This document shows, piece after piece, positions 1 to 64,000 of a stretch of 64,000 bases of DNA. The notes under the pieces are model-generated. The model was not told where the DNA came from. It was given only the letters and a program-made list of their open reading frames with translations, and did no database searches. The position numbers were made by a program, and so were the translations under genes. How positions within the stretch are numbered: the stretch's first letter is position 1; each line of letters begins with the position of its first letter. Source of the stretch: Halomarina pelagica (GTDB taxonomy: Archaea; Halobacteriota; Halobacteria; Halobacteriales; Haloarculaceae); the NCBI RefSeq assembly GCF_024228315.1, contig NZ_CP100457.1, positions 1 through 64,000 on the forward strand, given 5' to 3'.

Positions 1-6
1 ATCTGT

Positions 7-139
7 ACTATTCATAACATTTCTTTTATTCCTCTCCTGGCACTATTCATTCTATTTATACTATCCGTTTTCCGTAGTTATAAGTGGTCTCAGGTACCTA
101 TTCATGAATAGCATGGTTGGGGAAAATAGTGAGAATAGC
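7..139. promoter_or_regulatory. ACTATTCAT-type repeats and palindrome over the parA start
   Basis: ACTATTCAT occurs at 7-15 and 42-50. A perfect 14-bp palindrome, CTATTCATGAATAG, lies at 98-111 and overlaps the parA start codon at 104. A further GAATAGC follows at 133-139 inside the gene. The same unit returns downstream of the operon (1431-1580). Type Ib partition loci commonly carry such repeats as operator and/or centromere, so autoregulation by ParA or its partner is the likely role. That role is inferred. Confidence 0.6.
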
Positions 140-1042
140 ACGGGTCGTCCAAATAGCCCATACGGATCTGTAGACACGACAGGGGATTCTCGAGCAGTCT
201 CGGTCTGTATGCTGAAAGGTGGCGTTGGCAAGTCGACTATCGCTGTAAATCTGGCACGTCAGCTTGCTGCCCACGATCACGAAGTCCTTCTCATCGATCT
301 CGATCCGAATGGCCACGCTTCAGTCGGGCTCGGATTCGATGATCACTATCATGATACAGACGAGAGCATCGGCGAGGTCTTCTTCGACGACGCAGATCCT
401 ACAGCGGTCATCTACGGGACCGACTACGAGTTCGACCTCCTTCCCTCAAGCGAGGATCTTGAGCAGGTTGAACGGGAAATCGTCGTTGGTGACGTTTTTC
501 AACCGTCAGCTTTGTTGCAGCGTGAAGTTGTTGAGCCGTTGCTTGGCGACGAATACGATTATATCATCACGGACTCTCCGGCGTATCGCTCCCGCCTAAC
601 CGACAACGCCCTTGTCGCGACGTCCAATCTCGTTCTTCCACTGGCACCCGGCAATGAGGCGATATCCGGACTAGAACGCACCATCGAGCGCCAGATTGCT
701 CCGCTACGAAAGCACATGGACGTTGACGTCCTTGCGCTCGTCCCAAACATGCTGAGTGGACGGATTGACCAGCAGACTCAAGACCGGCAACTGCTCGAAC
801 GTCTCAATTCACACAGTAGCTTGCAGGACCGCATCCCGAACTTTGCCCGTATTACGGACTGGGAGGCCGTCGACGCTGGCGAATTGAAACCGACTCCTGG
901 AATTCGAGATCGCACTAGCATCACAAAGGCGTACGGTGAGCGAAAACCACTATTGGACTATGATCCTGACTGTGACCAACTGACGTGTTTCGACGAATTG
1001 GCTCATATCATTGAGGCTGGGCAGGTGGTCCGTCATGACTAA
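104..1042 (+). CDS. parA: ParA-family partition ATPase
   Basis: A ParA/MinD-type ATPase that would segregate the replicon by ATP-dependent DNA binding and movement of a centromere complex. It has the deviant Walker A motif KGGVGKST near residues 38-45, a Walker A-prime region (LLIDLDPNGHAS), and a Walker B-like DYIITDSPAY near residue 150. The 312 residues are normal for the family. Two starts are possible, ATG at 104 or ATG at 113; the first lies inside the palindrome at 98-111, so repressor binding there would directly block initiation. The stop codon overlaps the next gene's start region (ATG at 1035), so the pair is translationally coupled. Family assignment is firm; replicon identity is inferred. 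Confidence 0.93.
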   Translation: MNSMVGENSENSTGRPNSPYGSVDTTGDSRAVSVCMLKGGVGKSTIAVNLARQLAAHDHEVLLIDLDPNGHASVGLGFDDHYHDTDESIGEVFFDDADPTAVIYGTDYEFDLLPSSEDLEQVEREIVVGDVFQPSALLQREVVEPLLGDEYDYIITDSPAYRSRLTDNALVATSNLVLPLAPGNEAISGLERTIERQIAPLRKHMDVDVLALVPNMLSGRIDQQTQDRQLLERLNSHSSLQDRIPNFARITDWEAVDAGELKPTPGIRDRTSITKAYGERKPLLDYDPDCDQLTCFDELAHIIEAGQVVRHD

Positions 1043-1418
1043 CGAAGACCCATTTGCTGATCTCGGTGAAACGTTAGGGGAGGGACCCGACGACTCAGAA
1101 AACACCGGTGTCGCACAGGAAACCACCGAATCGGTCGCCAATAACGCCTCAGCGGAAGAGCCAATCAACGAGCGTGATCCAATGACGGATAGCGCATTCA
1201 CCTATGAGGAAGCTAACCAACGACCATTTTACGCCCGTGAGGAGACAATCGAGGCGTTCGATTCGTGGCTGAATTACGAGCTGGAACGCGAACTCAGTGA
1301 ACGTGGCTATCAAAATATCGTTGTTCGGGAGATGACAGACGCGCTCCTGAGGACGGTTGTTGAGGAAGGCCTCATCTCTGAAGTTGTTGAGCGGTTTGAA
1401 AAGGCTCGAGAGAATTAG
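1035..1418 (+). CDS. Small ParA-partner protein (ParB-like role)
   Basis: A 127-residue acidic protein translated from an ATG that overlaps the end of parA by 8 nt. The first ~50 residues are low-complexity and acidic, probably disordered. The C-terminal half (from about FTYEEANQRPFYAR) is predicted helical and ends in a charged helix. Position and size match the small centromere-binding partners of ParA in type Ib systems, which are often ribbon-helix-helix proteins. I see no recognisable ParB domain, so the DNA-binding role rests on context alone. The acidic N-terminal tail could be the ParA-contacting part. Repeats immediately downstream (1431-1580) are candidate binding sites. Confidence 0.6.
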   Translation: MTNEDPFADLGETLGEGPDDSENTGVAQETTESVANNASAEEPINERDPMTDSAFTYEEANQRPFYAREETIEAFDSWLNYELERELSERGYQNIVVREMTDALLRTVVEEGLISEVVERFEKAREN

Positions 1419-1430
1419 ATTCAAAAATCC

Positions 1431-1580
1431 GATGAATAGTATTCTATTCATCGACCAATAAACCGCTACGCTGTCATTGGTGAAGAACTGACAGTAGGGA
1501 TGGACTATTTTAATAGTATGAATAGCATGAATAGTATACAATTTATGAGTAGATATCTATCCTGGAGAAGAATAGTATTC
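1431..1580. repeat. parS-like ATGAATAG(T/C) repeat cluster downstream of parA operon
   Basis: A 9-bp inverted repeat GATGAATAG / CTATTCATC lies at 1431-1439 and 1444-1452. Two tandem direct copies, ATGAATAGC then ATGAATAGT, lie at 1518-1526 and 1527-1535. A near-palindrome, GAATAGTATTC, is at 1570-1580. The surrounding stretch to 1871 is AT-rich, and I find no convincing gene between 1581 and 1871. The repeat unit is the same as that at 7-139, so the partition operon is bracketed by one motif. This fits a centromere, or iterons of an origin; no replication initiator gene is visible nearby. Confidence 0.6.
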
Positions 1581-1871
1581 AGATTTAGCAGACCTACAGA
1601 CTAGGTTTCAGAAATGAAGGACGAGAAGATGCCTAATCAACCGTTCTATAGTGGTTCACCCAGAACGTGCAGTGAGAGTTTGCCGAGCTTCGACATCACT
1701 GGCCCTGAGATATACATACACTTCACCGGATGGACGGTCAGGGAACGCGTATCGCGGTTTCGACCACATATACGTACCACGATTACATGCGGACGAAAGG
1801 AGACATATAATCCCCAACGACGGATCTAGGGATTACTGTTTTTCCTGAATTCATCGGAAACGTAGTGTGGT

Positions 1872-2996
1872 CTATTCCCAGCTCAGAATTTCATCGACAC
1901 GGCGAGCGGTCGCTTCGGCCTGCACGTCGTGATACGCCTGGTGGGTCGTCTCTACCGATTGATGCCGTAACGCCTCCTGGGCGAGTTCGGCCTGGCCCTC
2001 GGTGTACAGCTGGTGGCCGAGCCCTCGACGGGCACCGTGCGGTTTGAGGTACTCGCCGTCGATGTCGAGGTCGGCCGCCTCGCAGAGGCGCTTCATTACC
2101 GTGCGAGCGCCGCGGACCGACAGTGCTGGCGGGATGAGATCGTACTTCCGCATCACCGCGAGCGGTCCCCCTTCGTCGAGCAACTCCTCGATCCGTTGCT
2201 CCGGCAGTTCGTCGGCGAGGCCCTCTCGGACGGTGCGATAGAGCGACGGGCGGTGGAGCGAGGGGAAGACGGGCCATCCCTCCTCCGGGTCGAGTACCTG
2301 CTTGTACCGCCGGAGACGGCTCCGCGCGTCCGTCGGGAGAGGAGCGGACTGATAGGTCCGGGTCTTGCCGAACACGCGGAGGATCCCGCCGTCGAGGTCG
2401 ACGTCCGACCAGCGTAGTCCCTCGCGACGGTCGTCGGCGGGATCGCGGAACACCTCGGCGCCGCGAACGCCCGAGAGGGCGAGGACGTAGACGATCGCGC
2501 GATCGCGGAACGCTGGAAGGGGGTCGTCGCCCTCGTTGAGGACGGCGTCCACTTGCTGGTCGACGTGTCGGAGGATCGCCGTCCGGTCCTGTCTGGTCCA
2601 GAACTGTCGGTCGGGGTCACTCGTTATCTCGGGGAGTTCGTCGGTCGCGCCGCGCCACTGCGCCGGGTTGGTCGCGATACGGTCGTCGCGTTGCCACCAG
2701 GTGAACGACGCTCGAACGAACGCGTAGTTCTTGTGTGCGGTTCGAGCGCTGAACTGGTCGCCGTCGCGGTTCGCACGGTCGCGGAGGTATTGCGCGTAGT
2801 AGCGGCAGTCGTGTTTGGTGATGTCGTCGACGGCCTGGATGTCGCCGTCCTCGCAGACGACGGTGGCGAACTCTTCGAGCGCGGATCGCACCGATCGGCG
2901 GTAGTTGCCGGCGTCGATGCTGCGGAGACGGGCGTCGATTGGCTCCCTGAGGGGCTCATCCCCTGGCGTACCGTCTGCCTGCGTGTCGGGTATCAT
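1872..2996 (-). CDS. Tyrosine recombinase / integrase (phage integrase family)
   Basis: A site-specific tyrosine recombinase, probably for integration/excision or dimer resolution of this replicon. The N-terminal ~130 residues form a SAM-like core-binding domain (helical, with YAQYLRDRA and AFVRASFTWW). The catalytic domain shows the first Arg in LALSGVRGAEVF, a Lys-bearing beta-turn near RVFGKTRTY, the His-x-x-Arg box in PHGARRGLG, a later His in ALRHQSVETT, and the nucleophile Tyr in THQAYHD. I chose the ATG at 2996 (374 residues). An upstream in-frame extension to 3065 runs through the promoter region and lacks family-like sequence. It converges with the parA operon. No att site was identified. 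Confidence 0.88.
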   Translation of the reverse strand: MIPDTQADGTPGDEPLREPIDARLRSIDAGNYRRSVRSALEEFATVVCEDGDIQAVDDITKHDCRYYAQYLRDRANRDGDQFSARTAHKNYAFVRASFTWWQRDDRIATNPAQWRGATDELPEITSDPDRQFWTRQDRTAILRHVDQQVDAVLNEGDDPLPAFRDRAIVYVLALSGVRGAEVFRDPADDRREGLRWSDVDLDGGILRVFGKTRTYQSAPLPTDARSRLRRYKQVLDPEEGWPVFPSLHRPSLYRTVREGLADELPEQRIEELLDEGGPLAVMRKYDLIPPALSVRGARTVMKRLCEAADLDIDGEYLKPHGARRGLGHQLYTEGQAELAQEALRHQSVETTHQAYHDVQAEATARRVDEILSWE

Positions 2997-3156
2997 TCTG
3001 GGTTCACAGACGGAGTGAGGATGTATAAATTCACTGCCGCGTACTGAACTACGCGGTAGTAACATCAGACACCACCATTCCCGGAGAAAACGCGCGGTAC
3101 AGGGCTCGTACCGGGTGAATTAGAGCAGACGCCATTTCATAAACTGTATGGTGCGA

Positions 3157-4701
3157 TATAGACTGCTGCGGGGTTGGAAGTTGAGACTACACCGGGTATC
3201 GTGGGCTGTGGCGCGTGATTTCGGCCGAATCACCGTCTTCAATCTGGCTCACAGCCCACTTCGGAGGCGGACTCTTGTCGTCCGAGCAACTGTTTCCGTG
3301 ATCTCTCGGTGCTCAGGAGAGTGTCGTCACTCCAGACTACGGCGTCCGCCTGGGCTGAGCGACGTGCTATCCGATTCCGGTCTCCTTTTTCAGCAGCGTG
3401 AGCGTATTGTCAGCCGTCACCATCGGCGCATGCTCGTACACGTCAGTTACGTCGACTTGGACGAGCAGATCGACCGCACGCCAGATGGAGTACAACAGGC
3501 AGGCAAACGCGAAGTAGAAGAACCAGAGTCCGAAGTGCTTCGACGTGGTGGCGGCCATGAACCGCTTGATCGATTTGTAGCCGCTCTCGATCTCCCACCG
3601 AGAGCCGTACTCGGAGAGCACTCCGCTACTTCGATTCGTCATGAACACCGAATACTGGCAGTGATCATCATGGTCGGCGTTCTCTTTCCGGCGGTAGATG
3701 AGCGTCGTCTCATGCCACTCATTGTCGCCGAGATGGAGTTTTCGATCAGTTTCGTACCGATCCCTGCCGCGCTGGAGCAGCCGCTTCGCTTGCGCCTTCT
3801 CGCTGGTCTGCATACTGCAAGCGCCCTCGTTCGCAGCGAGACTCTCTCGGAGGCCCAGATACGTCTGTAAGTCCCAGAAGGCGTTCCCCGGTATCTCGCA
3901 GCCGTCGCCACGGTCGAGCGAAAACGCCGGGAAGACGACGCGACTGACGTGGTCGGTGATCTCCTCCGCCTGCTCTAGGACGGTCAGGTCGTCAGGCGTC
4001 GGTGCTTCTACATCGCCGTCTTGGTGTTGGACGGTCCGTTCTGGGTCACGCGGGACCGTAACACCTGCATGCTACGCCCTGATGAGGATCGTCCTGGCAG
4101 CGGTCTTGACGGTCTCGCGGAGGTCTGCTGTGAAGCGCGTGTGCCAGCTGCGCCACACTGTCGATTGATCGGGGACCGTCTCGAGATCCAGCTGCTCGCC
4201 GAGTCGAGGGTGGTGAGTGAGATAGTCGACCAGCGCGGCCTCGGGGTCTCATCCGTGGAGTTCTTTCAGCACGAACGCGCGAACGAGGGTGGCCATCTCG
4301 TACTGCGTGGCGCCGGAATAGCAATCGTGTGGCTGGAACTCAACATATGCCAACGGGAGGTGACAGACGAAGTGATCGACCGAGTCGTGGACGTCGTGCG
4401 CGAACCAGACCGTCGCAACCGTCCGAATATCCTCTTCGAGCGCACCGAGTGCGCTACGGTCGTAGAGCTGTGTTGAGTCGTACGCCGGCCAGTCGTGCGA
4501 CGGAGTCGTCGCGATCGTCCGGAAGACCGCGTCGTAAGGCGAGTGTCGAGGGCATATGCCGATGCTGACAGTCACATCAGCAAGACAGGGTTCACTTCCA
4601 TCGATTCGAGACAGTGCCGTCGGTACGATCGCACTCTGTTTGTCACGTCATCGTTCGTACAGGAGTCTCTGGAGCGGCCAGCCTACGCTGCGGTCTCTAT
4701 G
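3157..4701 (-). mobile_element. Decayed IS4-family element (ISH8-like)
   Basis: The right end reads, on the minus strand, ATAGAGACCGCAGCG... from about 4701. The left end, on the plus strand, reads ATAGACTGCTGCGGGG from about 3159. These form imperfect terminal inverted repeats. No clear target duplication is visible. The single transposase gene has several in-frame stops, so the element cannot move on its own. Its right end abuts the halocyanin gene and supplies that gene's stop codon. ISH8-like is my recollection of the closest haloarchaeal group; the family assignment rests on the transposase signature. Confidence 0.65.
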
Positions 4702-4704
4702 CAT
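3367..4704 (-). pseudogene. IS4-family DDE transposase, broken by in-frame stops
   Basis: One continuous reading frame runs from about 4704 to 3367 but contains stop codons at 4648-4650 (TGA), 4249-4251 (TGA) and 4072-4074 (TAG), all in the same frame. Between them the translation stays transposase-like throughout (for example LSRIDGSEPCLAD, VPDQSTVWRSWHTRF, GNAFWDLQTYLGL). The C-terminal part carries the exact IS4 Y-x2-R-x3-E-x6-K signature, YGSRWEIESGYKSIK, whose Glu is the third catalytic acid. The damage is nonsense mutation without frameshift, so the decay is recent. No function is expected. Confidence 0.85.
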
Positions 4705-5323
4705 TGAGAATACCACCTTCAACTCCTGGCTGCTGTGCGAGTGTTGAGACCATTGCAGTGATGGTCGCGATAGCAAGGGACTTCGCACCGTTAGAGACGG
4801 CGGGCTTCACCAGGCCGGCCGGTGCTGCTCGTGGGACGTTGTCGCCGATAGCGATGGCAGCAAGCATACCCTGACCTGCATGGGGATCGCACTGGTAATT
4901 GACAACGAGCCTACCTTCAGCCGTCCACTCATATGTACTCTCTGGACCCTGAATCTCGGATTGAAAATCAGCACCAGACATCGCGTGAACGTTGTGACCC
5001 GCTGACTCCCATTTTATTTTTGTCCCTTCGTCGACGTGGACCGCAACGGGCTCAAATGCGAGGCCCCCCTTACCAACACCAACCTTGACGGTGATCGCCT
5101 TGTTCCCGCGCTGATCGACGGTGCCACCCTCTTCCCAGCCGTTGGCGTCGTCGAGCCACCCACCGTAGTCGATCGGCCCGCTCTCGCCGCCACCACCGCC
5201 GGACTCGTTCCCACCGCCATTGGTGTTCTCACTCTGTTGGGCAGTATCTGATCCAGCGGCAACTGTGACGGCGCTGGCTGTTCCTCCGGCCGTCCGCAAA
5301 AACTCTCGTCTATACATCCGCAC
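4697..5323 (-). CDS. Halocyanin-type blue copper protein, Tat-exported
   Basis: A membrane-attached cupredoxin electron carrier. It has a Tat signal (RREFLRTAGG) at the N-terminus, a Gly/Ser-rich linker (about residues 35-50), and a halocyanin domain. The type 1 copper ligands visible are His in AGHNVHAM and the C-x2-H-x4-M set in YQCDPHAGQGM. A hydrophobic stretch near the C-terminus (about 180-195) could be a membrane anchor. The last residues and the TAG stop run into the end of the neighbouring IS element, so the natural C-terminus has probably been shortened or replaced. The copper site is intact. A likely partner is the terminal oxidase encoded at 14049-15839. Either of two nearby starts (MRMYRRE or MYRRE) is possible. 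Confidence 0.88.
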   Translation of the reverse strand: MRMYRREFLRTAGGTASAVTVAAGSDTAQQSENTNGGGNESGGGGGESGPIDYGGWLDDANGWEEGGTVDQRGNKAITVKVGVGKGGLAFEPVAVHVDEGTKIKWESAGHNVHAMSGADFQSEIQGPESTYEWTAEGRLVVNYQCDPHAGQGMLAAIAIGDNVPRAAPAGLVKPAVSNGAKSLAIATITAMVSTLAQQPGVEGGILNA

Positions 5324-5825
5324 TCTACCCGGATTTGATCACTGGAATGGATAAACCCCAAGACATAAGCCGTGATGCTGATAAATTGACGTTACGCTAT
5401 TGGCCCGGTTCTCTAGCGAGTCGCAAAGACCACTGGAAGATTTCTCTATGAATGTATTGTTTGGGATACTTATTCTTGACTCACCAGGACAATAGGGGGT
5501 ATATCACCGAGGGGTCACTAGCGGGTTTACAAATCCGATAATCTGTTACAACGGTATCGGTGTAACATGTTTGTGGGTGATTTTAATAGATGTTCCCTAC
5601 TGAGATCGACTGGGTAACAAATATCACGTAGAATCAACGAATCCATTGTTACGTATTGAGAACACAGCTCGGAGAAACAGTTGTTCTGGTTATGTCCGCA
5701 GTCGGCGCTGCTAATTGATTTTTAGCTTGAATAAGCTGAATGGATAGTACGAGTAGTCTGATACTCTGAACTACTAGGAGTACAAATCCGTCAGGTAAAA
5801 GCGCGCAAGGACCGGGCATTCTAGC
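5324..5825. other. Intergenic region, no gene seen
   Basis: About 500 bases of relatively AT-rich sequence between the divergent halocyanin and family A membrane protein. It must hold both promoters. A short hairpin (AGCTT/AAGCT) lies near 5725-5740. I see no convincing coding sequence, RNA gene or repeat. Confidence 0.5.
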
Positions 5826-7052
5826 ATGGATCAAACAGAAGGCAGGGATGGTGACGTAAGTAAATACGCTTCACCGCTCCGTAATCTACGCTTTTCACGT
5901 CTACGATCGATCTGTCTAACCATTTTACTGGTGCTCGGAATCGTGCCTACTGCATCTGCGCATAATGCTTCAACAGTAGCAGGTATTCCACATTGGTATG
6001 GACTTGTGTTTCTCGTGCTCGGTCTTGCTGTTCTCGGAGGAAGTGTGTTCTTCAAGCAAGGGCAGCGTATCCGACCCACTACGGCCTTGTCTGGTATCTT
6101 GACTGGCCTGGTTGTAGTTGCAATAGGTGCGATCGGGTTCACGGAGTTGGCACCCGAGACGTACTATACCGCTGAATCGATCGCCTTCCCCCGAGCGTGG
6201 TATCTGCCGGTCGCGCTCTTGCTCGGATTTTCGATGATGGTGGCAAGCGTCATCATCGGACGGTTTCGCTGGCCGACTCGTCCTCGGTACTCTTTTCTCG
6301 GTTTAGAACTCGGCTTATGGGTCGCTTATCCGGCCCTGATCTCCAGTGGCGGTGAGTATACCCATCCGCTGGGCTACGCTATCGCGCTAAGCGTTCCGTT
6401 CACCGTCGCCTACATCCTCTGGAAGGATTGCCTTGGAACCCTCAGTCTCGTACTCCGCAATCAGACCGCCCGTTGGTTTGGTGGTGGAGTCGCGCTCATC
6501 GTTGCACTCTTCTTCATGTTCACTGCTGGGTTTCTATCATTTTTCCCCGAACAGGGAACTGGGATCCCTGAGACCACGACGATTACAGTTATCCCAACGC
6601 TCTTCCCGTTGGTCACGTGGCCGACTCTCGAATGGTGGCTTCCATCTATTCCCTTCACCGGGATGCTCTCGGTCGGTGTCTTTCTTGTCGTTGGTCTCAT
6701 CGCGGGTTTGGTCGGTCTCAATGCTGCGGTCCTCGCTCGTATCTGGACCATCGAGGAAACTACCAGCTTGAACCAGGGTGCAGCAGGTACGGCTACGTTC
6801 GTTGGTTCAAACGCCTGTAGCTGTTGTGGACCGCTTATTGGAAAGTTTGTTATCTTGGCGATGGGCCCTTCGGCAGCCGCCCCCGTCTACTGGCTGTTTG
6901 TTGACCTAAAATCGCCTGCAGGAGCGCTGTTCCTTACTGCGAGTATTGCCTTACTTCTCGCAAGCCTCCTCAAATCTACGGACCAGTTTTATGACCGATC
7001 GGTCTGTAAATTCGATGAATCAGGCTCCTCAGTAACAACACAGGCAGATTAA
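5826..7052 (+). CDS. Family A polytopic membrane protein with Cys-Cys cluster
   Basis: A 408-residue integral membrane protein. I do not recognise a characterised family. It has about ten hydrophobic segments, an N-terminal segment resembling a signal peptide (ending SAHNAS), a conserved RWPxRPRYxFLG loop, and near residue 330 the motif ACSCCGPLIGKF, three cysteines in a Cys-x-Cys-Cys-Gly-Pro arrangement inside or next to a helix. The paralogue at 27546-28757 keeps this as CTCGCCGPL, so the cysteines are probably functional, perhaps binding a metal or disulfide-active. Both copies lie next to metal or respiratory genes. It may be co-transcribed with the broken gene at 7172. Function unknown. 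Confidence 0.8.
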   Translation: MDQTEGRDGDVSKYASPLRNLRFSRLRSICLTILLVLGIVPTASAHNASTVAGIPHWYGLVFLVLGLAVLGGSVFFKQGQRIRPTTALSGILTGLVVVAIGAIGFTELAPETYYTAESIAFPRAWYLPVALLLGFSMMVASVIIGRFRWPTRPRYSFLGLELGLWVAYPALISSGGEYTHPLGYAIALSVPFTVAYILWKDCLGTLSLVLRNQTARWFGGGVALIVALFFMFTAGFLSFFPEQGTGIPETTTITVIPTLFPLVTWPTLEWWLPSIPFTGMLSVGVFLVVGLIAGLVGLNAAVLARIWTIEETTSLNQGAAGTATFVGSNACSCCGPLIGKFVILAMGPSAAAPVYWLFVDLKSPAGALFLTASIALLLASLLKSTDQFYDRSVCKFDESGSSVTTQAD

Positions 7053-7171
7053 AGGAGGCAACTCGACGTGGGTGTTCTACACGTACGGCGCACCGTCCCC
7101 ACCAGGTATTCCCACCCATAGTAGGGCGAGCGCTTAGCCTCGGAGCACGTAGCAGTTTTCTTTTACTTTTC

Positions 7172-8252
7172 GTGGTTTCCATCGGAAGTGGTATCCTCGG
7201 AGCGCAGACCGTGAACAACTTCGCGGTCGTGTTTGTCTGGGCGGTCTGGTTAAAGGGCATCGCGCTCGTGTCGATACTTATCGGAAGTCCCTGGCGGGTG
7301 CTCTCACCGTGGCGGACGCTATATCATGTGACCTGTGCGGTCGAAGGGGACGAGACATGCCTTATCGAGTATCCAGATCGCCTCGGTACTTGGCCTGCGC
7401 TCGTGTCGTACGTCATCGCTGTTGGCGTTATCGAGAATTTGACCGTCATACCTCGTTCTCCCGCACTAACTGCTTGGCTGCTCATCAGCTACACGCTTCT
7501 GATGTATCTCGGGAGCCTCCTGTTCGGTCCTGCGTGGTTCAGAAATGCCGATTTCTTCGAAGTACTGTATCGTTTGCTTGGTCGAGTCGCGCTGATCCAC
7601 CCCCACCGTTCTGAGAAGGGAGGATATACAGCCTCGACGAGAGCTCCCTGGTGGGACTGTACGCGTCCGATCACCGGCCTCACACTCATCGCGTTCGTTA
7701 TCGCGACGGTCTATACGGTCAGTTTCGATGGGTTTGCCAGTACTCTCACGTTCCAATCAGTTCTGTTTGCAACTCGCAACCTCCTGGCCGTGGGACCGAC
7801 AGTAAGCGTGTTGCTCTACCTACTCGGGTATGGATTATTTGTGGTAGCGTTCGGTATCATTGTTATCGTTACTGGACGAATCGGCTTCACATCGCCGCCT
7901 CGCTGCCTCCGTGGTCGCGCCGACGATTCTCCCGATCGCTGCAGCCTACGAATTCGCCCACAACTACCCCTACGTCATCGAGAACACGGGAAAGACTGTG
8001 ACCGTCATCGCTGGTTGGTTCAATACTATCATCGTTGTTGATCCGCTAAGCTGGCTCTCGCTTGCCGTATTCTGGGGGACACAGGTGCTCCTCATCATTG
8101 CTGGCCACGTTATCGCTGTCGTCGCAGCCCACAATGTCATCGCTGAACGGACGTCGCAAAGATCGGTCCTCGTTCCCCATCTACCTCTGACGGTACTCAT
8201 GATCAGCTACACCATGCTCTCGCTCTGGATCATCTCTCGGCCGGTTGCATAA
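7172..8252 (+). pseudogene. Family B membrane protein, frameshifted and N-truncated
   Basis: This matches the intact paralogue at 11434-12855 but is damaged. The open frame from 7172 starts at the equivalent of about residue 115 of the intact protein. It carries the conserved motif SPWRVLSPWRTLY (intact copy: NPWPALNPWRTI). Between about 7885 and 7905 the frame is lost. The C-terminal part continues in another frame (LAASVVAPTILP...SYTMLSLWIISRPVA) to the stop at 8250-8252. About 20 residues of the intact sequence are also missing at the junction. It is probably non-functional, unless the two halves assemble. See 11434 for the family description. Confidence 0.75.
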
Positions 8253-8330
8253 CCGTTGCTTCGTTTATCACTCCCTCTGGCTGATTTCCGAAACCTGTTT
8301 GATCACCCCGTTCGAACCGACGCTGAAATC

Positions 8331-9068
8331 ATGTTTACCGAGAGCCAGTCAGGCGATACAGCGAGGGCGACACTCAGAGTCGGTGGCTTGGCGATCGGTG
8401 CCTACATTGCCGGGAGCATTCTAGTAGTTGTCACAATCGGACTGCTAGAATCGGTCGGAATTCGTATCGTTGATCGGCCAGCACGACGGCTACTTCTCGG
8501 AACAGTATTGCTTCAAGGTGTCGCGTTCGGTGGCGTAGCGATCGGCTATCTTATCAGATCGAATAAACTCGGCGATCTACTCCGGATACATGCTCCGTCG
8601 TGGAAAGACGCTGCAACGATTATCGTCGGTACGGTGGGACTCGTTGGATTCGTGATGATCATATCAGTTATACTAGAAACCTACGGTATCTCGGTCGCTC
8701 AGAACAACGTCGTCTCGACGGCCCGTGATGCTCCGATGACCTTCCTCCTCCTCGTCCCCCTCTCGATACTCCTCGTCGGTCCTGGCGAGGAACTCCTCTA
8801 TCGAGGTGTCGTTCAAGGGACTCTGGCCGACGTCTCCCATCCGATTCGCGCAGTGATACTCGCAAGTGCGATATTCTCACTCATCCACATTTTCTCGCTG
8901 ACTGGTGACGGGAAAATACTGTATCTCGGTATTGTCTTCGTTCAAGCCCTTGTTCTCGGCGGAACGTACCTCTATACGAGCAACCTCGTCGTTCCATCTC
9001 TCATTCATGGATTCTATAATGCGATCCAGTTTGCATTCGCATATCTCTCCGCGATTGGACTTATTTGA
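8331..9068 (+). CDS. CPBP-family intramembrane metalloprotease
   Basis: A CAAX protease/bacteriocin-processing (CPBP, Rce1-like) membrane protease of 245 residues with about six to eight transmembrane segments. The signature motifs are present in order: EELLYRG (Glu-Glu-x3-Arg), F-x3-His in SAIFSLIHIF, and His-x3-Asn in LIHGFYNAI. In this family these residues build the glutamate/histidine active site inside the membrane. I chose the ATG at 8331; an in-frame TTG extension to 8256 would start in the end of the preceding pseudogene. The substrate is unknown. Haloarchaea carry many CPBP paralogues, so context does not decide the role. Confidence 0.82.
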   Translation: MFTESQSGDTARATLRVGGLAIGAYIAGSILVVVTIGLLESVGIRIVDRPARRLLLGTVLLQGVAFGGVAIGYLIRSNKLGDLLRIHAPSWKDAATIIVGTVGLVGFVMIISVILETYGISVAQNNVVSTARDAPMTFLLLVPLSILLVGPGEELLYRGVVQGTLADVSHPIRAVILASAIFSLIHIFSLTGDGKILYLGIVFVQALVLGGTYLYTSNLVVPSLIHGFYNAIQFAFAYLSAIGLI

Positions 9069-9092
9069 CCAGAGGATGTCAACCTTAGGGGG

Positions 9093-9500
9093 TCACGCCG
9101 TCAATGTGAGCAGGAAGCGTATGTGTCGTAGCAGCCATATCGGTACGATCGCACTCACGGTGGTACCTATGAATCCGTGTTGGGTAACACTCCAGACGAT
9201 ATCGCCGAGTAGAACGCTGAGACCGAGAGCTGCGGTGTACGCTATCCCGGAGGTGATCCAATCGACCCGCTGTTTCGGTTGTGGCCATCTCACGGGCGCT
9301 AAGGTGCTCGACGAACGGCTGAGCGCGATCGCGAGCGTTAAACCCACTGTACCAGAGCCATACAGGAACGCCGGGTGAACCACGCCTTGGAGAACGAGGA
9401 TGACCGTGAAAAGCCCGAGCAATCCGGAGAGACCGGTGATTTCTACGAACACAGTGCCGAGTTGTCGCACCGAGTCCGTCCAGGAGCTGTCCGACCTCAT
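9093..9500 (-). CDS. Family C small four-helix membrane protein
   Basis: 135 residues, four predicted transmembrane helices, no family I recognise. It shares with the protein at 30144-30551 a pattern of WPxP before helix 3, GIAY starting helix 3, a Trp in helix 3, and P-x-W-x-L-x-H in helix 4 (here VPIWLLRHIRFLL). Both family C genes lie near a family A gene (5826 and 27546), so A and C may work together. It converges with the CPBP protease gene, 24 bases apart. Function unknown. Confidence 0.65.
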   Translation of the reverse strand: MRSDSSWTDSVRQLGTVFVEITGLSGLLGLFTVILVLQGVVHPAFLYGSGTVGLTLAIALSRSSSTLAPVRWPQPKQRVDWITSGIAYTAALGLSVLLGDIVWSVTQHGFIGTTVSAIVPIWLLRHIRFLLTLTA

Positions 9501-9582
9501 TCCCGGTATACGTCGACGTAGATCGTAATCAAGCGCCCGTTTTCCCCCGATCGATTCGAGCCGTTACCTGAATTGAGGCGCT

Positions 9583-9630
9583 AAGGCCCCTTCCTCAACG
9601 AGCGGCGAAGCCACGAGTAGGGAGGGGATA
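9583..9630 (+). ncRNA. Remnant of a TnpB right end / omega-RNA 3' hairpin
   Basis: The stem CCCCTTCC (9587-9594) pairs with GGGAGGGG (9620-9627) around a loop containing ACGAGCGGCGAAGCC. Its layout resembles the hairpin at the end of the complete element (11082-11125). I read it as the right end of an older IS1341-type element whose body has been lost, with the present element inserted beside it. Homology to the omega-RNA (sense overlapping transcript) is inferred from shape and position only. Confidence 0.4.
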
Positions 9631-9636
9631 CAGCGT

Positions 9637-9698
9637 CCCCAGAACGCTTCGCGTTCTGGGGTGCGGACGAGACGCTTTGCGTCTCGTCAACGCCGCAC
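9637..9698. repeat. Stacked perfect hairpins at the TnpB element left end
   Basis: The first hairpin is CCCCAGAACGC (9637-9647), loop TTC, GCGTTCTGGGG (9651-9661). The second is GACGAGACGC (9666-9675), loop TTT, GCGTCTCGTC (9679-9688). The second is enclosed by GTGCGG (9661-9666) and CCGCAC (9693-9698). IS200/IS605 elements are recognised through subterminal hairpins, so these probably mark the left end. They could also act as transcription terminators between units. Confidence 0.55.
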
Positions 9699-9785
9699 GC
9701 TATTCATACACTGTTCGACGGCAGGCCCACAGGCCCACCGTATGCTGTCAGTATCTTTATGGAGTATCGTATGTATCATACTCAT

Positions 9786-9908
9786 GTGGCAACGCGCAAG
9801 AACATCACCGTCCGCGACGACCAAGCCGAGTGGATTCTGGAGAATCACTTGAACCTCTCCCGATTCGTCCAAGACAAATTGGACGAACTCATCGAAGAAC
9901 GCTCGTGA
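9786..9908 (+). CDS. 40-residue ribbon-helix-helix-like protein coupled to TnpB
   Basis: GTG start, 40 residues: a short basic beta-strand-like start (ATRKNITVRDDQ) then two helices (EWILENHLNLSRFVQDKL, DELIEE). The layout resembles a minimal ribbon-helix-helix (CopG/Arc-type) unit. Its TGA stop overlaps the GTG start of tnpB (GTGA, 9905-9908), so translation is coupled. I recall similar short reading frames before other haloarchaeal IS1341-type tnpB genes. A role in autoregulating the element or its guide RNA is plausible but inferred. Confidence 0.65.
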   Translation: MATRKNITVRDDQAEWILENHLNLSRFVQDKLDELIEERS

Positions 9909-11128
9909 ACTACAACTACAGGTATCGACTCATCCCGTCCGACGCCCTCGCAGAGCGGTTAGCGTGGACTGTCGATACCTGTAGGCAGGTCTACAACCAC
10001 TTCCTTCACCGCCTCAACCGCACCGACGGCACTTCGGCATACAGCGAACAAAAGCTTCTGCCGAGCCTCAAGAAGTGGTGGAACGACCTGAAGAGCGTCC
10101 ACTCAAAGGTTCTCCAGAAAGTCGTTCAACGGCTGTACGACAACCTCTCGACGCTCCGGGGGCGCAAAGAGAACGGCTCACGCGTCGGGACGCTCAAGTG
10201 GAAGGCACCGGACGAGTACCGCAGTTTCACCTACAGTCAATCTGGCTTCAAGCTCAAGAACACGAGCGGTCGGACGCGACTGTGGCTCTCGAAGTTCGGT
10301 GAGATACCTATCACCTTCCACCGCGACCTGCCCGACAACGCCGAAATCAAAACTGTCACAGTCAAGCAGGAACCGACCGGGAAGTGGTACGCTATCCTTG
10401 GCATCGAAACCCCGAACGACCCACCCGCGAAACCAGAGAATCCCGAGCAGTGCGTCGGTATCGACGTGGGGATGCTCAAGTACGCCCACGACACCGATGG
10501 AACCGCCGTCGAATCGCTCGACCTGTCCGATGAACGCGAGCAGTTGGAACGCGCACAGTGTAACCTCTCGCGGAAGGAACATGGCTCTGCGAATTGGGAG
10601 AAACAGCGCCGCATCGTGGCTGAACGTCACGCGGACCTCAAGCGGAAGCGCCGTGACTTCTTGCACAAGCTCTCGAACTACTACGCCCGCAAGTACGATT
10701 TCGTGGCCGTGGAGGACTTGGACGCGAAAGGGTTGGTCGAACTACCGGGCAACTCACGGAACCGCACTGGTGCGGCATGGGGAACGTTCCTCCGGATGCT
10801 TGAGTACAAATGCAAGCGCGAGGGGACGCACTTCGTCACCGTGAATCCGAGAGGAACGACCAAAGAGTGCGCGTCCTGTGGCGTTTCGACCGAGAAACCG
10901 TTGTGGGTCCGTGAACACTCGTGCCCGGCGTGTGGGTTTGAGGCGGATAGAGATGCGAACGCGGCGTGGAACATCCTTTCTCGCGGTATCACAAAGCGGT
11001 TAGGAGCGGGACGCTCCGAATCAACGCTGCGCTCCCTGTGGATACACCTGTATCTGCAAAGCGCGTCGTGGAAACAGGAAGCCCCACCCTCACGCGCGAG
11101 CCGTCAGGTGAGCGGTAGAGTGGGGTAG
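9905..11128 (+). CDS. tnpB: TnpB RNA-guided nuclease of IS1341-type element
   Basis: The ancestor-type Cas12 nuclease encoded by IS200/IS605 elements. It cleaves DNA guided by an RNA made from the element's 3' end. The start is a GTG at 9905 overlapping the upstream short gene; the translation begins VNYNYRYRLIPSD, the usual haloarchaeal N-terminus. The split RuvC acids are all present: Asp in GIDVGMLKYA, Glu in VAVEDLDAKGL, Asp in DRDANAAWN. The zinc finger has its four cysteines (CASC and CPAC). The N-terminal helix-turn region and WED-like segments look complete. The 407 residues match active family members, and the C-terminal tail overlaps the 3' hairpin. Probably catalytically competent, unlike the other mobile genes here. 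Confidence 0.88.
   Translation: MNYNYRYRLIPSDALAERLAWTVDTCRQVYNHFLHRLNRTDGTSAYSEQKLLPSLKKWWNDLKSVHSKVLQKVVQRLYDNLSTLRGRKENGSRVGTLKWKAPDEYRSFTYSQSGFKLKNTSGRTRLWLSKFGEIPITFHRDLPDNAEIKTVTVKQEPTGKWYAILGIETPNDPPAKPENPEQCVGIDVGMLKYAHDTDGTAVESLDLSDEREQLERAQCNLSRKEHGSANWEKQRRIVAERHADLKRKRRDFLHKLSNYYARKYDFVAVEDLDAKGLVELPGNSRNRTGAAWGTFLRMLEYKCKREGTHFVTVNPRGTTKECASCGVSTEKPLWVREHSCPACGFEADRDANAAWNILSRGITKRLGAGRSESTLRSLWIHLYLQSASWKQEAPPSRASRQVSGRVG
11082..11125 (+). ncRNA. Putative omega-RNA 3' hairpin overlapping the tnpB end
   Basis: CCCCAC (11082-11087) pairs with GTGGGG (11120-11125), and CTCAC (11089-11093) with GTGAG (11108-11112), enclosing GCGCGAGCCGTCAG. It overlaps the last codons of tnpB. In IS200/IS605 elements the scaffold RNA covers the tnpB 3' end and the guide begins just outside the right end. 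The 5' boundary of the RNA cannot be seen from sequence. Confidence 0.5.
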
Positions 11129-11169
11129 TTCACGAGGAGTTATGCTACTGCACCTCGTGATGCGATGTG

Positions 11170-11301
11170 ATGTGTATCTATTGCGATCAAGTACGCGAGG
11201 AACTAGAAGAGCACGAAGAACCCTCTAGCGAACCATCTGAGCGAACTCAACACTCTCATTCGCTGTGGGAGCGTATTACACAGGCTCTTCGGGATATCTG
11301 A
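11170..11301 (+). CDS. MCIYC-type 43-residue Cys-x2-Cys protein
   Basis: It begins MCIYCDQVREELEEHEE: a single Cys-x2-Cys at the very N-terminus, then an acidic middle and a short C-terminal amphipathic helix (LWERITQALRDI). One Cys pair suggests metal binding as a dimer or with a partner. A shortened homologue (MCIYCDAYEEEPRE) lies at 46288-46353, again shortly upstream of a family B membrane protein, so the two are probably functionally linked. There are 123 bases before the start of the family B gene on the same strand. Function unknown. Confidence 0.6.
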   Translation: MCIYCDQVREELEEHEEPSSEPSERTQHSHSLWERITQALRDI

Positions 11302-11433
11302 GTCGTAGCACTGCTGCTTGTTGGTGGTGACACGTCTCTTTTCGTCCTCCAACCCCCGTGACCCAGACATAGATTTCTGTCGTGGAGAACCAAGGCGATA
11401 GATACAATTCGGTGTCCAAACGATGTGCAGAAG

Positions 11434-12855
11434 ATGCCTGCTGATACCCCGTCGTGGCACGTACACTGTCGGCGGCTCGTTTATCTCGTGTTGGGGCTAT
11501 CTCTCTTAGTAACGATTGTCGACACCGTCGCGGCGAGTAATGCCGCAGTGAGTCTCTCGAATACAGGTGCAAGCCGAGATAGACTAGATGTCCCGCGCTG
11601 GTTGTATCTTCTCACCGGAGGATCAACGATCGGTGCATCAGCGCTTCTAGCAAGCGTCGTTACTGATCGAGGCTTTATCGAAGGTATACACGACTGGAGA
11701 CTCTCTGTTCCTACTCGTGCCGGTCTTAAACGCAGTGTGATCGTCGTCTCTCAGCTTATCGGGGTCATCGCCTTGGGTTACATCGTTTGGCGGGGTTTAG
11801 TTGGTCCTCAGGTCCCAACGGTGAACGCAGCGATCATTCTTGTGTTCGCCGGTGTGCGCGCGGGCCTTACGATGGTTACCTATCTTATAGGAAATCCTTG
11901 GCCTGCACTCAACCCATGGCGCACGATCGCGGAGTGGCTTCCGACCCTCGATCGGTCGTATCCCGCGTCGATAGGCCATTGGCCCGCAGTTATTGGCTTC
12001 CTAGTCCTCGTCTGGATCGAGACGACGACAGCCGTGAATACACTTCCACGCACGCTCTCACTTACGCTGCTCGGATACACTGGTATCACGCTCGGCGGAG
12101 CACTTGTGTTCTCCCCAGATACCTGGTTCCAAAATGTCGATCCCGTCTCTGCTTTCTTTCGATTCTATGGTGCCGTTTCCCCAATTCAGTGGAGTGACGA
12201 TGGATTCAGGGTACAACTTCATGGATTTGCTCTGCCGGAGTCTGATATCGTTTCAGGGCTCGACGACGTTGCGTTCGTCATCGCCCTCGTTTGGGAGTTG
12301 ACCTTCACTGGGTTCGTCACGACGACAGTGGGTGCCGCCGCCGTCAGTATACTCGTTCGCAGTGGTGTCCCCGCACTTGCGGTCTATGCCGTGATTTTTG
12401 TGGGTGGATATGCTGTCTTCCTGGGAGCATATTTAGTCGCTACGCGACGCTCTTGGCGTGTCGCAGAAACGTACCTCTCGGAACGCACCCTCGCACTACG
12501 ATTCGCGCTCCCGTTACTCGCGATCGCCGCTGGGTATCACCTTGCGCATTACTTCGCCTTCTTCGTCTCGCTCTCTCTCCCGGTCATACAAGTCATTCAG
12601 AGTCCCCTCTCACCGCCTTCAAACCCACTCGTCCTTACACTCCCGTGGTGGTTCGGTGGGTTAAATATCGCCTTCGTCCTCGTCGGTCACCTACTTGCAA
12701 TCTGGCTCGCACACGCGATTGCCTATGCGACCTTTCCGTCGAGAATGCAGGCCATTAAGAGCCAATATCCATTCGTCATTGTGATGATCGGATACACGAT
12801 CACGAGCCTTTGGTTGATTTCACTACCGACGGCGTCCCCTGCGTTCCTAGGATAG
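11434..12855 (+). CDS. Family B polytopic membrane protein (intact copy)
   Basis: 473 residues and about twelve predicted transmembrane helices. Conserved features across the three copies here are a Gly-Asn/Ser-Pro-Trp...Pro-Trp-Arg-Thr motif (GNPWPALNPWRTI, around residue 150), a DTWFQNVDP loop, a His-rich helix (AGYHLAHYFAF), a GHLLAIWLAH helix, and a C-terminal SYTMLSLWIIS-like helix. The paired Trp motif reminds me of actinobacterial membrane proteins labelled fenitrothion hydrolase, but I cannot verify that and would not transfer the name. Its neighbours are a CxxC mini-protein upstream and cytochrome oxidase genes downstream. Paired His residues in helices would suit metal or heme handling. 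The ATG at 11434 is preferred over a GTG nine bases upstream. Confidence 0.75.
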   Translation: MPADTPSWHVHCRRLVYLVLGLSLLVTIVDTVAASNAAVSLSNTGASRDRLDVPRWLYLLTGGSTIGASALLASVVTDRGFIEGIHDWRLSVPTRAGLKRSVIVVSQLIGVIALGYIVWRGLVGPQVPTVNAAIILVFAGVRAGLTMVTYLIGNPWPALNPWRTIAEWLPTLDRSYPASIGHWPAVIGFLVLVWIETTTAVNTLPRTLSLTLLGYTGITLGGALVFSPDTWFQNVDPVSAFFRFYGAVSPIQWSDDGFRVQLHGFALPESDIVSGLDDVAFVIALVWELTFTGFVTTTVGAAAVSILVRSGVPALAVYAVIFVGGYAVFLGAYLVATRRSWRVAETYLSERTLALRFALPLLAIAAGYHLAHYFAFFVSLSLPVIQVIQSPLSPPSNPLVLTLPWWFGGLNIAFVLVGHLLAIWLAHAIAYATFPSRMQAIKSQYPFVIVMIGYTITSLWLISLPTASPAFLG

Positions 12856-13109
12856 TATGTACATCGCTTCTAGAGAAAACGGCGAGAAGTAACCCAGGAA
12901 TCGATCAGGAGCAGTTCACATTACCATCTAAGTCTCCTATACGTTTGCTGCTGCTCTCTTCGTTCACGGACGCCTTCCGCCAGCCTACTGGATTTTCGGC
13001 TAGTTAGGTGACAAGAGTTTCAATCCCTGGCTTTCGTTGATCTGTATAGTTTTATCTCGAGGGGTACAGCCTCGATAAGATGGCCTCCATGGAGGCTGAG
13101 TAAAGTTAG

Positions 13110-13376
13110 CTACTGCGTGGTCTTTGGATCAAAGCGCGAGGCTGTATGGACGAGGCCGAGCAGTGTACCGAGGATAATCGTCATAGCGATTATTCCATAG
13201 AGTGCCATCTTTGCCGGAGTCGGGTGAAACTGGAGCATCCAAAGTCCAACGGTGGCTGAATTTGGGAGCAAGGCCCCTACGTAGAGTCCGAAGCCGCCTG
13301 CGATCGGGATGACGAGGGAGAACGCCAGTAGGATGGTTCGTCGACCAGATCGAGACCCAGTTGGAGCATCGCCCAT
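13110..13376 (-). CDS. Family D two-helix membrane protein
   Basis: 88 residues with two transmembrane helices. The start is fixed by comparison: this copy begins MGDAPTGSRSGRR and the copy at 45963 begins MGDAVHTRSGKR. The 44 in-frame residues upstream of the ATG at 13376 have no counterpart and are not counted. Both proteins share a short extracytoplasmic segment ending FxPTPxxMALYG at the start of helix 2. The gene lies two genes from cytochrome oxidase subunit I (14049); the other copy sits among cox-cluster-like genes, so a role in oxidase assembly is possible. Function unknown. Confidence 0.65.
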   Translation of the reverse strand: MGDAPTGSRSGRRTILLAFSLVIPIAGGFGLYVGALLPNSATVGLWMLQFHPTPAKMALYGIIAMTIILGTLLGLVHTASRFDPKTTQ

Positions 13377-13545
13377 ATCAAACCCAAGAGTGGGGGTGTT
13401 CAAATCGCTTCTCACTCGCCCCGTTCCATCTCCTGATTCATTACTCGTCGATAGCTCTTCATTTGGGATGCCTCTACCTCGTACGGGAGTAACGCTGTAT
13501 ACTTCCATTAGCGGGTAATCAGCCGATAAAGGTCGTGTAGAGTAA

Positions 13546-13925
13546 CTACACGTTCAACACGATGATAAGCCCGATAACGAGCCCTAGGATGCTTGTCGTA
13601 CTCGACCGATTACAAAACGGATCCATCAGCACCTCTTCACGAATGAACCAGAGCAGGGAAACGAGGACGAACGGAAGTTCGAAACTCAAGGCGACTTCTG
13701 AGGCGGTTACGACAGTGGTGGGATCGAACTCAGCAGTGGCGATCGCAGAAGTTGAGACGAGGGTGACGACTGTCAGATCCAGACGTCGACTTCGATGTCG
13801 AGAAACCTACCCATCATGGTCAGTCCCGCCATAGTGGCGATGATTAACGATGAGAGCCCCGCAACGATCAACGCGAATTTGGCAGTGGTTCAGAGCACAA
13901 TCACCAGCGTTTCGGGAAGTGTTTG
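13546..13925 (-). pseudogene. C-terminal remnant of an NRAMP-family Mn/Fe transporter
   Basis: Two minus-strand frames together read like the end of an NRAMP (MntH-type) transporter. The upstream part reads KFALIVAGLSSLIIATMAG...MMGRFLDI. After a frame change near 13780 comes DPTTVVTASEVALSFELP, FVLVSLLWF and LGLVIGLIIVLNV, ending at the stop at 13546-13548. The order and spacing fit the last two or three helices, including the family's Ser-x-Val-x-Leu-Ser-Phe-x-x-Pro segment. The N-terminal two thirds are absent. Non-functional. It shows that a manganese/iron importer was once next to the oxidase gene. Confidence 0.6.
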
Positions 13926-14048
13926 CGATATAGTACGACCGAGTACCGTGACGTTCTAGTTAATATCCTTCTGATACGCTATGGCCAAGGTCTTTGGCCG
14001 ACATAATCGACCAGTGCTTAATTCAAGCGAATTTAGGTGAACGTCTGA

Positions 14049-15839
14049 TTACTCATTAGAGGTGGGCGATTGGTTCTGTACTGCTAGTTGGTCATCAATA
14101 TCGTATCGCTCTTTGAGTTGTTCTTCGAACCACTGCCACTCACGGGTAAATTGCCCGGTCTCTTTTAGGTTCCAGACATCTGCGTCCATTACTAGCGGAC
14201 CGATACGTGCTGACTGGACGAAGTTAACGAGCCAGAGAAAGACACTCGTTCCTAAGATATATGCTCCGCCAGTGGCGATTTGATTAAGCAATGTAAACTG
14301 CTGGGGATAGGTTGCATATCGACGTGGGAGTCCAAGGTATCCCATAATGAGCATCGGCGTGAAGGTGAGGAAAACGCCGACGATCATGAGTCCAGCTTGG
14401 ACTTTTGCGATCCGTTGATCGTACATCCGCCGGGTGAGGATCGGGAACCAGTAGTAGCTCGCCGCGACCATGGACATCGCGATGATGCCCATGATGATGA
14501 AGTGAAAGTGACCGACGACGTAGTACGTGTCCTGGAGGACGAGATCGACGGGGATTGACGCGAGAAACACCCCCGTAACGCCACCGATAACGAATGTACC
14601 GATACCACCGATAATGAGGATCATCGGGGCGGTCAGCCGGATGCGCCCGCTCCACATCGTCGTCATCCAGTTGAACACCTTGACGGCACTCGGGACGGCG
14701 ATTGCGAGCGTTACGGCCATGAACGACGCACGGACACGCGGATCGAGTCCCGTCGTGAACATATGGTGAGCCCAGACGCCGAAACTCAGGACACCGATCG
14801 CGAGGGTTGAATATACGATAAATTTGAATCCGAACAGCCGTCGATCAGTAAATTTCGGGAGGATAAAGCTCGTTAGCCCGAAGGCGGGGAGAACGAGGAT
14901 GTACACCTCAGGATGGCCCCAGAACCAGAAGAGGTTCTGCCAGAGCATCGGCCCACCGCCATCGATCGCGAAGAACGTCGTCCCGAAGTTCCGATCGAGA
15001 AAGAGCATGATGAGCGCGCTACCAAGAACAGGGAATGCAAACAGTGCTAGCCCCGACATGGTGAGCATCGTCCAGCTGAAGATATCGAGCGTTGCCCAAG
15101 TGACGTTCTCGGAGCGCTCTGCGAAGATGGTGACGATGAAGTTGATCGATGCCATCACCGTCGCAAGGCCGCTCAGGTGTAAACCCAACAGCATGAGATC
15201 GACCTGCATATTTGCCTGTTCGACCGAGAGCGGTGTATACATCGTCCAGCTAGTCGTAACTGGCTCAAGTGCCAGGAGGGGTGCCGCTATTGCGGCTAGG
15301 CCGAGTGGTTCGATCACTTTACCGAGGATTTCAGTGATGAGGCCGCCTCGAACCAATACTAATGCTGGTGGTAGAAGCCAGAAGGCGATAGCGTTGATAC
15401 GGGGGAACGCCATGTCGTCCGCCCCGATAAGCGGTGGGAGGAAGTAGTTGGCAATCCCTGAGAACACCGGGACGACGAAGAAGAATATCATCGTAATTCC
15501 ATGGGTCGTGAACAACCCATTGTACGTCTCCGTTCCCCAAATGGTTTTACCGGGGGTGATGAGTTCGGTCCGGACCATCATAGCGTCGGTTCCACCCCAA
15601 AGGGCCGCGACGACGCCGAACAGGATGTACAGGATTGCGATGTCCCTGTGATCGACCGTCGTGAACCAGCGGGCGAGTCCGGGGAGTTTTTCGGTTTCCG
15701 TTTCACCCTCGATAGACGTGGTGTATCCTCCATCAGTCTGCGCCGCTCTACGAGTTTGCCACATGTATGTGACAGCACCGAACACGAGGAGGAGTGCGAC
15801 ACTTAGGAGTACGCCGGGGACGCCGAGATCTATTTGCAT
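14049..15839 (-). CDS. coxA: Heme-copper oxidase subunit I (cytochrome c/quinol oxidase)
   Basis: The catalytic subunit of an aerobic terminal oxidase, 596 residues with twelve or more helices. Visible functional residues are the low-spin heme His in TTHGITM and VVGHFHF, the binuclear-centre motif GHPEVYILVLPAFG (His, Glu, cross-linked Tyr), the CuB pair WAHHMFTTG, and the K-channel Lys in PSAVKVFNW. GADDMAFPRIN carries the D-channel Asp. HPEVY and the K-channel Lys argue for an A-type enzyme. No subunit II is adjacent on either side; the partner must be elsewhere. Heme A supply is encoded at 37666-38208, and likely electron donors are the halocyanins (4697, 33722). The N-terminal extension of about 50 residues carries one extra helix. 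Confidence 0.95.
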   Translation of the reverse strand: MQIDLGVPGVLLSVALLLVFGAVTYMWQTRRAAQTDGGYTTSIEGETETEKLPGLARWFTTVDHRDIAILYILFGVVAALWGGTDAMMVRTELITPGKTIWGTETYNGLFTTHGITMIFFFVVPVFSGIANYFLPPLIGADDMAFPRINAIAFWLLPPALVLVRGGLITEILGKVIEPLGLAAIAAPLLALEPVTTSWTMYTPLSVEQANMQVDLMLLGLHLSGLATVMASINFIVTIFAERSENVTWATLDIFSWTMLTMSGLALFAFPVLGSALIMLFLDRNFGTTFFAIDGGGPMLWQNLFWFWGHPEVYILVLPAFGLTSFILPKFTDRRLFGFKFIVYSTLAIGVLSFGVWAHHMFTTGLDPRVRASFMAVTLAIAVPSAVKVFNWMTTMWSGRIRLTAPMILIIGGIGTFVIGGVTGVFLASIPVDLVLQDTYYVVGHFHFIIMGIIAMSMVAASYYWFPILTRRMYDQRIAKVQAGLMIVGVFLTFTPMLIMGYLGLPRRYATYPQQFTLLNQIATGGAYILGTSVFLWLVNFVQSARIGPLVMDADVWNLKETGQFTREWQWFEEQLKERYDIDDQLAVQNQSPTSNE

Positions 15840-16245
15840 TTTGGATTATACCCCGGTCACTGTCTCTTCCCGATGCCGAAGTCTTACTGCTCGGCTACAC
15901 TCTCTCTCCTCGTGATTGCCGTATCGGATCTCTATATAGGTGCTCTCTGGCGATCTATCGCCGAAGAATGGAGGCTGGAATCGCCTCCACGGAGCCAGTT
16001 CCATGAATAAACCTTGATCGTGCAGCTACCTCAACACACCTGTTAGATCCAGCTACTACCTTACCAGCTACTAGTAGAATACCCCTGTGACGTTGGTAAC
16101 CACATGTACAATCGTGATGTCGCTAACACAATTCAAAATACCACACCAGGCTAGTAATGTAGGGTAGTGTTGTTGCTAATGATGGGTCTTTACGCCCCGG
16201 ATTCTAACAGCCGAATTAATAATACTGTGGACACTAATCGAAGAT
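15840..16245. other. Divergent promoter region between coxA and the ATPase cassette
   Basis: 405 bases without a gene. The right part (16176-16225) carries the element shared with the second ATPase cassette and is listed separately. The left part holds the coxA promoter; I identify no further structured element there. Confidence 0.5.
16176..16225 (+). promoter_or_regulatory. Promoter and upstream box shared with the second ATPase cassette
   Basis: CTAATGATGGGTC (16176-16188) is followed by CAGCCGAATTAATAATAC (16208-16225), about 21 bases before the ATG. The other cassette has CTAGTTATGGGCC and CAGCCAATTTAATAAAAC at the same distance from its ATG. The AT-rich core is a good TATA box for a leaderless transcript. 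The upstream box could be an operator for a metal-responsive regulator. Its distance to the TATA block differs between copies by ten bases, one helical turn. Confidence 0.6.
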
Positions 16246-18867
16246 ATGAGTGAGTTCCCCGAGAAGGAAGATCCGACATCGTCTTCTTCGGACGGGCGAA
16301 TCGACCAGGATGGTCATGACCATAGTAACCACAATCATGACCGAAAGAACGGGACTACGTCCGACGATAACAGCGTCATCCAGTTATCCGTCCCCGAGAT
16401 GGACTGCCCCTCCTGTGCGGGCAAAGTGGAAAACAGCATTCGGAAACTCGACGGGATCCATGCCATTGACCCGAAGGTGACGTCAGGAACACTGACTGTC
16501 TCCTACGAAGAAATTCGAACCACCTCGGAGGCAATCGCAGCACGCGTCGAGAAGGCAGGCTATCGCGTCGAGACGGACGAGAACGAGGCTACAGCAACGT
16601 TCTCCGTTCCCGGAATGGATTGTCCCTCATGCGCAGGTAAGGTCGAAAACGCGCTGGACGCACTCGGTGTTCGGAGGTTCGATACTCGACCGACAACAGG
16701 CACGGTAGTCGTTACGTACGATTCGTCATCACTCTCCGACCGTGACATCGTCAGTGCAATTAAAGGGGCTGGCTACGATGTGACCGAATCGTCGACGGAA
16801 ACCGCCACAGTCACGGAGGGTGATCCATCCGGCGAGCGCGAGAGTGTCTGGACGAGTCCGCGCGCGATCAAAACCTGGATTAGTGGTAGCTTCGTCGCGC
16901 TCGGTCTTCTCTTCGAGTTCGGTCTCTCCGGCCAGAATGTGCTCGTCGCGACCCTCGGTGGCCGTGAACTGTTCGTCGCAGACGTGCTCTTCCTCATCGC
17001 GATCGCCGTTGCTGGGCAAGTGATCTTTCGAAACGGGTATTATTCACTCCGAAACTGGAATCTCGATATCGATCTTCTGATGTCCATTGCTATCAGTGGG
17101 GCCGTTATCGCGGGTTTCGTCTTCGGTGAGTCGCTGTACTTCGAGGCTGCGACGCTCGCGTTCCTGTTCAGCGTCGCCGAACTGCTCGAGCGATACTCGA
17201 TGGATCATGCCCGAAACTCGCTACAGGAGCTGATGGACCTCTCACCGGACGAGGCGACCGTCAAGCGTGAAGGTGAAGAAGTCACGCTCCCGGTCGACGA
17301 GGTAGTTGTCGGTGACATCGTCGTCGTTCGTCCGGGCGAGAAGGTTCCGATGGACGGGGAAGTCGTATCTGGTGAGAGCGCCGTCAACCAAGCGCCGATC
17401 ACAGGCGAAAGCGTTCCCGTCGATAAGACCCCTGGCGATGAGGTGTATGCCGGCACCATCAACGAGGAGGGCTATCTCGAAATCGAGGTTACCTCGGAAG
17501 CGAGCGACAACACGCTCTCCCGGATCGTTGAGATGGTCGAGGACGCGCAGGCGAACAAGACGGAGCGTGAGCAGTTCGTCGAGCGCTTCTCGGGGTACTA
17601 TACGCCGATCGTTGTCGGGTTCGGCGTCCTCGTCGCGGTCGTCCCGCCGCTGTTCTTTGGCGGAGCGTGGCCGACTTATATCGTTTACGGGCTAACGCTA
17701 CTCGTGCTTGCCTGCCCGTGTGCATTCGTCATCTCGACACCCGTTTCGGTTGTCTCCGGGATCACGAGCGCCGCAAAGAACGGCGTCCTCATCAAAGGCG
17801 GCAACTACCTCGAGGCGATGGGAGCCGTGGACGTCGTCGCTCTCGACAAGACCGGGACGCTCACGAAGGGGGAACTCACCGTCACCGACGTGGTTCCACT
17901 GAATGGGAACTCGGAGGAAGACGTCCTTCGGTGTGCGCATGGGCTCGAACGGCGGAGTGAACACCCTATCGGCGAGGCGATCGTCAATCACGCACAAGGG
18001 CAGTCCGTAGAAGCACGGGACGTTGGTGAGTTCGAGAGCATCACCGGCAAAGGCGTGAAGGCAACGCTCGATGGGACGCCACATTACGCCGGAAAGCCAG
18101 GGCTGTTCCGGGAGCTAGGATTCGACCTCCAACATGTTCACGCCGCCACTGACGGTGGTGTGGCGACGGCCAAGAGCCGCGACCTCTGTGAGCGCAACGA
18201 CTGTATGGACCTCCTCGACGAGACCGTTCCAGAGCTCCAGGCCGAGGGTAAAACGGTCATTCTCGTCGCGACGGAAGACGAACTCGAGGGCGTCATCGCC
18301 GTCGCAGACGAAATCCGACCGGGGGTGACGGAGGCGATCGCTCGCCTCAAAGAACTCGGCGTCAAGCGAACAGTAATGCTCACCGGCGATAACGAGCGCA
18401 CCGCACGTTCGATCGCCGAACAGGTTGGCGTCGACGACTATCGTGCGGAGTTGCTCCCGGATCAGAAAGTCGAAGTGATCAATGACCTGCTTGAGGAATA
18501 TGACGAGGTTGCGATGGTCGGCGATGGGGTGAACGATGCGCCGGCACTGGCGACAGCGACGGTCGGTATCGCGATGGGCGCTGCAGGAACGGACACGGCC
18601 TTGGAGACTGCGGATATCGCGTTAATGAGCGACGACATTACGAAACTTCCCTACCTCTATGACCTCTCGCATACGGGTAATAGCGTCATTCGACAGAACA
18701 TCTGGACGAGCCTTGGGGCGAAGGCTGCGCTCGCCGTCGCCGTTCCGTTCGGCCTTGTTCCCATCTGGGCCGCCGTACTCATCGGTGATGCAGGAATGAC
18801 GGTCGGCGTTACCGGTAACGCGATGCGACTCTCCCGAATTAAGCCTGACGAACCGTCTCCTTCTTGA
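16246..18867 (+). CDS. P1B-type Zn/Cd-exporting ATPase (ZntA-like), copy 1
   Basis: A heavy-metal efflux pump of 873 residues. The N-terminus is His/Asp-rich (about 22-34). Two heavy-metal-associated domains each have MDCPSCAGK (Cys 54/57 and 126/129). Then come the transmembrane region, the actuator loop (TGES), the metal-site CPC at 490-492, the phosphorylation site DKTGTLT at Asp 534, the SEHP motif, TGDN, and GDGVNDAPA. The last helix pair has Lys in GAKAALAV and Asp in IGDAGMTVGVTGNA, the pattern of P1B-2 (Zn/Cd/Pb) pumps rather than copper pumps. It is first in an operon with 18905 and 19240. A close paralogue is at 42344-44995. Specificity is inferred from the helix signatures. Confidence 0.92.
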   Translation: MSEFPEKEDPTSSSSDGRIDQDGHDHSNHNHDRKNGTTSDDNSVIQLSVPEMDCPSCAGKVENSIRKLDGIHAIDPKVTSGTLTVSYEEIRTTSEAIAARVEKAGYRVETDENEATATFSVPGMDCPSCAGKVENALDALGVRRFDTRPTTGTVVVTYDSSSLSDRDIVSAIKGAGYDVTESSTETATVTEGDPSGERESVWTSPRAIKTWISGSFVALGLLFEFGLSGQNVLVATLGGRELFVADVLFLIAIAVAGQVIFRNGYYSLRNWNLDIDLLMSIAISGAVIAGFVFGESLYFEAATLAFLFSVAELLERYSMDHARNSLQELMDLSPDEATVKREGEEVTLPVDEVVVGDIVVVRPGEKVPMDGEVVSGESAVNQAPITGESVPVDKTPGDEVYAGTINEEGYLEIEVTSEASDNTLSRIVEMVEDAQANKTEREQFVERFSGYYTPIVVGFGVLVAVVPPLFFGGAWPTYIVYGLTLLVLACPCAFVISTPVSVVSGITSAAKNGVLIKGGNYLEAMGAVDVVALDKTGTLTKGELTVTDVVPLNGNSEEDVLRCAHGLERRSEHPIGEAIVNHAQGQSVEARDVGEFESITGKGVKATLDGTPHYAGKPGLFRELGFDLQHVHAATDGGVATAKSRDLCERNDCMDLLDETVPELQAEGKTVILVATEDELEGVIAVADEIRPGVTEAIARLKELGVKRTVMLTGDNERTARSIAEQVGVDDYRAELLPDQKVEVINDLLEEYDEVAMVGDGVNDAPALATATVGIAMGAAGTDTALETADIALMSDDITKLPYLYDLSHTGNSVIRQNIWTSLGAKAALAVAVPFGLVPIWAAVLIGDAGMTVGVTGNAMRLSRIKPDEPSPS

Positions 18868-18904
18868 GTGCACTGATAGCAATCTCACCAATACAACTTA
18901 AACG

Positions 18905-19243
18905 ATGGAAGTTACATCCCGCCGGGCATTCATCATCATCCTGGTCGGAGGCATTCTCGTTCCGGGAATCGCTGATTACTACCTCTCACAGGCAGGAGCA
19001 CCGTCTCTTGGCTCCTTCGTCTGGGCTGTCGGATTTGGTACAGCCGTCACTGTCATCTGGTTCGGTTGGCTTCGGCCACTCGACATTACTGGCCCACCGA
19101 GTGATCCCTCCGTCTGGGAGGTTTCTGCCGACGAAGAACAGGAAGCACACAGAACAGAAGGGGTAGACGCCGACGGAGAACGTACGGATACACGGTCTCG
19201 TACTGATAACGCACCCGAGCCAGTTGACGATCAGCACGAATGA
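18905..19243 (+). CDS. RPLD two-helix membrane protein of the ATPase-CDF cassette, copy 1
   Basis: 112 residues: two transmembrane helices (about 8-25 and 37-55) joined by a short loop, then the conserved sequence WFxWxRPLD, here FGWLRPLDITG, followed by a hydrophilic acidic tail of about 50 residues. The copy at 41897 has the same two helices and WIRPLD, with a longer Asp/Glu-rich tail. In both cassettes it lies between the P1B ATPase and the CDF gene. Here it is 37 bases after the ATPase and overlaps the CDF start by four bases (ATGA). I know no function. Position suggests a subunit or metal-handing adaptor, with the acidic tail as a possible metal buffer. Confidence 0.8.
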   Translation: MEVTSRRAFIIILVGGILVPGIADYYLSQAGAPSLGSFVWAVGFGTAVTVIWFGWLRPLDITGPPSDPSVWEVSADEEQEAHRTEGVDADGERTDTRSRTDNAPEPVDDQHE

Positions 19244-20139
19244 GTGGCGGTCATCAACACGGTTCAGAAGAGCACGAGCAGATTAGAACGCGAAAGCTCG
19301 CACTCGTAGCTGGCATAAATCTCGTCGAGTTTGTCGTCGAGTTACTCGGCGGGCTTGCATTCGGTTCACTCACGCTACTAAGTGATGCGTTCCACATGCT
19401 CTTCGACGTCCTCGCCTATGCGGTGGCGTTCGCCGCGAGCTACACTGCTGAGCGATATGACCGTCCCGGTGAATGGTCATACGGCCTGCATCGCCTCGAA
19501 CCGATCGTTGCATTCCTGAATGGAGCGTTACTTCTACCGATGGCTGAGTTTATCGTCTACGAGGCGTATCAGCGGTTTCTCGATCCGGTTATGATCGACC
19601 CAGATTTCACCATCGTCCTTGCTTCTGGTGGGCTTCTCGTCAATCTCCGATCAGTCTACCTCGATCAAGGCGGTGAAATGAATCTTAACGAGGAAGGAGC
19701 GTTCTATTATCTCGTGGGCAACACCGGTGCGTCTATCACGGTTATTGTTTCGACAGCCCTTATCGCCGCGTTCGACCTTCGTATCGCGGATCCGCTGACG
19801 GCAGTGCTCATCGCCCTTGTCGTTGCTTGGTCTGCTGTTAGTGTTCTCAGCCGGAGTAGCAATCTTCTCCTCGAACGGAGTCCAATCCCACATTCAACGG
19901 TCATCGGAACGGTCGAAGGTATTGATGGTGTAGAGGTTGTTGTGGACGTCTGTCTGATCTGTAGCCGATTGACGGTAGCCACGCTCCAGGTACAACAGAG
20001 TGCGGCCACACTCGATGAGTTATCCGGAATACGCAAAAACGTTCACGATGGCCTAACAAGGTTAGGGATCGACCACGCGACCGTTGAACTCGTCACCGTC
20101 GAGAGTCGCCACTCAGCGCTGGGTTCTCATGGCCATTAG
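19240..20139 (+). CDS. CDF-family cation exporter, copy 1, transport site altered
   Basis: A cation diffusion facilitator, 299 residues, six transmembrane helices plus a cytosolic domain, short His-rich N-terminus (GGHQHGSEEH). The helix 2 site is intact (DAFHMLFD, His and Asp). In helix 5 the expected His-x3-Asp is Tyr-x3-Asn (FYYLVGN), where the copy at 40920 has FYHLLGD. The C-terminal domain also lacks the usual HVW segment: it reads DVCLICSRL where the other copy has DLHVWQVCSQL. Half of the transport site and a cytosolic metal-site His are therefore gone. The frame is otherwise intact, so it may be a non-transporting partner, for example in a heterodimer, or an early pseudogene. Confidence 0.88.
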   Translation: MSGGHQHGSEEHEQIRTRKLALVAGINLVEFVVELLGGLAFGSLTLLSDAFHMLFDVLAYAVAFAASYTAERYDRPGEWSYGLHRLEPIVAFLNGALLLPMAEFIVYEAYQRFLDPVMIDPDFTIVLASGGLLVNLRSVYLDQGGEMNLNEEGAFYYLVGNTGASITVIVSTALIAAFDLRIADPLTAVLIALVVAWSAVSVLSRSSNLLLERSPIPHSTVIGTVEGIDGVEVVVDVCLICSRLTVATLQVQQSAATLDELSGIRKNVHDGLTRLGIDHATVELVTVESRHSALGSHGH

Positions 20140-20153
20140 TCGATGGTACTCAC

Positions 20154-20630
20154 ATGAGACTCAGTCTACGATCTCTCGATTTGCGTGCACTCCGTGTAGC
20201 TGTGAGCATACAGCTAGTGTACTTGCTCGTATTACTACTGACCCAGCCGCTTCGTCATAGTCACCTTCAGAGCGCGGGACTATTCCTCGCTATGGGGATC
20301 ATTGCCGGCATCCTCGGTGGTCGACTAGCAGGTGGATCACGGCGGCGTCGAGCAGTTCACGGCTGTTGTGCAGGAGGGCTCGGTGGTGTTTGGTTTGCGC
20401 TCCTCCTTACGTTGGCGATGTACGTCCCGTTCATCCCCTATGGCGCTTTCTTCACGCCTACGGTCATCGTTGCAGGACGAATGCCGAACTGGGCGTATAT
20501 AAATGGGTACGACCCCTGGTTAGCTCTCGCCGCAGGGAGTACGATGGTCTTCATCTACGGCGCGATTGGTGGTATCGTTGCATGGTTCGATCCGGCACCG
20601 AACCAGCCACCACGAGTCTTAGGGGAATGA
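20154..20630 (+). CDS. Uncharacterised four-helix membrane protein
   Basis: 158 residues with four predicted transmembrane helices, a basic loop (GGSRRRRAVHG) after helix 2 and a WFDPAPNQPP tail. It starts 14 bases after the CDF stop, so it is probably the last gene of the ATPase-RPLD-CDF operon, but the second cassette has no counterpart. It ends 67 bases before the IS5 remnant. I do not recognise the family. Confidence 0.55.
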   Translation: MRLSLRSLDLRALRVAVSIQLVYLLVLLLTQPLRHSHLQSAGLFLAMGIIAGILGGRLAGGSRRRRAVHGCCAGGLGGVWFALLLTLAMYVPFIPYGAFFTPTVIVAGRMPNWAYINGYDPWLALAAGSTMVFIYGAIGGIVAWFDPAPNQPPRVLGE

Positions 20631-20696
20631 GCGCGATCTTCGGAGATGATTTTCCCGCCCTACGCCCGCTTACTCATACCTCTAGATAAGTTTGCT

Positions 20697-21614
20697 CTGT
20701 GTAGGATCGCTAGACTGCGGCGTGGCGACTCCGTTATCTCCGTCGAAAGCGAAGCAGCAGATTGGTGTGGTATCCGAAATCCGCCGCCTCACTGGTATTA
20801 CGGTTGCCACTACTAAAACAGTCATCGAGAATCCAGGCGAACCCGCCGACCCCGTCGGGGATCGCGGGTTCGCCGACTGGGCGATGCTCACACTTCATGT
20901 CCTCCGCATCGAGCTTGGCAAGTCCTATCGCCAGACGATCGACTTGCTGAGCGAATGCCGGGCGTACTCGAAGAGATTGGCCTCACGCGGTTGCCCCACT
21001 TCACCGTCCTCCGCGATTGGTTCGAGAAGCTTCCGACGACGACCTGGCGCGCGTTTCTCCGCGCGTCGGCGGAGAAACGCACTGGCCACGCCGCAATCGA
21101 TTCAACTGGCTTCGACCGCGACCACCCGTCGCGGTACTACGCCCAACGAGCACACTACCGCGTTCGGTCGTTGAAAGTCACCGCTCTCGTGGACGTCGAA
21201 ACGCTGGACGTCACCGACGTCCACTGTACGATCACGAAGAAACACGACGCGAAGATCGGCCCGCGGGTCGCCCGCCGGAACGCGGGCGACCTGCTCTCGT
21301 TGGCGGCTGACCGGGGCTACGACGCGAAAGCCTTCCGCGACGAACTCCGAGCGACGGAGTTCGTCCGCTCATCAAGCATCGAATCTACTCCTCGCTCAAT
21401 CACGCTCACAACGCACGGATGAGTTCGATGCGCTACAACCGCCGGTGGATGGTCGAAACCGTCTTCTCAAGCCTCAAGCGCACGCTCGGCGCAGCCGTGC
21501 GTGCGCGAAGCTGGCATCTGGAGCGCCGTGAAATGGTGCTCAAATGCACCGGCTACAACCTCCGTCGGAGCGTGAGATATTCGTGAAATCAAGCGCCGTA
21601 TACCGATCCTACAG
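20697..21614 (+). mobile_element. Decayed IS5-family element
   Basis: Terminal inverted repeats: CTGTGTAGGATCG at 20697-20709 on the left and CGATCCTACAG at 21604-21614 on the right (reverse complement CTGTAGGATCG, two bases shorter). About 0.92 kb, with one transposase gene broken by two frameshifts. The right end supplies the stop codon of the small gene at 21609-21791. Confidence 0.75.
20722..21586 (+). pseudogene. IS5-family transposase with two frameshifts
   Basis: Three frames together make a complete IS5-type (ISH9-like) transposase. The first part runs from GTG at 20722 to LLSE near 20953. The frame then shifts (GAATG where GAAATG is expected) to MPGVLEEIGLTRLPH..., which carries HAAIDSTGFDRD (first Asp) and AADRGYDAKAF (second Asp). 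Near 21370 it shifts again to LIKHRIYSS...MVETVFSSLKRTLG, with the third acid Glu. The stop is at 21584-21586. Both shifts look like single-base deletions with no slippery sequence, so they are decay rather than programmed frameshifting. Confidence 0.82.
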
Positions 21615-21791
21615 ATCAGGTAAGTTAACAAGTAGAATAATCATGGAGATTATAAGTAGTCCAACTCCGAGTTTATACCCTCCTACAACTAGTTCCGGAG
21701 GCGATCCAGGGTAGAGAAAATAGAAGAGAAGCATAAGGACTAGGACTAGCATCTGCGTGCCAATCGCTACCTTTGACAGAGCTTTGCTCAT
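21609..21791 (-). CDS. Small two-helix membrane protein, 3' end in IS5
   Basis: 60 residues from ATG at 21791, with two hydrophobic helices separated by a YPGSPPELVVGGYK loop. The last codons, LPDL and TAG, run into the inverted repeat of the IS5 element, so the original C-terminus is lost. No family recognised. It may be a truncated remnant. Confidence 0.4.
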   Translation of the reverse strand: MSKALSKVAIGTQMLVLVLMLLFYFLYPGSPPELVVGGYKLGVGLLIISMIILLVNLPDL

Positions 21792-22019
21792 ATTATCGTA
21801 ATTCACCACATTCCGTATGATTCTGTCGCAATTACTTCATAATGTGGGTGAGATCCTTACGAATAGTTAACAAGCTCATACTATAGGATGTTAGGAGGTA
21901 CTACTGACGACTGCCGATTGCATAAAAGGGGACGCTCACTGCTATTGGCAAGTGAGTTCGATATCAGATAATGGCTATTATCCTGATAATTCACGGCAGG
22001 TATTTCCCACTAGGTCTCG

Positions 22020-22765
22020 ATGGGCCAACCAGTGGTCCTTTCTGGCTATCTTACTGCGCTAGCATTGAGTGCGATGCCAGCATTCGGCAACTTCGCCGGC
22101 GGACTTCTCGCCGAAAGTACTCGCATCTCTAACCGAACGCTTAGCCTCTCACTGCACCTCGCTGCGGGTATTGTTCTTGGGGTGATCAGTATCGAACTTA
22201 TGCCAGAGGCGCTTGGTGTTGCCCTGCGTGGATCATTCTCCTCGCCTTTGTTAGTGGTGGTGGGTTCGTCACCCTTGTCGATTGGTTCACTTCATTCGTC
22301 CAAAGCCGTGTAAATCCGCGAGCAGCTACCGGCCCGTGGGCTGTTTATTTCGGCGTTGCGGTTGACCTCTTTAGCGATGGTGTAATGATTGGAACTGGAT
22401 CGCTTGTTGACCCGACGTTGGGATTGGTACTAGCTCTTGGTCAGGTCCCAGCAGATATCCCCGAAGGATTCGCCACGATCGCCACGTTTCGAGCACAGGA
22501 TGTTACCCGTCAACTTCGACTTATTATCTCAGCATCTTTTGCTATCCCGATCTTCCTCGGCGTGACTCTCGGCTTTTGGGCTGTTCGCGGGCAGCCGCCG
22601 ATCGTCCAATTAGGGTTACTCGCATTCACCGCAGGGATCTTACTAACGGTTGTTGTCGAAGAGATCGTTCCCGAAGCGCACGAAGCTGACGAGGGGCGAT
22701 TTGCGGCGTTGGCTTTCGTCGGCGGATTTGCACTATTTGGATTTATCGCGGTGTATCTTGGATGA
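22020..22765 (+). pseudogene. ZIP-family metal importer with one frameshift
   Basis: The N-terminal frame from ATG at 22020 gives helices 1-3 (ALSAMPAFGNFAGGLLAES, LHLAAGIVLGVISIELMPEAL). At about 22232 the frame changes. The other frame continues without interruption as WIILLAFVSGGGFVT, then FGVAVDLFSDGVMIGTG and QVPADIPEGFATI, and ends with VVEEIVPEAHE and two last helices. The metal-site helices are therefore split. PADIPEG corresponds to the ZIP HNxPEG motif and EEIVPEAH to the following motif, as in GufA-like members. One single-base change would restore the gene. Probably inactive. An intact ZIP lies at 28872. Confidence 0.8.
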
Positions 22766-23024
22766 CTCTACGTTCATTGGACTATTACAAGTAAGACAGA
22801 CTCTATCACGCTCGAGAGTATATGACAGATGTGTGGGGTGTACGATCTCTAGCATTATCCAGTTTAGCTCCTCGGATGGCGGTTGATTGTCGAGTGCTTG
22901 ATGCGGTCGTTGTCGGCTCTAGTACTGCACGAACTGTTCAATCCTGTCACGGACGCTCCACCACGTTCCCACCATACATTCAGGTATACCGTTGGGAGAA
23001 ACACAACTACGAAGATCGCGCCGT

Positions 23025-23228
23025 CTATCTGAGAGAGAGCAAGCCATCGATGCTCAACGCGAACAGCAGTGCGGGCGTGATCGCGGTTAGCGCGAGATAG
23101 CGGGGCCGGGGTGCGACCTCAAACGGAACGAGGACGCCGCCGCGACCGACCGAGGTCGCGGCGACGCGTTCAATGAACTCTCCGACGTTCCAGACGATGA
23201 GACCAATCTTGATTAGGAAGACGACCAC
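23025..23228 (-). CDS. Small hydrophobic protein downstream of the Ni/Co transporter
   Basis: 67 residues, two hydrophobic segments around a FIERVAATSVGRGGVLVPFEV stretch. It starts from GTG 44 bases after the transporter stop. The frame is open back to the stop of the transporter gene without an ATG, so the true start may be earlier. The same strand and short gap suggest co-transcription with 23273. I do not recognise a family. The 260 bases beyond its end (22766-23024) hold nothing I can identify. Confidence 0.45.
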   Translation of the reverse strand: MVVFLIKIGLIVWNVGEFIERVAATSVGRGGVLVPFEVAPRPRYLALTAITPALLFALSIDGLLSLR

Positions 23229-23272
23229 CGACAGCAGTGGCGAATTTGCGATGATTGTGGAGAGCTGCTTTG

Positions 23273-24082
23273 TTAGAAGATACCCAGAATGAATCCAATA
23301 CCCATCACGATGAGAATTGTCGCCGTGAACGTTGGCAGATACTCCGCGTAGTCCTCAAGCCGGTCCTCGTAGCGCTGGTAGCCAGCAACGAGCAACAGCG
23401 TCACACTGACGAGTGACGTAATGACGGCCAGCGAGTAGAGGAGCATCAATTCGAGGCAATAGGTCGAGCCAGTGCAGATAGCAATGATATCGAACTCCTC
23501 GTTGTGCGTGAAACCGAGGGCGAACGCGAGTACTGCCATCCCGTAGAGCCCGCGATCCGATGTCTCCTCAAGGTGGTCGTGGGAGTGTGAATGGTTTGAG
23601 TGGCCCACGAACGGAACTATCCGCCGAACTCGATCGATCCACCCTCGACTCTTGTTGTCACTGTAGTTATGACCGTGGTCCCGGGTGTGATCGTGACCGT
23701 GGCTGTTGTGGTCGTGATCGTGACCGTCGTGTTCGGGGTGGTCACTGTGGTCGCTACCGTGATCCGGTGCGGTGGGATCGTGTCCATTGAAATATTGCCA
23801 GATCCCGAGTGCGATGAGTAGCGTCCCAGCGACGTAGTTCATCCAGGGAATCTGGGTGAGCCCGAAATACGAGAGCGCCCAGAAGTACACGACCACCATC
23901 GCGATACTACTGATGAGATGTCCGATACCGAGGATGAGGCTCGATGCGGCGGCATAGAACCATTTATTTGGTTTGTCGAGCGCGTAACTCGCGGCAATTG
24001 CCCATCCGTGGCCCGGGGCGAGACCGTGAGTAAGACCGAGAACACTTGCCCCGAATGCGAGGCCGAGAACGCTGTTCGCCAT
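23273..24082 (-). CDS. NicO-family nickel/cobalt transporter with His-rich loop
   Basis: A Ni/Co transporter of the NicO type (PF03824; RcnA/NreC relatives), 269 residues with six to seven helices. The family motif LTHGLAPGHGWAIA (His-x5-His region) lies in helix 1, and LGFTHNEEFDIIAICTG in the second half. Between helices 3 and 4 is a cytoplasmic loop of about 70 residues with more than 20 His, typical for metal sensing or buffering in this family. NicO proteins include both importers and efflux pumps, so the direction is not decided by sequence. The divergent NikR-like regulator 101 bases away argues for nickel or cobalt as substrate. Confidence 0.85.
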   Translation of the reverse strand: MANSVLGLAFGASVLGLTHGLAPGHGWAIAASYALDKPNKWFYAAASSLILGIGHLISSIAMVVVYFWALSYFGLTQIPWMNYVAGTLLIALGIWQYFNGHDPTAPDHGSDHSDHPEHDGHDHDHNSHGHDHTRDHGHNYSDNKSRGWIDRVRRIVPFVGHSNHSHSHDHLEETSDRGLYGMAVLAFALGFTHNEEFDIIAICTGSTYCLELMLLYSLAVITSLVSVTLLLVAGYQRYEDRLEDYAEYLPTFTATILIVMGIGFILGIF

Positions 24083-24183
24083 CTACTCGATAGGGGTACT
24101 GGATGGCTCAAAGGGGTTGTTATGACCCGATTCGGGAGTTCGTAATAATGACGCTCTTGAGGAGTGCCATCTATGGCTCACGT
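24083..24183. promoter_or_regulatory. Divergent NicO/NikR promoter with palindrome
   Basis: The 101 bases between the two starts contain the palindrome CCCGATTCGGG at 24126-24136. On the minus strand it is flanked by GTCATTA and GTCATAA copies (about 24142-24148 and 24119-24125). NikR proteins bind dyads with half-sites several turns apart. That this is the NikR operator is inferred. Confidence 0.4.
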
Positions 24184-24594
24184 ATGCGAACGAGTTTGAA
24201 TATTCCCCAAGAGGTTCTTGAGTCGTTCGATACGACGTGGCAAGATGAAGGATTGGAATCACGCTCCCGTGCCGTCCGCGAGGCGATTCACGAATACATC
24301 GAGCGCCACACAGAGCTCGAAGGATTAGAAGGCCCCGCAGTCGCAGCGCTGGCATTCGATTACGAGCACACACTCGTCATCGGCGAACTCCATACCGTCC
24401 AGCAGGAGTTCGAGGATATCATCAGCACAACGCAACACATGCACCACGGGGAGTGGTGTCTCGAGACGATCTTTTGCCAAGGCTCTGCAGCACGAATCCG
24501 CGAGTTGGTGTACCAACTCCGAGATTTCGATGCCGTCGGCCGCGCGAACGTCATGTTTCTCCAACCGGAACTCTCTGAGAAATCTCAGGATTGA
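24184..24594 (+). CDS. nikR: NikR-like nickel-responsive regulator
   Basis: A CopG/ribbon-helix-helix transcription factor with a C-terminal ACT-like nickel domain, 136 residues from ATG at 24184. The N-terminus MRTSLNIPQEVLESFD is the DNA-binding strand and helix. The nickel site motif reads HMHHGEWC near residue 85, matching the family His-x-His-x5-Cys arrangement. A preceding His in the ACT domain is plausible (GELHTVQQE). It lies divergently from the NicO transporter and 125 bases upstream of a P-type ATPase, so it may control both. An in-frame extension upstream to 24103 would overlap the promoter and is rejected. Confidence 0.85.
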   Translation: MRTSLNIPQEVLESFDTTWQDEGLESRSRAVREAIHEYIERHTELEGLEGPAVAALAFDYEHTLVIGELHTVQQEFEDIISTTQHMHHGEWCLETIFCQGSAARIRELVYQLRDFDAVGRANVMFLQPELSEKSQD

Positions 24595-24718
24595 AGCGGC
24601 TTCTCCGAACAGCATTAATGTCGATGCATCTGTACTGCCAGTAATGGCCGTTCGACTAAGGTCAGTACCCACGCTCTGCGGCCGAGGCTGTACCTCTTCT
24701 CGCCGGTGGTGATCAGCT

Positions 24719-27250
24719 ATGTCTCGATCCCATTCATCACCTACCACGTGCACGCTCTGTGGTGGCGCCGTCCCCAATGATCGAGTCGCGGGTGAAGACG
24801 GCGTCGTCTACTGTTCTACCGGATGTCGGAACGTCCAGCGCGTCCTCGGTGACGAGGAGCATTCCAGTCACCTGGAGACGACACACAGACCCACGGGCGG
24901 GCCCGGCGCTGACGATGACGCTGGTGAACGCGAGACGCATGCCCACCGAGAGCGGCCCGAGTCACGGGTCTTTCTCCAGGTAGAAGGGATGCACTGTGCG
25001 ACGTGTGAAGCTTTTCTGGAATCGATTGCCGAAGACTGTGCGGGAGTTACCGACGCTGCAGCGAGCTACGTAACCGAGACGATTCGCGTCAAGTATGATC
25101 CCACGAGAATCTCGGCGGACGCCCTCTGTAACGCGCTAAGTCCGCTGGGCTATACGGCAACGCGTCGTGAGGGTGGCAGTGATGGTCCGACGACTGTCGT
25201 CGGCCAGTCGCGGCGGCAAGACCAGACAGGTGGACGGGACATCGACGAGGTGCTCGGGTTTCGCTACGCTGCGGGCGTTGTTTTCGGGACGTTCATGCTC
25301 CTCCCGTACGCGGTACTCCTCTATCCGGCGCAGGTCTCGTCGTTCTTCGGCGATGGGACGCTCGATATGTACGCGAGTGCGTCCTGGATCGGCGGTGGAG
25401 ATGGCCTGTTGATCCTGCCGCTCTTTCTCGTTCTAACGGGTGTGGTCTTGGTGTTCACCGGCCTTCCGCTGTTACAGGGTGCGTATGTCAGTGTGAAGAT
25501 ACGACAGCCGAACACAGACCTGCTTGTCGCACTCCCCGTCGTGAGCGCCTACGTGTACAGCACGATCGCCTTTCTTCTCGGGCGGATCGACGTCTTCTAC
25601 GACCTGACGATCGTGGTTGCTACGAGTGTGGTGGCTGCGATCTTCTACGAATCACTGAGCAAGCAGCGGGCGATGGACCGCCTGACGAACCTTACCATTT
25701 CACGGGTTACTGATGCCCGACGATACGACGCCGACGAGACCACGACGGTCGACGTGAATGATCTCGAACTAGGAGAGGGCGTTCTCGTCCGTGAGGGCGA
25801 ACGCATCCCGGTCGATGGGGTGCTTGCCGAGGGCGAGTGTACGGTCGACGAGGCGGTCGTGACGGGCGAGTCGCTCCCGGTCCAGAAGCGGGCAGGTGAC
25901 GACCTCGTCGGCGGAGCGGTCGTCACGAACGGCGCCGCTGTACTCACGGTGAGTGACAGTGCATCCAGCAGTATCGACCGGCTCATCACGTCGGTATGGA
26001 ATCTCCAGAGTGGAGACCACGGTGTCCAGCGACAGGCCGACCGGTTCGCGTCGTTCGTCATTCCAGTCGTCGTGGGTGGAGCTGTTCTCGCCGGCGGGTG
26101 GTCACTCGTGGTGGGGGCTGGCATCCCGCTCGCCGTCCTGACGGCGTTGTCAGTGCTCTTGGTCGGGTGTCCATGGGCACTCGGGCTCGCGACGCCGCTC
26201 TCCGTCGCAACGAGTATCGAGGAGGCAGTAGACTGCGGCATCGTCGTGTTCGACGAAACCGTATTCGAGCGCCTTCGGAACGTCGACGTCGTCGTCTTCG
26301 ACAAGACGGGAACCATCACGACCGGTCGGATGGAGGTCCTCGAGGCGGATGCACCGGCAGATCTGTTGGGAGCCGTCGCAGACCTAGAGCAGCGAGCATC
26401 GCATCCGGCGGCGGACGCGATCGTGACCGCATTCGCTCAGGAGGAGCAAGCCGGCGAGGATCCTAGATCCGATGGCGGGGTCGCGAATGAAGACGACCGC
26501 GAGCGAGCAGGGCGCATCTCCGAGTTCACGAGCCACGCGACCGGCGTCGAAGGGGTTGTTGATGATACGCGAGTTCTCGTGGGCAATCTCGATCTCTTTG
26601 TGGATCTGGAGTGGTCGGTCAGCGACGCCCTCGAAACTCGGGCGACAGCGGCTCGTGACGTCGGTCGGCTTCCGGTTATCGTCGGTCGTGATAGTCGTGC
26701 GGAGGGTGTCATCGTCGTGGGCGACGAGCCACGAGTGGGCTGGGACGATACGCTCACGCAGTTGAGTGCCCGTGATATGGAGATCGTCGTTCTGACTGGC
26801 GATGACGAGGCCGCCTCTGACTTCCTGGGCACTCACCCCGGAGTCGACCACGTGTTTGCAGGGGTTCCGCCTGCAGGCAAGACTGCGACGATTCGGCGGC
26901 TACAGTCCCGTGGACAGGTCGCGATGGTCGGTGATGGGACGAACGATGCCCCGGCGCTCGCCACGGCCGATCTAGGTATCTCGCTCGGCGGTGGGACCGC
27001 GCTCGCGTCCGATGCCACGGATATTTCTATCGTTGACGACCACCTCTCAGTGGTTGAGACGACGTTCGACCTCGCAGATGCAGCTCGTCGACGTGTGAAA
27101 CAGAACAACGGGCTAGCGCTGCTCTATAATGGGATCACGATCCCCCTCGCGGCGACGGGGTTGCTGAATCCAGTGTTCGCGATGGGAGCGGTCGTGGCGA
27201 CCGGTAGTCTTCTCGCGGCGAATTCGTTTCGAGACTTGATCAATAAGTAG
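24719..27250 (+). CDS. P1B-type ATPase with CPW metal site (CopA/FixI-like)
   Basis: Heavy-metal P-type ATPase, 843 residues. An N-terminal Cys cluster (CTLCGGAVP... YCSTGC) resembles the metal-binding domain PF12156 of FixI/CcoI-type pumps. Next is one heavy-metal-associated domain with GMHCATCEAF. The catalytic core is intact: TGES, DKTGTIT at Asp 528, SHPAADA, TGDD, GDGTNDAPA. The intramembrane motif is CPW (Cys 484-Pro-Trp 486) instead of CPC. The last helix keeps the copper-pump YN (LLYNGITIPLA) but has ATGSLLAANS in place of MSxSS. Two of the usual copper ligand positions therefore differ and the substrate is uncertain. It may be an assembly-type or atypical copper pump. Confidence 0.88.
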   Translation: MSRSHSSPTTCTLCGGAVPNDRVAGEDGVVYCSTGCRNVQRVLGDEEHSSHLETTHRPTGGPGADDDAGERETHAHRERPESRVFLQVEGMHCATCEAFLESIAEDCAGVTDAAASYVTETIRVKYDPTRISADALCNALSPLGYTATRREGGSDGPTTVVGQSRRQDQTGGRDIDEVLGFRYAAGVVFGTFMLLPYAVLLYPAQVSSFFGDGTLDMYASASWIGGGDGLLILPLFLVLTGVVLVFTGLPLLQGAYVSVKIRQPNTDLLVALPVVSAYVYSTIAFLLGRIDVFYDLTIVVATSVVAAIFYESLSKQRAMDRLTNLTISRVTDARRYDADETTTVDVNDLELGEGVLVREGERIPVDGVLAEGECTVDEAVVTGESLPVQKRAGDDLVGGAVVTNGAAVLTVSDSASSSIDRLITSVWNLQSGDHGVQRQADRFASFVIPVVVGGAVLAGGWSLVVGAGIPLAVLTALSVLLVGCPWALGLATPLSVATSIEEAVDCGIVVFDETVFERLRNVDVVVFDKTGTITTGRMEVLEADAPADLLGAVADLEQRASHPAADAIVTAFAQEEQAGEDPRSDGGVANEDDRERAGRISEFTSHATGVEGVVDDTRVLVGNLDLFVDLEWSVSDALETRATAARDVGRLPVIVGRDSRAEGVIVVGDEPRVGWDDTLTQLSARDMEIVVLTGDDEAASDFLGTHPGVDHVFAGVPPAGKTATIRRLQSRGQVAMVGDGTNDAPALATADLGISLGGGTALASDATDISIVDDHLSVVETTFDLADAARRRVKQNNGLALLYNGITIPLAATGLLNPVFAMGAVVATGSLLAANSFRDLINK

Positions 27251-27312
27251 CGGTTTTAACCTCGCGAACAGGTAGATAGCTGCTGTAACCGGGTAAATCC
27301 ATACCTATCGCT

Positions 27313-27530
27313 TCATTCAAGAAATCCGAAGACACCGAGGCCCGCGTACCCGACCGCAAAGCCCGCTACGATGATCCTCGAGAGAGGATCTGGTAGAACG
27401 GAGTTGACGAGAGGAAGCCGGTCCCGAGTGTGCCGACAACGATTAGTACCGCTGGCAATCCTAACCGTACTGTCGATGTTTGTTCTTCATATCTTAACCC
27501 ATTCGTCCAACCCAGCTACCGTATTCTCAC
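27313..27530 (-). pseudogene. Small membrane protein remnant, frameshifted
   Basis: On the minus strand one frame reads NGLRYEEQTSTVRLG, LPAVLIVVGTLGTGFL. After a frame change near 27412 the next reads LVNSVLPDPLSRIIVAG and FAVGYAGLGVFGFLE, then stop at 27313-27315. Joined, this is a plausible protein of about 65 residues with two helices. No start is clear. It may once have belonged to the following family A operon. Low certainty. Confidence 0.35.
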
Positions 27531-27545
27531 GGTAGATACGTCACC

Positions 27546-28757
27546 TCAGTCGGCCGGGATGATGGCGGCCAATTGGTCGGGCTGTCGGGCTGCTTGGACC
27601 GAGTAGATCAGACTCCCGGTGAATAGGACGAAACTCCCGACGATGAACACCGCACTGAGCGGCGAGGCCGAATCGACGAATACCCAGTAGAGCGGGGCAG
27701 CAATCGATGGCCCGGCAGCAAGCACCGCGATCTTCGCGACGAGTGGCCCACAGCACCCACAGGTACACGTACCGACGATTGCAGCACTCCCGGCGGTCCC
27801 TTCGGTCATACCGGCTCGTTCCTCGACGCGCCAGTGACGGGCGATGAGAGCGGCGTTCAACCCAATGAGAGCGCTCAGCATCCCGACGACGATGACCTGG
27901 CCAGGTGACAGGGCCAGGAAGAACGGGATATGTACCAACGGGAGATGCGGGATCGCGATTTCGAGGGTGGGCCACGATACTAGCTGATAGATTGCGGGCA
28001 GAACGACGACCGTCACCTCCTCGGGGAACCCTTCTTCGGGGAAAAACGAGAGGTAGCCCGTCACGGTAACAAAAAAGAGTGCTAACACGATACCGACGCC
28101 AATGCCGAAGCGACGCGCAACCGGATCACGCATGACTGCGCGAATGACACCCCCTGCATCCTTCCAGATGACATAGCCGATCAGGATTGGTGTTCCGAGG
28201 ACGATAGCGTACCCGAGTGGATGTGTATCACTTGCCCGTCCAGGAAGGAGGTAGGGGTAAGAAATCCACAATCCCATGAGGATGCCGAGGAACGTGTACC
28301 GTGGGCGGGATGGCCAGCGAAGCCACCCAACGACGAAGCTCACGACCATGATGCCTAAGCCACTCAGCAGGGCTAGTGGCTGATACAACGATCGGGGAAA
28401 CGGCATCGAACTCGCAGTGTACGTCGGATCCGGGGAGAGCCCCTCGAAGAGAACGGCTCCAAGCGCAGTAACGGCGATCCCGACGAACACACCGTAAAGA
28501 GCGGTTGTCGGCGTGACTCGATCGAACCGTTTGAGGAGGACGAACCCTCCGAGGATGGCGGCACCGACCAGTGCCAAGATGAGTCCGTGTTCTTGGGAGA
28601 GTCCACCGTTTGCGGTCGTGCCGTGGGCGGACGCAACGGGGATTTGCGTGAGTGTCAGTACGAATAGGACGAAGAGAGACAGTGGACGAATCGATCCCGG
28701 CCGGCAGGATTGTCCACGTGAATTAGTATTCGCTACTCGATGCCGATCCGAGGTCAT
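27546..28757 (-). CDS. Family A polytopic membrane protein, second copy
   Basis: 403 residues from ATG at 28757 (an in-frame upstream ATG gives eight more). It shares the overall layout of 5826-7052: a signal-like N-terminus ending ASAHGT, about ten helices, WLRWPSRPRYTFLGI, THPLGYAI, VIWKD, FxSFFPEEG, WPTLE, and a Cys cluster CTCGCCGPLVAKI (four cysteines here, three in the other copy). The convergent CPW ATPase ends about 300 bases away; the intact ZIP and family C genes lie upstream on the same strand. Conserved cysteines in a membrane setting near metal transporters suggest metal or thiol chemistry. This is inference. Confidence 0.8.
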   Translation of the reverse strand: MTSDRHRVANTNSRGQSCRPGSIRPLSLFVLFVLTLTQIPVASAHGTTANGGLSQEHGLILALVGAAILGGFVLLKRFDRVTPTTALYGVFVGIAVTALGAVLFEGLSPDPTYTASSMPFPRSLYQPLALLSGLGIMVVSFVVGWLRWPSRPRYTFLGILMGLWISYPYLLPGRASDTHPLGYAIVLGTPILIGYVIWKDAGGVIRAVMRDPVARRFGIGVGIVLALFFVTVTGYLSFFPEEGFPEEVTVVVLPAIYQLVSWPTLEIAIPHLPLVHIPFFLALSPGQVIVVGMLSALIGLNAALIARHWRVEERAGMTEGTAGSAAIVGTCTCGCCGPLVAKIAVLAAGPSIAAPLYWVFVDSASPLSAVFIVGSFVLFTGSLIYSVQAARQPDQLAAIIPAD

Positions 28758-28871
28758 AGTGAAGTTTTCTCCGCGAGCCACTTCTACCTGACTGATCCCT
28801 TTTCTGAAGCAGGTTGAAGCTCGGGGTAGCTGGCTCTGAGGAACGTAGAGAGCAAGGGTTACGGGGAACCG

Positions 28872-29783
28872 TCACCCGAGGACGACGTCAAGGGTGAGCA
28901 TCACTGCCGCCCCGACCAAGAAGCCGAGCGTGGCAACTCGTTCGTACCCGTGGGAGTGCGTCTCGGGAATGATTTCGTCCCCAATCACGTACAGCATCCC
29001 GCCCGCAGCGAATCCCATGGCGTACGGGAGGATGGGCGCAGCGACGACAACAGCCCAGGCGCCGAACAGCGCGAGGGGGATCTCGACGAGGCCGGCCCGG
29101 ATACCAGCGACCGCTGCGTACCAGCGCCGCCCGAGCCCTGCGTTGATCGCGGCGACCGAGACGGCGAAGCCCTCGGGGATATTCTGGATGCCGATGGCGA
29201 GCATCAGCGACACCGCATTCCCGATGTTACCCGATCCGAAGCCGACCCCGACGGCAAGCCCTTCAGGCATGTTGTGAAGCGTGATGGCGACAGTGAAGAG
29301 CAGGAGCGACGTCAAACGGGCGGATGCCACTGAGTCAGTATTCGCGTTTTGTGAGTCGCTCGTCTGTGTGTCAGCGGTGGCGGTACCGCCGTCCGTCTGG
29401 ATGTCATCCGCGAGGCGGTTGCTGATGATCGGACCGACTTGGTGGACCCAGCGTTCTCCCTGATCGAGGACAGCGACCCCGAGGAAGAATCCGATTAGTA
29501 CCGGGACGATCCCGGCAAGTTCGAACCCAGCAACGCTCACGCCGCGGTACGTAGCTTCGGAGGCAAATTCGATACCTGGGAGGAGGAGGCTCGTGAAACT
29601 CGCTGAGAGCATCACGCCAGCAGCGAACCCGAGCATCGTATCGAGGGACTTCTCTGTCGGATTCCGCCAGACGAGCACGAGCAACGCGCCCAGAAGATTG
29701 AGGGAGGCAATGAAAATCCCTCCGACAAGTCCCAGGAGCACTGGATCACGTCCGACTATGTCGACAATCAGTTCTTCAAGCAT
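28872..29783 (-). CDS. ZIP-family divalent metal transporter
   Basis: A zinc/iron-permease family protein, 303 residues with eight helices. Helix 4 has the family metal motif LHNMPEGLAVG. Helix 5 has IQNIPEGFAVS, where Gln replaces the usual His, as in GufA/ZIP11-like members. DEIIPETHSHG follows later. The loop between helices 3 and 4 is long and polar (about residues 125-155), the usual regulatory or metal-binding loop. Members import Zn, Fe or Mn into the cytoplasm. It is complete, unlike the ZIP at 22020. It stands upstream of family A on the same strand with 114 bases between. Start at ATG 29783 (MLEELIVDIVG). Confidence 0.88.
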   Translation of the reverse strand: MLEELIVDIVGRDPVLLGLVGGIFIASLNLLGALLVLVWRNPTEKSLDTMLGFAAGVMLSASFTSLLLPGIEFASEATYRGVSVAGFELAGIVPVLIGFFLGVAVLDQGERWVHQVGPIISNRLADDIQTDGGTATADTQTSDSQNANTDSVASARLTSLLLFTVAITLHNMPEGLAVGVGFGSGNIGNAVSLMLAIGIQNIPEGFAVSVAAINAGLGRRWYAAVAGIRAGLVEIPLALFGAWAVVVAAPILPYAMGFAAGGMLYVIGDEIIPETHSHGYERVATLGFLVGAAVMLTLDVVLG

Positions 29784-29919
29784 CACCGTCACCCCAATGG
29801 GTCCATATCTGGGCCCCTTCTGATACCTTCGTTTTAAATCCGAATCGATGGCTCATCTGCCTGTCCTAGAATTAGGGGCGTCTAATATAATATTTGGGTA
29901 CATGCGAAACATCTTGTGA

Positions 29920-30147
29920 AGTATTTGGCGGAGAGTACTCTGGTGATTTTACGGTCGCCTGCCACGTGCAGGTGGGAAGGCCGCGTTGCCCCGGCTACAC
30001 GCGCTGGAAAGCACGCCCTTGGTAACAACTGGGCGGCGACCGTTGACGCTGGCCACGCGAAAGCGTATTTGAACCGCCGAGGAAACGCGCAACCCTAATA
30101 TCCCCATCGGGGAATCCCACGGCTTTTCAGCCGTGGGAGGAGGTCAA
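29920..30147 (+). mobile_element. Remnant right end of a second IS1341/TnpB-type element
   Basis: A perfect hairpin, TCCCACGGCT (30115-30124), loop TTTC, AGCCGTGGGA (30129-30138), is followed by GGAGGTCAA, with a smaller hairpin TCCCC/GGGGA at 30101-30113. This is how many haloarchaeal IS1341-type elements end, as I recall. The GC-rich 180 bases before it have no tnpB coding but could be the leftover guide-RNA scaffold. The stop codon of the family C gene (30144-30146) lies in this end. No tnpB remains. Confidence 0.4.
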
Positions 30148-30551
30148 GACTCACCCAGAAACACGAGGAGATGAACATGCTTGAGAAACCAGAGCGGTAG
30201 TATCACGCCGATCCCGACGCCGAGGAGTGTGCTCTTCGAGGCGAGCCACACCACCTGTGCGAGAATCGTACCAAGCAGTACCACGCTGTTGTACGCGATT
30301 CCATTAATCAGAATGTCACCCATTGTCTGTGGTCGTGGCCACTGTACGAGACTGTAATCGCTCTTCGACGTTCGACTCGCGCTGAGTGCAACCATGAGCC
30401 CGGCCAATCCACTTCCAAACCACCCGAGGAGTGCTATCGGGAGTGAAAACAAGCTGACTCCCAACACCAGACTGGCGCCGAGCGGGAACGTGATTGCGAC
30501 GAGTTCGACAACGGTGCATCGAGCAAGGTTGGTTTGCGAAGAAGTCAGCAT
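30144..30551 (-). CDS. Family C small four-helix membrane protein, second copy
   Basis: 135 residues from ATG at 30551, the same length as 9093-9500. Shared positions are QWPRPQ before helix 3, GIAYNS in helix 3 and LPLWFLKHVHLL in helix 4. The TGA stop falls in the adjacent TnpB-type end (TCAA), so the last residues may be altered by insertion. Function unknown; see 9093 for the proposed association with family A. Confidence 0.62.
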   Translation of the reverse strand: MLTSSQTNLARCTVVELVAITFPLGASLVLGVSLFSLPIALLGWFGSGLAGLMVALSASRTSKSDYSLVQWPRPQTMGDILINGIAYNSVVLLGTILAQVVWLASKSTLLGVGIGVILPLWFLKHVHLLVFLGES

Positions 30552-30643
30552 ATTCTTGACCCAGATCTGTACATCGGTCAACCAGCTATCTCACTTCGTT
30601 CTCGGGAGCCTTTTCTTCTCCTCGTTCGGTAACTGGTCGAGAA

Positions 30644-30718
30644 TGCTCCGTCGAGGATTTGAACCTCGGTCCTCGGCGTGAGATGCCGAGATGATTGGCC
30701 GAGCTACACCAACGGAGC
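30644..30718 (-). tRNA. tRNA-Glu (anticodon CTC)
   Basis: The minus-strand cloverleaf is complete. The acceptor GCTCCGT pairs with ACGGAGC, with discriminator A. The anticodon stem TCGGC/GCCGA holds the loop ATCTCAC (anticodon CTC). The T-arm is CGAGG-TTCAAAT-CCTCG. CCA is not encoded. It reads GAG. tRNA genes are frequent integration sites, and this one sits at the edge of the metal cluster. I see no second partial copy of its 3' end in the window. Confidence 0.93.
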
Positions 30719-30787
30719 ATTATGAGCTCACTGGCCAATCCAGTTAAACCCACTCACTTACGAAATCGAATTCGACGACGCAGACGA

Positions 30788-31018
30788 CTACATGGTGTCT
30801 GCATAGGATGACACCCAATGTTTGATGAGTTCGTTCACGTTGTAGAAGAGGATACCAACTGAGAGGAGGGTCGTGACGAAATAAGTAATCAATCCTGGTG
30901 GGCCACCGATCGATGTACCGATTGCACCTCCTCCAACCCCAACGACCGTGAGTTCGATCCACGTTACTATAATCCGAGACAGCAATCGGGGTTCCGAATT
31001 GGGCTGTGTCGATGTCAT
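30788..31018 (-). CDS. Small two-helix protein downstream of cydB
   Basis: 76 residues, two hydrophobic segments (about 15-38 and 44-64), ending WVSSYADTM. It starts 93 bases after cydB on the same strand, so it is probably in the cyd operon. Small single-helix subunits (CydX type) accompany bacterial bd oxidases, but this protein is longer and shows no similarity I can point to. Function unknown. Confidence 0.5.
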   Translation of the reverse strand: MTSTQPNSEPRLLSRIIVTWIELTVVGVGGGAIGTSIGGPPGLITYFVTTLLSVGILFYNVNELIKHWVSSYADTM

Positions 31019-31111
31019 CGGTTCAGCGTACCATATTCAGGACGCGATGTTGATTTTCTATTTGACTCTGTCTACGCAACTCAACGATACGCAGTTGCCT
31101 GATTATGCGTC

Positions 31112-32116
31112 TCATCCGTAGGTTTCCTCGGTATCGACGGGACCACTGAACGCTGAATAGAGCACGACAAAGTAGCCAAGCACGATCGGGAGCAGCACAC
31201 TCGCCATGATCGACATGAGATTGAGTGGAAGCGTAGAGATAATCGCCTCTCGGACGGTGAGTCCTGCAGTCCGATCCACGAAGGGAAACAGAAGGGTTGC
31301 GACAAGCCCCACTAGTCCGAAGACGAGTGTGGCTGTCGCCGCGAACGCGGCGTAGTACCGACGTCGACGGAGCGCGACAACATAGATCCCCGTCAGCGTA
31401 GCAGTGAGCATCACAAGTGCAACGACAGTGGGCGAACGGAACGAGGAGCGCAGCCCTGGCTCAGTCGCATATATCGCCCCGAGAGTAATGATCGCAATAC
31501 CAAGATAGCTCACGGCAGCCCGGGTACCGTAGTTTCGCATTTCGTCTCGCAGAGCGCCACGGGTTTTCAGGCCGAGGAACGCCGCCCCATCGACGATCGT
31601 GAGGACAAGGACTGTGACACCACCGAGGACCCCCACTGGGGTGATGAGCCCAGTCGCTCCGACCAGCCAGTTCATCACGAACAGCCCCAATAGAAACGGC
31701 GTTACAGTACTCCCGATGATGAATGAATAGCCCCAGAGTGTCCGCCAGTGGTCGTCTTCACGCTCTTCGTACATTTCTGGGGCGAGCCCTCGGAGACCAA
31801 GAGCAGCCAAAATCGCGAACATCAACAGATAGTACCGACTGAAGAGGTTCGCGTATACGGACGGAAACGCCGCGAATAGCGCTCCACCGAAGACGACGAG
31901 CCAGACTTCGTTCCCGTCCCAGAACGGCCCGACAGTCGCCAACAGCTGTTCTTTCTCGTGATCGTCGTCACGGGTCGCAAACAGGACGCCCACGCCGAAG
32001 TCGAAGCCGTCGAGAAAGAGGAACATTCCGAAGATGAAAAACAGCAGCGCGAACCAGAGCTCGGCGAGCGGTAATCCGAATAGCGGCTTCGTGGCCAGCG
32101 CTCCGACGTTAGTCAC
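31112..32116 (-). CDS. cydB: Cytochrome bd-type ubiquinol/menaquinol oxidase subunit II
   Basis: Structural subunit of the high-affinity bd oxidase, 334 residues with about nine helices. The N-terminus carries the family sequence LDGFDFGVGVL, and the next loop has FWDGNEVWLVVFGGALFAAFP, a highly conserved CydB block. The start overlaps the end of cydA by eight bases (coupled translation). Together with CydA it reduces oxygen with menaquinol without using a heme-copper centre, giving the cell a copper-independent, NO-tolerant route beside CoxA. Confidence 0.94.
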   Translation of the reverse strand: MTNVGALATKPLFGLPLAELWFALLFFIFGMFLFLDGFDFGVGVLFATRDDDHEKEQLLATVGPFWDGNEVWLVVFGGALFAAFPSVYANLFSRYYLLMFAILAALGLRGLAPEMYEEREDDHWRTLWGYSFIIGSTVTPFLLGLFVMNWLVGATGLITPVGVLGGVTVLVLTIVDGAAFLGLKTRGALRDEMRNYGTRAAVSYLGIAIITLGAIYATEPGLRSSFRSPTVVALVMLTATLTGIYVVALRRRRYYAAFAATATLVFGLVGLVATLLFPFVDRTAGLTVREAIISTLPLNLMSIMASVLLPIVLGYFVVLYSAFSGPVDTEETYG

Positions 32117-33533
32117 CGGATGTCACCTTTGACTCTCGGACATGCGCAGCATCACTCTGCGTGAGTTCGTCTTTCGATGGCGGCCCCGCTCGGATGATAC
32201 GACCGACGACGTATGTGTAGAGACCTAGTAACAGGATGTACCCGGTAACGAATCCGAAGAGTGTGAACGTTGCTTCGGCGCCTGTAAGATTCGGAGAGAC
32301 ACTGGCACTCGTCTTCATTACCCCCTGAATGACCCACGGTTGTCGTCCAACCTCAGTGACGATCCAGCCGACCTCCACGGCGACGAATCCCAGGAGAGAC
32401 GACGCCATCAACGCTTTGTGTAACAAGTCGTCCTCGAAGAGTTCCCCACGCCACCATCGATAGGCACCCCAGACAGCCAACAGAATGAACCAGAAACCGA
32501 GCGCGACCATGATCCGGAACGCCCAGAAGACGATCGCCACTGGTGGGGCCTTCGTCGAGAAGGATTCGAGGCCGCGTATTGTCGCCTGTGGGTTTCCACC
32601 ACTCGCCAGCCAGGATGCTCCCCCCGGGATGCCGATGCCGAAGAGATCTTTCGTCCGTGGATTCAGGAGGTCGTTGACGTCCGTGGGGAACGCGACGATG
32701 TACTCGGGGACGTAAGAGTCGGTTTCCCAGACGGCTTCCATCGCGGCGAATTTCAGCGGTTGGGTCTCGTAGACGTGGCGAGCGTAGGCATCGCCCTGAA
32801 TCACTTGTAGTGGGGCCGTGATGAGCAGGACGACGAGCGCGATTTTGAGCGTCTTTTCCCAGACCTCGATGTGTTCGATCGGGTAGCCCCAGACGTGGTG
32901 GCGGAAGACGTAGTAGGCAGCAACGCCGGCCATGAAGAGCGCGACCGACTCGACGGCTGCATTCTGCATATGGATGAACATGTAGGGGAATCGTGGGTTG
33001 AGATAGGCCGCGAGCGGGTCGGTAAGCTTCACAATTCGCTGGCCGTTCTCGACAACGATTTCGAAGCCACGCGGCGTCTGCATCCACGAGTTCGCGATGA
33101 GAATCCAGACGGCCGAGAGCCAAGTGCCGAGCCCGACAGCGATACTCGACAGGAAGTACAGTCGGTCAGACACCCGGTCCCGTCCGAATACGAAGATACC
33201 GAGGAACGTGGCTTCGAGCATGAACGCCATCATCCCCTCCAGGGCGAGCGGGCCGCCGAACAGCTCCCCCGCGGTCGTCGAGAACGCGGCGAAGTTCGTT
33301 CCGAATTCAAACTCGAGGACGAGTCCGGTTACCGTTCCAACGACGAAGCTGACCGCAAAGATGCGGGTCCAGAACCGACGGAGCTGTTCGTACACCGGCT
33401 GTTTGGTGCGAATTTCTTTCCAGGTGAAATAGATGAGAAACGGTGCAAGTCCCATACTCATCACTGGGAAGATGATGTGAACGATCGTGGTGAGCGCAAA
33501 CTGGAGTCGGCTCGCAAGAACGGGATCAACCAT
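32109..33533 (-). CDS. cydA: Cytochrome bd oxidase subunit I
   Basis: Catalytic heme-bearing subunit, 474 residues from ATG at 33533. Conserved elements are the heme b595 His in TTIVHIIFPVMSMG, EFGTNFAAFS and LEGMMAFMLEATFLG (the Glu pair of the proton path), the heme b558 His in FMYIHMQNAAV-like sequence (here FIHMQNAA), and VTEVGRQPWVIQG, the GRQPW motif of the quinol site. The Q-loop is the short type. An in-frame extension to 33587 is rejected: it lacks family sequence and enters the promoter. It is first gene of the cyd operon and divergent from a lipoprotein cupredoxin. Confidence 0.94.
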   Translation of the reverse strand: MVDPVLASRLQFALTTIVHIIFPVMSMGLAPFLIYFTWKEIRTKQPVYEQLRRFWTRIFAVSFVVGTVTGLVLEFEFGTNFAAFSTTAGELFGGPLALEGMMAFMLEATFLGIFVFGRDRVSDRLYFLSSIAVGLGTWLSAVWILIANSWMQTPRGFEIVVENGQRIVKLTDPLAAYLNPRFPYMFIHMQNAAVESVALFMAGVAAYYVFRHHVWGYPIEHIEVWEKTLKIALVVLLITAPLQVIQGDAYARHVYETQPLKFAAMEAVWETDSYVPEYIVAFPTDVNDLLNPRTKDLFGIGIPGGASWLASGGNPQATIRGLESFSTKAPPVAIVFWAFRIMVALGFWFILLAVWGAYRWWRGELFEDDLLHKALMASSLLGFVAVEVGWIVTEVGRQPWVIQGVMKTSASVSPNLTGAEATFTLFGFVTGYILLLGLYTYVVGRIIRAGPPSKDELTQSDAAHVRESKVTSGD

Positions 33534-33721
33534 CGGGCTCACCTCGACGAATATTTCTATGGGTCTGACCGATGATCCGCAGACCAAGTGAAAAATGGGG
33601 CTTTGTCGGACGGAATGCCATCACTCTAACTTTGCGGCTTCAGTACGTCAAATGAGGGCGGTGTCCTATGTATTGGGAATCCGCGTTATCCCCTTATGCT
33701 GGGGCCTTTGATAAGAGAAAT

Positions 33722-34297
33722 ATGGAGCGCCGACAGCTGCTCAAGACAGCCGGGATTCTCGCAACAGGTGGCATAACCAGTCTCGCAGGCTGTAGTAGCT
33801 CAGGGAATGGTGATGAGGGTGGCGGTGAGCCGACCACGACAGAGACACAGGAGACCGGTGGTTCGGGCGGCTCCAAGGTAGGTTCGAATACGGTTATGAT
33901 GGTTACCGAGGGCAGCGAGTATTATTTCGACCCGATCGGCCTGTTCGTCGAATCCGGAGACACGGTCACGTTCGAGATCAAGAGCGGGAGCCACTCGGCG
34001 ACCGCCTACAAGAAAGGGAACGGTCCAGCGTCGGTCACTCGGATTCCAGAGGGTGCGGACGCGTTCAACAGCGAGATTCTAAGCGAACAGGGGGCGACGT
34101 ACGAGCACACGTTTGAAACCACAGGTACATACGATTACTTCTGTATTCCACACAAGACCCTGGGGATGGTCGGCCGGATCGTCGTCGGCGACCCCGGTGG
34201 CCCTGCCGAAGGGAGTATGCCGCCGGACGGAGACGTTCCCGAGAGTCAGACCATCGTCGACCAAGGGAGCGTCTCGTACAGCGAGTTCTCCGGGTAG
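33722..34297 (+). CDS. Halocyanin/plastocyanin-like lipoprotein
   Basis: A type 1 copper protein anchored by a lipid, 191 residues from ATG at 33722. The N-terminus is a Tat signal with lipobox (ERRQLLKTAG... SLAGCSS). A Ser/Glu/Thr/Gly-rich linker follows, then one cupredoxin domain. Copper ligands are His in KSGSHSATA and Cys, His, Met in YFCIPHKTLGM. The C-terminal 30 residues are acidic and polar. It is divergent from cydA, 188 bases away. It likely carries electrons at the outer face of the membrane, for example to the heme-copper oxidase or to the NO reductase whose remnant follows. Confidence 0.88.
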   Translation: MERRQLLKTAGILATGGITSLAGCSSSGNGDEGGGEPTTTETQETGGSGGSKVGSNTVMMVTEGSEYYFDPIGLFVESGDTVTFEIKSGSHSATAYKKGNGPASVTRIPEGADAFNSEILSEQGATYEHTFETTGTYDYFCIPHKTLGMVGRIVVGDPGGPAEGSMPPDGDVPESQTIVDQGSVSYSEFSG

Positions 34298-34400
34298 ATG
34301 AGGTAGTCGCGAGCGCAGTTACCGGCACACGCCTCACCCCGAAGCCGATGGCCGAAATTGGCCGTACCACTGACACAATCCATGAGCCGCTACACTGGCC

Positions 34401-35177
34401 ATGACCACCGGAGAACCTTCTTGGCCGACGCATCTAGATGCTGCCCTCGAAAGCGTTCGGCGAGAGCGACGCGAGGTTGAACGCGAGTGCCAGGCCTTCC
34501 GGCGGTTTCGCAAGCGTACCCAGCGTCTCGAAACAACCACGCCACAGATCGAACAGCCATCTGGTGGGGTGTATCAGCGGTTCTCATCTGCGCAGCAGTC
34601 TGTCCGTGACGTGACCGAGCCTTGTTATCGGGAGACCGTCATGGCAGTCGATCACTACGACGATGTTTACGATGATTCGTTTGAGGCGAGCATCAGTGCC
34701 GAATTTGGGGCCGATGTTCTGCTCTTGATTTCGGAAGCGACATCGTTTTCATCATTTATCAAACACCGACTTCTTGATGCCGCTCAGCGGTGTATCGATA
34801 GCCGTCAGATCTTTTTGGAAACCCTCGAGAACGAATTTGCGACGCTCACGGATGCGCAGTCCACAACCCAGACGATCCGAGACACGGTTGTCGATATCGA
34901 CGACGAAGACTTACAGGGCCTTTCGGCCACCCAATTGACCAGCCGCCACGAAACACTTCAATCGCTGACCCGGGACTGTGAGGAGTGGCTTCAACGACGA
35001 CAGGAGCAGCTCCATGTCCGCCGATCTGAGCGGTCGTCAGGTGACCATGACTACACGACTCTCTGCTCGTACCTATACGAACCTTTGGACGTTGACCATC
35101 CAGTATTAGCTACCTTTGTCGAAGTGATAGAAATCCTCCGTCGGCACGAGGAACACATCCTTCGCCTGTTGGGTTAG
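34401..35177 (+). CDS. Haloarchaeal helical coiled-coil protein, unknown function
   Basis: 258 residues, almost entirely helical, with acidic and basic heptad-like stretches (LESVRRERREVERECQAF; RDCEEWLQRRQEQLHVRRSE), no membrane segment and no signal peptide. It resembles a widespread haloarchaeal family of uncharacterised proteins that begin with a PTHLDAALESVxxER-like helix. No catalytic motif is visible. It converges with the NO reductase remnant, 12 bases apart. Confidence 0.65.
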   Translation: MTTGEPSWPTHLDAALESVRRERREVERECQAFRRFRKRTQRLETTTPQIEQPSGGVYQRFSSAQQSVRDVTEPCYRETVMAVDHYDDVYDDSFEASISAEFGADVLLLISEATSFSSFIKHRLLDAAQRCIDSRQIFLETLENEFATLTDAQSTTQTIRDTVVDIDDEDLQGLSATQLTSRHETLQSLTRDCEEWLQRRQEQLHVRRSERSSGDHDYTTLCSYLYEPLDVDHPVLATFVEVIEILRRHEEHILRLLG

Positions 35178-35188
35178 TCATCGTCTTC

Positions 35189-35530
35189 TCAGAAGACGCG
35201 TTCCGAGATGCTCCGTGATGCGGGCGCCTCATCAGGTGTCATGACGGAGCGGAGCGCGAACCGCTTCTGGACCACATCGTATGCGAACACGAGCGTCCCA
35301 AGAATGAGGAGCGTGTCGCCAGGGAACCGCGCCCAGAACAGGAGTTGGACGAGTTCGCGATTGTAGAACGCGAGGCTCCGGGCGGCGTCATATCCCTGAG
35401 TGAAGGCGACCTCGAGTTGGAGGAAGCCGACCGGGAGAACGGAGACGAATACCATCACCGCCAAGCCAGCGTTCCAGAGCCAGAACGCCCCGGAGCCGTC
35501 GCTCGACCTACTGGCCACGACGGTCACCAC
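35189..35530 (-). pseudogene. C-terminal remnant of quinol-type nitric oxide reductase (NorB)
   Basis: 113 residues matching only the last two helices of a qNOR-type subunit: FWLWNAGLAVMVFVSV, PVGFLQLEVAFTQGYDAAR, LVQLLFWARFPGDTLLILG, then a basic tail. The rest of the roughly 750-residue enzyme is missing; the upstream side is occupied by an IS6 element beginning at 35642. All heme and iron ligand helices are absent, so it cannot act as a reductase. This is truncation by deletion near the IS. Confidence 0.72.
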
Positions 35531-35641
35531 GAAATCGTGAGACTACGCCCTATCAATAATATGCTACGCAAGTGTATCTATAAAAAGAACAGAAAGAGGG
35601 CCACGCGATCCAACGTTTCAATCGAGCAAAAGATTCGATGC

Positions 35642-36392
35642 GTGGGCACTGTCTAGTTCTGCACCACCTCAATCAGCGTCTTTCCATCGAGAGCTTGGTG
35701 CGGTTTCTGACGGTTATAGTAGTGCATAAATCGTTCAAGCCACTCGCGGACACTCGATCGACTGCCCACCCACGAGGTATGGAAGCGGTCGATCCGCATT
35801 TTGAGCGTGTGAAACCATTTCTCAATGGGGTTTCGGTCGGTATAGTCGAACCGACCGCTCAATCCTAATCGAGAAAGGGCAGTCCGATAGCCGAACTGAT
35901 CGACGAGGAACGTAGCATCCGAGAGATCGTGTTTCTCGCGGAGACCATGCAGAAACGCCGCCGCCGGATCAGTGCCATGTCGTCCGAACAACGCGACACC
36001 AAGAATCAGATTGGTGTCGAGGTCTATTGCAGCGCACAACCAAGACCATTCGCTGTTGATCGTGACAGCGGTCTCGTCGACGGCGACCCGCTTCGGCTGC
36101 GCCTCAGGCGGGTCGTGGCGGCTGTCAGCCAGCGGATCCATCCAGTTCCAAACCGCGCCGTGAGAGCGTTCAACGCCCAGTTCAGCGAAAACCGTTGTTG
36201 TTTCTCTGAGCGAACAACCGGCTTGGTGGAGGCGGACAGCGAACGCCCTGACGGGCGTCGCCGTCCCCTCACGCTCCCAACATTCAAGATTCGCCGTCTC
36301 CAACGTCTCTCTGAGCAGTTCTTGGTTGAGCATAGACACCGAAACCAACGAACTGCTCGCTTTTCAAGCTGGCTTAACTAGACAGTGCCCAC
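35642..36392 (-). mobile_element. IS6-family insertion sequence, apparently intact
   Basis: 751 bases with perfect 17-bp terminal inverted repeats, GTGGGCACTGTCTAGTT at 35642-35658 and its complement at 36376-36392, enclosing one intact transposase gene. I see no 8-bp target duplication, consistent with replicon fusion or adjacent deletion, which IS6 elements often cause. It directly abuts a second, partial copy of a related element. Confidence 0.85.
35653..36333 (-). CDS. IS6-family DDE transposase
   Basis: 226 residues from ATG at 36333. An N-terminal helix-turn-helix region (TPVRAFAVRLHQAGCSLRET) comes before the catalytic domain. The catalytic acids are Asp in KRVAVDETAV, Asp in ATFLVDQFGY and Glu in DRNPIEKWFHTLK. 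The C-terminal part has the typical FMHYYNRQKPHQAL. Length and motifs are complete, so it may be active. The stop codon lies in the terminal inverted repeat. Confidence 0.88.
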   Translation of the reverse strand: MLNQELLRETLETANLECWEREGTATPVRAFAVRLHQAGCSLRETTTVFAELGVERSHGAVWNWMDPLADSRHDPPEAQPKRVAVDETAVTINSEWSWLCAAIDLDTNLILGVALFGRHGTDPAAAFLHGLREKHDLSDATFLVDQFGYRTALSRLGLSGRFDYTDRNPIEKWFHTLKMRIDRFHTSWVGSRSSVREWLERFMHYYNRQKPHQALDGKTLIEVVQN

Positions 36393-36551
36393 TCAAAATG
36401 TGTGTCGACCGCTTCCATAATTCGTGGGTGGGCAGTCGGTCAAGCGTACGCGAATGGATTGAATAGTACGTACATTACTATAACCAGCAGAGACCGCACC
36501 AATCGCTCGATGGACGAACGCCAACCGACGAGGTGCTAAACTAGACAGTGC
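36393..36551 (+). mobile_element. Tail fragment of a related IS6 element, opposite orientation
   Basis: The plus strand reads VDRFHNSWVGSRSSVREWIE, an in-frame TAG, then YVHYYNQQRPHQSLDG and a stop within AAACTAGACAGTGCC, the usual IS6 inverted repeat end (36537-36551). It is the last ~48 codons of a diverged transposase, pointing away from the complete copy. The two copies meet head to head after loss of one 5' part, a footprint of adjacent transposition and deletion. Confidence 0.75.
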
Positions 36552-36553
36552 CT

Positions 36554-37387
36554 TCATGGCTGACGTTCAGGTTCGACGAGGTTCGATCCAGCTGCATCTT
36601 CGATCAACTGTCTTGTTCGCTATTCGTTTCTGAGTGGATTGACCGTCGTGCCATCGATGAGGAGCGTGGGTGTGGCGTCGACACCGGCATCGCTCGCAGC
36701 CCTGTCAGTCGCCCGAAGCGCGTCGTCGTACTGGTTTTCTTGGATTGCCGTGCGGATCGACGCTGTCTCGGAGATACCTGCGGCCTGAGCAAACTCGACC
36801 AGTCTCTCGGCGGTCGCCCACAGGTCGCTCTCGGGTGGCTGATTCTGGAACACGTATTCGTGGAACGCCCAGTACGAGGCTGGGTCGGTGTTCCAGACGG
36901 CTAATCCGGCCTGACTGGCTGCGGGTGCATCGGGGCCTAAAAACGGGTCGCCATCAATATACGCGAGATTGCGGAACTCGAGCGCGATTGTTCCAGGTTC
37001 CACGTAGTCTGTCACGAGTTATGAGAGCATCCCCGTACTGAACTGGGCGCAGTACGGGCACTTCCAGCTCCCGAAGTACGTGACCGTGGCATCGACATCA
37101 GCGGATCCCATCGTCGCATACCGGAATTCGCCCGGCGTTTCAGAAATTGGAGCAGTCGTGACGGCACCCGCATCACCTCCAGCATTCGTGCCGCCATCCG
37201 GTTCAGTACCCGTATTGTTAGAGAGAGCGGTGGCGCCGATCACGAGACCGGCAGTGGCGGTACCACCACCGGCGAGGAGAAGTTGTCGGCGGGTCAGTCC
37301 TCCGACAGCAGCTCCGAAACCTCCCTCGGAGAACCGTTCTGAGAACGTAGGCGAATCGACGGCTGTATCAGCCCGTTTGTAGTCCAC
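36554..37387 (-). pseudogene. DsbA-like thiol oxidoreductase, interrupted by two in-frame stops
   Basis: A single frame from a GTG at 37387 to TGA at 36554-36556. A Tat signal (LTRRQLLLAGGG) precedes a Gly/Asn-rich linker and a thioredoxin-fold domain with active site WKCPYCAQF. It then meets TAA at 37019-37021 (GMLS-stop-LVTDYV). The frame continues with IALEFRNLAYIDGD... and the cis-Pro loop DATPTLLIDGT, meets TAG at 36620-36622, and ends RTRQLIEDAAGSN. Two nonsense codons with no frameshift mean recent inactivation of a protein that would have formed disulfides outside the cell. The gene overlaps the end of the zinc-finger gene (37368), and the IS6 fragment ends two bases past its stop. 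Confidence 0.8.
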
Positions 37388-37559
37388 ACGTGAGAGGTCC
37401 GTCGGGATGCGCGGTGAGCCAGTGCGTGTAGAGCGCTTGGTCGTCCTCACATTCCTCGCCACAGTAGTGGCACGCTCCGTGTACATCCCACGTATGATCG
37501 CGAACGGAGCCCGCGGCACTGAACTCCTCCTCACAGACCGGACCGGTATTTGGCACCAT
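37368..37559 (-). CDS. Small C2H2-type zinc-finger protein
   Basis: 63 residues with two finger-like units: VCEEEFSAAGSVRDHTWDVHG (only one Cys before the His pair) and CHYCGEECEDDQALYTHWLTAH (a proper Cys-x2-Cys...His-x4-His). The last 20 bases overlap the start of the DsbA-like gene in another frame, so translation is coupled. In haloarchaea such mini zinc fingers often accompany redox or cox genes, as I recall. The function is unknown. Confidence 0.65.
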   Translation of the reverse strand: MVPNTGPVCEEEFSAAGSVRDHTWDVHGACHYCGEECEDDQALYTHWLTAHPDGPLTCGLQTG

Positions 37560-37665
37560 TCTTAGATTCCGTCTTGGATAGTGGCTCTCTTAGGTTCATC
37601 AATTGAAACGTCTTCGGAGTCGTCCGGTGACTTCTAGCCACCATGGTCATCTTGCGCACCCGAGT

Positions 37666-38208
37666 TCATGGTACTTGCCCGTACCGCATTCTTTCTCGGC
37701 CTGAAAGCCAGCCGGTGAGGAATGTGGTTAGCAGGCAGAGCAGAATGAGCGTCGCGACGCCGAGGTGCGTGGTCACGATGAATGGTTGGAGGTTTTCCGT
37801 CACCGTTAGTCCGCCGAGGAGTACCTGTATCGGAAGGAGAAGTAGCGCTCCCGTCCCTGACCACGTGACGAGACGATTGTTGGGAAACGCAAGCCACGCT
37901 CCAATCGTCGTCCCCAAGATGAGGAAGCCGGCTGTCATCGCCAGTCCACGGTGTGCCCACTCCGCGAAGATCTGGAGTGCGGAATACGAAGAATTGGCAA
38001 TGATCTCGGGATGGAGAAAGGGAACCCATGTTCCGTAGCACGTCGGCCAGTCTGGGCAGGATAATCCCGCGCCGATTGCACTCGTGTATGCGCCGAGGAG
38101 CATCACAGCATAGGTTACGACGAGTGTGGCCCCCGTTAGATGCACATAGGAGACCGGGAACTCCCGAAAGCCGTATCGAACTCGCGTGATGATCGATGAC
38201 ACCTGCAT
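37666..38208 (-). CDS. ctaA: Compact heme A synthase (CtaA/Cox15)
   Basis: Converts heme O to heme A for cytochrome oxidase. It has 180 residues and four to five helices, about half of bacterial CtaA, which matches the compact archaeal form described in Aeropyrum. Visible are GAYTSAIGAGLSCPDWPTCYG, with the Cys pair of the extracytoplasmic loop, and the two heme-binding His in FAEWAHRGLAM and VTTHLGVATL. It would act on the oxidase encoded at 14049. It begins 173 bases from the divergent TFB gene. No heme O synthase (CtaB) is adjacent. Confidence 0.88.
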   Translation of the reverse strand: MQVSSIITRVRYGFREFPVSYVHLTGATLVVTYAVMLLGAYTSAIGAGLSCPDWPTCYGTWVPFLHPEIIANSSYSALQIFAEWAHRGLAMTAGFLILGTTIGAWLAFPNNRLVTWSGTGALLLLPIQVLLGGLTVTENLQPFIVTTHLGVATLILLCLLTTFLTGWLSGRERMRYGQVP

Positions 38209-38381
38209 AGTATCTCGAAGTAAGCCGTGCGTTGTTGCCGTGTTCTCTTCCTTCGTCCGTATTCGATAAACCGTATCGGCGGATTCCTAATTGTTGGGAA
38301 TCCGCCCCGTACTCTTCTGGCGTCTGCACGTACCTTTGCTAGAGAGACCCATTCGAGGCCAACGATGCAGGTCCTGAATCC

Positions 38382-39353
38382 ATGACCAACACGAAACTAA
38401 CCCTCGATAACGGCCGCAAAGATGAACGACAATCGACCGCCGAGTCCCAGCAGCGATCATCCTGTCCGGAGTGTGGCGGCAAGGTCGTCCACGACGAGGA
38501 ACACGGTGAACAAACCTGTGAAGAGTGTGGCCTCGTGCTCGACGACGCGTCTATTGACCGGGGACCGGAGTGGCGGGCGTTCTATAGCGACGAAGAAGAC
38601 GAGAAGAGCCGCGTCGGGGCGCCGACGACACAGCTCATGCACGACAAGGGGCTCAGTACGACGATCAGCTGGCAGGATAAAGACGCCTACGGCCAGTCGG
38701 TATCCAATCGCAAGCGAGCCCGCCTGCAGCGTCTTCGTACGTGGGACGAACGGTTCCGGACGAAAGACGCCCACGAGCGGAATCTCAAGCAAGCACTCGG
38801 CGAAATCAGTCGGATGGCATCTGCCCTCGACGTCCCAGACCCAGTTCGGGAGACAGCAGGGGCGATCTATCGGCGGGCAGTCAAGGACGATCTCCTTCCC
38901 GGTCGGTCGATCGAAGGTATGGCGACGGCGTCGCTGTACGCTGCAGCCCGACAGCACGGGACGCCACGGCCGCTCTCGGAGTTCGCCGAAGTCAGTCGCG
39001 TGGAAAAGATCCGTATCCAGCGGGCCTATCGATATGCATCCCGGGAACTCGGATTAGAAATCGAACCTGCCGATCCACTAGAGTATGTTCCGCAGTTCGC
39101 GTCAGCACTGGACGTGAGTGACGAGGCGACACGCCAAGCACGAGACTTGCTTACGACGGCAATGGAAGCGGGTGCCCATAGTGGGAAGAGTCCTGCAGGC
39201 CTTGCTGCGGCCGCGATCTACGCCGCGACGCACCTCACGAATGAGCAGTTGACACAGGAAACAGTCAGCAAAGCGGCCCACGTGAGCAAGGTGACGATTC
39301 GGAATCGCTACCAAGAACTGCTCGACGTCTACGCCGAGGAGGGCTATGCGTGA
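38382..39353 (+). CDS. tfb: Transcription initiation factor TFB
   Basis: An archaeal TFIIB homologue that bridges TBP-bound promoter and RNA polymerase, 323 residues. The N-terminal zinc ribbon is intact (CPECGG... CEECGLV). The B-reader/linker region follows (DRGPEWRAFYSDEE, SRVGAP), then two cyclin-fold repeats (about 125-215 and 220-315) with a helix-turn-helix in each (GMATASLYAAARQHG; KAAHVSKVTIRNRYQEL). Haloarchaea use multiple TFBs for stress and metal responses, so this accessory copy could direct genes of this island. The stop overlaps the next gene's start (TGATG), so they are coupled. Confidence 0.95.
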   Translation: MTNTKLTLDNGRKDERQSTAESQQRSSCPECGGKVVHDEEHGEQTCEECGLVLDDASIDRGPEWRAFYSDEEDEKSRVGAPTTQLMHDKGLSTTISWQDKDAYGQSVSNRKRARLQRLRTWDERFRTKDAHERNLKQALGEISRMASALDVPDPVRETAGAIYRRAVKDDLLPGRSIEGMATASLYAAARQHGTPRPLSEFAEVSRVEKIRIQRAYRYASRELGLEIEPADPLEYVPQFASALDVSDEATRQARDLLTTAMEAGAHSGKSPAGLAAAAIYAATHLTNEQLTQETVSKAAHVSKVTIRNRYQELLDVYAEEGYA

Positions 39354-39643
39354 TGAGCGATCCAGCGCAGCGACGCCGAGAGAAATCAACTGCGAACATG
39401 CGAGCAGAAGAAATAATGAGTGAACTCAACCGCGAAACCGACCGAGAGATTCTCGACATTCTCGTCACGAACGCACCGCTCCGTGTGATGGATATCGCCA
39501 AAATTGCGGATCGCCATCCGATCACGGTCGATCAGACCTGCGCTCGGCTACATGAGCAAGGACACATCTCTCCACTCGGACGAGGGCTCTATGATGTTAC
39601 TGACGACGGAATACGACACCTTGAGAATATTGATGGCACATGA
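39353..39643 (+). CDS. Winged-helix regulator coupled to TFB
   Basis: 96 residues. A winged helix runs from about residue 28: ETDREILDILVTNAPLRVMD, then IADRHPITVDQTCARLHEQG as the recognition helix, and a wing ending GLYDVTDDGIRHL. No ligand domain. Its ATG overlaps the TFB stop. Coupling suggests that it modulates the same promoters. Similar proteins in haloarchaea are annotated only as DNA-binding. Confidence 0.7.
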   Translation: MSDPAQRRREKSTANMRAEEIMSELNRETDREILDILVTNAPLRVMDIAKIADRHPITVDQTCARLHEQGHISPLGRGLYDVTDDGIRHLENIDGT

Positions 39644-39737
39644 GTTCGCGAGGAATTTCTCACTTCCGCTGAAATCTCACGTAGTCAGATGAGTCTGAAT
39701 CGGATTGTATATCCCGCGTATCTCCCAAACTCAGATA

Positions 39738-40115
39738 ATGGTGAGCGATCCAGCGTCATCTCGGGACTCTCCCTCGTTGCAAGACGTCCTCGATGCGTTG
39801 GATGACGCCGACTGTCGGGCCATCCTCCGAGAAACAGCTGAACCTATGACCGCAAACGAACTCATCGACGCCTGTGACATCCCCAAATCGACGTTGTACC
39901 GAAAACTGGAGCTCCTCAGTGAGGCCTCGCTCGTCCGTGAACAGGACATAATCAACCCTGGTGGAGGCCGAACCACGAAATACAAACGCGACTTCGATGA
40001 CGTAACGATCTCAATGGACGACGAGGATAACTTCTCGGTGACGGTCGAACGACCACCACGGAAAGCTGACGAACGCCTCGCCGACATCTGGTCGAAGATG
40101 GGAGACGAACTATGA
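39738..40115 (+). CDS. Winged-helix transcriptional regulator (ArsR-like)
   Basis: 125 residues from ATG at 39738. The helix-turn-helix is AILRETAEPMTANELIDACD, then IPKSTLYRKLELLSEASLV as recognition helix, with the wing near GGRTTKYKRDFDDVTI. The acidic C-terminal half binds no obvious ligand. It overlaps the next membrane gene by four bases (ATGA), forming a two-gene regulator/membrane-protein unit that recurs in haloarchaea as far as I recall. Confidence 0.72.
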   Translation: MVSDPASSRDSPSLQDVLDALDDADCRAILRETAEPMTANELIDACDIPKSTLYRKLELLSEASLVREQDIINPGGGRTTKYKRDFDDVTISMDDEDNFSVTVERPPRKADERLADIWSKMGDEL

Positions 40116-40393
40116 CGTGGACCGGCACTGCAATCGTCGTCGTGAAGACGGTGATACTGCTGCTGGGGAGCGGTATCACGTTTATCGCCTACAAAGCTTA
40201 TCGGCGGACTGGGGCCGCTTCACTCCGCGCTCTCGGTGTCGGATTCGGAATTATCACGTTCGGGGCGCTACTGGCAGGTATTGCGAATCAAATTCTCTCC
40301 GTCTCTCTCGAGATGGGTGTCTTGATCAATAGCATTCTCGTCGCGATCGGACTCGCGATCATCCTGTATTCACTCTATCTCGAACGCGAGTGA
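40112..40393 (+). CDS. Three-helix membrane protein paired with the HTH regulator
   Basis: 93 residues with three transmembrane helices and few polar loops (ITFIAYKAYRRTG; ends ILYSLYLERE). The start overlaps the upstream regulator stop. It may anchor or sense for that regulator; no catalytic residues are visible. Confidence 0.65.
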   Translation: MTWTGTAIVVVKTVILLLGSGITFIAYKAYRRTGAASLRALGVGFGIITFGALLAGIANQILSVSLEMGVLINSILVAIGLAIILYSLYLERE

Positions 40394-40478
40394 AGCACCG
40401 AATCGGGCCGTCGCTCAGTATTCCCGACTCGGACCCAAGTAACAAACAGATTTACCCGAGGCGAACGAATTCGGTAAT

Positions 40479-40747
40479 ATGACCGACGCAGGTACGTCCT
40501 ATCCGGTCGATACGAAGGCGTTGGGAATGGCTGTCGGGACGTTCTAGTCGGCAGCCGTCGTATTCATCGGCATTCGTTCGTATTTCAGTTGGGGAGAACG
40601 ATGGGAGCGACTGTTCGAGGACTTGTATCCCGGGTACAATACCGGACTGTAGGTCTCGCTACCAGAGCAGTCTGGGCCTTCTGTGACGGATTTGTCGATG
40701 CGTACGTCATCGAAACGCTGTACAACCGATTCGCTACCGAACCGTAG
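40479..40747 (+). pseudogene. Small holin-like haloarchaeal membrane protein, broken
   Basis: The frame from ATG at 40479 reads YPVDTKALGMAVGTF, an in-frame TAG at 40545-40547, then SAAVVFIGIRSYFSWGERW... LYPGY. After a frame change near 40648 it reads ATRAVWAFCDGFVDAYVIET and LYNRFATEP, then stop. The joined sequence matches the short two-helix proteins annotated in haloarchaea as bacteriophage holins (DTKAL..., LYPGY, ALWGFVDGF, LYNRF pattern). Two lesions, inactive. Confidence 0.62.
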
Positions 40748-40916
40748 TTCGGGCGCTCTCTACGAGGACACGTAGCCGACTCCAAGTCGTTTCGGCAAGC
40801 AACGAGTACAGTTCTTCGTGCCCTCGTTTCGTCCCGCGGCCAACACGAATGGCGACCACATCGTCCTGAGTTTCGTCGAGTACATCGTACAATTCCGGGG
40901 CAGGTGCTCTAGTCAT
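40734..40916 (-). pseudogene. Truncated SpoIIAA/STAS-like protein
   Basis: 60 residues beginning ELYDVLDETQDDVVAIRVG and GHEELYSLLAETT, the start of a SpoIIAA-like domain (a cytosolic fold of about 120 residues). The second half is replaced by an unrelated basic tail and a stop that overlaps the end of the holin-like pseudogene. It starts four bases after the CDF stop, so it once formed the end of that operon. Confidence 0.5.
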
Positions 40917-40919
40917 TGG

Positions 40920-41849
40920 TCAATGCGTGTGCCCCGTTCGATCAGCGTGTGTCGCGTCCGAGGTGAGGGATTCCGTCAGCTCGATCGTCGCATGGTCGAT
41001 GCCTCGCTCTGTCAGGCTGGCATGTACACGGGATCGAATGGCCTCACGCTCCTCGATCGTGGTCGCCAAATCGACGAGACGCACCGTCCCAACGGTAAGC
41101 TGGCTGCACACCTGCCAGACGTGGAGATCGTCGACGCGCTCGACGCCATCGATCCCTGTGAGTTCGTTCCGCAGATCGGTCGGATCGATCGGGCTCCGTT
41201 CGAGGAGAATCGTCGTGCTTTCGCGGAGCACCTTCCCGGCCGACCACAGAATTAGCACTCCGATGAGGACCGCTGCAGCGGGGTCAGCCACGGGAAGATC
41301 CAACACCGCCACGGCTAGTGTCGAAATGATGACTGCAACCGATCCACTGGCGTCACCGAGCAGGTGATAGAACGCACCGCGTTCATTGAGACTCATTTCA
41401 CCGCCCTGGAGGATATAGACCGAGCCGATATTGACGAGCAGGCCGCCAGTCGCAACGACGAGCGTCAGTACCGGATCGATATCGACCGGATTGAGAAACC
41501 GCTGGTATGACTCCCAGAGGATGTACCCGACCATCGGCAAGAGGAGGATGCCGTTAAGGAAGGCGGCGACCGGCTCGAGTCGATGTAGCCCGTAGGACCA
41601 CGCCTCGCCGCCCTCGAAGCGTTCGGCGGTATAGCTTGCGCCGAACGCCATCGCATACGCGAGCATGTCGAACAGCATGTGGAGCGCGTCGCTAATGAGG
41701 GCGACCGACCCGAACAGGAGCCCGCCAGCCAACTCCACGACGAAGCCGACGAAGTTGACGACGGCGACGAGTGCTAATCGTCGCGTACTCCCATCTGAAT
41801 TGGGAGTCGGTTCAGCCTCGGCGCCGTGGTCGTGATCGGAGAGGGACAT
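40920..41849 (-). CDS. CDF-family Zn/Cd exporter, copy 2, site intact
   Basis: Cation diffusion facilitator of 309 residues with six helices and a C-terminal cytosolic domain. Helix 2 has DALHMLFD and helix 5 has FYHLLGDASGS, the two His-x3-Asp sites that form the zinc transport centre. The cytosolic domain keeps DLHVWQVCSQLTVG. The His-rich N-terminus (SDHDHG) and C-terminus (HADRTGHTH) are typical. It is last of the ATPase-RPLD-CDF operon, 47 bases after the RPLD gene. Compared with 19240-20139 this is the functional-looking paralogue. It exports zinc or cadmium using the proton gradient; specificity is inferred. Confidence 0.92.
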   Translation of the reverse strand: MSLSDHDHGAEAEPTPNSDGSTRRLALVAVVNFVGFVVELAGGLLFGSVALISDALHMLFDMLAYAMAFGASYTAERFEGGEAWSYGLHRLEPVAAFLNGILLLPMVGYILWESYQRFLNPVDIDPVLTLVVATGGLLVNIGSVYILQGGEMSLNERGAFYHLLGDASGSVAVIISTLAVAVLDLPVADPAAAVLIGVLILWSAGKVLRESTTILLERSPIDPTDLRNELTGIDGVERVDDLHVWQVCSQLTVGTVRLVDLATTIEEREAIRSRVHASLTERGIDHATIELTESLTSDATHADRTGHTH

Positions 41850-41896
41850 GGTAACTCGAAGAGGGTTTCGGAGAGCAGTCAGTACTGTGGTTTAGT

Positions 41897-42331
41897 CTAC
41901 CCAGCGTCTGCTGTTGGATCGGTTTCGGTCGACCGCTCCTTGGTCGCATCCGGTCGTTTAGTGTCTGTCGCAGCATCTGATCCTGAATTGGATGCTTCTT
42001 CGTCGATCGATTCTTCATCCTCATCTGCAGAGGCATCCTCAGCGTCTGTATCGGGGAGGGACGTGTCGTGGCCGGACGACCCGATGAGATCGAGAGGACG
42101 AATCCAGATGAACCACACGACGAAAACGGTCGTCCCGTACCCTACGATCCAGACGAGATCTGCTATGCCCGACAGGTTCGATGTTTCCAAGAAGTAGACG
42201 ACAAGACCTGGCGTGATCAGGCCCACGAGAACGACGAAGAAAAACAGTTGATACGACGATAGACCGAACGGGTACTGGCGGTACTCGGCCTCGCCTCCGC
42301 CGTCGTCGCTCGAATTAGATGATTGACCCAT
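41897..42331 (-). CDS. RPLD two-helix membrane protein of the ATPase-CDF cassette, copy 2
   Basis: 144 residues. A polar N-terminus of about 28 residues, two helices (about 28-45, 57-75), the shared WFIWIRPLDLIG motif, and a C-terminal tail of about 65 residues with more than 20 Asp/Glu. It lies 12 bases after the ATPase stop and 47 before the CDF start. Its only relative in the window is 18905-19243, in the same position. The tail differs in length but is acidic in both. Function unknown. Conservation of position across two diverged cassettes argues for a functional link to the exporters. Confidence 0.82.
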   Translation of the reverse strand: MGQSSNSSDDGGGEAEYRQYPFGLSSYQLFFFVVLVGLITPGLVVYFLETSNLSGIADLVWIVGYGTTVFVVWFIWIRPLDLIGSSGHDTSLPDTDAEDASADEDEESIDEEASNSGSDAATDTKRPDATKERSTETDPTADAG

Positions 42332-42343
42332 TACTTTAGATGC

Positions 42344-44995
42344 TCACGAATTGACAGCGTCAGACTCGCCACCCGTCTTCGGTTTGATGCGGGAGAGCCG
42401 CATCGCGTTGCCGGTCACACCGACCGTCATACCGGCGTCCCCCGCGAGGACGGCCAACCAGATGGGCACGTATCCAAACGGGACGGCCAGGGCGAGGCCG
42501 GCCTTGACCGCCAGACTCGCCCAGATGTTCTGGCGGATGACGCCGTTTGCGTCGTTCGCGAGTTCGTAGAGGTAGGGAAGTTTCGCGAGGTCGTCGCCCA
42601 TCAGGGCGATGTCAGCCGTTTCGAGGGCCGTGTCCGTCCCGGCGGCGCCCATTGCGACGCCGACCGTGGCGGTGGCGAGGGCGGGCGCGTCGTTGATGCC
42701 GTCGCCGACCATCGCCACGCCGTCGTACTCGTCGACGAGCTCGTCGATGGCATCGACCTTCTCCTCGGGGAGGAGTTCCGCCCGGTAGTCGTCGACGCCG
42801 ACCTGCTCGGCGATCGCTCGTGCGGTCCGCTCGTTGTCGCCCGTGAGCATCACCGTCCGCTTGACGCCGAGCTCTTTCATTCGGCGCACCGCGTGCTTGG
42901 CCTCGGGCCGGACTTCGTCGGCGACGCCGATGATCCCCTCGAGTTCGTCCTCGGTGCCGACGAGGACGACGGTCTTGCCCTCCGCCTGGAGGTCAGGCAC
43001 CGTGTCCTCGAGGAGGTCGAGGCAGTTGTTGCGTTCGCACAGTTGCTGTGCAGTTTGGGTGACGACGCCACCATCAGTCGTCGCGTGGACGTGCGAGAGG
43101 TCGAAGCCGAGCTCCTCGAAGAGACCAGGCTTGCCGGCGAAGTGGGGCGTTCCGTCGAGGTCGGCGCGGACACCCTTGCCTGTGATGCTCTCGAACTCCT
43201 CGATTTCCCGCTCGGCGACGCCAGCTGCGCCTGCCTCCGCGACGATGGCTTCGCCGATGGGATGCTCACTGCGCTGTTCGAGTCCCCGGGCACACCGGAG
43301 GACGTCGTCCTCAGTGTTGCCATTCAGCGGAACGACATTGGTGACGGTGAGCTCACCCTTCGTCAGGGTTCCTGTCTTGTCGAACGCGACGACGTCGACC
43401 GCACCCATCGCCTCTAGATGGTTGCCGCCCTTGATGAGGACGCCGTTCTTCGCGGCGCTCGTGATCCCGGAGACGACGGAAACAGGCGTCGAGATGACGA
43501 ACGCGCACGGACAGGCGAGTACGAGCAGCGTCAGGCCGTAGACGACGGCCGTCGACCACGTCGTCCCCATGATGTAGGGACTGCCTAGGGTGACGAGGAC
43601 GGCGAACGCGACGACGACCGGCGTGTAGTACGCCGAGAAGCGCTCGACGAACTGCTCGCGTTCAGTCTTGTTCGCCTGCGCGTCCTCGACCATCTCGACG
43701 ATGCGGGAGAGCGTGTTGTCGCCTGCCTCCGAAGTGACCTCCACTTCCAGGTAGCCCTCCTCGTTAATCGTGCCGGCGTACACCTCGTCACCCTCCGTCT
43801 TGTCGACGGGCACGCTCTCGCCCGTGATGGGGGCCTGGTTCACCGCGCTCTCGCCGTCGACGACGTCACCGTCCATTGGGATCTTCTCTCCAGGTCTGAC
43901 GACCACGATGTCACCGACCGCAACTTCGTCGACTGGGATCGTCTCCTCGGTTCCGTTCCGTTTAACGGTCGCCTCGTCCGGGGAGAGGTCCATCAGCTCC
44001 TGCAGCGAGTTGCGTGCACGATCCATCGAGGAGCGCTCAAGGAGTTCCGCGATGCTGAAGAGGAACGCGAGCGTGGCGGCTTCGAAGTAGAGGGCTTCGC
44101 CGAACGCGAGGCTCGCGACGAGCGCCCCGAGGATGGCGATCGACATCAGGAAGTCAATATCGAGATTCAGATTGCGGGCGGAGTAGTAGCCATTCCGGAG
44201 GATTTCCTGGCCGCCAATGGCGATGGCGATCAGGAATAGCACGTCTGCGACAAGGAGTTCACTCCCGAGGAGGCTCGCGACCTGGGCGTTCTGTCCGAGG
44301 AGGGCGAATTCGAAGAGGAGTCCGAGTGCGACGAAGCCACCGCTGATCCACGTCTTGATTGCACGTGGACTCATCCAGATACTCTCCTGTGTATCGAGAT
44401 CGTCGCTGCCTCCAGCGCCATCAGCGGTTGTGTTTGTGACCTCGTAGCCCGCACTCTCGATGGCAGAGACAATATCAGACTCAGTCACGGTCGTCGAGTC
44501 GTACGTGACAGCAACCTTCCCGGTCGTGGGCTGCGGATCAGTCATCGACACGCCGGCGAGGCCGTCAAGCGCATTCTCAACCTTGCCAGCACACGAGGGA
44601 CAGTCCATCTCCGGAACGGTGAACTTCGCCGTGATCTCTCCGGAATTTTCGACGCTGTACCCTGCTTTCTCAACGCGGTCGGCGATGGCATCTGCCGTCG
44701 TCTGGTCGTCCTCGTAGGAAACGGTGAGCGTCCCCGTCGTCACCTGTGGGTCGACGTCGTTGATTCCGTCGATCTTCCGGATGCTGTTCTCGACTTTCCC
44801 GGCACAGGACGGGCAGTCCATTTCGGGGACCGAGAACTGTGCGACGTCACCCTCGTCTATTGTCGTCGAGTTCGGTTTGTCGTCTCCGTGACCATGATCG
44901 TGGTCGTGATTGTGACTGTGATCATGGTCATGGTCATGATCGTGCGAGTGGGATCCCTCACAAGAGCCGTGTGAATCCCTGTTTGACGAGGTCAT
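42344..44995 (-). CDS. P1B-type Zn/Cd-exporting ATPase (ZntA-like), copy 2
   Basis: 883 residues, close relative of 16246-18867. The N-terminus is strikingly rich in His/Asp (about residues 10-40, alternating His-Asp), then two heavy-metal-associated domains, each with MDCPSCAGK. The core has TGES, CPC at 495-497, DKTGTLT at Asp 539, SEHP, TGDN, GDGINDAPA. The last helices have Lys in AVKAGLALAV and Asp in LAGDAGMTVG, the P1B-2 (Zn/Cd/Pb) signature. The two pumps differ mainly in the N-terminal His tail and the soluble domain. It is first gene of the second cassette, with a promoter resembling that of copy 1. Confidence 0.93.
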   Translation of the reverse strand: MTSSNRDSHGSCEGSHSHDHDHDHDHSHNHDHDHGHGDDKPNSTTIDEGDVAQFSVPEMDCPSCAGKVENSIRKIDGINDVDPQVTTGTLTVSYEDDQTTADAIADRVEKAGYSVENSGEITAKFTVPEMDCPSCAGKVENALDGLAGVSMTDPQPTTGKVAVTYDSTTVTESDIVSAIESAGYEVTNTTADGAGGSDDLDTQESIWMSPRAIKTWISGGFVALGLLFEFALLGQNAQVASLLGSELLVADVLFLIAIAIGGQEILRNGYYSARNLNLDIDFLMSIAILGALVASLAFGEALYFEAATLAFLFSIAELLERSSMDRARNSLQELMDLSPDEATVKRNGTEETIPVDEVAVGDIVVVRPGEKIPMDGDVVDGESAVNQAPITGESVPVDKTEGDEVYAGTINEEGYLEVEVTSEAGDNTLSRIVEMVEDAQANKTEREQFVERFSAYYTPVVVAFAVLVTLGSPYIMGTTWSTAVVYGLTLLVLACPCAFVISTPVSVVSGITSAAKNGVLIKGGNHLEAMGAVDVVAFDKTGTLTKGELTVTNVVPLNGNTEDDVLRCARGLEQRSEHPIGEAIVAEAGAAGVAEREIEEFESITGKGVRADLDGTPHFAGKPGLFEELGFDLSHVHATTDGGVVTQTAQQLCERNNCLDLLEDTVPDLQAEGKTVVLVGTEDELEGIIGVADEVRPEAKHAVRRMKELGVKRTVMLTGDNERTARAIAEQVGVDDYRAELLPEEKVDAIDELVDEYDGVAMVGDGINDAPALATATVGVAMGAAGTDTALETADIALMGDDLAKLPYLYELANDANGVIRQNIWASLAVKAGLALAVPFGYVPIWLAVLAGDAGMTVGVTGNAMRLSRIKPKTGGESDAVNS

Positions 44996-45016
44996 TGACG
45001 AACGCTAGGCTATCGG

Positions 45017-45056
45017 GTTTTATTAAATTGGCTGCTATGAAACGGCCCATAACTAG
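45017..45056 (-). promoter_or_regulatory. Promoter and upstream box of the second ATPase cassette
   Basis: Minus strand: CTAGTTATGGGCC (45056-45044), then CAGCCAATTTAATAAAAC (45034-45017), about 22 bases before the ATG at 44995. It corresponds base for base, with few differences, to the element before 16246. The AT-rich core at that distance indicates a leaderless transcript. The upstream box is six bases from the TATA block here and sixteen in the other copy. Confidence 0.6.
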
Positions 45057-45132
45057 CTACAGTTAACAAAAATTCAGGACTTAGTTATTAACTATCCATT
45101 CCCGGCGCTTGACTATGCTTTCGAGAGTTCGA

Positions 45133-45321
45133 TCAGCTGTGGCTCGCTCGATATTCGCCGTGTTTGACTCCGATGACGACCGACAGCACGCCGAACACCA
45201 AGAGGCCGACGCTAACCATCGCAACAGTACTCGTACTCATGGGACTCATCGCCGTACCGCCAACGATGACGGCGAATAGGATGATGAAAGCGATCGCAGT
45301 CGTTGTGGTATTGAACTTCAT
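45133..45321 (-). CDS. Small two-helix membrane protein (cox-cluster type)
   Basis: 62 residues. Two helices (about 7-24 and 32-50) and the C-terminus VIGVKHGEYRAS. Proteins ending GVKHGEYRA occur in haloarchaeal oxidase clusters in my recollection. It lies 24 bases after 45346 on the same strand, so the two are probably co-transcribed. Function unknown. Confidence 0.62.
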   Translation of the reverse strand: MKFNTTTTAIAFIILFAVIVGGTAMSPMSTSTVAMVSVGLLVFGVLSVVIGVKHGEYRASHS

Positions 45322-45345
45322 GTATGGCTACTCCGTAGTGTAGTC

Positions 45346-45750
45346 TCAATCGGATGTCGCTTCTGATGACTCAGTTATCGAGGGCGTCTCTTGAGTACGT
45401 GTCCGAACGAATCCCGCCCAAAGGAGTACGCCCAGAAGACAGAGGCCCCCGGCGATGACGATTGACTGTCCACGAACCGTCGTTCCGGTCTGGTTCTGAA
45501 CTATCAACGCGATCCCGATCCCGATTAGCGCGAGTCCTTGGGAACCAGCTGCCAGTGTGGGTCGAGAGATGTATCCTGACTCCGTGAGGATCCCAGTAAC
45601 CGACCCCACGAACAACAGAAGCCCCGCGACAGACACGGGTCGAAGCCCGAGGACGACGCCGACTTCCGAGATCGCCAAGCCAAGTGCAACGAAGAGCGGC
45701 CACGGACTCCCTCCTGTGTACGAGGAACTGGTGTCGGATTCTTCGCTCAT
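45346..45750 (-). CDS. Four-helix cox-cluster-type membrane protein
   Basis: 134 residues and four hydrophobic helices. The N-terminus TGGSPWPLFVALGLAISEVGVVLG is characteristic of haloarchaeal proteins labelled cox cluster protein. The polar C-terminal tail is acidic. It stands with 45133 and family D (45963), although the oxidase gene itself is 30 kb away beside the other family D gene. This suggests that an oxidase cluster was split by rearrangement. Assembly role inferred. Confidence 0.65.
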   Translation of the reverse strand: MSEESDTSSSYTGGSPWPLFVALGLAISEVGVVLGLRPVSVAGLLLFVGSVTGILTESGYISRPTLAAGSQGLALIGIGIALIVQNQTGTTVRGQSIVIAGGLCLLGVLLWAGFVRTRTQETPSITESSEATSD

Positions 45751-45962
45751 AGATAAGTGGAGATCAATGTCTCACCTATCAATGGTGCCTGTTGGTTGCG
45801 ACTTCTGATTCGGTCGACCATTATCGGACATACGGCTACGAATACAATAATCCGACTGCTACTAGATGGGGCGGTTCTACCAAAATATGCTATTTCTGCC
45901 GCCATTAGTTAATAACACAGTTCGAACAGAGGGTTCTTACGCTACGTGACTTGCCTAAAGGC

Positions 45963-46223
45963 ATGGGAGATGCCGTACACACACGGAGTGGTAAGCGGGT
46001 CTTTGGGGCAGTCGTCCTCATCAGAATCATAGTCGGCGCTGTGCTCGGATTGATTATCGGAACAAGTTCGAAGATTCAGCATCTCTCGGTCGGTGATATC
46101 GTGCTCTTTCGCCCGACACCGACGAGTATGGCGCTCTATGGGGCAACAGCTGCTACCGTGGGACTCACGGTGCTTCTTGGTATCGTGATTGGTCTCTCTC
46201 GATCTGACCAATCAGCGGCCTGA
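45963..46223 (+). CDS. Family D two-helix membrane protein, second copy
   Basis: 86 residues from ATG at 45963 (MGDAVHTRSGKR). Two helices flank a segment ending FRPTPTSMALYG. See 13110-13376 for the paralogue and the shared start. The MCIYC-type gene follows after 64 bases, as a neighbour of family B in both places. Confidence 0.65.
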   Translation: MGDAVHTRSGKRVFGAVVLIRIIVGAVLGLIIGTSSKIQHLSVGDIVLFRPTPTSMALYGATAATVGLTVLLGIVIGLSRSDQSAA

Positions 46224-46287
46224 TTCTCCGTCATACCTTGGGTTACTGTCGCGTGGTTTTATACGGCTACACTGTCACCGCTTTTCC

Positions 46288-46353
46288 ATGTGCATCTACT
46301 GCGACGCCTACGAAGAAGAACCCCGTGAGGGGGTAGAGTCAGACCTCAGCTGA
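46288..46353 (+). pseudogene. Shortened MCIYC-type CxxC protein
   Basis: 21 residues, MCIYCDAYEEEPREGVESDLS, then TGA. The first ten residues match the 43-residue protein at 11170. The C-terminal helix of that protein is missing, so this copy is probably truncated, in line with the damaged family B copy downstream. Confidence 0.45.
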
Positions 46354-46556
46354 ACACAATCGCTCTGATAGAGATGCAACAGTCCAGCCGTCAAACGGAA
46401 TTCTTGCGCAGATTCGTTCCTCAGTAGCGGGCCTGTTCTAATTGACAGTCTCCGTATGGTGGCGACGTCCAGTGGTTCGATAGTGGGTGGAGAGGTTCGA
46501 ACTAGAACGATTTCAAATACGAGCCCGCTAGCTCTTCCTAACAGCTACTGATCGTG

Positions 46557-46958
46557 ATGTCGCAAATACGGACTACCATACCTAGGACTGAAAGACCCGC
46601 AGGCGCGTGTGAGTATTGCGGGCAGCCGTTTCCAACCAGCGAGCGTCTCGTGCTCCACAAGGGGGTAGACCATTACCAGCAGTTCGATGACTCCGAACGA
46701 GAGGCATTCGAGGCGGCATACACAAGCGAGGAGGATGACCTCCGAGCCCTCCTCACGACACAGAACTGGTACCTACATCACCGCTCGGACGATTGCGTTT
46801 CAGTTTGCGCCACCACTCCTCGCGATTACAGCTGGATATCACCTAGCTCACTATGCCGGACTACTTGTGTCCCTCAGCCCGGCACTGATGATGGCACTCA
46901 CCTCACCACTGTCCCCACCAGCGAATCTGCTGGTTCTTTCTGTACCGTCTTGGTTTGA
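46557..46958 (+). CDS. C2H2 zinc-finger protein truncated and fused by a deletion
   Basis: The first ~65 residues are a normal small haloarchaeal zinc-finger protein: CEYCGQPFPTSERLVLHKGVDH is a C2H2 finger, followed by an acidic helix (SEREAFEAAYTSEEDDLRALL). Related proteins continue with a transmembrane helix. Here the frame runs instead into out-of-frame family B sequence (from about 46766) and ends in a meaningless tail at 46958. The finger may still fold, but membrane attachment is lost. Confidence 0.6.
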   Translation: MSQIRTTIPRTERPAGACEYCGQPFPTSERLVLHKGVDHYQQFDDSEREAFEAAYTSEEDDLRALLTTQNWYLHHRSDDCVSVCATTPRDYSWISPSSLCRTTCVPQPGTDDGTHLTTVPTSESAGSFCTVLV

Positions 46959-47157
46959 GGGACTAGGTATCGCGTTCGTGCTCATCGGGCATCTCCTTGC
47001 GATCTGGGCGGCGCACGCGGTTGTGTACGATCTTTTTTCTAATCGGCTCGTCGCGATTCAGAGCCAGTACCCGTTCGTCGCGGTGATGATCGGATACACG
47101 GTTATTAGCCTCTGGATCATCTCCCTCCCTGGAGCAATTCCACTATACCTGTCCTAA
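46766..47157 (+). pseudogene. Family B membrane protein, C-terminal quarter only
   Basis: From about 46766 the frame reads TYITARTIAFQFAPPLLAIT, then AGYHLAHYAG, FVLIGHLLAIWAAHAVVYD and IGYTVISLWIISLPG to the stop at 47155-47157. It aligns with the last ~130 residues of the intact 11434-12855 protein. The N-terminal ~350 residues have been deleted together with the 3' part of the zinc-finger gene. Confidence 0.78.
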
Positions 47158-47241
47158 TTGCCGCTGAAACTTGCTTTCGAGTTTGCTCGCTGATACCCAA
47201 CCAAGATAGGTGAGTTCGAACGTTCGGGTAGATCCAAATTT

Positions 47242-48309
47242 TCACACAGTGAACTCGATTGGTGGCATATCGAGAAAGGCAGTCTCGTATCCGTCGTGTC
47301 GTGCGAGCTGGGGCGGCGTCTGTACGGTAATCGTGACTGAGTCGCCTACCTTGATCTTCGGAATGGACGTCCCGTAATAACAGCTAATCTCTGGATCGAG
47401 TGATGCCCGAAGCGGTCCCTGAAAAACCGTTTTCTGTCCGCGTTCCACGGTCGCCGAGAGCGCCATCCGGGGGAGAACGACACGATTGTACGGCGTTCGC
47501 GGTGAGACGATCATGTACGGACGATCACCATCTCCAAAGCGAGTTCCCGCCTCGACAACGGAGACAAAGAAGGTCGCGTCACCAGAGGAACCGTCACCGA
47601 TCAGTCGACCGGGAAGATTGCCCTTCCGTGGCGCCAGGGGTTCGGGCATCATTTGCATCTCCATCAGGTCGACAGTTCCTCGAGTCCCTGCCTTCTCTCC
47701 CAACCGTCGATACTCGAGATTGTACGTTTCACTCGTATCGAAGGTGAAGCTCATCGTCGCCGATTGTGCCTCCGTGAATCGGCCTTCGAACGGCTCCGTT
47801 CGATCGGTCTGAAGCGGCCCGACGCGAAGGGTAACGTCATACTGTCCCTCCCCCGGAAGTCCGACGTTGTCTCCGTAGTGAAAGCCCATGTTTGGCGAGA
47901 TCATCGGCCACAAATTGGTGCTGGTTACCTGGCCGTCGGCGTTGCTGATCTCCGCGGAGATATCGATCGGCAGGATCGTGTTCGTCTCCACGTCCCAGAC
48001 GCTCGCCATGAGATGGAGGGAATCACTGGATCGAACGACGACCTTCGTCTTGTTCGTCCCAGTTAGGTTCCAGAACCGGTGCGGGAACGAGTGCATCAGT
48101 GCAAATCCGACATCGCCGGCTGTCGTCGTCCCGTACATCCCCATCCCTTCGACAATCGCCGGATAATAGACGGCATCAGGCCTGTTCTGAACGAGCGGGG
48201 GATCCCGCCACGCAGATTGTGTCTCGAAGCCGAGACTGCTGAGACAGCCTGCAGTCATCAGTCCGCCTGTAATGGCGACACTCTGTTTCAATACCGTTCG
48301 TCGATTCAT
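47242..48309 (-). CDS. Tat-exported P19-like iron/copper-binding lipoprotein, copy 2
   Basis: 355 residues. Tat signal plus lipobox (RRTVLKQSVAITGG... TAGCLSS). The first domain (about 40-190) resembles periplasmic P19/Tp34-type iron transport proteins (PF10634): RPDAVYYPAIVEGMGM, SFPHRFWNLTGTNKTKV, SDSLHLMASVWDVET, GFHYGDNVGLPG. Met and His of such blocks bind copper and iron in characterised members. A second domain of ~150 residues (PYMIVSPRTPYNRVVLPRMAL) resembles itself in copy 1 and is unknown to me. It is last gene of the DyP-P19-P19 cluster. Role in extracellular iron capture or reduction is inferred. Confidence 0.78.
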   Translation of the reverse strand: MNRRTVLKQSVAITGGLMTAGCLSSLGFETQSAWRDPPLVQNRPDAVYYPAIVEGMGMYGTTTAGDVGFALMHSFPHRFWNLTGTNKTKVVVRSSDSLHLMASVWDVETNTILPIDISAEISNADGQVTSTNLWPMISPNMGFHYGDNVGLPGEGQYDVTLRVGPLQTDRTEPFEGRFTEAQSATMSFTFDTSETYNLEYRRLGEKAGTRGTVDLMEMQMMPEPLAPRKGNLPGRLIGDGSSGDATFFVSVVEAGTRFGDGDRPYMIVSPRTPYNRVVLPRMALSATVERGQKTVFQGPLRASLDPEISCYYGTSIPKIKVGDSVTITVQTPPQLARHDGYETAFLDMPPIEFTV

Positions 48310-48431
48310 ATTATGACCACCTATTGACTAAGTGGAAGTGAGCATCGACACTGGCCGGCTTCTCCTCAGAGTCCTCTTGTTGGTTCGCTATGTGGGTAGC
48401 TACGTGGTGTCCAGTGGACATGCGAATCTCT

Positions 48432-48518
48432 CTACGCCAATCGTACCACGAAACCCGTGAGTACCAGCAGCGTGACGACTCCGAGAAGGGCGCCCAGCAC
48501 GAGGTGTTTCTCTTCCAT
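48432..48518 (-). CDS. 28-residue single-helix peptide in the P19 cluster
   Basis: MEEKHLVLGALLG then a hydrophobic helix ending TGFVVRLA, encoded in the 248-base gap between the two P19-like genes on the same strand. It has a clean charge pattern (acidic/basic start, hydrophobic core, Arg end) as in small membrane subunits. Small size makes it uncertain. Confidence 0.4.
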   Translation of the reverse strand: MEEKHLVLGALLGVVTLLVLTGFVVRLA

Positions 48519-48557
48519 ATCATAGCTTGCGAATACGCATCCAAATACTCCGTGGAA

Positions 48558-49619
48558 TTAGAGCGATAGCTGCAGTTCGGGCATATCGACGAACGTAGTC
48601 TCATAGCCCTCGTGTCGAGCAGTCTGTGGAGGTGACTCGACAGTGATTGTAATTTCATCACCTGACTGGATGTCCGAGACAACGGCGCCGTAGTGATACT
48701 GTAGCTCAGGATCGATCGTCGCCTGTAGAATTCCGTCAAATACCGATGCACCGTTTCGTTTCAATGCCCCCGATAGCGACATCATCGGGAGCATCGTGCG
48801 ATTATAGGGTGTGCGTGGTGATACTGCAAGATAGCGCTGGTTCGAGTCACCTCCGAACCGGGATGCACCGTCGAGCACCGTCACCACGAATTTCGCATCC
48901 CCGCTCGTCGCAGCGCCACGAACGTCACCAGAAAGTGCCTCGGGCGTTGGAACCTGCGAACTCGGCAGCCTCTGCATGTCCATCAGCTCGATAGCTCCCT
49001 TCGTCCCCTCCTTGTCTTCAGGGATATCAGTGTACGAGATCTCGTTGAGCGTCGATTCGCTGAACTCGAACTCGAACGAAAAAGTTGCGTTCCCCTGATT
49101 CTCGGCTAGTGCCCCAGTTCGGCGTGTTGACGGCCCGCTGATGCTTACATCGACCGTATATGTCCCGTCACCCTGGAGTTGCGCGTTGTCCCCGAAGTGA
49201 AACCCCATCGGCTGGGACAGCATCGGCCACGGTGCAAATTGGTCTACCGACTCGCCGCCCCGTGTGATCTCCACCTGCGGATTGATATCCGGTGGGATTA
49301 GGCCGGTCTCTGCATCCCAGACGATTGGCATCAGATGTACCGAGTCGTCGGGCTGGATGTCGACCTTCGTGATACCGTTCGGTTTCATCAGCCAGAACCG
49401 ATGAGCGTACGAGTAGGTGAGTGCGCACTTGTAGCCACTCTGCTCATTCATTCCCAGCATTTTCATCCCCTCGTAGTGGGTCGGATAATAGACTGCATCT
49501 GGCCGATTCTCCGGGAGGGGTGGCGCTCGCGCTGATCGCGTCTCAAACAATCCCGTACACCCTGCGAGACCGACGAGAGATGTCCCTCCGATCATCCGAA
49601 GGGCGTCACGACGACGCAT
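48558..49619 (-). CDS. Tat-exported P19-like iron/copper-binding lipoprotein, copy 1
   Basis: 353 residues from ATG at 49619. Tat signal and lipobox (RRDALRMIGGTSLVG LAGCTG). Same two-domain layout as 47242: RPDAVYYPTHYEGMKMLGM, YSYAHRFWLM, DSVHLMPIVWDAET, GFHFGDNAQLQGD, then RYLAVSPRTPYNRTMLP and a C-terminal ETTFVDMPELQL. The first copy of the pair is encoded 14 bases inside the end of the DyP-like gene, so translation is coupled. P19-type proteins in bacteria are partners of Ftr1-type permeases; no permease is present here. The acceptor is unknown. Confidence 0.8.
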   Translation of the reverse strand: MRRRDALRMIGGTSLVGLAGCTGLFETRSARAPPLPENRPDAVYYPTHYEGMKMLGMNEQSGYKCALTYSYAHRFWLMKPNGITKVDIQPDDSVHLMPIVWDAETGLIPPDINPQVEITRGGESVDQFAPWPMLSQPMGFHFGDNAQLQGDGTYTVDVSISGPSTRRTGALAENQGNATFSFEFEFSESTLNEISYTDIPEDKEGTKGAIELMDMQRLPSSQVPTPEALSGDVRGAATSGDAKFVVTVLDGASRFGGDSNQRYLAVSPRTPYNRTMLPMMSLSGALKRNGASVFDGILQATIDPELQYHYGAVVSDIQSGDEITITVESPPQTARHEGYETTFVDMPELQLSL

Positions 49620-50910
49620 GCGCCACCTCTTGGCGGTCACCAGGCGGGTTTGCAGGAGGAAGCGCTCGTAACGAGCGGGGAGGGACGAGATAGTTGCCGC
49701 GGCGCTCTGTCCGAATGTACTGGAGAATGCCGTTATTGTTTCGTTGACCCACCGCAGATTGCTCGGCGACATCCGTCCCGTTCATCGCCTCTCGCGTCTT
49801 CACGAAATCACCAATTTCGCGCTGGAGGGCGAGAAAGTGAAGGCCCGCCTGATCGCCATCAGTTGAGTTGAAGTCCCGTCGGAGAATGAGCGGCTGATCG
49901 TTCTCACGAACTGCTGCTGACTTCTGCGAATGTCCGACGACGCCCATCTCACGCGCTGTCTCCGTCGTCGGTCCACAGTCGTCGATCTTGCTACTGTCAC
50001 CGAGATTATCCCCCGCCCCTTCGATAATGTCGTTCTCTGCGTGATACGGGCAGAACATCTTCGCCTCACGTTGCCAGCGGTCGTCCTGATTGTACCACTG
50101 GTTGAGATTTAGCTGGAGCTTCGAGATGTGCTGTGTCGTCCCGCCGACAAACGGCCCCGACTGAATCGTGACGCGATCCTCACTGGCCTGGTTCTTCTCG
50201 AACCCGGATTTGAATCCCATGAACAACGGAGCATCCTCGGGCACTTTGTCCGCGGGAACGCCTTCGGCGTCGTCCGCGTTCTCGGCCGGGAGCCCGTCCC
50301 CAATGAATCCCGTCCGTCGGTCGACCACCTTGAACACGTCCGTGAGCGATGCATCGGGTTGATCGACACCATTGAGTGTCGATTGGTTCCCTTTGAGGGC
50401 TTCTTCGGTACCCAATACCACCTGAGCATGGTTACTCGCTATGTGAACGACTGCGTCCGGCGTGTCGAGTTCGGGGTCCTCGAATGGAGCCAGCGCCTCA
50501 GGGCTCGGGAGATCGACACTCTGCGGCAGCGCACCATCGAAGCGGTCGAAATACGCCCGCGAGTAACTCACCGTCATCAACAGCCCGTTTCCGCTTCGCT
50601 CGTACGCGTGTTCGACACCTTCGACCGCGGTTTCGATCGTCGTCCGGTCCTCCTCAGTCGGTTGACCACGTTGCCTGTAGTTCAGGTATAGAAGGACACG
50701 ATGGCGAGGGGCGACGACATTCCCGTGGTCATCTGTAGGGAGGACATTGTTCCAGGCGTGCTGGCGCTCGGGGAACGAGGATAGGTCGTCCGGGCCGGTT
50801 GGGACATCAAGCTCCTCGCGTCCCAAACACGCGCTGAACGCCGCCGCACCACCGATTGCGACAGCTGATCTCAGGAACGACCTCCGTGGAATTCTACGAC
50901 TATCGGTCAT
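49606..50910 (-). CDS. Tat-exported DyP-type peroxidase-like protein
   Basis: 434 residues from ATG at 50910. Tat signal with twin Arg (RIPRRSFLRSAV) and a lipobox-like FSACLG. The fold-typical segments are ADAVVHIAS NHAQVV-like (here DAVVHIASNHAQVV), MGFKSGF, GGTTQHISKLQLN, REMGVVGHSQK and ILRRDFNS. In classical DyP/EfeB enzymes GxxDG supplies a catalytic Asp; here it is GFKSG with Ser. The candidate proximal heme ligand is the His of TTQHIS and the Arg of LRRDF is kept. It is first in an operon with two P19-like lipoproteins. The combination recalls bacterial EfeOB/FetMP iron uptake. Heme binding and activity are inferred. Confidence 0.75.
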   Translation of the reverse strand: MTDSRRIPRRSFLRSAVAIGGAAAFSACLGREELDVPTGPDDLSSFPERQHAWNNVLPTDDHGNVVAPRHRVLLYLNYRQRGQPTEEDRTTIETAVEGVEHAYERSGNGLLMTVSYSRAYFDRFDGALPQSVDLPSPEALAPFEDPELDTPDAVVHIASNHAQVVLGTEEALKGNQSTLNGVDQPDASLTDVFKVVDRRTGFIGDGLPAENADDAEGVPADKVPEDAPLFMGFKSGFEKNQASEDRVTIQSGPFVGGTTQHISKLQLNLNQWYNQDDRWQREAKMFCPYHAENDIIEGAGDNLGDSSKIDDCGPTTETAREMGVVGHSQKSAAVRENDQPLILRRDFNSTDGDQAGLHFLALQREIGDFVKTREAMNGTDVAEQSAVGQRNNNGILQYIRTERRGNYLVPPRSLRALPPANPPGDRQEVAHASS

Positions 50911-51492
50911 TACGTCCGAGTTAGAACGTCCGCCAAAAAGCGGTTCTGGTCGAGATCTAGAATCCCAGCGCGCCTCCAACTCAACCGTTGGCGGATTCTC
51001 AAAAAGGACAACCGAGCGTTAGGCGGACGACCAAACTAGTTGACAAGGTCGCTCAAATCGCCACAGTATCCGTTACAACACGAGGGTGCTGCCTTTCTCA
51101 AGATGATCACAGCCCCTATCTCTATGATGGGGCCAGCCATTCAGGCTGTGATAGATGTCCGCACACTGACTCTATTCCCAGCACTCCCCGTCGATCGAAG
51201 GAGACTCCCGAGAGATACGGGTTTGACACATTGTTCCAGCCGGGTACGCAATGTAAATGCTCATAAAGGGACCAGCACCGAGACCCACTACGTTCGTTCG
51301 TCTGCAGTCGGTGCGTCCCTGATGATGAACGCTGGCTGTGTTCTAGCCAGGGTTGAGGACGGCATAAGACATCTCATTATCTGCCTTCAGAATATACCTC
51401 CAACTAAATCAAATGAATTTTTAAATTTGACACTGATATAAAGACGCGCATCATTTCCAAACCTCCGAGGTTGTGATACAGAGTGATTAGAC
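50911..51492. other. Non-coding stretch before the PadR gene
   Basis: 582 bases containing the DyP operon promoter and the PadR promoter. Open frames here show no family-like sequence, and codon patterns look random. The AT-rich part 51400-51460 could hold the PadR promoter. I see nothing else. Confidence 0.45.
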
Positions 51493-51792
51493 ATGACACT
51501 ATTAGAGCTCACTGGGCTTCAGCGTGACCCGTTGCGCGTGATCGCAGGCTTCGATCGGCCTTCCGGCCAACAGACCAAGAGTGAATTAGAAACAGAGATG
51601 GGTCGTGAAATCACCCATGGGCGATTGTATCCGAATCTTGATACGCTCGTCAATCGCGGATACGTTGAAAAGGGCCAACTCGACCGCCGCACCAACTGGT
51701 ATGCGCTCTCAGGCCAGGACCGGGAGGCCCTTTCTGCACGCCACGAGTGGGAAGACGACTACCTGCCCTTCGAAATACCGACCCCCTGGTAA
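51493..51792 (+). CDS. PadR-family transcriptional regulator
   Basis: 99 residues, a minimal PadR winged helix: LTGLQRDPLRVIAGFDRPSG, QTKSELETEMGREITHGRLY as helix-turn-helix, then PNLDTLVNRGYVEKG and the wing RRTNWYALSGQDREAL. The dimerisation C-terminus is short. Targets are unknown; the neighbouring region is largely non-coding. Confidence 0.85.
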   Translation: MTLLELTGLQRDPLRVIAGFDRPSGQQTKSELETEMGREITHGRLYPNLDTLVNRGYVEKGQLDRRTNWYALSGQDREALSARHEWEDDYLPFEIPTPW

Positions 51793-52153
51793 TCACCCCC
51801 TTAGCCGGCTCCTCGGTGTACCACAGACTTGATTATGGGCAGTCAGTACTGCCAGAGTACGTCCTAACTGCCCCAGAGTGGTTTCAAACGGCCGGTCTCA
51901 TTTTCACACTGCTCATCGAGACGGGATGACCGGTTGTCCGATATCACGGTACGGGATGCTACCGTCAGAAGCACCCCATATATTCCAACCCATACAGTCC
52001 CGATTCGATCAGAACAGCCTAACTAGCAGCCAGCAGATGCCCCAGTGGGGCTGCCGTAGCTCAGAACCCCAGAGGGCGCGGCGACCGACTACATCCCACG
52101 ATGAATGACGACGCCCCCTCTCCACCTGTGTCTGGGCGACGGCACTCGAGAGC
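51793..52153. other. Stretch without identifiable genes
   Basis: 360 bases between the PadR gene and 52154. Short open frames only; none has a convincing protein pattern or start. No repeats or RNA gene seen. Confidence 0.45.
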
Positions 52154-52360
52154 TTACTGAGCGTCAGCGGGCAACCGACCCGTCTCGCACCACTCTCGAT
52201 AGGCGGTTTCGACGTAGCGCCAGTTCCCATCGAAGCGCTTGTAGTAGGTGTTGACGCTGTGGGCGCCATCACGAATCACGTCGTTAGCGCGCGGGAGCCG
52301 GCCGAGGTCGTCTTCGAGGCGCTTGAGGTCGAGGAACAGGTCGAGTATCGTCAAGGCCAT
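52154..52360 (-). CDS. Small protein with homing-endonuclease-associated-repeat-like fold
   Basis: 68 residues from ATG at 52360: LDLKRLEDDLGRLPRANDVI RDGAHSVNTYYKRFDGNWRY. The pattern (helix, Leu-Gly-x-x-Pro turn, then a Y-x-x-x-F-x-x-W helix) resembles single homing-endonuclease-associated repeats, which bind DNA. An in-frame extension to 52498 has hydrophobic, non-family sequence and is not included. Function unknown. Confidence 0.5.
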   Translation of the reverse strand: MALTILDLFLDLKRLEDDLGRLPRANDVIRDGAHSVNTYYKRFDGNWRYVETAYREWCETGRLPADAQ

Positions 52361-52512
52361 CACGTACGTTCCGTAGTGGATGGACAATAGAAATACGTAG
52401 TGGCTACATGCAATGAACAGATCGGTGAGCGAAATAAACCTGCCGAGAGACACTCTCGACCTCGAGGCGCGATAGTACAAAGTGTTATCACGACACATGA
52501 AAAAAGGGGGCT

Positions 52513-52806
52513 ATGGAGCGCGGGACGGAGTGCGAGGAGCGCGCCATCCGCCAGCGCTGGCAGACGCTCGAGCATCAGCGCCGACAGGCCGACCGCCTCG
52601 CCCTCGGGATCGGCCTCCTGCTGGTCGGCGTGGTGAGCACCTCGCTCGGCCTGCTCGCGCCCCTGCAGGCGTGTATTGTGGGCGGGACGCGGACGCTCGA
52701 CTGTGCGCCCGCGCTTGTAATGCCGACGATCCAACTCGGCTTCATCGTCGGTGGGAGTGTGATGGGCTGCGTCGGCGTCATCCTGTGCTGGCGTGCGCTT
52801 CGATAG
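52513..52806 (+). CDS. Small two-helix membrane protein
   Basis: 97 residues: a basic/acidic N-terminal helix (RAIRQRWQTLEHQRRQADRL), then two transmembrane helices with three Cys (QACIVGGTRTLDCAP; GCVGVILCW). High GC and codon use unlike the neighbours suggest separate origin. Unknown function. Confidence 0.55.
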   Translation: MERGTECEERAIRQRWQTLEHQRRQADRLALGIGLLLVGVVSTSLGLLAPLQACIVGGTRTLDCAPALVMPTIQLGFIVGGSVMGCVGVILCWRALR

Positions 52807-52858
52807 TGCACACGCAGTCGCCCTCGACTATGTACCACCAATCGACCTGAATTGATGT

Positions 52859-53086
52859 GTGAGTGTTCGAGCCTTCAGCAGTGCGAATCCCGTGAAGATG
52901 ACGACGGAGGACGTGCCCATCTTCGGCAGTGAGGATGAGGACGCGTTCATGCAGACGATCCCGATGCGCCAGGGAGGGCCCCCGGAAGATGTGGCAAAGG
53001 CTGCGCTCTTTCTCGCGAGTGATCTAGCGGGCTATGTGAACGGTGAGTCACTCGTGCTAGACGGGGGGATGACGAACACGCAGTAG
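52859..53086 (+). pseudogene. C-terminal remnant of a short-chain dehydrogenase/reductase
   Basis: Only the last ~50 residues are recognisable: MRQGGPPEDVAKAALFLASD, LAGYVNGESLVLDGGM, the invariant end of SDR enzymes. The Rossmann part, catalytic Tyr-x3-Lys and start are absent. Non-functional. Confidence 0.75.
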
Positions 53087-53171
53087 TTGCTGGCGTATAC
53101 GTCGATGGTCTACACTCTCTGGGTGACTATGTGGGACCCGCGAGTATGCGTGCCTACAGAGGATCACGACC

Positions 53172-53447
53172 CTACCGAGAATCGTTGGCCTCCACGAAAC
53201 GATGCATCATGGCCGTGGTCTCTCGGAGGGATGGTTGGTAATGAACTGGACTGTGGTGTTCTCGCCCGCTGCATTCCTCTGCCGCTGTTTCGTAGCGTTG
53301 ACTGATGATGTTCGTACTGCCACACTCGGGACACTGCGTCATCGTCCTGAGCGGTGGTACCTTGACTCGATCCCAGGCACGATCCCCAGCGGGGGCTTCG
53401 AAGCCACACCGCAGACAACGCGGCGATGTCACGTCAGGGATTGACAT
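53172..53447 (-). CDS. Small zinc-ribbon protein
   Basis: 91 residues from ATG at 53447. Two Cys-x2-Cys knuckles, CLRCGFEAP and CPECGSTNI, separated by WDRVKVPPLRTMTQ, form a rubredoxin-like zinc ribbon. The C-terminal 40 residues are polar. Haloarchaea encode many such proteins; role unknown. Confidence 0.55.
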   Translation of the reverse strand: MSIPDVTSPRCLRCGFEAPAGDRAWDRVKVPPLRTMTQCPECGSTNIISQRYETAAEECSGREHHSPVHYQPSLRETTAMMHRFVEANDSR

Positions 53448-53751
53448 AGGCACCGACAGACAGCGTCCGCCGCCAACATAGAGGTTTTCCTCGACAGAAG
53501 CACACGGTCTTCACACAGAGAGAAGAGAAACCCGACTATCGAGCATTGCATCGGAGGAATAGTTCGGTCTCCGTCACCGAACATCAGTCTCATCGAGACG
53601 CAGAGCAGATCGAACGCGATCATTCACACGTCAACTCGTTCTGTGGCCATCCCACCGCTCAAGAGGCGACGATGACGAATCGACACCACCGACGAGGACG
53701 CAACCTACTCCAGAAACACTGTTATGTGGGTGGCTCGCCTACAAGTACGGT

Positions 53752-54153
53752 ATGCCCACGTTTGACGTGGAGCCGACGACGATCCACGTCTTTGAGATCG
53801 ACGATACCTACCACTTTGCACAGTTTTTCGACGATTGGGAGCTCTTTAACCAACTCAAGCAGTATTATAACCGCGAGAAATACCGCTTTGACGTCCCCAG
53901 CGACGAGGTCAAGCACGTCCAAGAACTCCTCGAACCATTCTACTACGAGTTGGAGGTTGTCGAGGAGTTCGAGGCGTACTGCGTCGTCAAAAAACAGTAT
54001 ACGAACCACGCAGCGATCCTGAAACAGTCAGTCGAACACTGGACACGCGACGGTCACCATTTCTTTCTGATGAAGGATCCTCAAGCAGTCGAGTTCGCGG
54101 TCGAACAGGGGGCAACCCCAATCACGGATACCGAGTTCGTCCTCGACAGCTGA
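53752..54153 (+). CDS. Conserved-looking haloarchaeal cytosolic protein
   Basis: 133 residues, strongly acidic and aromatic (YNREKYRFDVPSDEVKHVQE, HWTRDGHHFFLMKDPQAVE), no membrane part or signal. The C-terminal DPQAVEFAVEQGATPITDTE looks like a helix-turn ligand fold. I do not recognise the family. Good codon structure and isolated promoter support a real gene. Confidence 0.6.
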   Translation: MPTFDVEPTTIHVFEIDDTYHFAQFFDDWELFNQLKQYYNREKYRFDVPSDEVKHVQELLEPFYYELEVVEEFEAYCVVKKQYTNHAAILKQSVEHWTRDGHHFFLMKDPQAVEFAVEQGATPITDTEFVLDS

Positions 54154-54214
54154 GGGCGAATTATCGATGTCGCATTATCGAGTCACCCGAGCGACGGGAG
54201 AGATCGTCGATCCG

Positions 54215-54457
54215 TTACTCCTCGGCTGCCGCTGGCTCAGTGACGAATAGCTCCTCGTCGACCATGTAGAGGTAGCCGCGGTCGATCAGCCGCTGGAGCG
54301 CGTACTCCGCGTCGACTGCTTCGATCCCCTCAGCGACAATAACGTCCGTTGCGGTCTCTCTCGACAGCCCACCCTCCTCACGCTGGATACGTGCGCTGAG
54401 CGTCCGGTAGATGGTAAGTATCCAGTCAGGCAGGGGCGGGCGGTCATCGCGATACAT
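54215..54457 (-). CDS. Small winged-helix-like protein
   Basis: 80 residues. Helix-turn-helix-like ILTIYRTLSARIQREEGGLS and TATDVIVAEGIEAVDAEYALQ, then RLIDRGYLYMVDEELFVTE as a wing. It may be a DNA-binding or adaptor protein. No family named. Confidence 0.55.
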   Translation of the reverse strand: MYRDDRPPLPDWILTIYRTLSARIQREEGGLSRETATDVIVAEGIEAVDAEYALQRLIDRGYLYMVDEELFVTEPAAAEE

Positions 54458-54673
54458 CCACTACGCTCTTGGCTCTCCGAGCGTGTTAACAAGCTAGCGT
54501 CGCAGGTAGCCGGTCATCGTCCTCGGAGTGGACTGCATATCTCATCTCCTCTACCTGGGTGGCCGTTACCCGTCAATGTGTGGATTTCTCGTACCGTATG
54601 TCGAGAGCAAGGGATCATTCTCTGACGGAATGTGTATACACGATGCGAGGCACCTACCGTACCGAACAACGCG

Positions 54674-55492
54674 TCAGAAGGAGATCTCCGCAAGGAAATT
54701 CTGCAGCGCGATCGTGAAACATTCGGGGTTATCGAGGTTTGACGTATGGCCGCTGTCGGGCACCGCTCGAACGGTGGCGTTCGGAAGGTCGGCACCGAGC
54801 TTTGGTGCGTGACGGCGAATGAACCCCGCGTCGTGTTCGCCGTACAGGACGAGCGTCGGAACGGCAATCGCCGAGAAGTCGATGTCCGTCTCGTGAAAGC
54901 TCGTGAGGGCGTGGATGACCTTGGCGAACTCGTCGGTTGCCATCTTCGGCCCCTCTGCGCGGAGCTGTTCGATCTTCTCGTAGTCGCCGCTGACCCCCTC
55001 GCCCTGGAGTCGCTCTTGGAACCATACCATCACCTTCTCCACCCGTTCGTAGCCGACGAGTCGGACCGGCGGGATGGTGGCTTTCAGCATGAGAAACTGG
55101 AGTCGTTCACGCCAGTCGAGTACCTCCGGAGTGAACGTATCGGCGAGGACGAGCCCGGCAAGTTGCTCGGAGTGTCTGGCTGCGTACACCTGTGCGATAC
55201 AGCCGCCCATCGAGAGGCCACATAGGACGGGATGATCCAGATCCAACGCTGTGATAAGTGCCTCGAGGTCCTCGACGAACAGTTCGATGGAGTACGGATC
55301 CGTCGTCGAGCCGCCCGTCCGGCCGTGCCCGCGGACGTCGTAGGCGACCGTCGTGTACTCGTCGCTGAGCGTCTCCAGTTGTGGCGTCCACTGGCTATGG
55401 TCGACGATTGCCCCGTGAATGAAGACGATCGGCGGTCCGTCGCCACGGCGCTCGTAGTAGGTCTCGATATCATTCGTACGAATTACTGACAT
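54674..55492 (-). CDS. Alpha/beta hydrolase, copy 1
   Basis: 272 residues of a single-domain alpha/beta hydrolase. The oxyanion HG motif is FIHGAIVDH. The nucleophile elbow is CGLSMGG (Ser about 97), the acid is Asp in YGEHDAGF, and the catalytic His is in DSGHTSN. The cap region between is short. A paralogue is at 59149-59961 (about half identical by eye). Substrates cannot be inferred; haloperoxidase-like and esterase members share this layout. Confidence 0.85.
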   Translation of the reverse strand: MSVIRTNDIETYYERRGDGPPIVFIHGAIVDHSQWTPQLETLSDEYTTVAYDVRGHGRTGGSTTDPYSIELFVEDLEALITALDLDHPVLCGLSMGGCIAQVYAARHSEQLAGLVLADTFTPEVLDWRERLQFLMLKATIPPVRLVGYERVEKVMVWFQERLQGEGVSGDYEKIEQLRAEGPKMATDEFAKVIHALTSFHETDIDFSAIAVPTLVLYGEHDAGFIRRHAPKLGADLPNATVRAVPDSGHTSNLDNPECFTIALQNFLAEISF

Positions 55493-55770
55493 GTGACTAC
55501 CATTTCCGTTCCGATGGGGAAGATACGCCCGTCGTAATGGACGCGTCCGGTGATCGCAGCACGTTCGGAGATCTCCCCCACTTTGTTGTCGAAGCTCTCT
55601 TACCGTGTAGACGGCGCGAATTTATGAGCGTTATTCTCAGGCCCCCGGAGTGGCGAGGAACACCCGAGATCCGAGATGACAGGCATGCATTTCTCTCGGC
55701 TGCTCCCGGACATATTGATCGATATCCCTGATCCAGATCGTTATCTCGGTCCAGAGCGTTATCCGATCGC

Positions 55771-56820
55771 ATGCCAGTGAACCCGAACTTCATCGAGCGC
55801 CTATTGTTACTCAAGCTCAACCGAGGTCCGGCCCCGATGCTTGATCTATTCGGTGCGGCGAGTTTCGAATCGGTGACCCTCGCGTTGGAGCTGGACATCT
55901 TTGAGACACTCTCGCGAGCGGACGCCCCGCTCGGAGCTGGAACCCTAGCCGACCGTGTGGACGCGCATCCCGATGGGATCGCTGTGCTGTGCAACTTCCT
56001 TGTGGCCGAAGGTTATCTAGCGACAGAGGGCGAGCAGTATACGCTTACCCGAATGACCGAAACCTGGCTCCTCGCTGATTCGGAGACCGATATGGGGCCG
56101 TGGCTCACCTTCTGGAAGAAACTCGTCTTCCCGTTCTGGGCGCGTGAGTTCGAAACCGCCATCAGAAACGGCGAACCCAGTCAGTCCATCTACGAATGGT
56201 TCGACGAAGAACCCAGCCGTTGGGAGATCGCCCAAGCGGGATTTCGAGCGACTGCCTCTCTTCTCCTCGATGACGTGATCGACACGGTGACTGTTCCAGA
56301 GGGAACCGAACGGCTCCTCGACGTCGGCGGGGGTCACGGACTATACGCGATGGAATTGTGTCGACGTCACCCGGGCCTCTCGGCGACTCTCTTCGACTTC
56401 CCTGGCGCCATCGAAGCCATCCGCGAAAATATCCCGGCGGAGTTGGCTGAACAAGTCGACACGCGAGTGGGCGACTACCGAACCGACGACCTCGGACAGG
56501 GGTATGGCGTAGCACTGCTGTTCAACGTCGTCCACGCACACGATCCCGCCGGGAACATTGCGCTCTTTGAGCGGGTGGCCGATGTCCTTACGCCGGGCGG
56601 GCGGATCGTCGTGCTCGATCAGTGGGAGGGAAGCGGACGGACACCGGTAAGTCAGACCGCCCTGCGGTTCGTCGCGTTGACCTATCTGACGACGCTCGGA
56701 GCAGACATCTACACTCACGAGGAAGTCGAAGACTGGCTCCGAGAGGCGGGTTTCTCGAACGTCCAGCGGCGGAGCGTCGGCCCACTCTCTGGTCTGGCGG
56801 TTGTCGAGGGCATCAAGTAG
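55771..56820 (+). CDS. SAM-dependent O-methyltransferase (family 2)
   Basis: 349 residues. The N-terminal dimerisation/winged-helix domain (about 15-105, LELDIFETL, LADRVDAHPDGIAVLCNFL) precedes the class I methyltransferase fold (PF00891 type): motif I LLDVGGGHGLYAMEL, acid after strand 2 (LFDFPGA), VGDYRTDD, and VALLFNVVHAHDPAG. A catalytic His is likely in FNVVHAHD. The natural substrate is a small hydroxylated aromatic in known members; here unknown. Divergent from the hydrolase at 54674, 278 bases away. Confidence 0.88.
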   Translation: MPVNPNFIERLLLLKLNRGPAPMLDLFGAASFESVTLALELDIFETLSRADAPLGAGTLADRVDAHPDGIAVLCNFLVAEGYLATEGEQYTLTRMTETWLLADSETDMGPWLTFWKKLVFPFWAREFETAIRNGEPSQSIYEWFDEEPSRWEIAQAGFRATASLLLDDVIDTVTVPEGTERLLDVGGGHGLYAMELCRRHPGLSATLFDFPGAIEAIRENIPAELAEQVDTRVGDYRTDDLGQGYGVALLFNVVHAHDPAGNIALFERVADVLTPGGRIVVLDQWEGSGRTPVSQTALRFVALTYLTTLGADIYTHEEVEDWLREAGFSNVQRRSVGPLSGLAVVEGIK

Positions 56821-57192
56821 CGAGCCGACCGAACCCGTCGAGAAACAGTCGGCCTTTCGTTTTGGATGTCACGTTCTCGGAGGATATATCGAGCAGCCGG
56901 ATACTCGCATTGTTGACTATCGAATCTATCTTATCGAGAGATAAGAGTCTCAACAGGACCGGTCATCACTGAGGGATGAAATGGCTGCCTCCGCCGAAAT
57001 CCTCCTCTACCGTTACTCGGGGAAGCTGCGATCGACGACCAGCTCTGGACCGTCTGGCGTGAACGTTCCGAGATCGCGAGTGGTATATCTGCAGACGCGC
57101 TTGTACCTGTACCGTCGGACACGGCCTTTCGATGTATCGAGCGTGTAGACGAGCACAAAGGCATATTCCGCTCCAGTGCAGTACCAAGACGT
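56821..57192. other. Non-coding or unresolved stretch before the FilR1-type regulator
   Basis: 371 bases. A frame continuous with the following gene is open from about 56970 (AIDDQLWTVWRERSEIASG...), but there is no start and the sequence is unlike the regulator's N-terminus. It may be a remnant of another gene. No repeats seen. Confidence 0.35.
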
Positions 57193-57984
57193 ATGGCCGC
57201 GCTCGACGACGTCGCCTTCCTCGCCCGCTCGCCGAGCCGCGTAGCGGTGCTCGAAACGCTCACCGAGGGGGCACACAGCCGTGCGGCCCTTCAGGAGGTG
57301 ACCGGCGTGCCGCGTGCGACGGTCGGGCGGATCGTCACCGAACTCGAAGCGAGAGGGCTCGTGACTCGGCGCGGAGCCGACTACCGCGCCTCGCCGCTCG
57401 GCGAACTGCTCGCACGGGAGTTCCTCTCGTTGGTCGATACCGCGGTGACCGTCGACAAACTGCGTCGAGTGAGCGAGTGGCTCCCGATCGAGGCGTTCGA
57501 GTTCGACCTCGACCGTCTCGTCGACGCCGAGATCACGCTGGCCGACCGAACCGATATCATCGCACCGATCAGGCGTGCGGTCGAGTTGTTCGAAACGGGC
57601 GACCGCGTGCGTATCCTCGCGCCCGTGTTCGTGCGCGAGAGCCCCCGGGCGATCTGGCAGGCGACGGTCCACGGCGACCAGACGTCAGAGATAACCGTCA
57701 CGGCGGCGGTCCTGGAGGTCATGTTGGCCGATCCCGAGTGTGCGATGTGGCTCAGGGAGCTCGCTGCTTCCGATCGTGGATCAGTCGCTCGCTACGACGG
57801 CAGCATTTCGTACGCGCTCGCCGTCGTCGACGACATCGCCTGGATCGGGTTGCTCGACGAGGACGGTGCGCCACGCGGCTTGCTCGAAACGACGGACGAG
57901 ATCGTCCACGCGTGGGCCGAGGCGACGATCGACGACCACTGGCAAGCGTCCAACCCCCTCGAACCTGACGATCCCCAGTTATGA
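57193..57984 (+). CDS. Winged-helix regulator with FilR1-type sensor domain
   Basis: 263 residues. The DNA-binding part is LARSPSRVAVLETLTEGAHS, then LQEVTGVPRATVGRIVTELE and a wing at LVTRRGADYRASPLG. The remainder (about 95-250) resembles the FilR1/methanogenesis-regulator middle domain common in haloarchaea, with IRRAVELFETGDRVRIL and VDDIAWIGLLDEDG. It probably senses a small ligand and represses nearby genes. The membrane protein at 58103 follows after 118 bases. Confidence 0.8.
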   Translation: MAALDDVAFLARSPSRVAVLETLTEGAHSRAALQEVTGVPRATVGRIVTELEARGLVTRRGADYRASPLGELLAREFLSLVDTAVTVDKLRRVSEWLPIEAFEFDLDRLVDAEITLADRTDIIAPIRRAVELFETGDRVRILAPVFVRESPRAIWQATVHGDQTSEITVTAAVLEVMLADPECAMWLRELAASDRGSVARYDGSISYALAVVDDIAWIGLLDEDGAPRGLLETTDEIVHAWAEATIDDHWQASNPLEPDDPQL

Positions 57985-58102
57985 TGCTCACGTCGTGAGT
58001 AAATCCCACGGGGTAACATGACGTCGGCCAGCGTCAATCTATCACTGGTGAGACATCATACTCCGACAGGAGTGTGACGGTGTCACCGTAGGAGACAATA
58101 TC

Positions 58103-58729
58103 ATGGCTCAATACGAACGACAGGAACGAATGGAATCGACGAGTCGCCACGCCTGGTGGCGCTGGAGTGCACTGAGTGCCGTTCTCGGCGGGATCTTGAC
58201 GGCAGCGGTCAATCTGTATCTATTCACCGTGTTGAATCCGCAGGAGTTCGCACTGGTCGAACCGCCGGGGATTCTCGGCGGGATCCTCATCGCGCTGGGG
58301 TTACCGGCGTTATACGCGAGTGAACGTCACTGGTTCGGCCGACTGGCGACGGTCGGCTTCTGGATCATGGCCGTCGGGTGGATCGTCGCGGCCATCGGGC
58401 TTCCCGTGGCCACCTACGGTCCGGGGATCGCGTTCCTCGCGACCATCCTCGGGTGGCTGGTCGCGATGCTCGGCGCGCTCGTGTTCGGCGTGGCGATCTT
58501 ACGCACCACCGCCGCGACGACACCCCGACTCGGCGCCTGGCTGCTAGTCGCTGCCCTGCCGGTGGGCCTTCCGCTCGCCATCGGGTTCACCACCTACGTG
58601 ATGGGAGAGGGCGCCGACCCGTGGGCCGGACCGCTCCTGTTCTACGGGCTCGCCTGGATCGTCTTCGGGCGCTACCTCTGGACGGCGAGCAAATCGACGG
58701 ATACCACGACGGAGGTCGCGAACGCATAA
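58103..58729 (+). CDS. Six-helix membrane protein, unknown
   Basis: 208 residues with six transmembrane helices, small loops, and Gly-rich helix contacts (GILGGILIALGLPALYASER). No motif for transport or catalysis. Possibly regulated by the FilR1-type protein upstream. Confidence 0.65.
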   Translation: MAQYERQERMESTSRHAWWRWSALSAVLGGILTAAVNLYLFTVLNPQEFALVEPPGILGGILIALGLPALYASERHWFGRLATVGFWIMAVGWIVAAIGLPVATYGPGIAFLATILGWLVAMLGALVFGVAILRTTAATTPRLGAWLLVAALPVGLPLAIGFTTYVMGEGADPWAGPLLFYGLAWIVFGRYLWTASKSTDTTTEVANA

Positions 58730-58914
58730 GCGCGGGGTCACGGCAACGCACTGGCAGCTCCAAAACACGTCTACCCCATTTCGAAAGAATCGAGATTGAT
58801 GAACCAATGAATCCCGTCTATAGATCACAGCCGATGAGGCAGAGAGCGAAGTAGAGGGCGAGGGAAGATGGTGATACTCTGCGATCACCACCGAATCAAA
58901 ACGATTGTTGGAGC

Positions 58915-59060
58915 CTTCGTCCGCCGGTATGGCTATACCCAGCGATCTCCAGCAACAACGTCGACGTGGTGTCGATAGCGGCGTACAACCACTTCGTTTC
59001 ACCGCCCTCCTCGATCTGTTTCTCGTCGACCGCGATCCGTGACGGCGGAGCTGTCGGGGA
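58915..59060 (-). mobile_element. IS6-type transposase fragment
   Basis: The minus strand reads PSRIAVDEKQIEEGG and ETKWLYAAIDTTSTLLLEI, the block around the first catalytic Asp of IS6-type transposases. Sequence on both sides is unrelated. It is a diverged fragment and not part of the element at 35642, whose corresponding block is KRVAVDETAVTINSEWSW. Confidence 0.7.
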
Positions 59061-59148
59061 TCGCTCTGGGATTCCGAGAGCGCGTGCGTCCAGCTGTCTT
59101 CTTTATCCGCGGCACCTTCATTTCGATGAGAGCCGTAACGATGGTCAG

Positions 59149-59961
59149 ATGCCCACCGTTCAGACTAACGATATTGCGACCTACTACGAACGACGAGGAG
59201 ACGGTCCACCCATCGTCTTCATCCATGGGGCACTTTCCGATCATACAGCAGCAGACCAGCAGCTAGAGGCGTTCAGCGACGCGTACACCGCCATTGCGTA
59301 CGATGTTCGGGGGCACGGTAAAACGACCAATCCACACAACGAATCGTATTCGATCGACCGGTTGGCCGAGGACCTCCACGAGTTCATCACCGCCCTGGGC
59401 CTCGATTGTCCCGTTCTCTGTGGTGTCTCGATGGGTGGGATGATTGCCCAAGTCTACGCGAGTCGATATCCCGAACAGCTCAGTGGCCTTGTGCTCGCCG
59501 ATACCTTCACGCCGGCGTTCGTCAGCCGACGGGACCGCATCGAGCGGACTGTGCTGCTGAACACCTTGATTGGGCTCGTTCACCCCATCGGGTACGACCG
59601 AGCCAAGGCCATCATGATGTGGTTCGGACGGAAACTGGAGGGGGGTAATACCACGAGTCTCCGTATCGAGGCGTTCCCGGACATGGAGACGGTGGCCGCC
59701 GTTACCGCGTTGCAGGCCGTTATGTCCTTTCACAGCGCCAACATCGATTTCGCCTCGATTACCGTCCCGACGCTCATCCTCTATGGCGAACACGAGTCAT
59801 CGGTGATCAGCCGTCATGTGCCGACGTTGGCTGCCGAGATTCCAAATACGACGGTCCAGGAAGTCCCGAACGCCGGACACGCCTCCCCCTGGGACAACCC
59901 CGAGTTTTTCAACAGGGCTATCCGGGATTTCTTTGCCCAGACAGCTCGGTCTACAAGATAA
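59149..59961 (+). CDS. Alpha/beta hydrolase, copy 2
   Basis: 270 residues from ATG at 59149. FIHGALSDH is the oxyanion motif, CGVSMGGMIAQ the nucleophile elbow, NAGHASP the catalytic His. The acid position reads YGEHESSV, where copy 1 has YGEHDAGF: Glu replaces Asp or the acid has moved. Same layout and length as 54674-55492. An upstream in-frame extension is excluded because it runs through the IS6 fragment. Confidence 0.85.
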   Translation: MPTVQTNDIATYYERRGDGPPIVFIHGALSDHTAADQQLEAFSDAYTAIAYDVRGHGKTTNPHNESYSIDRLAEDLHEFITALGLDCPVLCGVSMGGMIAQVYASRYPEQLSGLVLADTFTPAFVSRRDRIERTVLLNTLIGLVHPIGYDRAKAIMMWFGRKLEGGNTTSLRIEAFPDMETVAAVTALQAVMSFHSANIDFASITVPTLILYGEHESSVISRHVPTLAAEIPNTTVQEVPNAGHASPWDNPEFFNRAIRDFFAQTARSTR

Positions 59962-60133
59962 GAGGGTGAACCGCCGATTGACCTCTTTAGGCGGTGATAG
60001 TGATTCTGTTTACATAGTCGAACTCGACTGCGCCTCCGATTCACAGCCCCACCGCAAGGGAGCCGCTGGGGGCAGAGGCCGCAGGTAGAGTCCGGTCGCC
60101 CACCTCCGGCGTCTCGTCATCACCCTCTATCAA

Positions 60134-60610
60134 TCAGCTCTTGGTCCCGAGCGATTGGAGATGCGTCTGGAGGTCACGCGCCGTGACTACATCGAGCGTT
60201 CCCATCCGGTCCTGCTCGTGGACGAGCGCGACCAACTGGTCGAACTGCTCCGGCTCCATGTGGTGGACGAGGGGGATCGCCAGCGAGCGGTGCTCGACGG
60301 TGAGATCGACCAGCGCCTTCGCCCCGGCGAGATCGCCGCCGATGCCGACCGAGCCAACGCAGATTGGGTTGGTCAGCGAGTAGTTGGTGGATCCGCCGCC
60401 CCCGAACGTGAGTGCGAAGTGCTCGGCCAGCACGTCCATCGTCCGTCCGCTGTACGCACCGAACGGGTAGATGTGAAGGTCACGTCCGGCGGGGATACCG
60501 CACTCCTCGAAGAACTCGTCGGTCCGTCCGATGTCTGCTTGAAGCGCCGCACTCGAGAACTCTGTGATGTTCTGATGGGCGGTATGGTGGTTACCACAAC
60601 GGGTACACAT
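60134..60610 (-). pseudogene. Polysaccharide deacetylase-like protein, N-terminally truncated
   Basis: 158 residues matching only the C-terminal part of a NodB-type deacetylase: GNHHTAHQNITEFSS (contains the metal-binding His-x3-His-like block), LHIYPFGAYSGRTMDVLAEH (the Pro-Gly-Tyr type loop), and IPLVHHMEPE (the catalytic His strand). The first strands with the Asp-Asp motif are missing, and the ATG lies inside the domain. It may have lost its 5' end by rearrangement. Confidence 0.65.
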
Positions 60611-60762
60611 TCTTTAGAGGTACACTAAAGACGCCGATGATGTCGAGAATGTGGTAGAGCCCGATGCCAACGGCCTATTCATTCCGCGTTCGCGATCCGT
60701 AGGTAGTGACTGGTAGGTGTAGTAGAGGCTAAGTGTGCCAGCGCATGAGATTGCCAACCGAA

Positions 60763-61239
60763 TTAACGGACGGTGGCTTCGCTGACGGGTTCGGCGAAGG
60801 CGACCGTCTCCTTGACGTCCGTAATCTCCACCTCTACTTGATCGCCCGGCTGGGTGCCCGGGACGATGAGGATGAAGCCGCGCTCGACCTTCGCGATCCC
60901 GTCGCCCTGATCGCCGAGCGTATTGATCGTGACCGAGCGAACCTCCCCCTCCGCAACCGGTGGGGTCTGATGGTGTCGCTCCGACGGCATCGACGGTGAC
61001 GCAGCCGACTCATGCGACGAGGATGAGTTCGTCTCGGTCACATCCCGTTCTGTGGCAGTCGTGGATTCCACCTGGGAAGCGGTGTCCGTGACAGGAAGGA
61101 GTGCAACGCGGTACGACTCGTCGACGGAGAGCGAGCCGTTCTCAACGAGGGACGCAGGGATCGAGATGACATAGTGATCGTCGTACGCTTCGAGCGAGGT
61201 TTCGAACAGCAGCCGCAGTGACTCCGGAATTTCAGCCAT
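60763..61239 (-). CDS. TRAM-domain protein with acidic linker
   Basis: 158 residues from ATG at 61239 (MAEIPESLRLLFETSLEAYD). A small N-terminal domain, a Ser/Thr/His-rich linker (~75-110), then a TRAM domain: PVAEGEVRSVTINTLGDQGDG, IAKVERGFILIVPGTQPGD, VEVEITDVKETVAFAEPV. TRAM folds bind RNA. In halophilic and methanogenic archaea stand-alone TRAM proteins act as RNA chaperones in the cold or in stress. Complete. Confidence 0.85.
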   Translation of the reverse strand: MAEIPESLRLLFETSLEAYDDHYVISIPASLVENGSLSVDESYRVALLPVTDTASQVESTTATERDVTETNSSSSHESAASPSMPSERHHQTPPVAEGEVRSVTINTLGDQGDGIAKVERGFILIVPGTQPGDQVEVEITDVKETVAFAEPVSEATVR

Positions 61240-61414
61240 TATCGGACAGAGGAACTGCAACGCCAAAACGGGCTAGAATTCGATCGACCGGTGGGATCAC
61301 AGGTCGTACTCGCTGGAACGGGGGCCGCCGTTCGGAAGATTTCCAATAATCAACATTTCAGAAGAGCGCCTGATCAACCTCGCATCACGCACTGAGGTCT
61401 GTATCTCATCACGG

Positions 61415-62104
61415 TCAGCCCTGCGGTGGCTGGGTGACTTGGCCTGCGATGGTGGCGACGTAGCGGAACGTTCCTGGCTCGATATACCCGTTTCCGACCA
61501 GATTGAGTTCTCCTTCGACTGTCTGACCACCGTTCATGAACTGGAGGAGGATTTCACCCTGAATGATCTGATAGACTCCGGCCGTCAATCCAGATCGCGA
61601 GTTGAAGTTATTGAGAACGGCCGAACGAGCTGACGGCAACCCCCAGACTCGTCCATCGACGGTGATCTGGAGGAGGTTTTTCGCGGCATCCGCCGCGACG
61701 ATCGCGACATCGATGTTGGATGCGTCGGTATTCGACGGGATGCCGACTGCATCGTAGAGACTCGTGTTCGTCGCAAACCAGATCGATCCAGCTTCGGGAA
61801 GACCCGCCGGATTCCCGGAGCGAAGCGCAATATCACGCGCGTTCTGTCCGTTGTCGAAGTTGACCGTCGTTCGGTCTAATGGAGGTGCAACGAGGAGGAG
61901 TACTTCGCGGCGGAACGGCTGGTGTGTCGTTGCTCCCTCGACGATCACCTGATAATACGTAGGATTCGTCGGGATTGCACTGGCTTGCGCTGCTCCACGT
62001 CCACTCACTGCGAACGCACTCGCGCCGATGCCGCCGAGTGCTCGTAGCACGGTCCGTCGCCGGATTCGTTGATCGCTCCTCGCTGATGTCTGAATCTCTG
62101 CCAT
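61415..62104 (-). CDS. Tat-exported protein of unknown function
   Basis: 229 residues from ATG at 62104. The Tat signal has RRRTVLRALGGIGASAFA, cleavage probably after GRGAAQA. The mature part is beta-rich and soluble with no Cys and few His. It contains VYQIIQGEILLQFMNGGQTV and GTFRYVATIAGQV. I recognise no family. It lies about 450 bases downstream of the tyrosinase-like gene on the same strand, so it might be exported alongside it. Confidence 0.6.
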   Translation of the reverse strand: MAEIQTSARSDQRIRRRTVLRALGGIGASAFAVSGRGAAQASAIPTNPTYYQVIVEGATTHQPFRREVLLLVAPPLDRTTVNFDNGQNARDIALRSGNPAGLPEAGSIWFATNTSLYDAVGIPSNTDASNIDVAIVAADAAKNLLQITVDGRVWGLPSARSAVLNNFNSRSGLTAGVYQIIQGEILLQFMNGGQTVEGELNLVGNGYIEPGTFRYVATIAGQVTQPPQG

Positions 62105-62550
62105 CGTCGTGTCCTCTTGCTGTCGCTCCCCCGGATACCCCCGGAAGAACTCGAAGCGGTGATGGATGGCAGACAGCATATAGATTTACATTGACACATT
62201 CGGCAGAGGATACCCAGAGAGGGACACTCAGTAAAAAGAGTGGCGAGGACACACACACCTCTCAGCAGGATTAGGTTGGCACGGACGTGATGCTCACCGT
62301 TCCTCCAGTTGATAACGGTATGTACGAGGAGGTTGGTTCATGTCTATGAGCGCCCGCGTATCAAGACGGCCGACTAGGTGTGCCATAACGCCTACTGCAG
62401 ATAGACGGCCTGGCAGGTTGACGATGCCATCTCAGAGTAGTCCTCAAGGATCTGGACGTAGCGATACTCACACGCCGATGGATGATATATACTAGCTCCC
62501 TCCAGTGAAACGGCGTTGAGGTGGGGTGTCAATCATATCTCACGCTGGCG
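62105..62550. other. Intergenic region, no gene seen
   Basis: About 445 bases between the Tat-exported protein gene and the tyrosinase-motif gene. Short open frames only. The promoter of the Tat gene is presumably around 62120-62200. No repeat or RNA gene recognised. Confidence 0.45.
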
Positions 62551-63894
62551 CTACTTGCAGTGCTCCCATCGGTGAAAGAGTTCGTCGACATAGGCATGCC
62601 AGGGGTAGAAGATGGCCGCCGCTGCAGCCGTTTCTTGGAATCCCATCGCTCCTCCGATACCGTTCCCATTACCGCTATCTTCGTGGCGTTTGACCGTCCC
62701 ATCAGGCGCCTCGACATGAGTGAACTGCTGTGTGTGAATTTCGTCGTGCCAGGGTTGGAGTCGCTCGGAGAAGCCGAGGACCTTTTTCTCTGGATTGAGT
62801 GGGTCACTAGCGGGTTTTTCAACGGCAGTCACGTCTTGGATAAGACACGAGTACGGAGTCGTGAGTTGCGCTGGAACTGGATTGTCAGGATCGGGATCGT
62901 CAAGTGTCGTCTGCTCCTCCCCATTCGGGGCGACTTGCGGGCTTCCGTCATCACGCCGCTTCACCCATAAGAACTGTAGAGGAATCGGCGTATCCGGTGA
63001 CCACATAGGGAGAGGAAGGTACTGCGTGAGGCCCATCTCCCAGAGGTGGTGTTCTAACTCCGTGAGGATCTCACGATGATCGATCAGGAAGTCCACTCCC
63101 GTGTGCGATTTCCCGTCATGTTGGTTAACAACACGGTTCGTGATGTACCCCCAGATGGCGCCGGAAAGTTCCCACCGCTCGGCGTCACTTAACGTGGTCA
63201 GTCGTCGCCGCGTGGAGTCTCGACTGCGCGTGATGCGAAGAGCCATCGTTAATGGGACATGCCGTACTGGTGTGACGACGCGCCCGTTCTTTTCCTCGAC
63301 CATCGGGACGTCATAATTCGCCTTGGTATACGGGTCTGGCCGCCGGGCAGCTTTCTTCTGCTGTCGGTACTGCTCGATCGTCTTCCGTTCTTGGCCCCAA
63401 CAGTCTTCATGCTTGACTCGGTTGCCAATGACGAGAAGATACCCACTGCCCCGTCGGAGTGGGGCAGGAGGTACGATGGCGACACGCCATAGCGGCTCAA
63501 ACTGGTGTTCGGTATGAACAGAGAGCACTTCGTACCACCCTGCCGCTCGCGCTTCTGTCGCCGAGGGAGGCCCCTCTGGGAGCGGCGTATCTATGGCTGA
63601 ATGTCGAGACTCCGTTCCGTGGTGGTGATGCTCGAAAACTCGAATATCGTGTTCGACAAGGAGGGGGGCGGTAAACTCGACGATCGTACTTCCAGCGGGA
63701 AGCACGCCGTATGCTCCAGGCGCGATCTCGGTGTTCTGCCCGTGCAACCGTTCGAGGTGTCTGAAGGCAGCTACGGCATTGCTCACTGGTTGAACTACTG
63801 TCGGAGTTGGTCCGGTCACCTCGGGTCCACCCTTAAGTACTCGGATGAATCTCGGAATGCGAGCGCCCTGAACGTGAAACGGTGGGCACTCCAT
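62551..63894 (-). CDS. Tyrosinase-motif (type 3 copper) protein
   Basis: 447 residues, no signal peptide, no membrane helix. Two parts match the copper-site signatures of tyrosinase/hemocyanin proteins. CuA: HTGVDFLIDHREILTELE (about residues 264-281) fits PROSITE PS00497 except one residue (Asp where Phe/Trp is expected before HR). CuB: IFYPWHAYVD near the C-terminus fits PS00498 except that the leading Asp-Pro is absent; upstream RHED... IGGAMG corresponds to the first CuB His and Gly-Gly-x-Met. The second CuB His seems replaced. LPMWSPD after CuA resembles the usual LPYWDW. Full dicopper activity is uncertain. The N-terminal ~250 residues have no family I can name. Confidence 0.65.
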   Translation of the reverse strand: MECPPFHVQGARIPRFIRVLKGGPEVTGPTPTVVQPVSNAVAAFRHLERLHGQNTEIAPGAYGVLPAGSTIVEFTAPLLVEHDIRVFEHHHHGTESRHSAIDTPLPEGPPSATEARAAGWYEVLSVHTEHQFEPLWRVAIVPPAPLRRGSGYLLVIGNRVKHEDCWGQERKTIEQYRQQKKAARRPDPYTKANYDVPMVEEKNGRVVTPVRHVPLTMALRITRSRDSTRRRLTTLSDAERWELSGAIWGYITNRVVNQHDGKSHTGVDFLIDHREILTELEHHLWEMGLTQYLPLPMWSPDTPIPLQFLWVKRRDDGSPQVAPNGEEQTTLDDPDPDNPVPAQLTTPYSCLIQDVTAVEKPASDPLNPEKKVLGFSERLQPWHDEIHTQQFTHVEAPDGTVKRHEDSGNGNGIGGAMGFQETAAAAAIFYPWHAYVDELFHRWEHCK

Positions 63895-63896
63895 TG

Positions 63897-63926
63897 TCGG
63901 GAGGCTCCGCTCAGGGAGCCTCCCGA
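63897..63926 (-). promoter_or_regulatory. Perfect hairpin directly before the tyrosinase-motif gene
   Basis: TCGGGAGGCTCC (63897-63908), six-base loop GCTCAG, GGAGCCTCCCGA (63915-63926): a 12-bp perfect stem ending three bases before the ATG at 63894. It could be a 5' leader structure or the end of an older mobile element. Beyond it, 63927-64000 has no feature I can identify. Confidence 0.5.
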
Positions 63927-64000
63927 GGTTATTTCGCGTGCTACTATCACCACGCGTTTGAAGATGCCGTTTGCCACCCCTCGTGACGACTAGTACTTCT

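Follow-up and report, generated by a model that had tools for sequence, protein, structure and literature searches.

Does the protein encoded on the reverse strand at the end of this window (the whole stretch of DNA analysed, 64,000 nucleotides, contig C4:1-64000) contain a complete type 3 copper site of the tyrosinase kind, and what precedes that site in the polypeptide? Tyrosinases are copper enzymes that make melanin precursors. The sequence-only reading quoted two copper motifs, HTGVDFLIDHREILTELE and IFYPWHAYVD, from the open reading frame 62551-63894 (-), and both are present there exactly. However, the coordinates given for the gene were too short. The frame stays open beyond the window end up to an ATG at contig position 64164, so that the protein comprises 537 residues (542 from a GTG at 64179) rather than 447. 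The copper ligands are numbered according to the 537-residue protein.

The extended protein begins with a DUF3892 domain, continues with a middle region and ends with the tyrosinase domain (Table 1). The match of DUF3892 (PF13031) to residues 9-84 has an E-value of 4e-7 and 30.9 bits against a curated cut-off of 22.3, which assigns the N-terminus to this family; a search of the own genome also recovered the domain (5.8e-8). The middle region has no known family and no relative in the searches run. No signal peptide was seen at the N-terminus of the 537-residue protein, suggesting that the protein resides in the cytoplasm.

Table 1. Positions of the DUF3892-tyrosinase gene, its parts and the nearby genes discussed (window coordinates).
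Feature	Position	Strand	Remarks
DUF3892-tyrosinase gene, part inside the window	62551..64000	-	Open frame of 555 codons, no internal stop
DUF3892 domain, C-terminal part in the window	63913..64000	-	Residues 9-84 correspond to nt 63913-64140; remainder beyond the window
Inverted repeat	63898..63925		Perfect hairpin with a 6-nt loop, in frame at the junction between DUF3892 and the rest
Middle region, residues 87-316	63217..63906	-	Basic (pI 9.2), His-rich
Tyrosinase domain, residues 351-534	62563..63114	-	Pfam match, PF00264
CuA site, H349-x4-H354-x8-H363	63076..63120	-	From the sequence; invariant columns in the nine-protein alignment (A7)
CuB ligands 1 and 2, H473-x3-H477 (PWHDEIHT)	62734..62748	-	Common to the actinobacterial relative (PWHVHVHT)
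Insertion of ~24 residues after H477	62662..62733	-	Missing in the actinobacterial relative
CuB ligand 3, IFYPWHAYVDE	62581..62613	-	H523 (62596-62598), F519 and D527; from the sequence and alignment
Tat-signal protein, 230 aa, RRRTVLRALGG	61418-62107	-	Directly downstream of the tyrosinase gene
Two Fe2+_transport/DUF7350 proteins	47245-49772
Heavy-metal P-type ATPase with HMA domains	42347-44995
Cation efflux protein	40923-41849

Comparison with Pfam places the protein in the Tyrosinase family (PF00264), with an E-value of 6.6e-7 and a score of 30.3 bits (curated cut-off 22.6). The model is selective and tyrosinases are rare in haloarchaea, with matches in 5 of the 391 genomes sampled; within the own genome only the 62551-63894 locus matches. 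NCBIfam has no match for the protein. Thus, the impression of an unannotated protein holds for NCBIfam but not for Pfam. The codon pattern behind the CuB motif is present a single time in the window and was absent from all 100 shuffles.

The type 3 pattern consists of H-n-H-8-H at CuA and H-3-H-n-H at CuB, with a Phe four residues before both third histidines and an Asp four residues after the third CuB histidine (PMC3658974). The protein follows this pattern with H349, H354 and H363 at CuA, H473, H477 and H523 at CuB, and F359 (four residues before H363), F519 and D527. Together with the Pfam score above the cut-off, the fit of the six ligand positions supports the proposed type 3 copper domain with its order and spacing. 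The accompanying suggestion that one CuB histidine is replaced does not hold: the first two CuB ligands, H473-x3-H477, are found upstream of the motif that was quoted, the third is H523, and a histidine occupies each of the six ligand positions. The missing residue is a non-ligand seventh histidine (HisB3-1), in whose place Trp522 adjoins H523. This histidine is also missing in insect prophenoloxidases (PPOs) and in PaPvdP, and an Asp at HisB1+1, the position occupied here by Asp474, is known from active tyrosinases (PMC11608171). A variant copper site had been considered as well, which is justified only for the very short spacing between HisA1 and HisA2 (x4, far below that of the aligned canonical proteins) and not for the ligands themselves. 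The conservation of six of six ligands likewise disfavours a purely structural protein of the hemocyanin fold.

Relatives of the protein are scarce. It is an orphan found in one of the 391 haloarchaeal genomes, and protein searches retrieved no close relatives from these genomes, plasmids, phages, viral contigs or genome_contigs. A scan of genome_contigs for the motif FY.WH.YVD..F yielded 21 loci, all of them chance matches in unrelated frames, and a cyanobacterial match (L045) proved false. One close relative (L046, E 5.2e-14) was found in the actinobacterial genome G589 by a search of 296 genomes of that phylum. It is a 206-codon open frame encoding 198 residues from a GTG, matches Pfam Tyrosinase itself (E 6.5e-14, 53.2 bits) and shares 36% identity with the query across the domain (blastp 4e-28). 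Its contig ends ~70 bases past it.

The relative was included in an alignment of nine proteins, comprising the query, L046 and seven canonical tyrosinases from haloarchaea and viral contigs. Only 14 columns are invariant, and six of these are histidines, which are all six ligands. In a MAFFT alignment with the query and L046, the six histidines fall on the conserved histidine columns of the canonical tyrosinases, whereas none of 200 column-shuffled controls of the pair placed more than four there. When the query was aligned alone, four histidines fell on conserved columns; this test proves nothing, because 36 of 300 shuffles also reached four. A further alignment that included whole viral-contig tyrosinases (A3) was dropped because the first two CuB histidines were misplaced. 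Profile-profile comparison of the query and L046 with the canonical haloarchaeal and viral-contig tyrosinases gave a match in the CuA half (probability 97%, E 4.8e-11). Judged by its sequence, the protein is a genuine, divergent member of the tyrosinase family with intact ligands.

The tyrosinases of PF00264 with which the protein was compared (Bacillus megaterium tyrosinase, 3nm8/4hd4, and Streptomyces MelC2) have the same six ligand histidines, the CuA H-x8-H, the CuB H-x3-H...H, LP-W after CuA and GGxMG before the third CuB histidine. Unlike them, the query has a spacing of just four residues between HisA1 and HisA2, Trp instead of the seventh histidine, PLPxWxP rather than LPYWDW, an insertion at CuB, and the N-terminal DUF3892 and orphan region. 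The big N-terminal part ahead of the copper domain and the missing seventh histidine before the third CuB histidine are likenesses to insect prophenoloxidase, arthropod hemocyanin and Pseudomonas PvdP, the last of which also has Asp at HisB1+1 (PMC11608171). However, CuA is of the tyrosinase type, and the N-terminal domains show no sequence match to those of the three proteins. The closest likeness is to L046, with all six histidines, H-x4-H-x8-H, PWHxxxHT, PLPxWxP and GGxMG in common. In contrast to the query, L046 is a stand-alone domain that lacks DUF3892, the middle region and the CuB insertion, and it has Gly for Asp after the third CuB histidine and His for Phe before the third CuA histidine. 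The haloarchaeal tyrosinases L003-L006 share the Pfam family, the ligand pattern and the class of organisms, but are only 22-28% identical to the query and lack DUF3892. In the tree, the query and L046 group together apart from the other tyrosinases, with a support of 100/100 that is subject to a long-branch caveat. The enzyme family is already known; what sets this member apart is a domain architecture that the searches run found nowhere else, and the unusually short CuA spacing. The spacing lies at the short extreme and is common to one distant actinobacterial protein; the query would show how small a copper-binding core can be.

The protein is probably a divergent but functional type 3 copper protein of PF00264 that acts as a cytoplasmic, O2-dependent phenol or catechol oxidase. 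Two copper ions would be held by the CuA and CuB histidine triads, and the dicopper centre would take up O2 and convert a phenol or catechol, its aromatic substrate, into the o-quinone. The C-terminal domain would be the catalytic one, with DUF3892 and the 230-residue orphan region ahead of it. In insect phenoloxidases, an N-terminal domain shields or targets the active site. By analogy, the N-terminal parts of the query most likely shield, load or target its active site. Against the phenol or catechol oxidase speak the short HisA1-HisA2 spacing, the MAFFT result for the query alone, the low-confidence structural models that match nothing in the PDB, and the finding of just one other family member.

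Alternatively, the domain may bind O2 or copper as a type 3 protein other than a phenol oxidase, such as a hemocyanin-like carrier, a copper store or a specialised enzyme like o-aminophenol oxidase. This is unlikely. Trp adjoins the third CuB histidine in arthropod hemocyanin and phenoloxidase as it does here, but active insect phenoloxidases are among the proteins that have it. A PDB search with the query alone weakly ranked prophenoloxidase b (0.0063) and Limulus hemocyanin (0.21) first, whereas a profile search with the query and L046 favoured bacterial tyrosinases, with that of Bacillus megaterium as the top match (4.3e-5). L046 also has a weak likeness to the BagH/FevF o-aminophenol oxidase (0.015). 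In the arthropod (beta) type, the second CuA histidine is placed differently and H-x8-H is not formed (PMC3658974). The H354-x8-H363 of the query is of the tyrosinase (alpha) type, which separates it from the beta subclass of arthropod hemocyanins and phenoloxidases. Metal-transport genes in the same window would suit a copper carrier or store, and the sequence-only reading described an island full of copper genes. These genes do share the window, but they lie 12-23 kb away and none is adjacent. Thus, the copper-island argument lends weak support.

Two further proposals turn on DUF3892, which is known from fusions to Min-Wnt effector domains; a role in the sensing of RNAs or modified ribosomes has been proposed for it (PMC12419801). 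The protein might be a cytoplasmic, DUF3892-tethered dicopper oxidase whose CuA is a compact H-x4-H site and whose DUF3892 module guides the quinone chemistry to a target in the cell, such as RNA or ribosomes in conflict; it would then stand for a new functional branch among the type 3 copper proteins. We consider this quite improbable. Very improbable is that the protein is a defence or toxin-like effector, in which DUF3892 would respond to a signal and the tyrosinase domain would generate reactive quinones in the cell. The proposed sensing function of DUF3892 and its fusion to Min-Wnt effectors (PMC12419801) make such a conflict role conceivable, though not supported. The rare and patchy distribution and the location beside an Orc1/Cdc6 gene on a smaller contig are consistent with it. 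However, PADLOC has no match in the protein, its matches in the neighbours (AAA and methyltransferase) are all weak, and no defence neighbourhood was found. Furthermore, the actinobacterial relative does without DUF3892, and the other DUF3892 proteins of haloarchaea and plasmids, which resemble the query in its N-terminal 84 residues, are mostly stand-alone proteins of ~100 residues. For the favoured phenol or catechol oxidase, the fusion links DUF3892, an uncharacterised module, to a redox chemistry that can be tested.

That the gene is degenerating, or that separate genes for DUF3892 and tyrosinase were wrongly fused at the hairpin through a recent deletion or a mistake in the assembly, is hardly credible: the perfect hairpin sits exactly at the junction and the DUF3892-tyrosinase architecture has no second example in the genomes searched, but the frame is single and unbroken, each domain exceeds its own cut-off within it, and all six ligands are retained. 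The hairpin occurs once in the genome, has a fold z-score of -3.66 and lies directly ahead of an internal ATG at 63894. It may have arisen by chance or mark the place where the domains were fused.

An Orc1/Cdc6-type ATPase gene (contig C4 64604-65611, +) diverges from the DUF3892-tyrosinase gene and is followed by a gene for a DUF5694 protein. On the strand of the tyrosinase gene, an orphan Tat-signal protein (~440 bp off) and a TRAM protein are encoded downstream. Neither a substrate nor melanin genes were identified from the surroundings. The Tat-signal protein has no family and no matches in 18 related genomes. It is possibly an export partner; as a caddie resembling MelC1 it found no support from Pfam, NCBIfam or PDB. 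Contig C4 has 144,667 bases at ~57% GC and is possibly a plasmid.

Structure prediction with AlphaFold gave models of low confidence, with a mean pLDDT of 40.8 from the single sequence and 53.6 when fragments of viral-contig tyrosinases were supplied. Fold searches with the latter model found no PDB match. In this low-confidence model of a 221-residue fragment, helices at 11-25, 41-60, 149-164 and 203-219 are located approximately where a type 3 protein would place its four ligand helices, which does not suffice to establish the fold.

The searches also brought up other tyrosinases. The haloarchaeal tyrosinase L003 (1414-3792) continues in frame into a long C-terminal region that resembles a von Willebrand A domain (VVLDESGSM). 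At least a dozen IMG/VR contigs classed as viral carry closely related tyrosinases of ~500 residues (L071-L098) with a Tat-like N-terminus of the SRRxF type.
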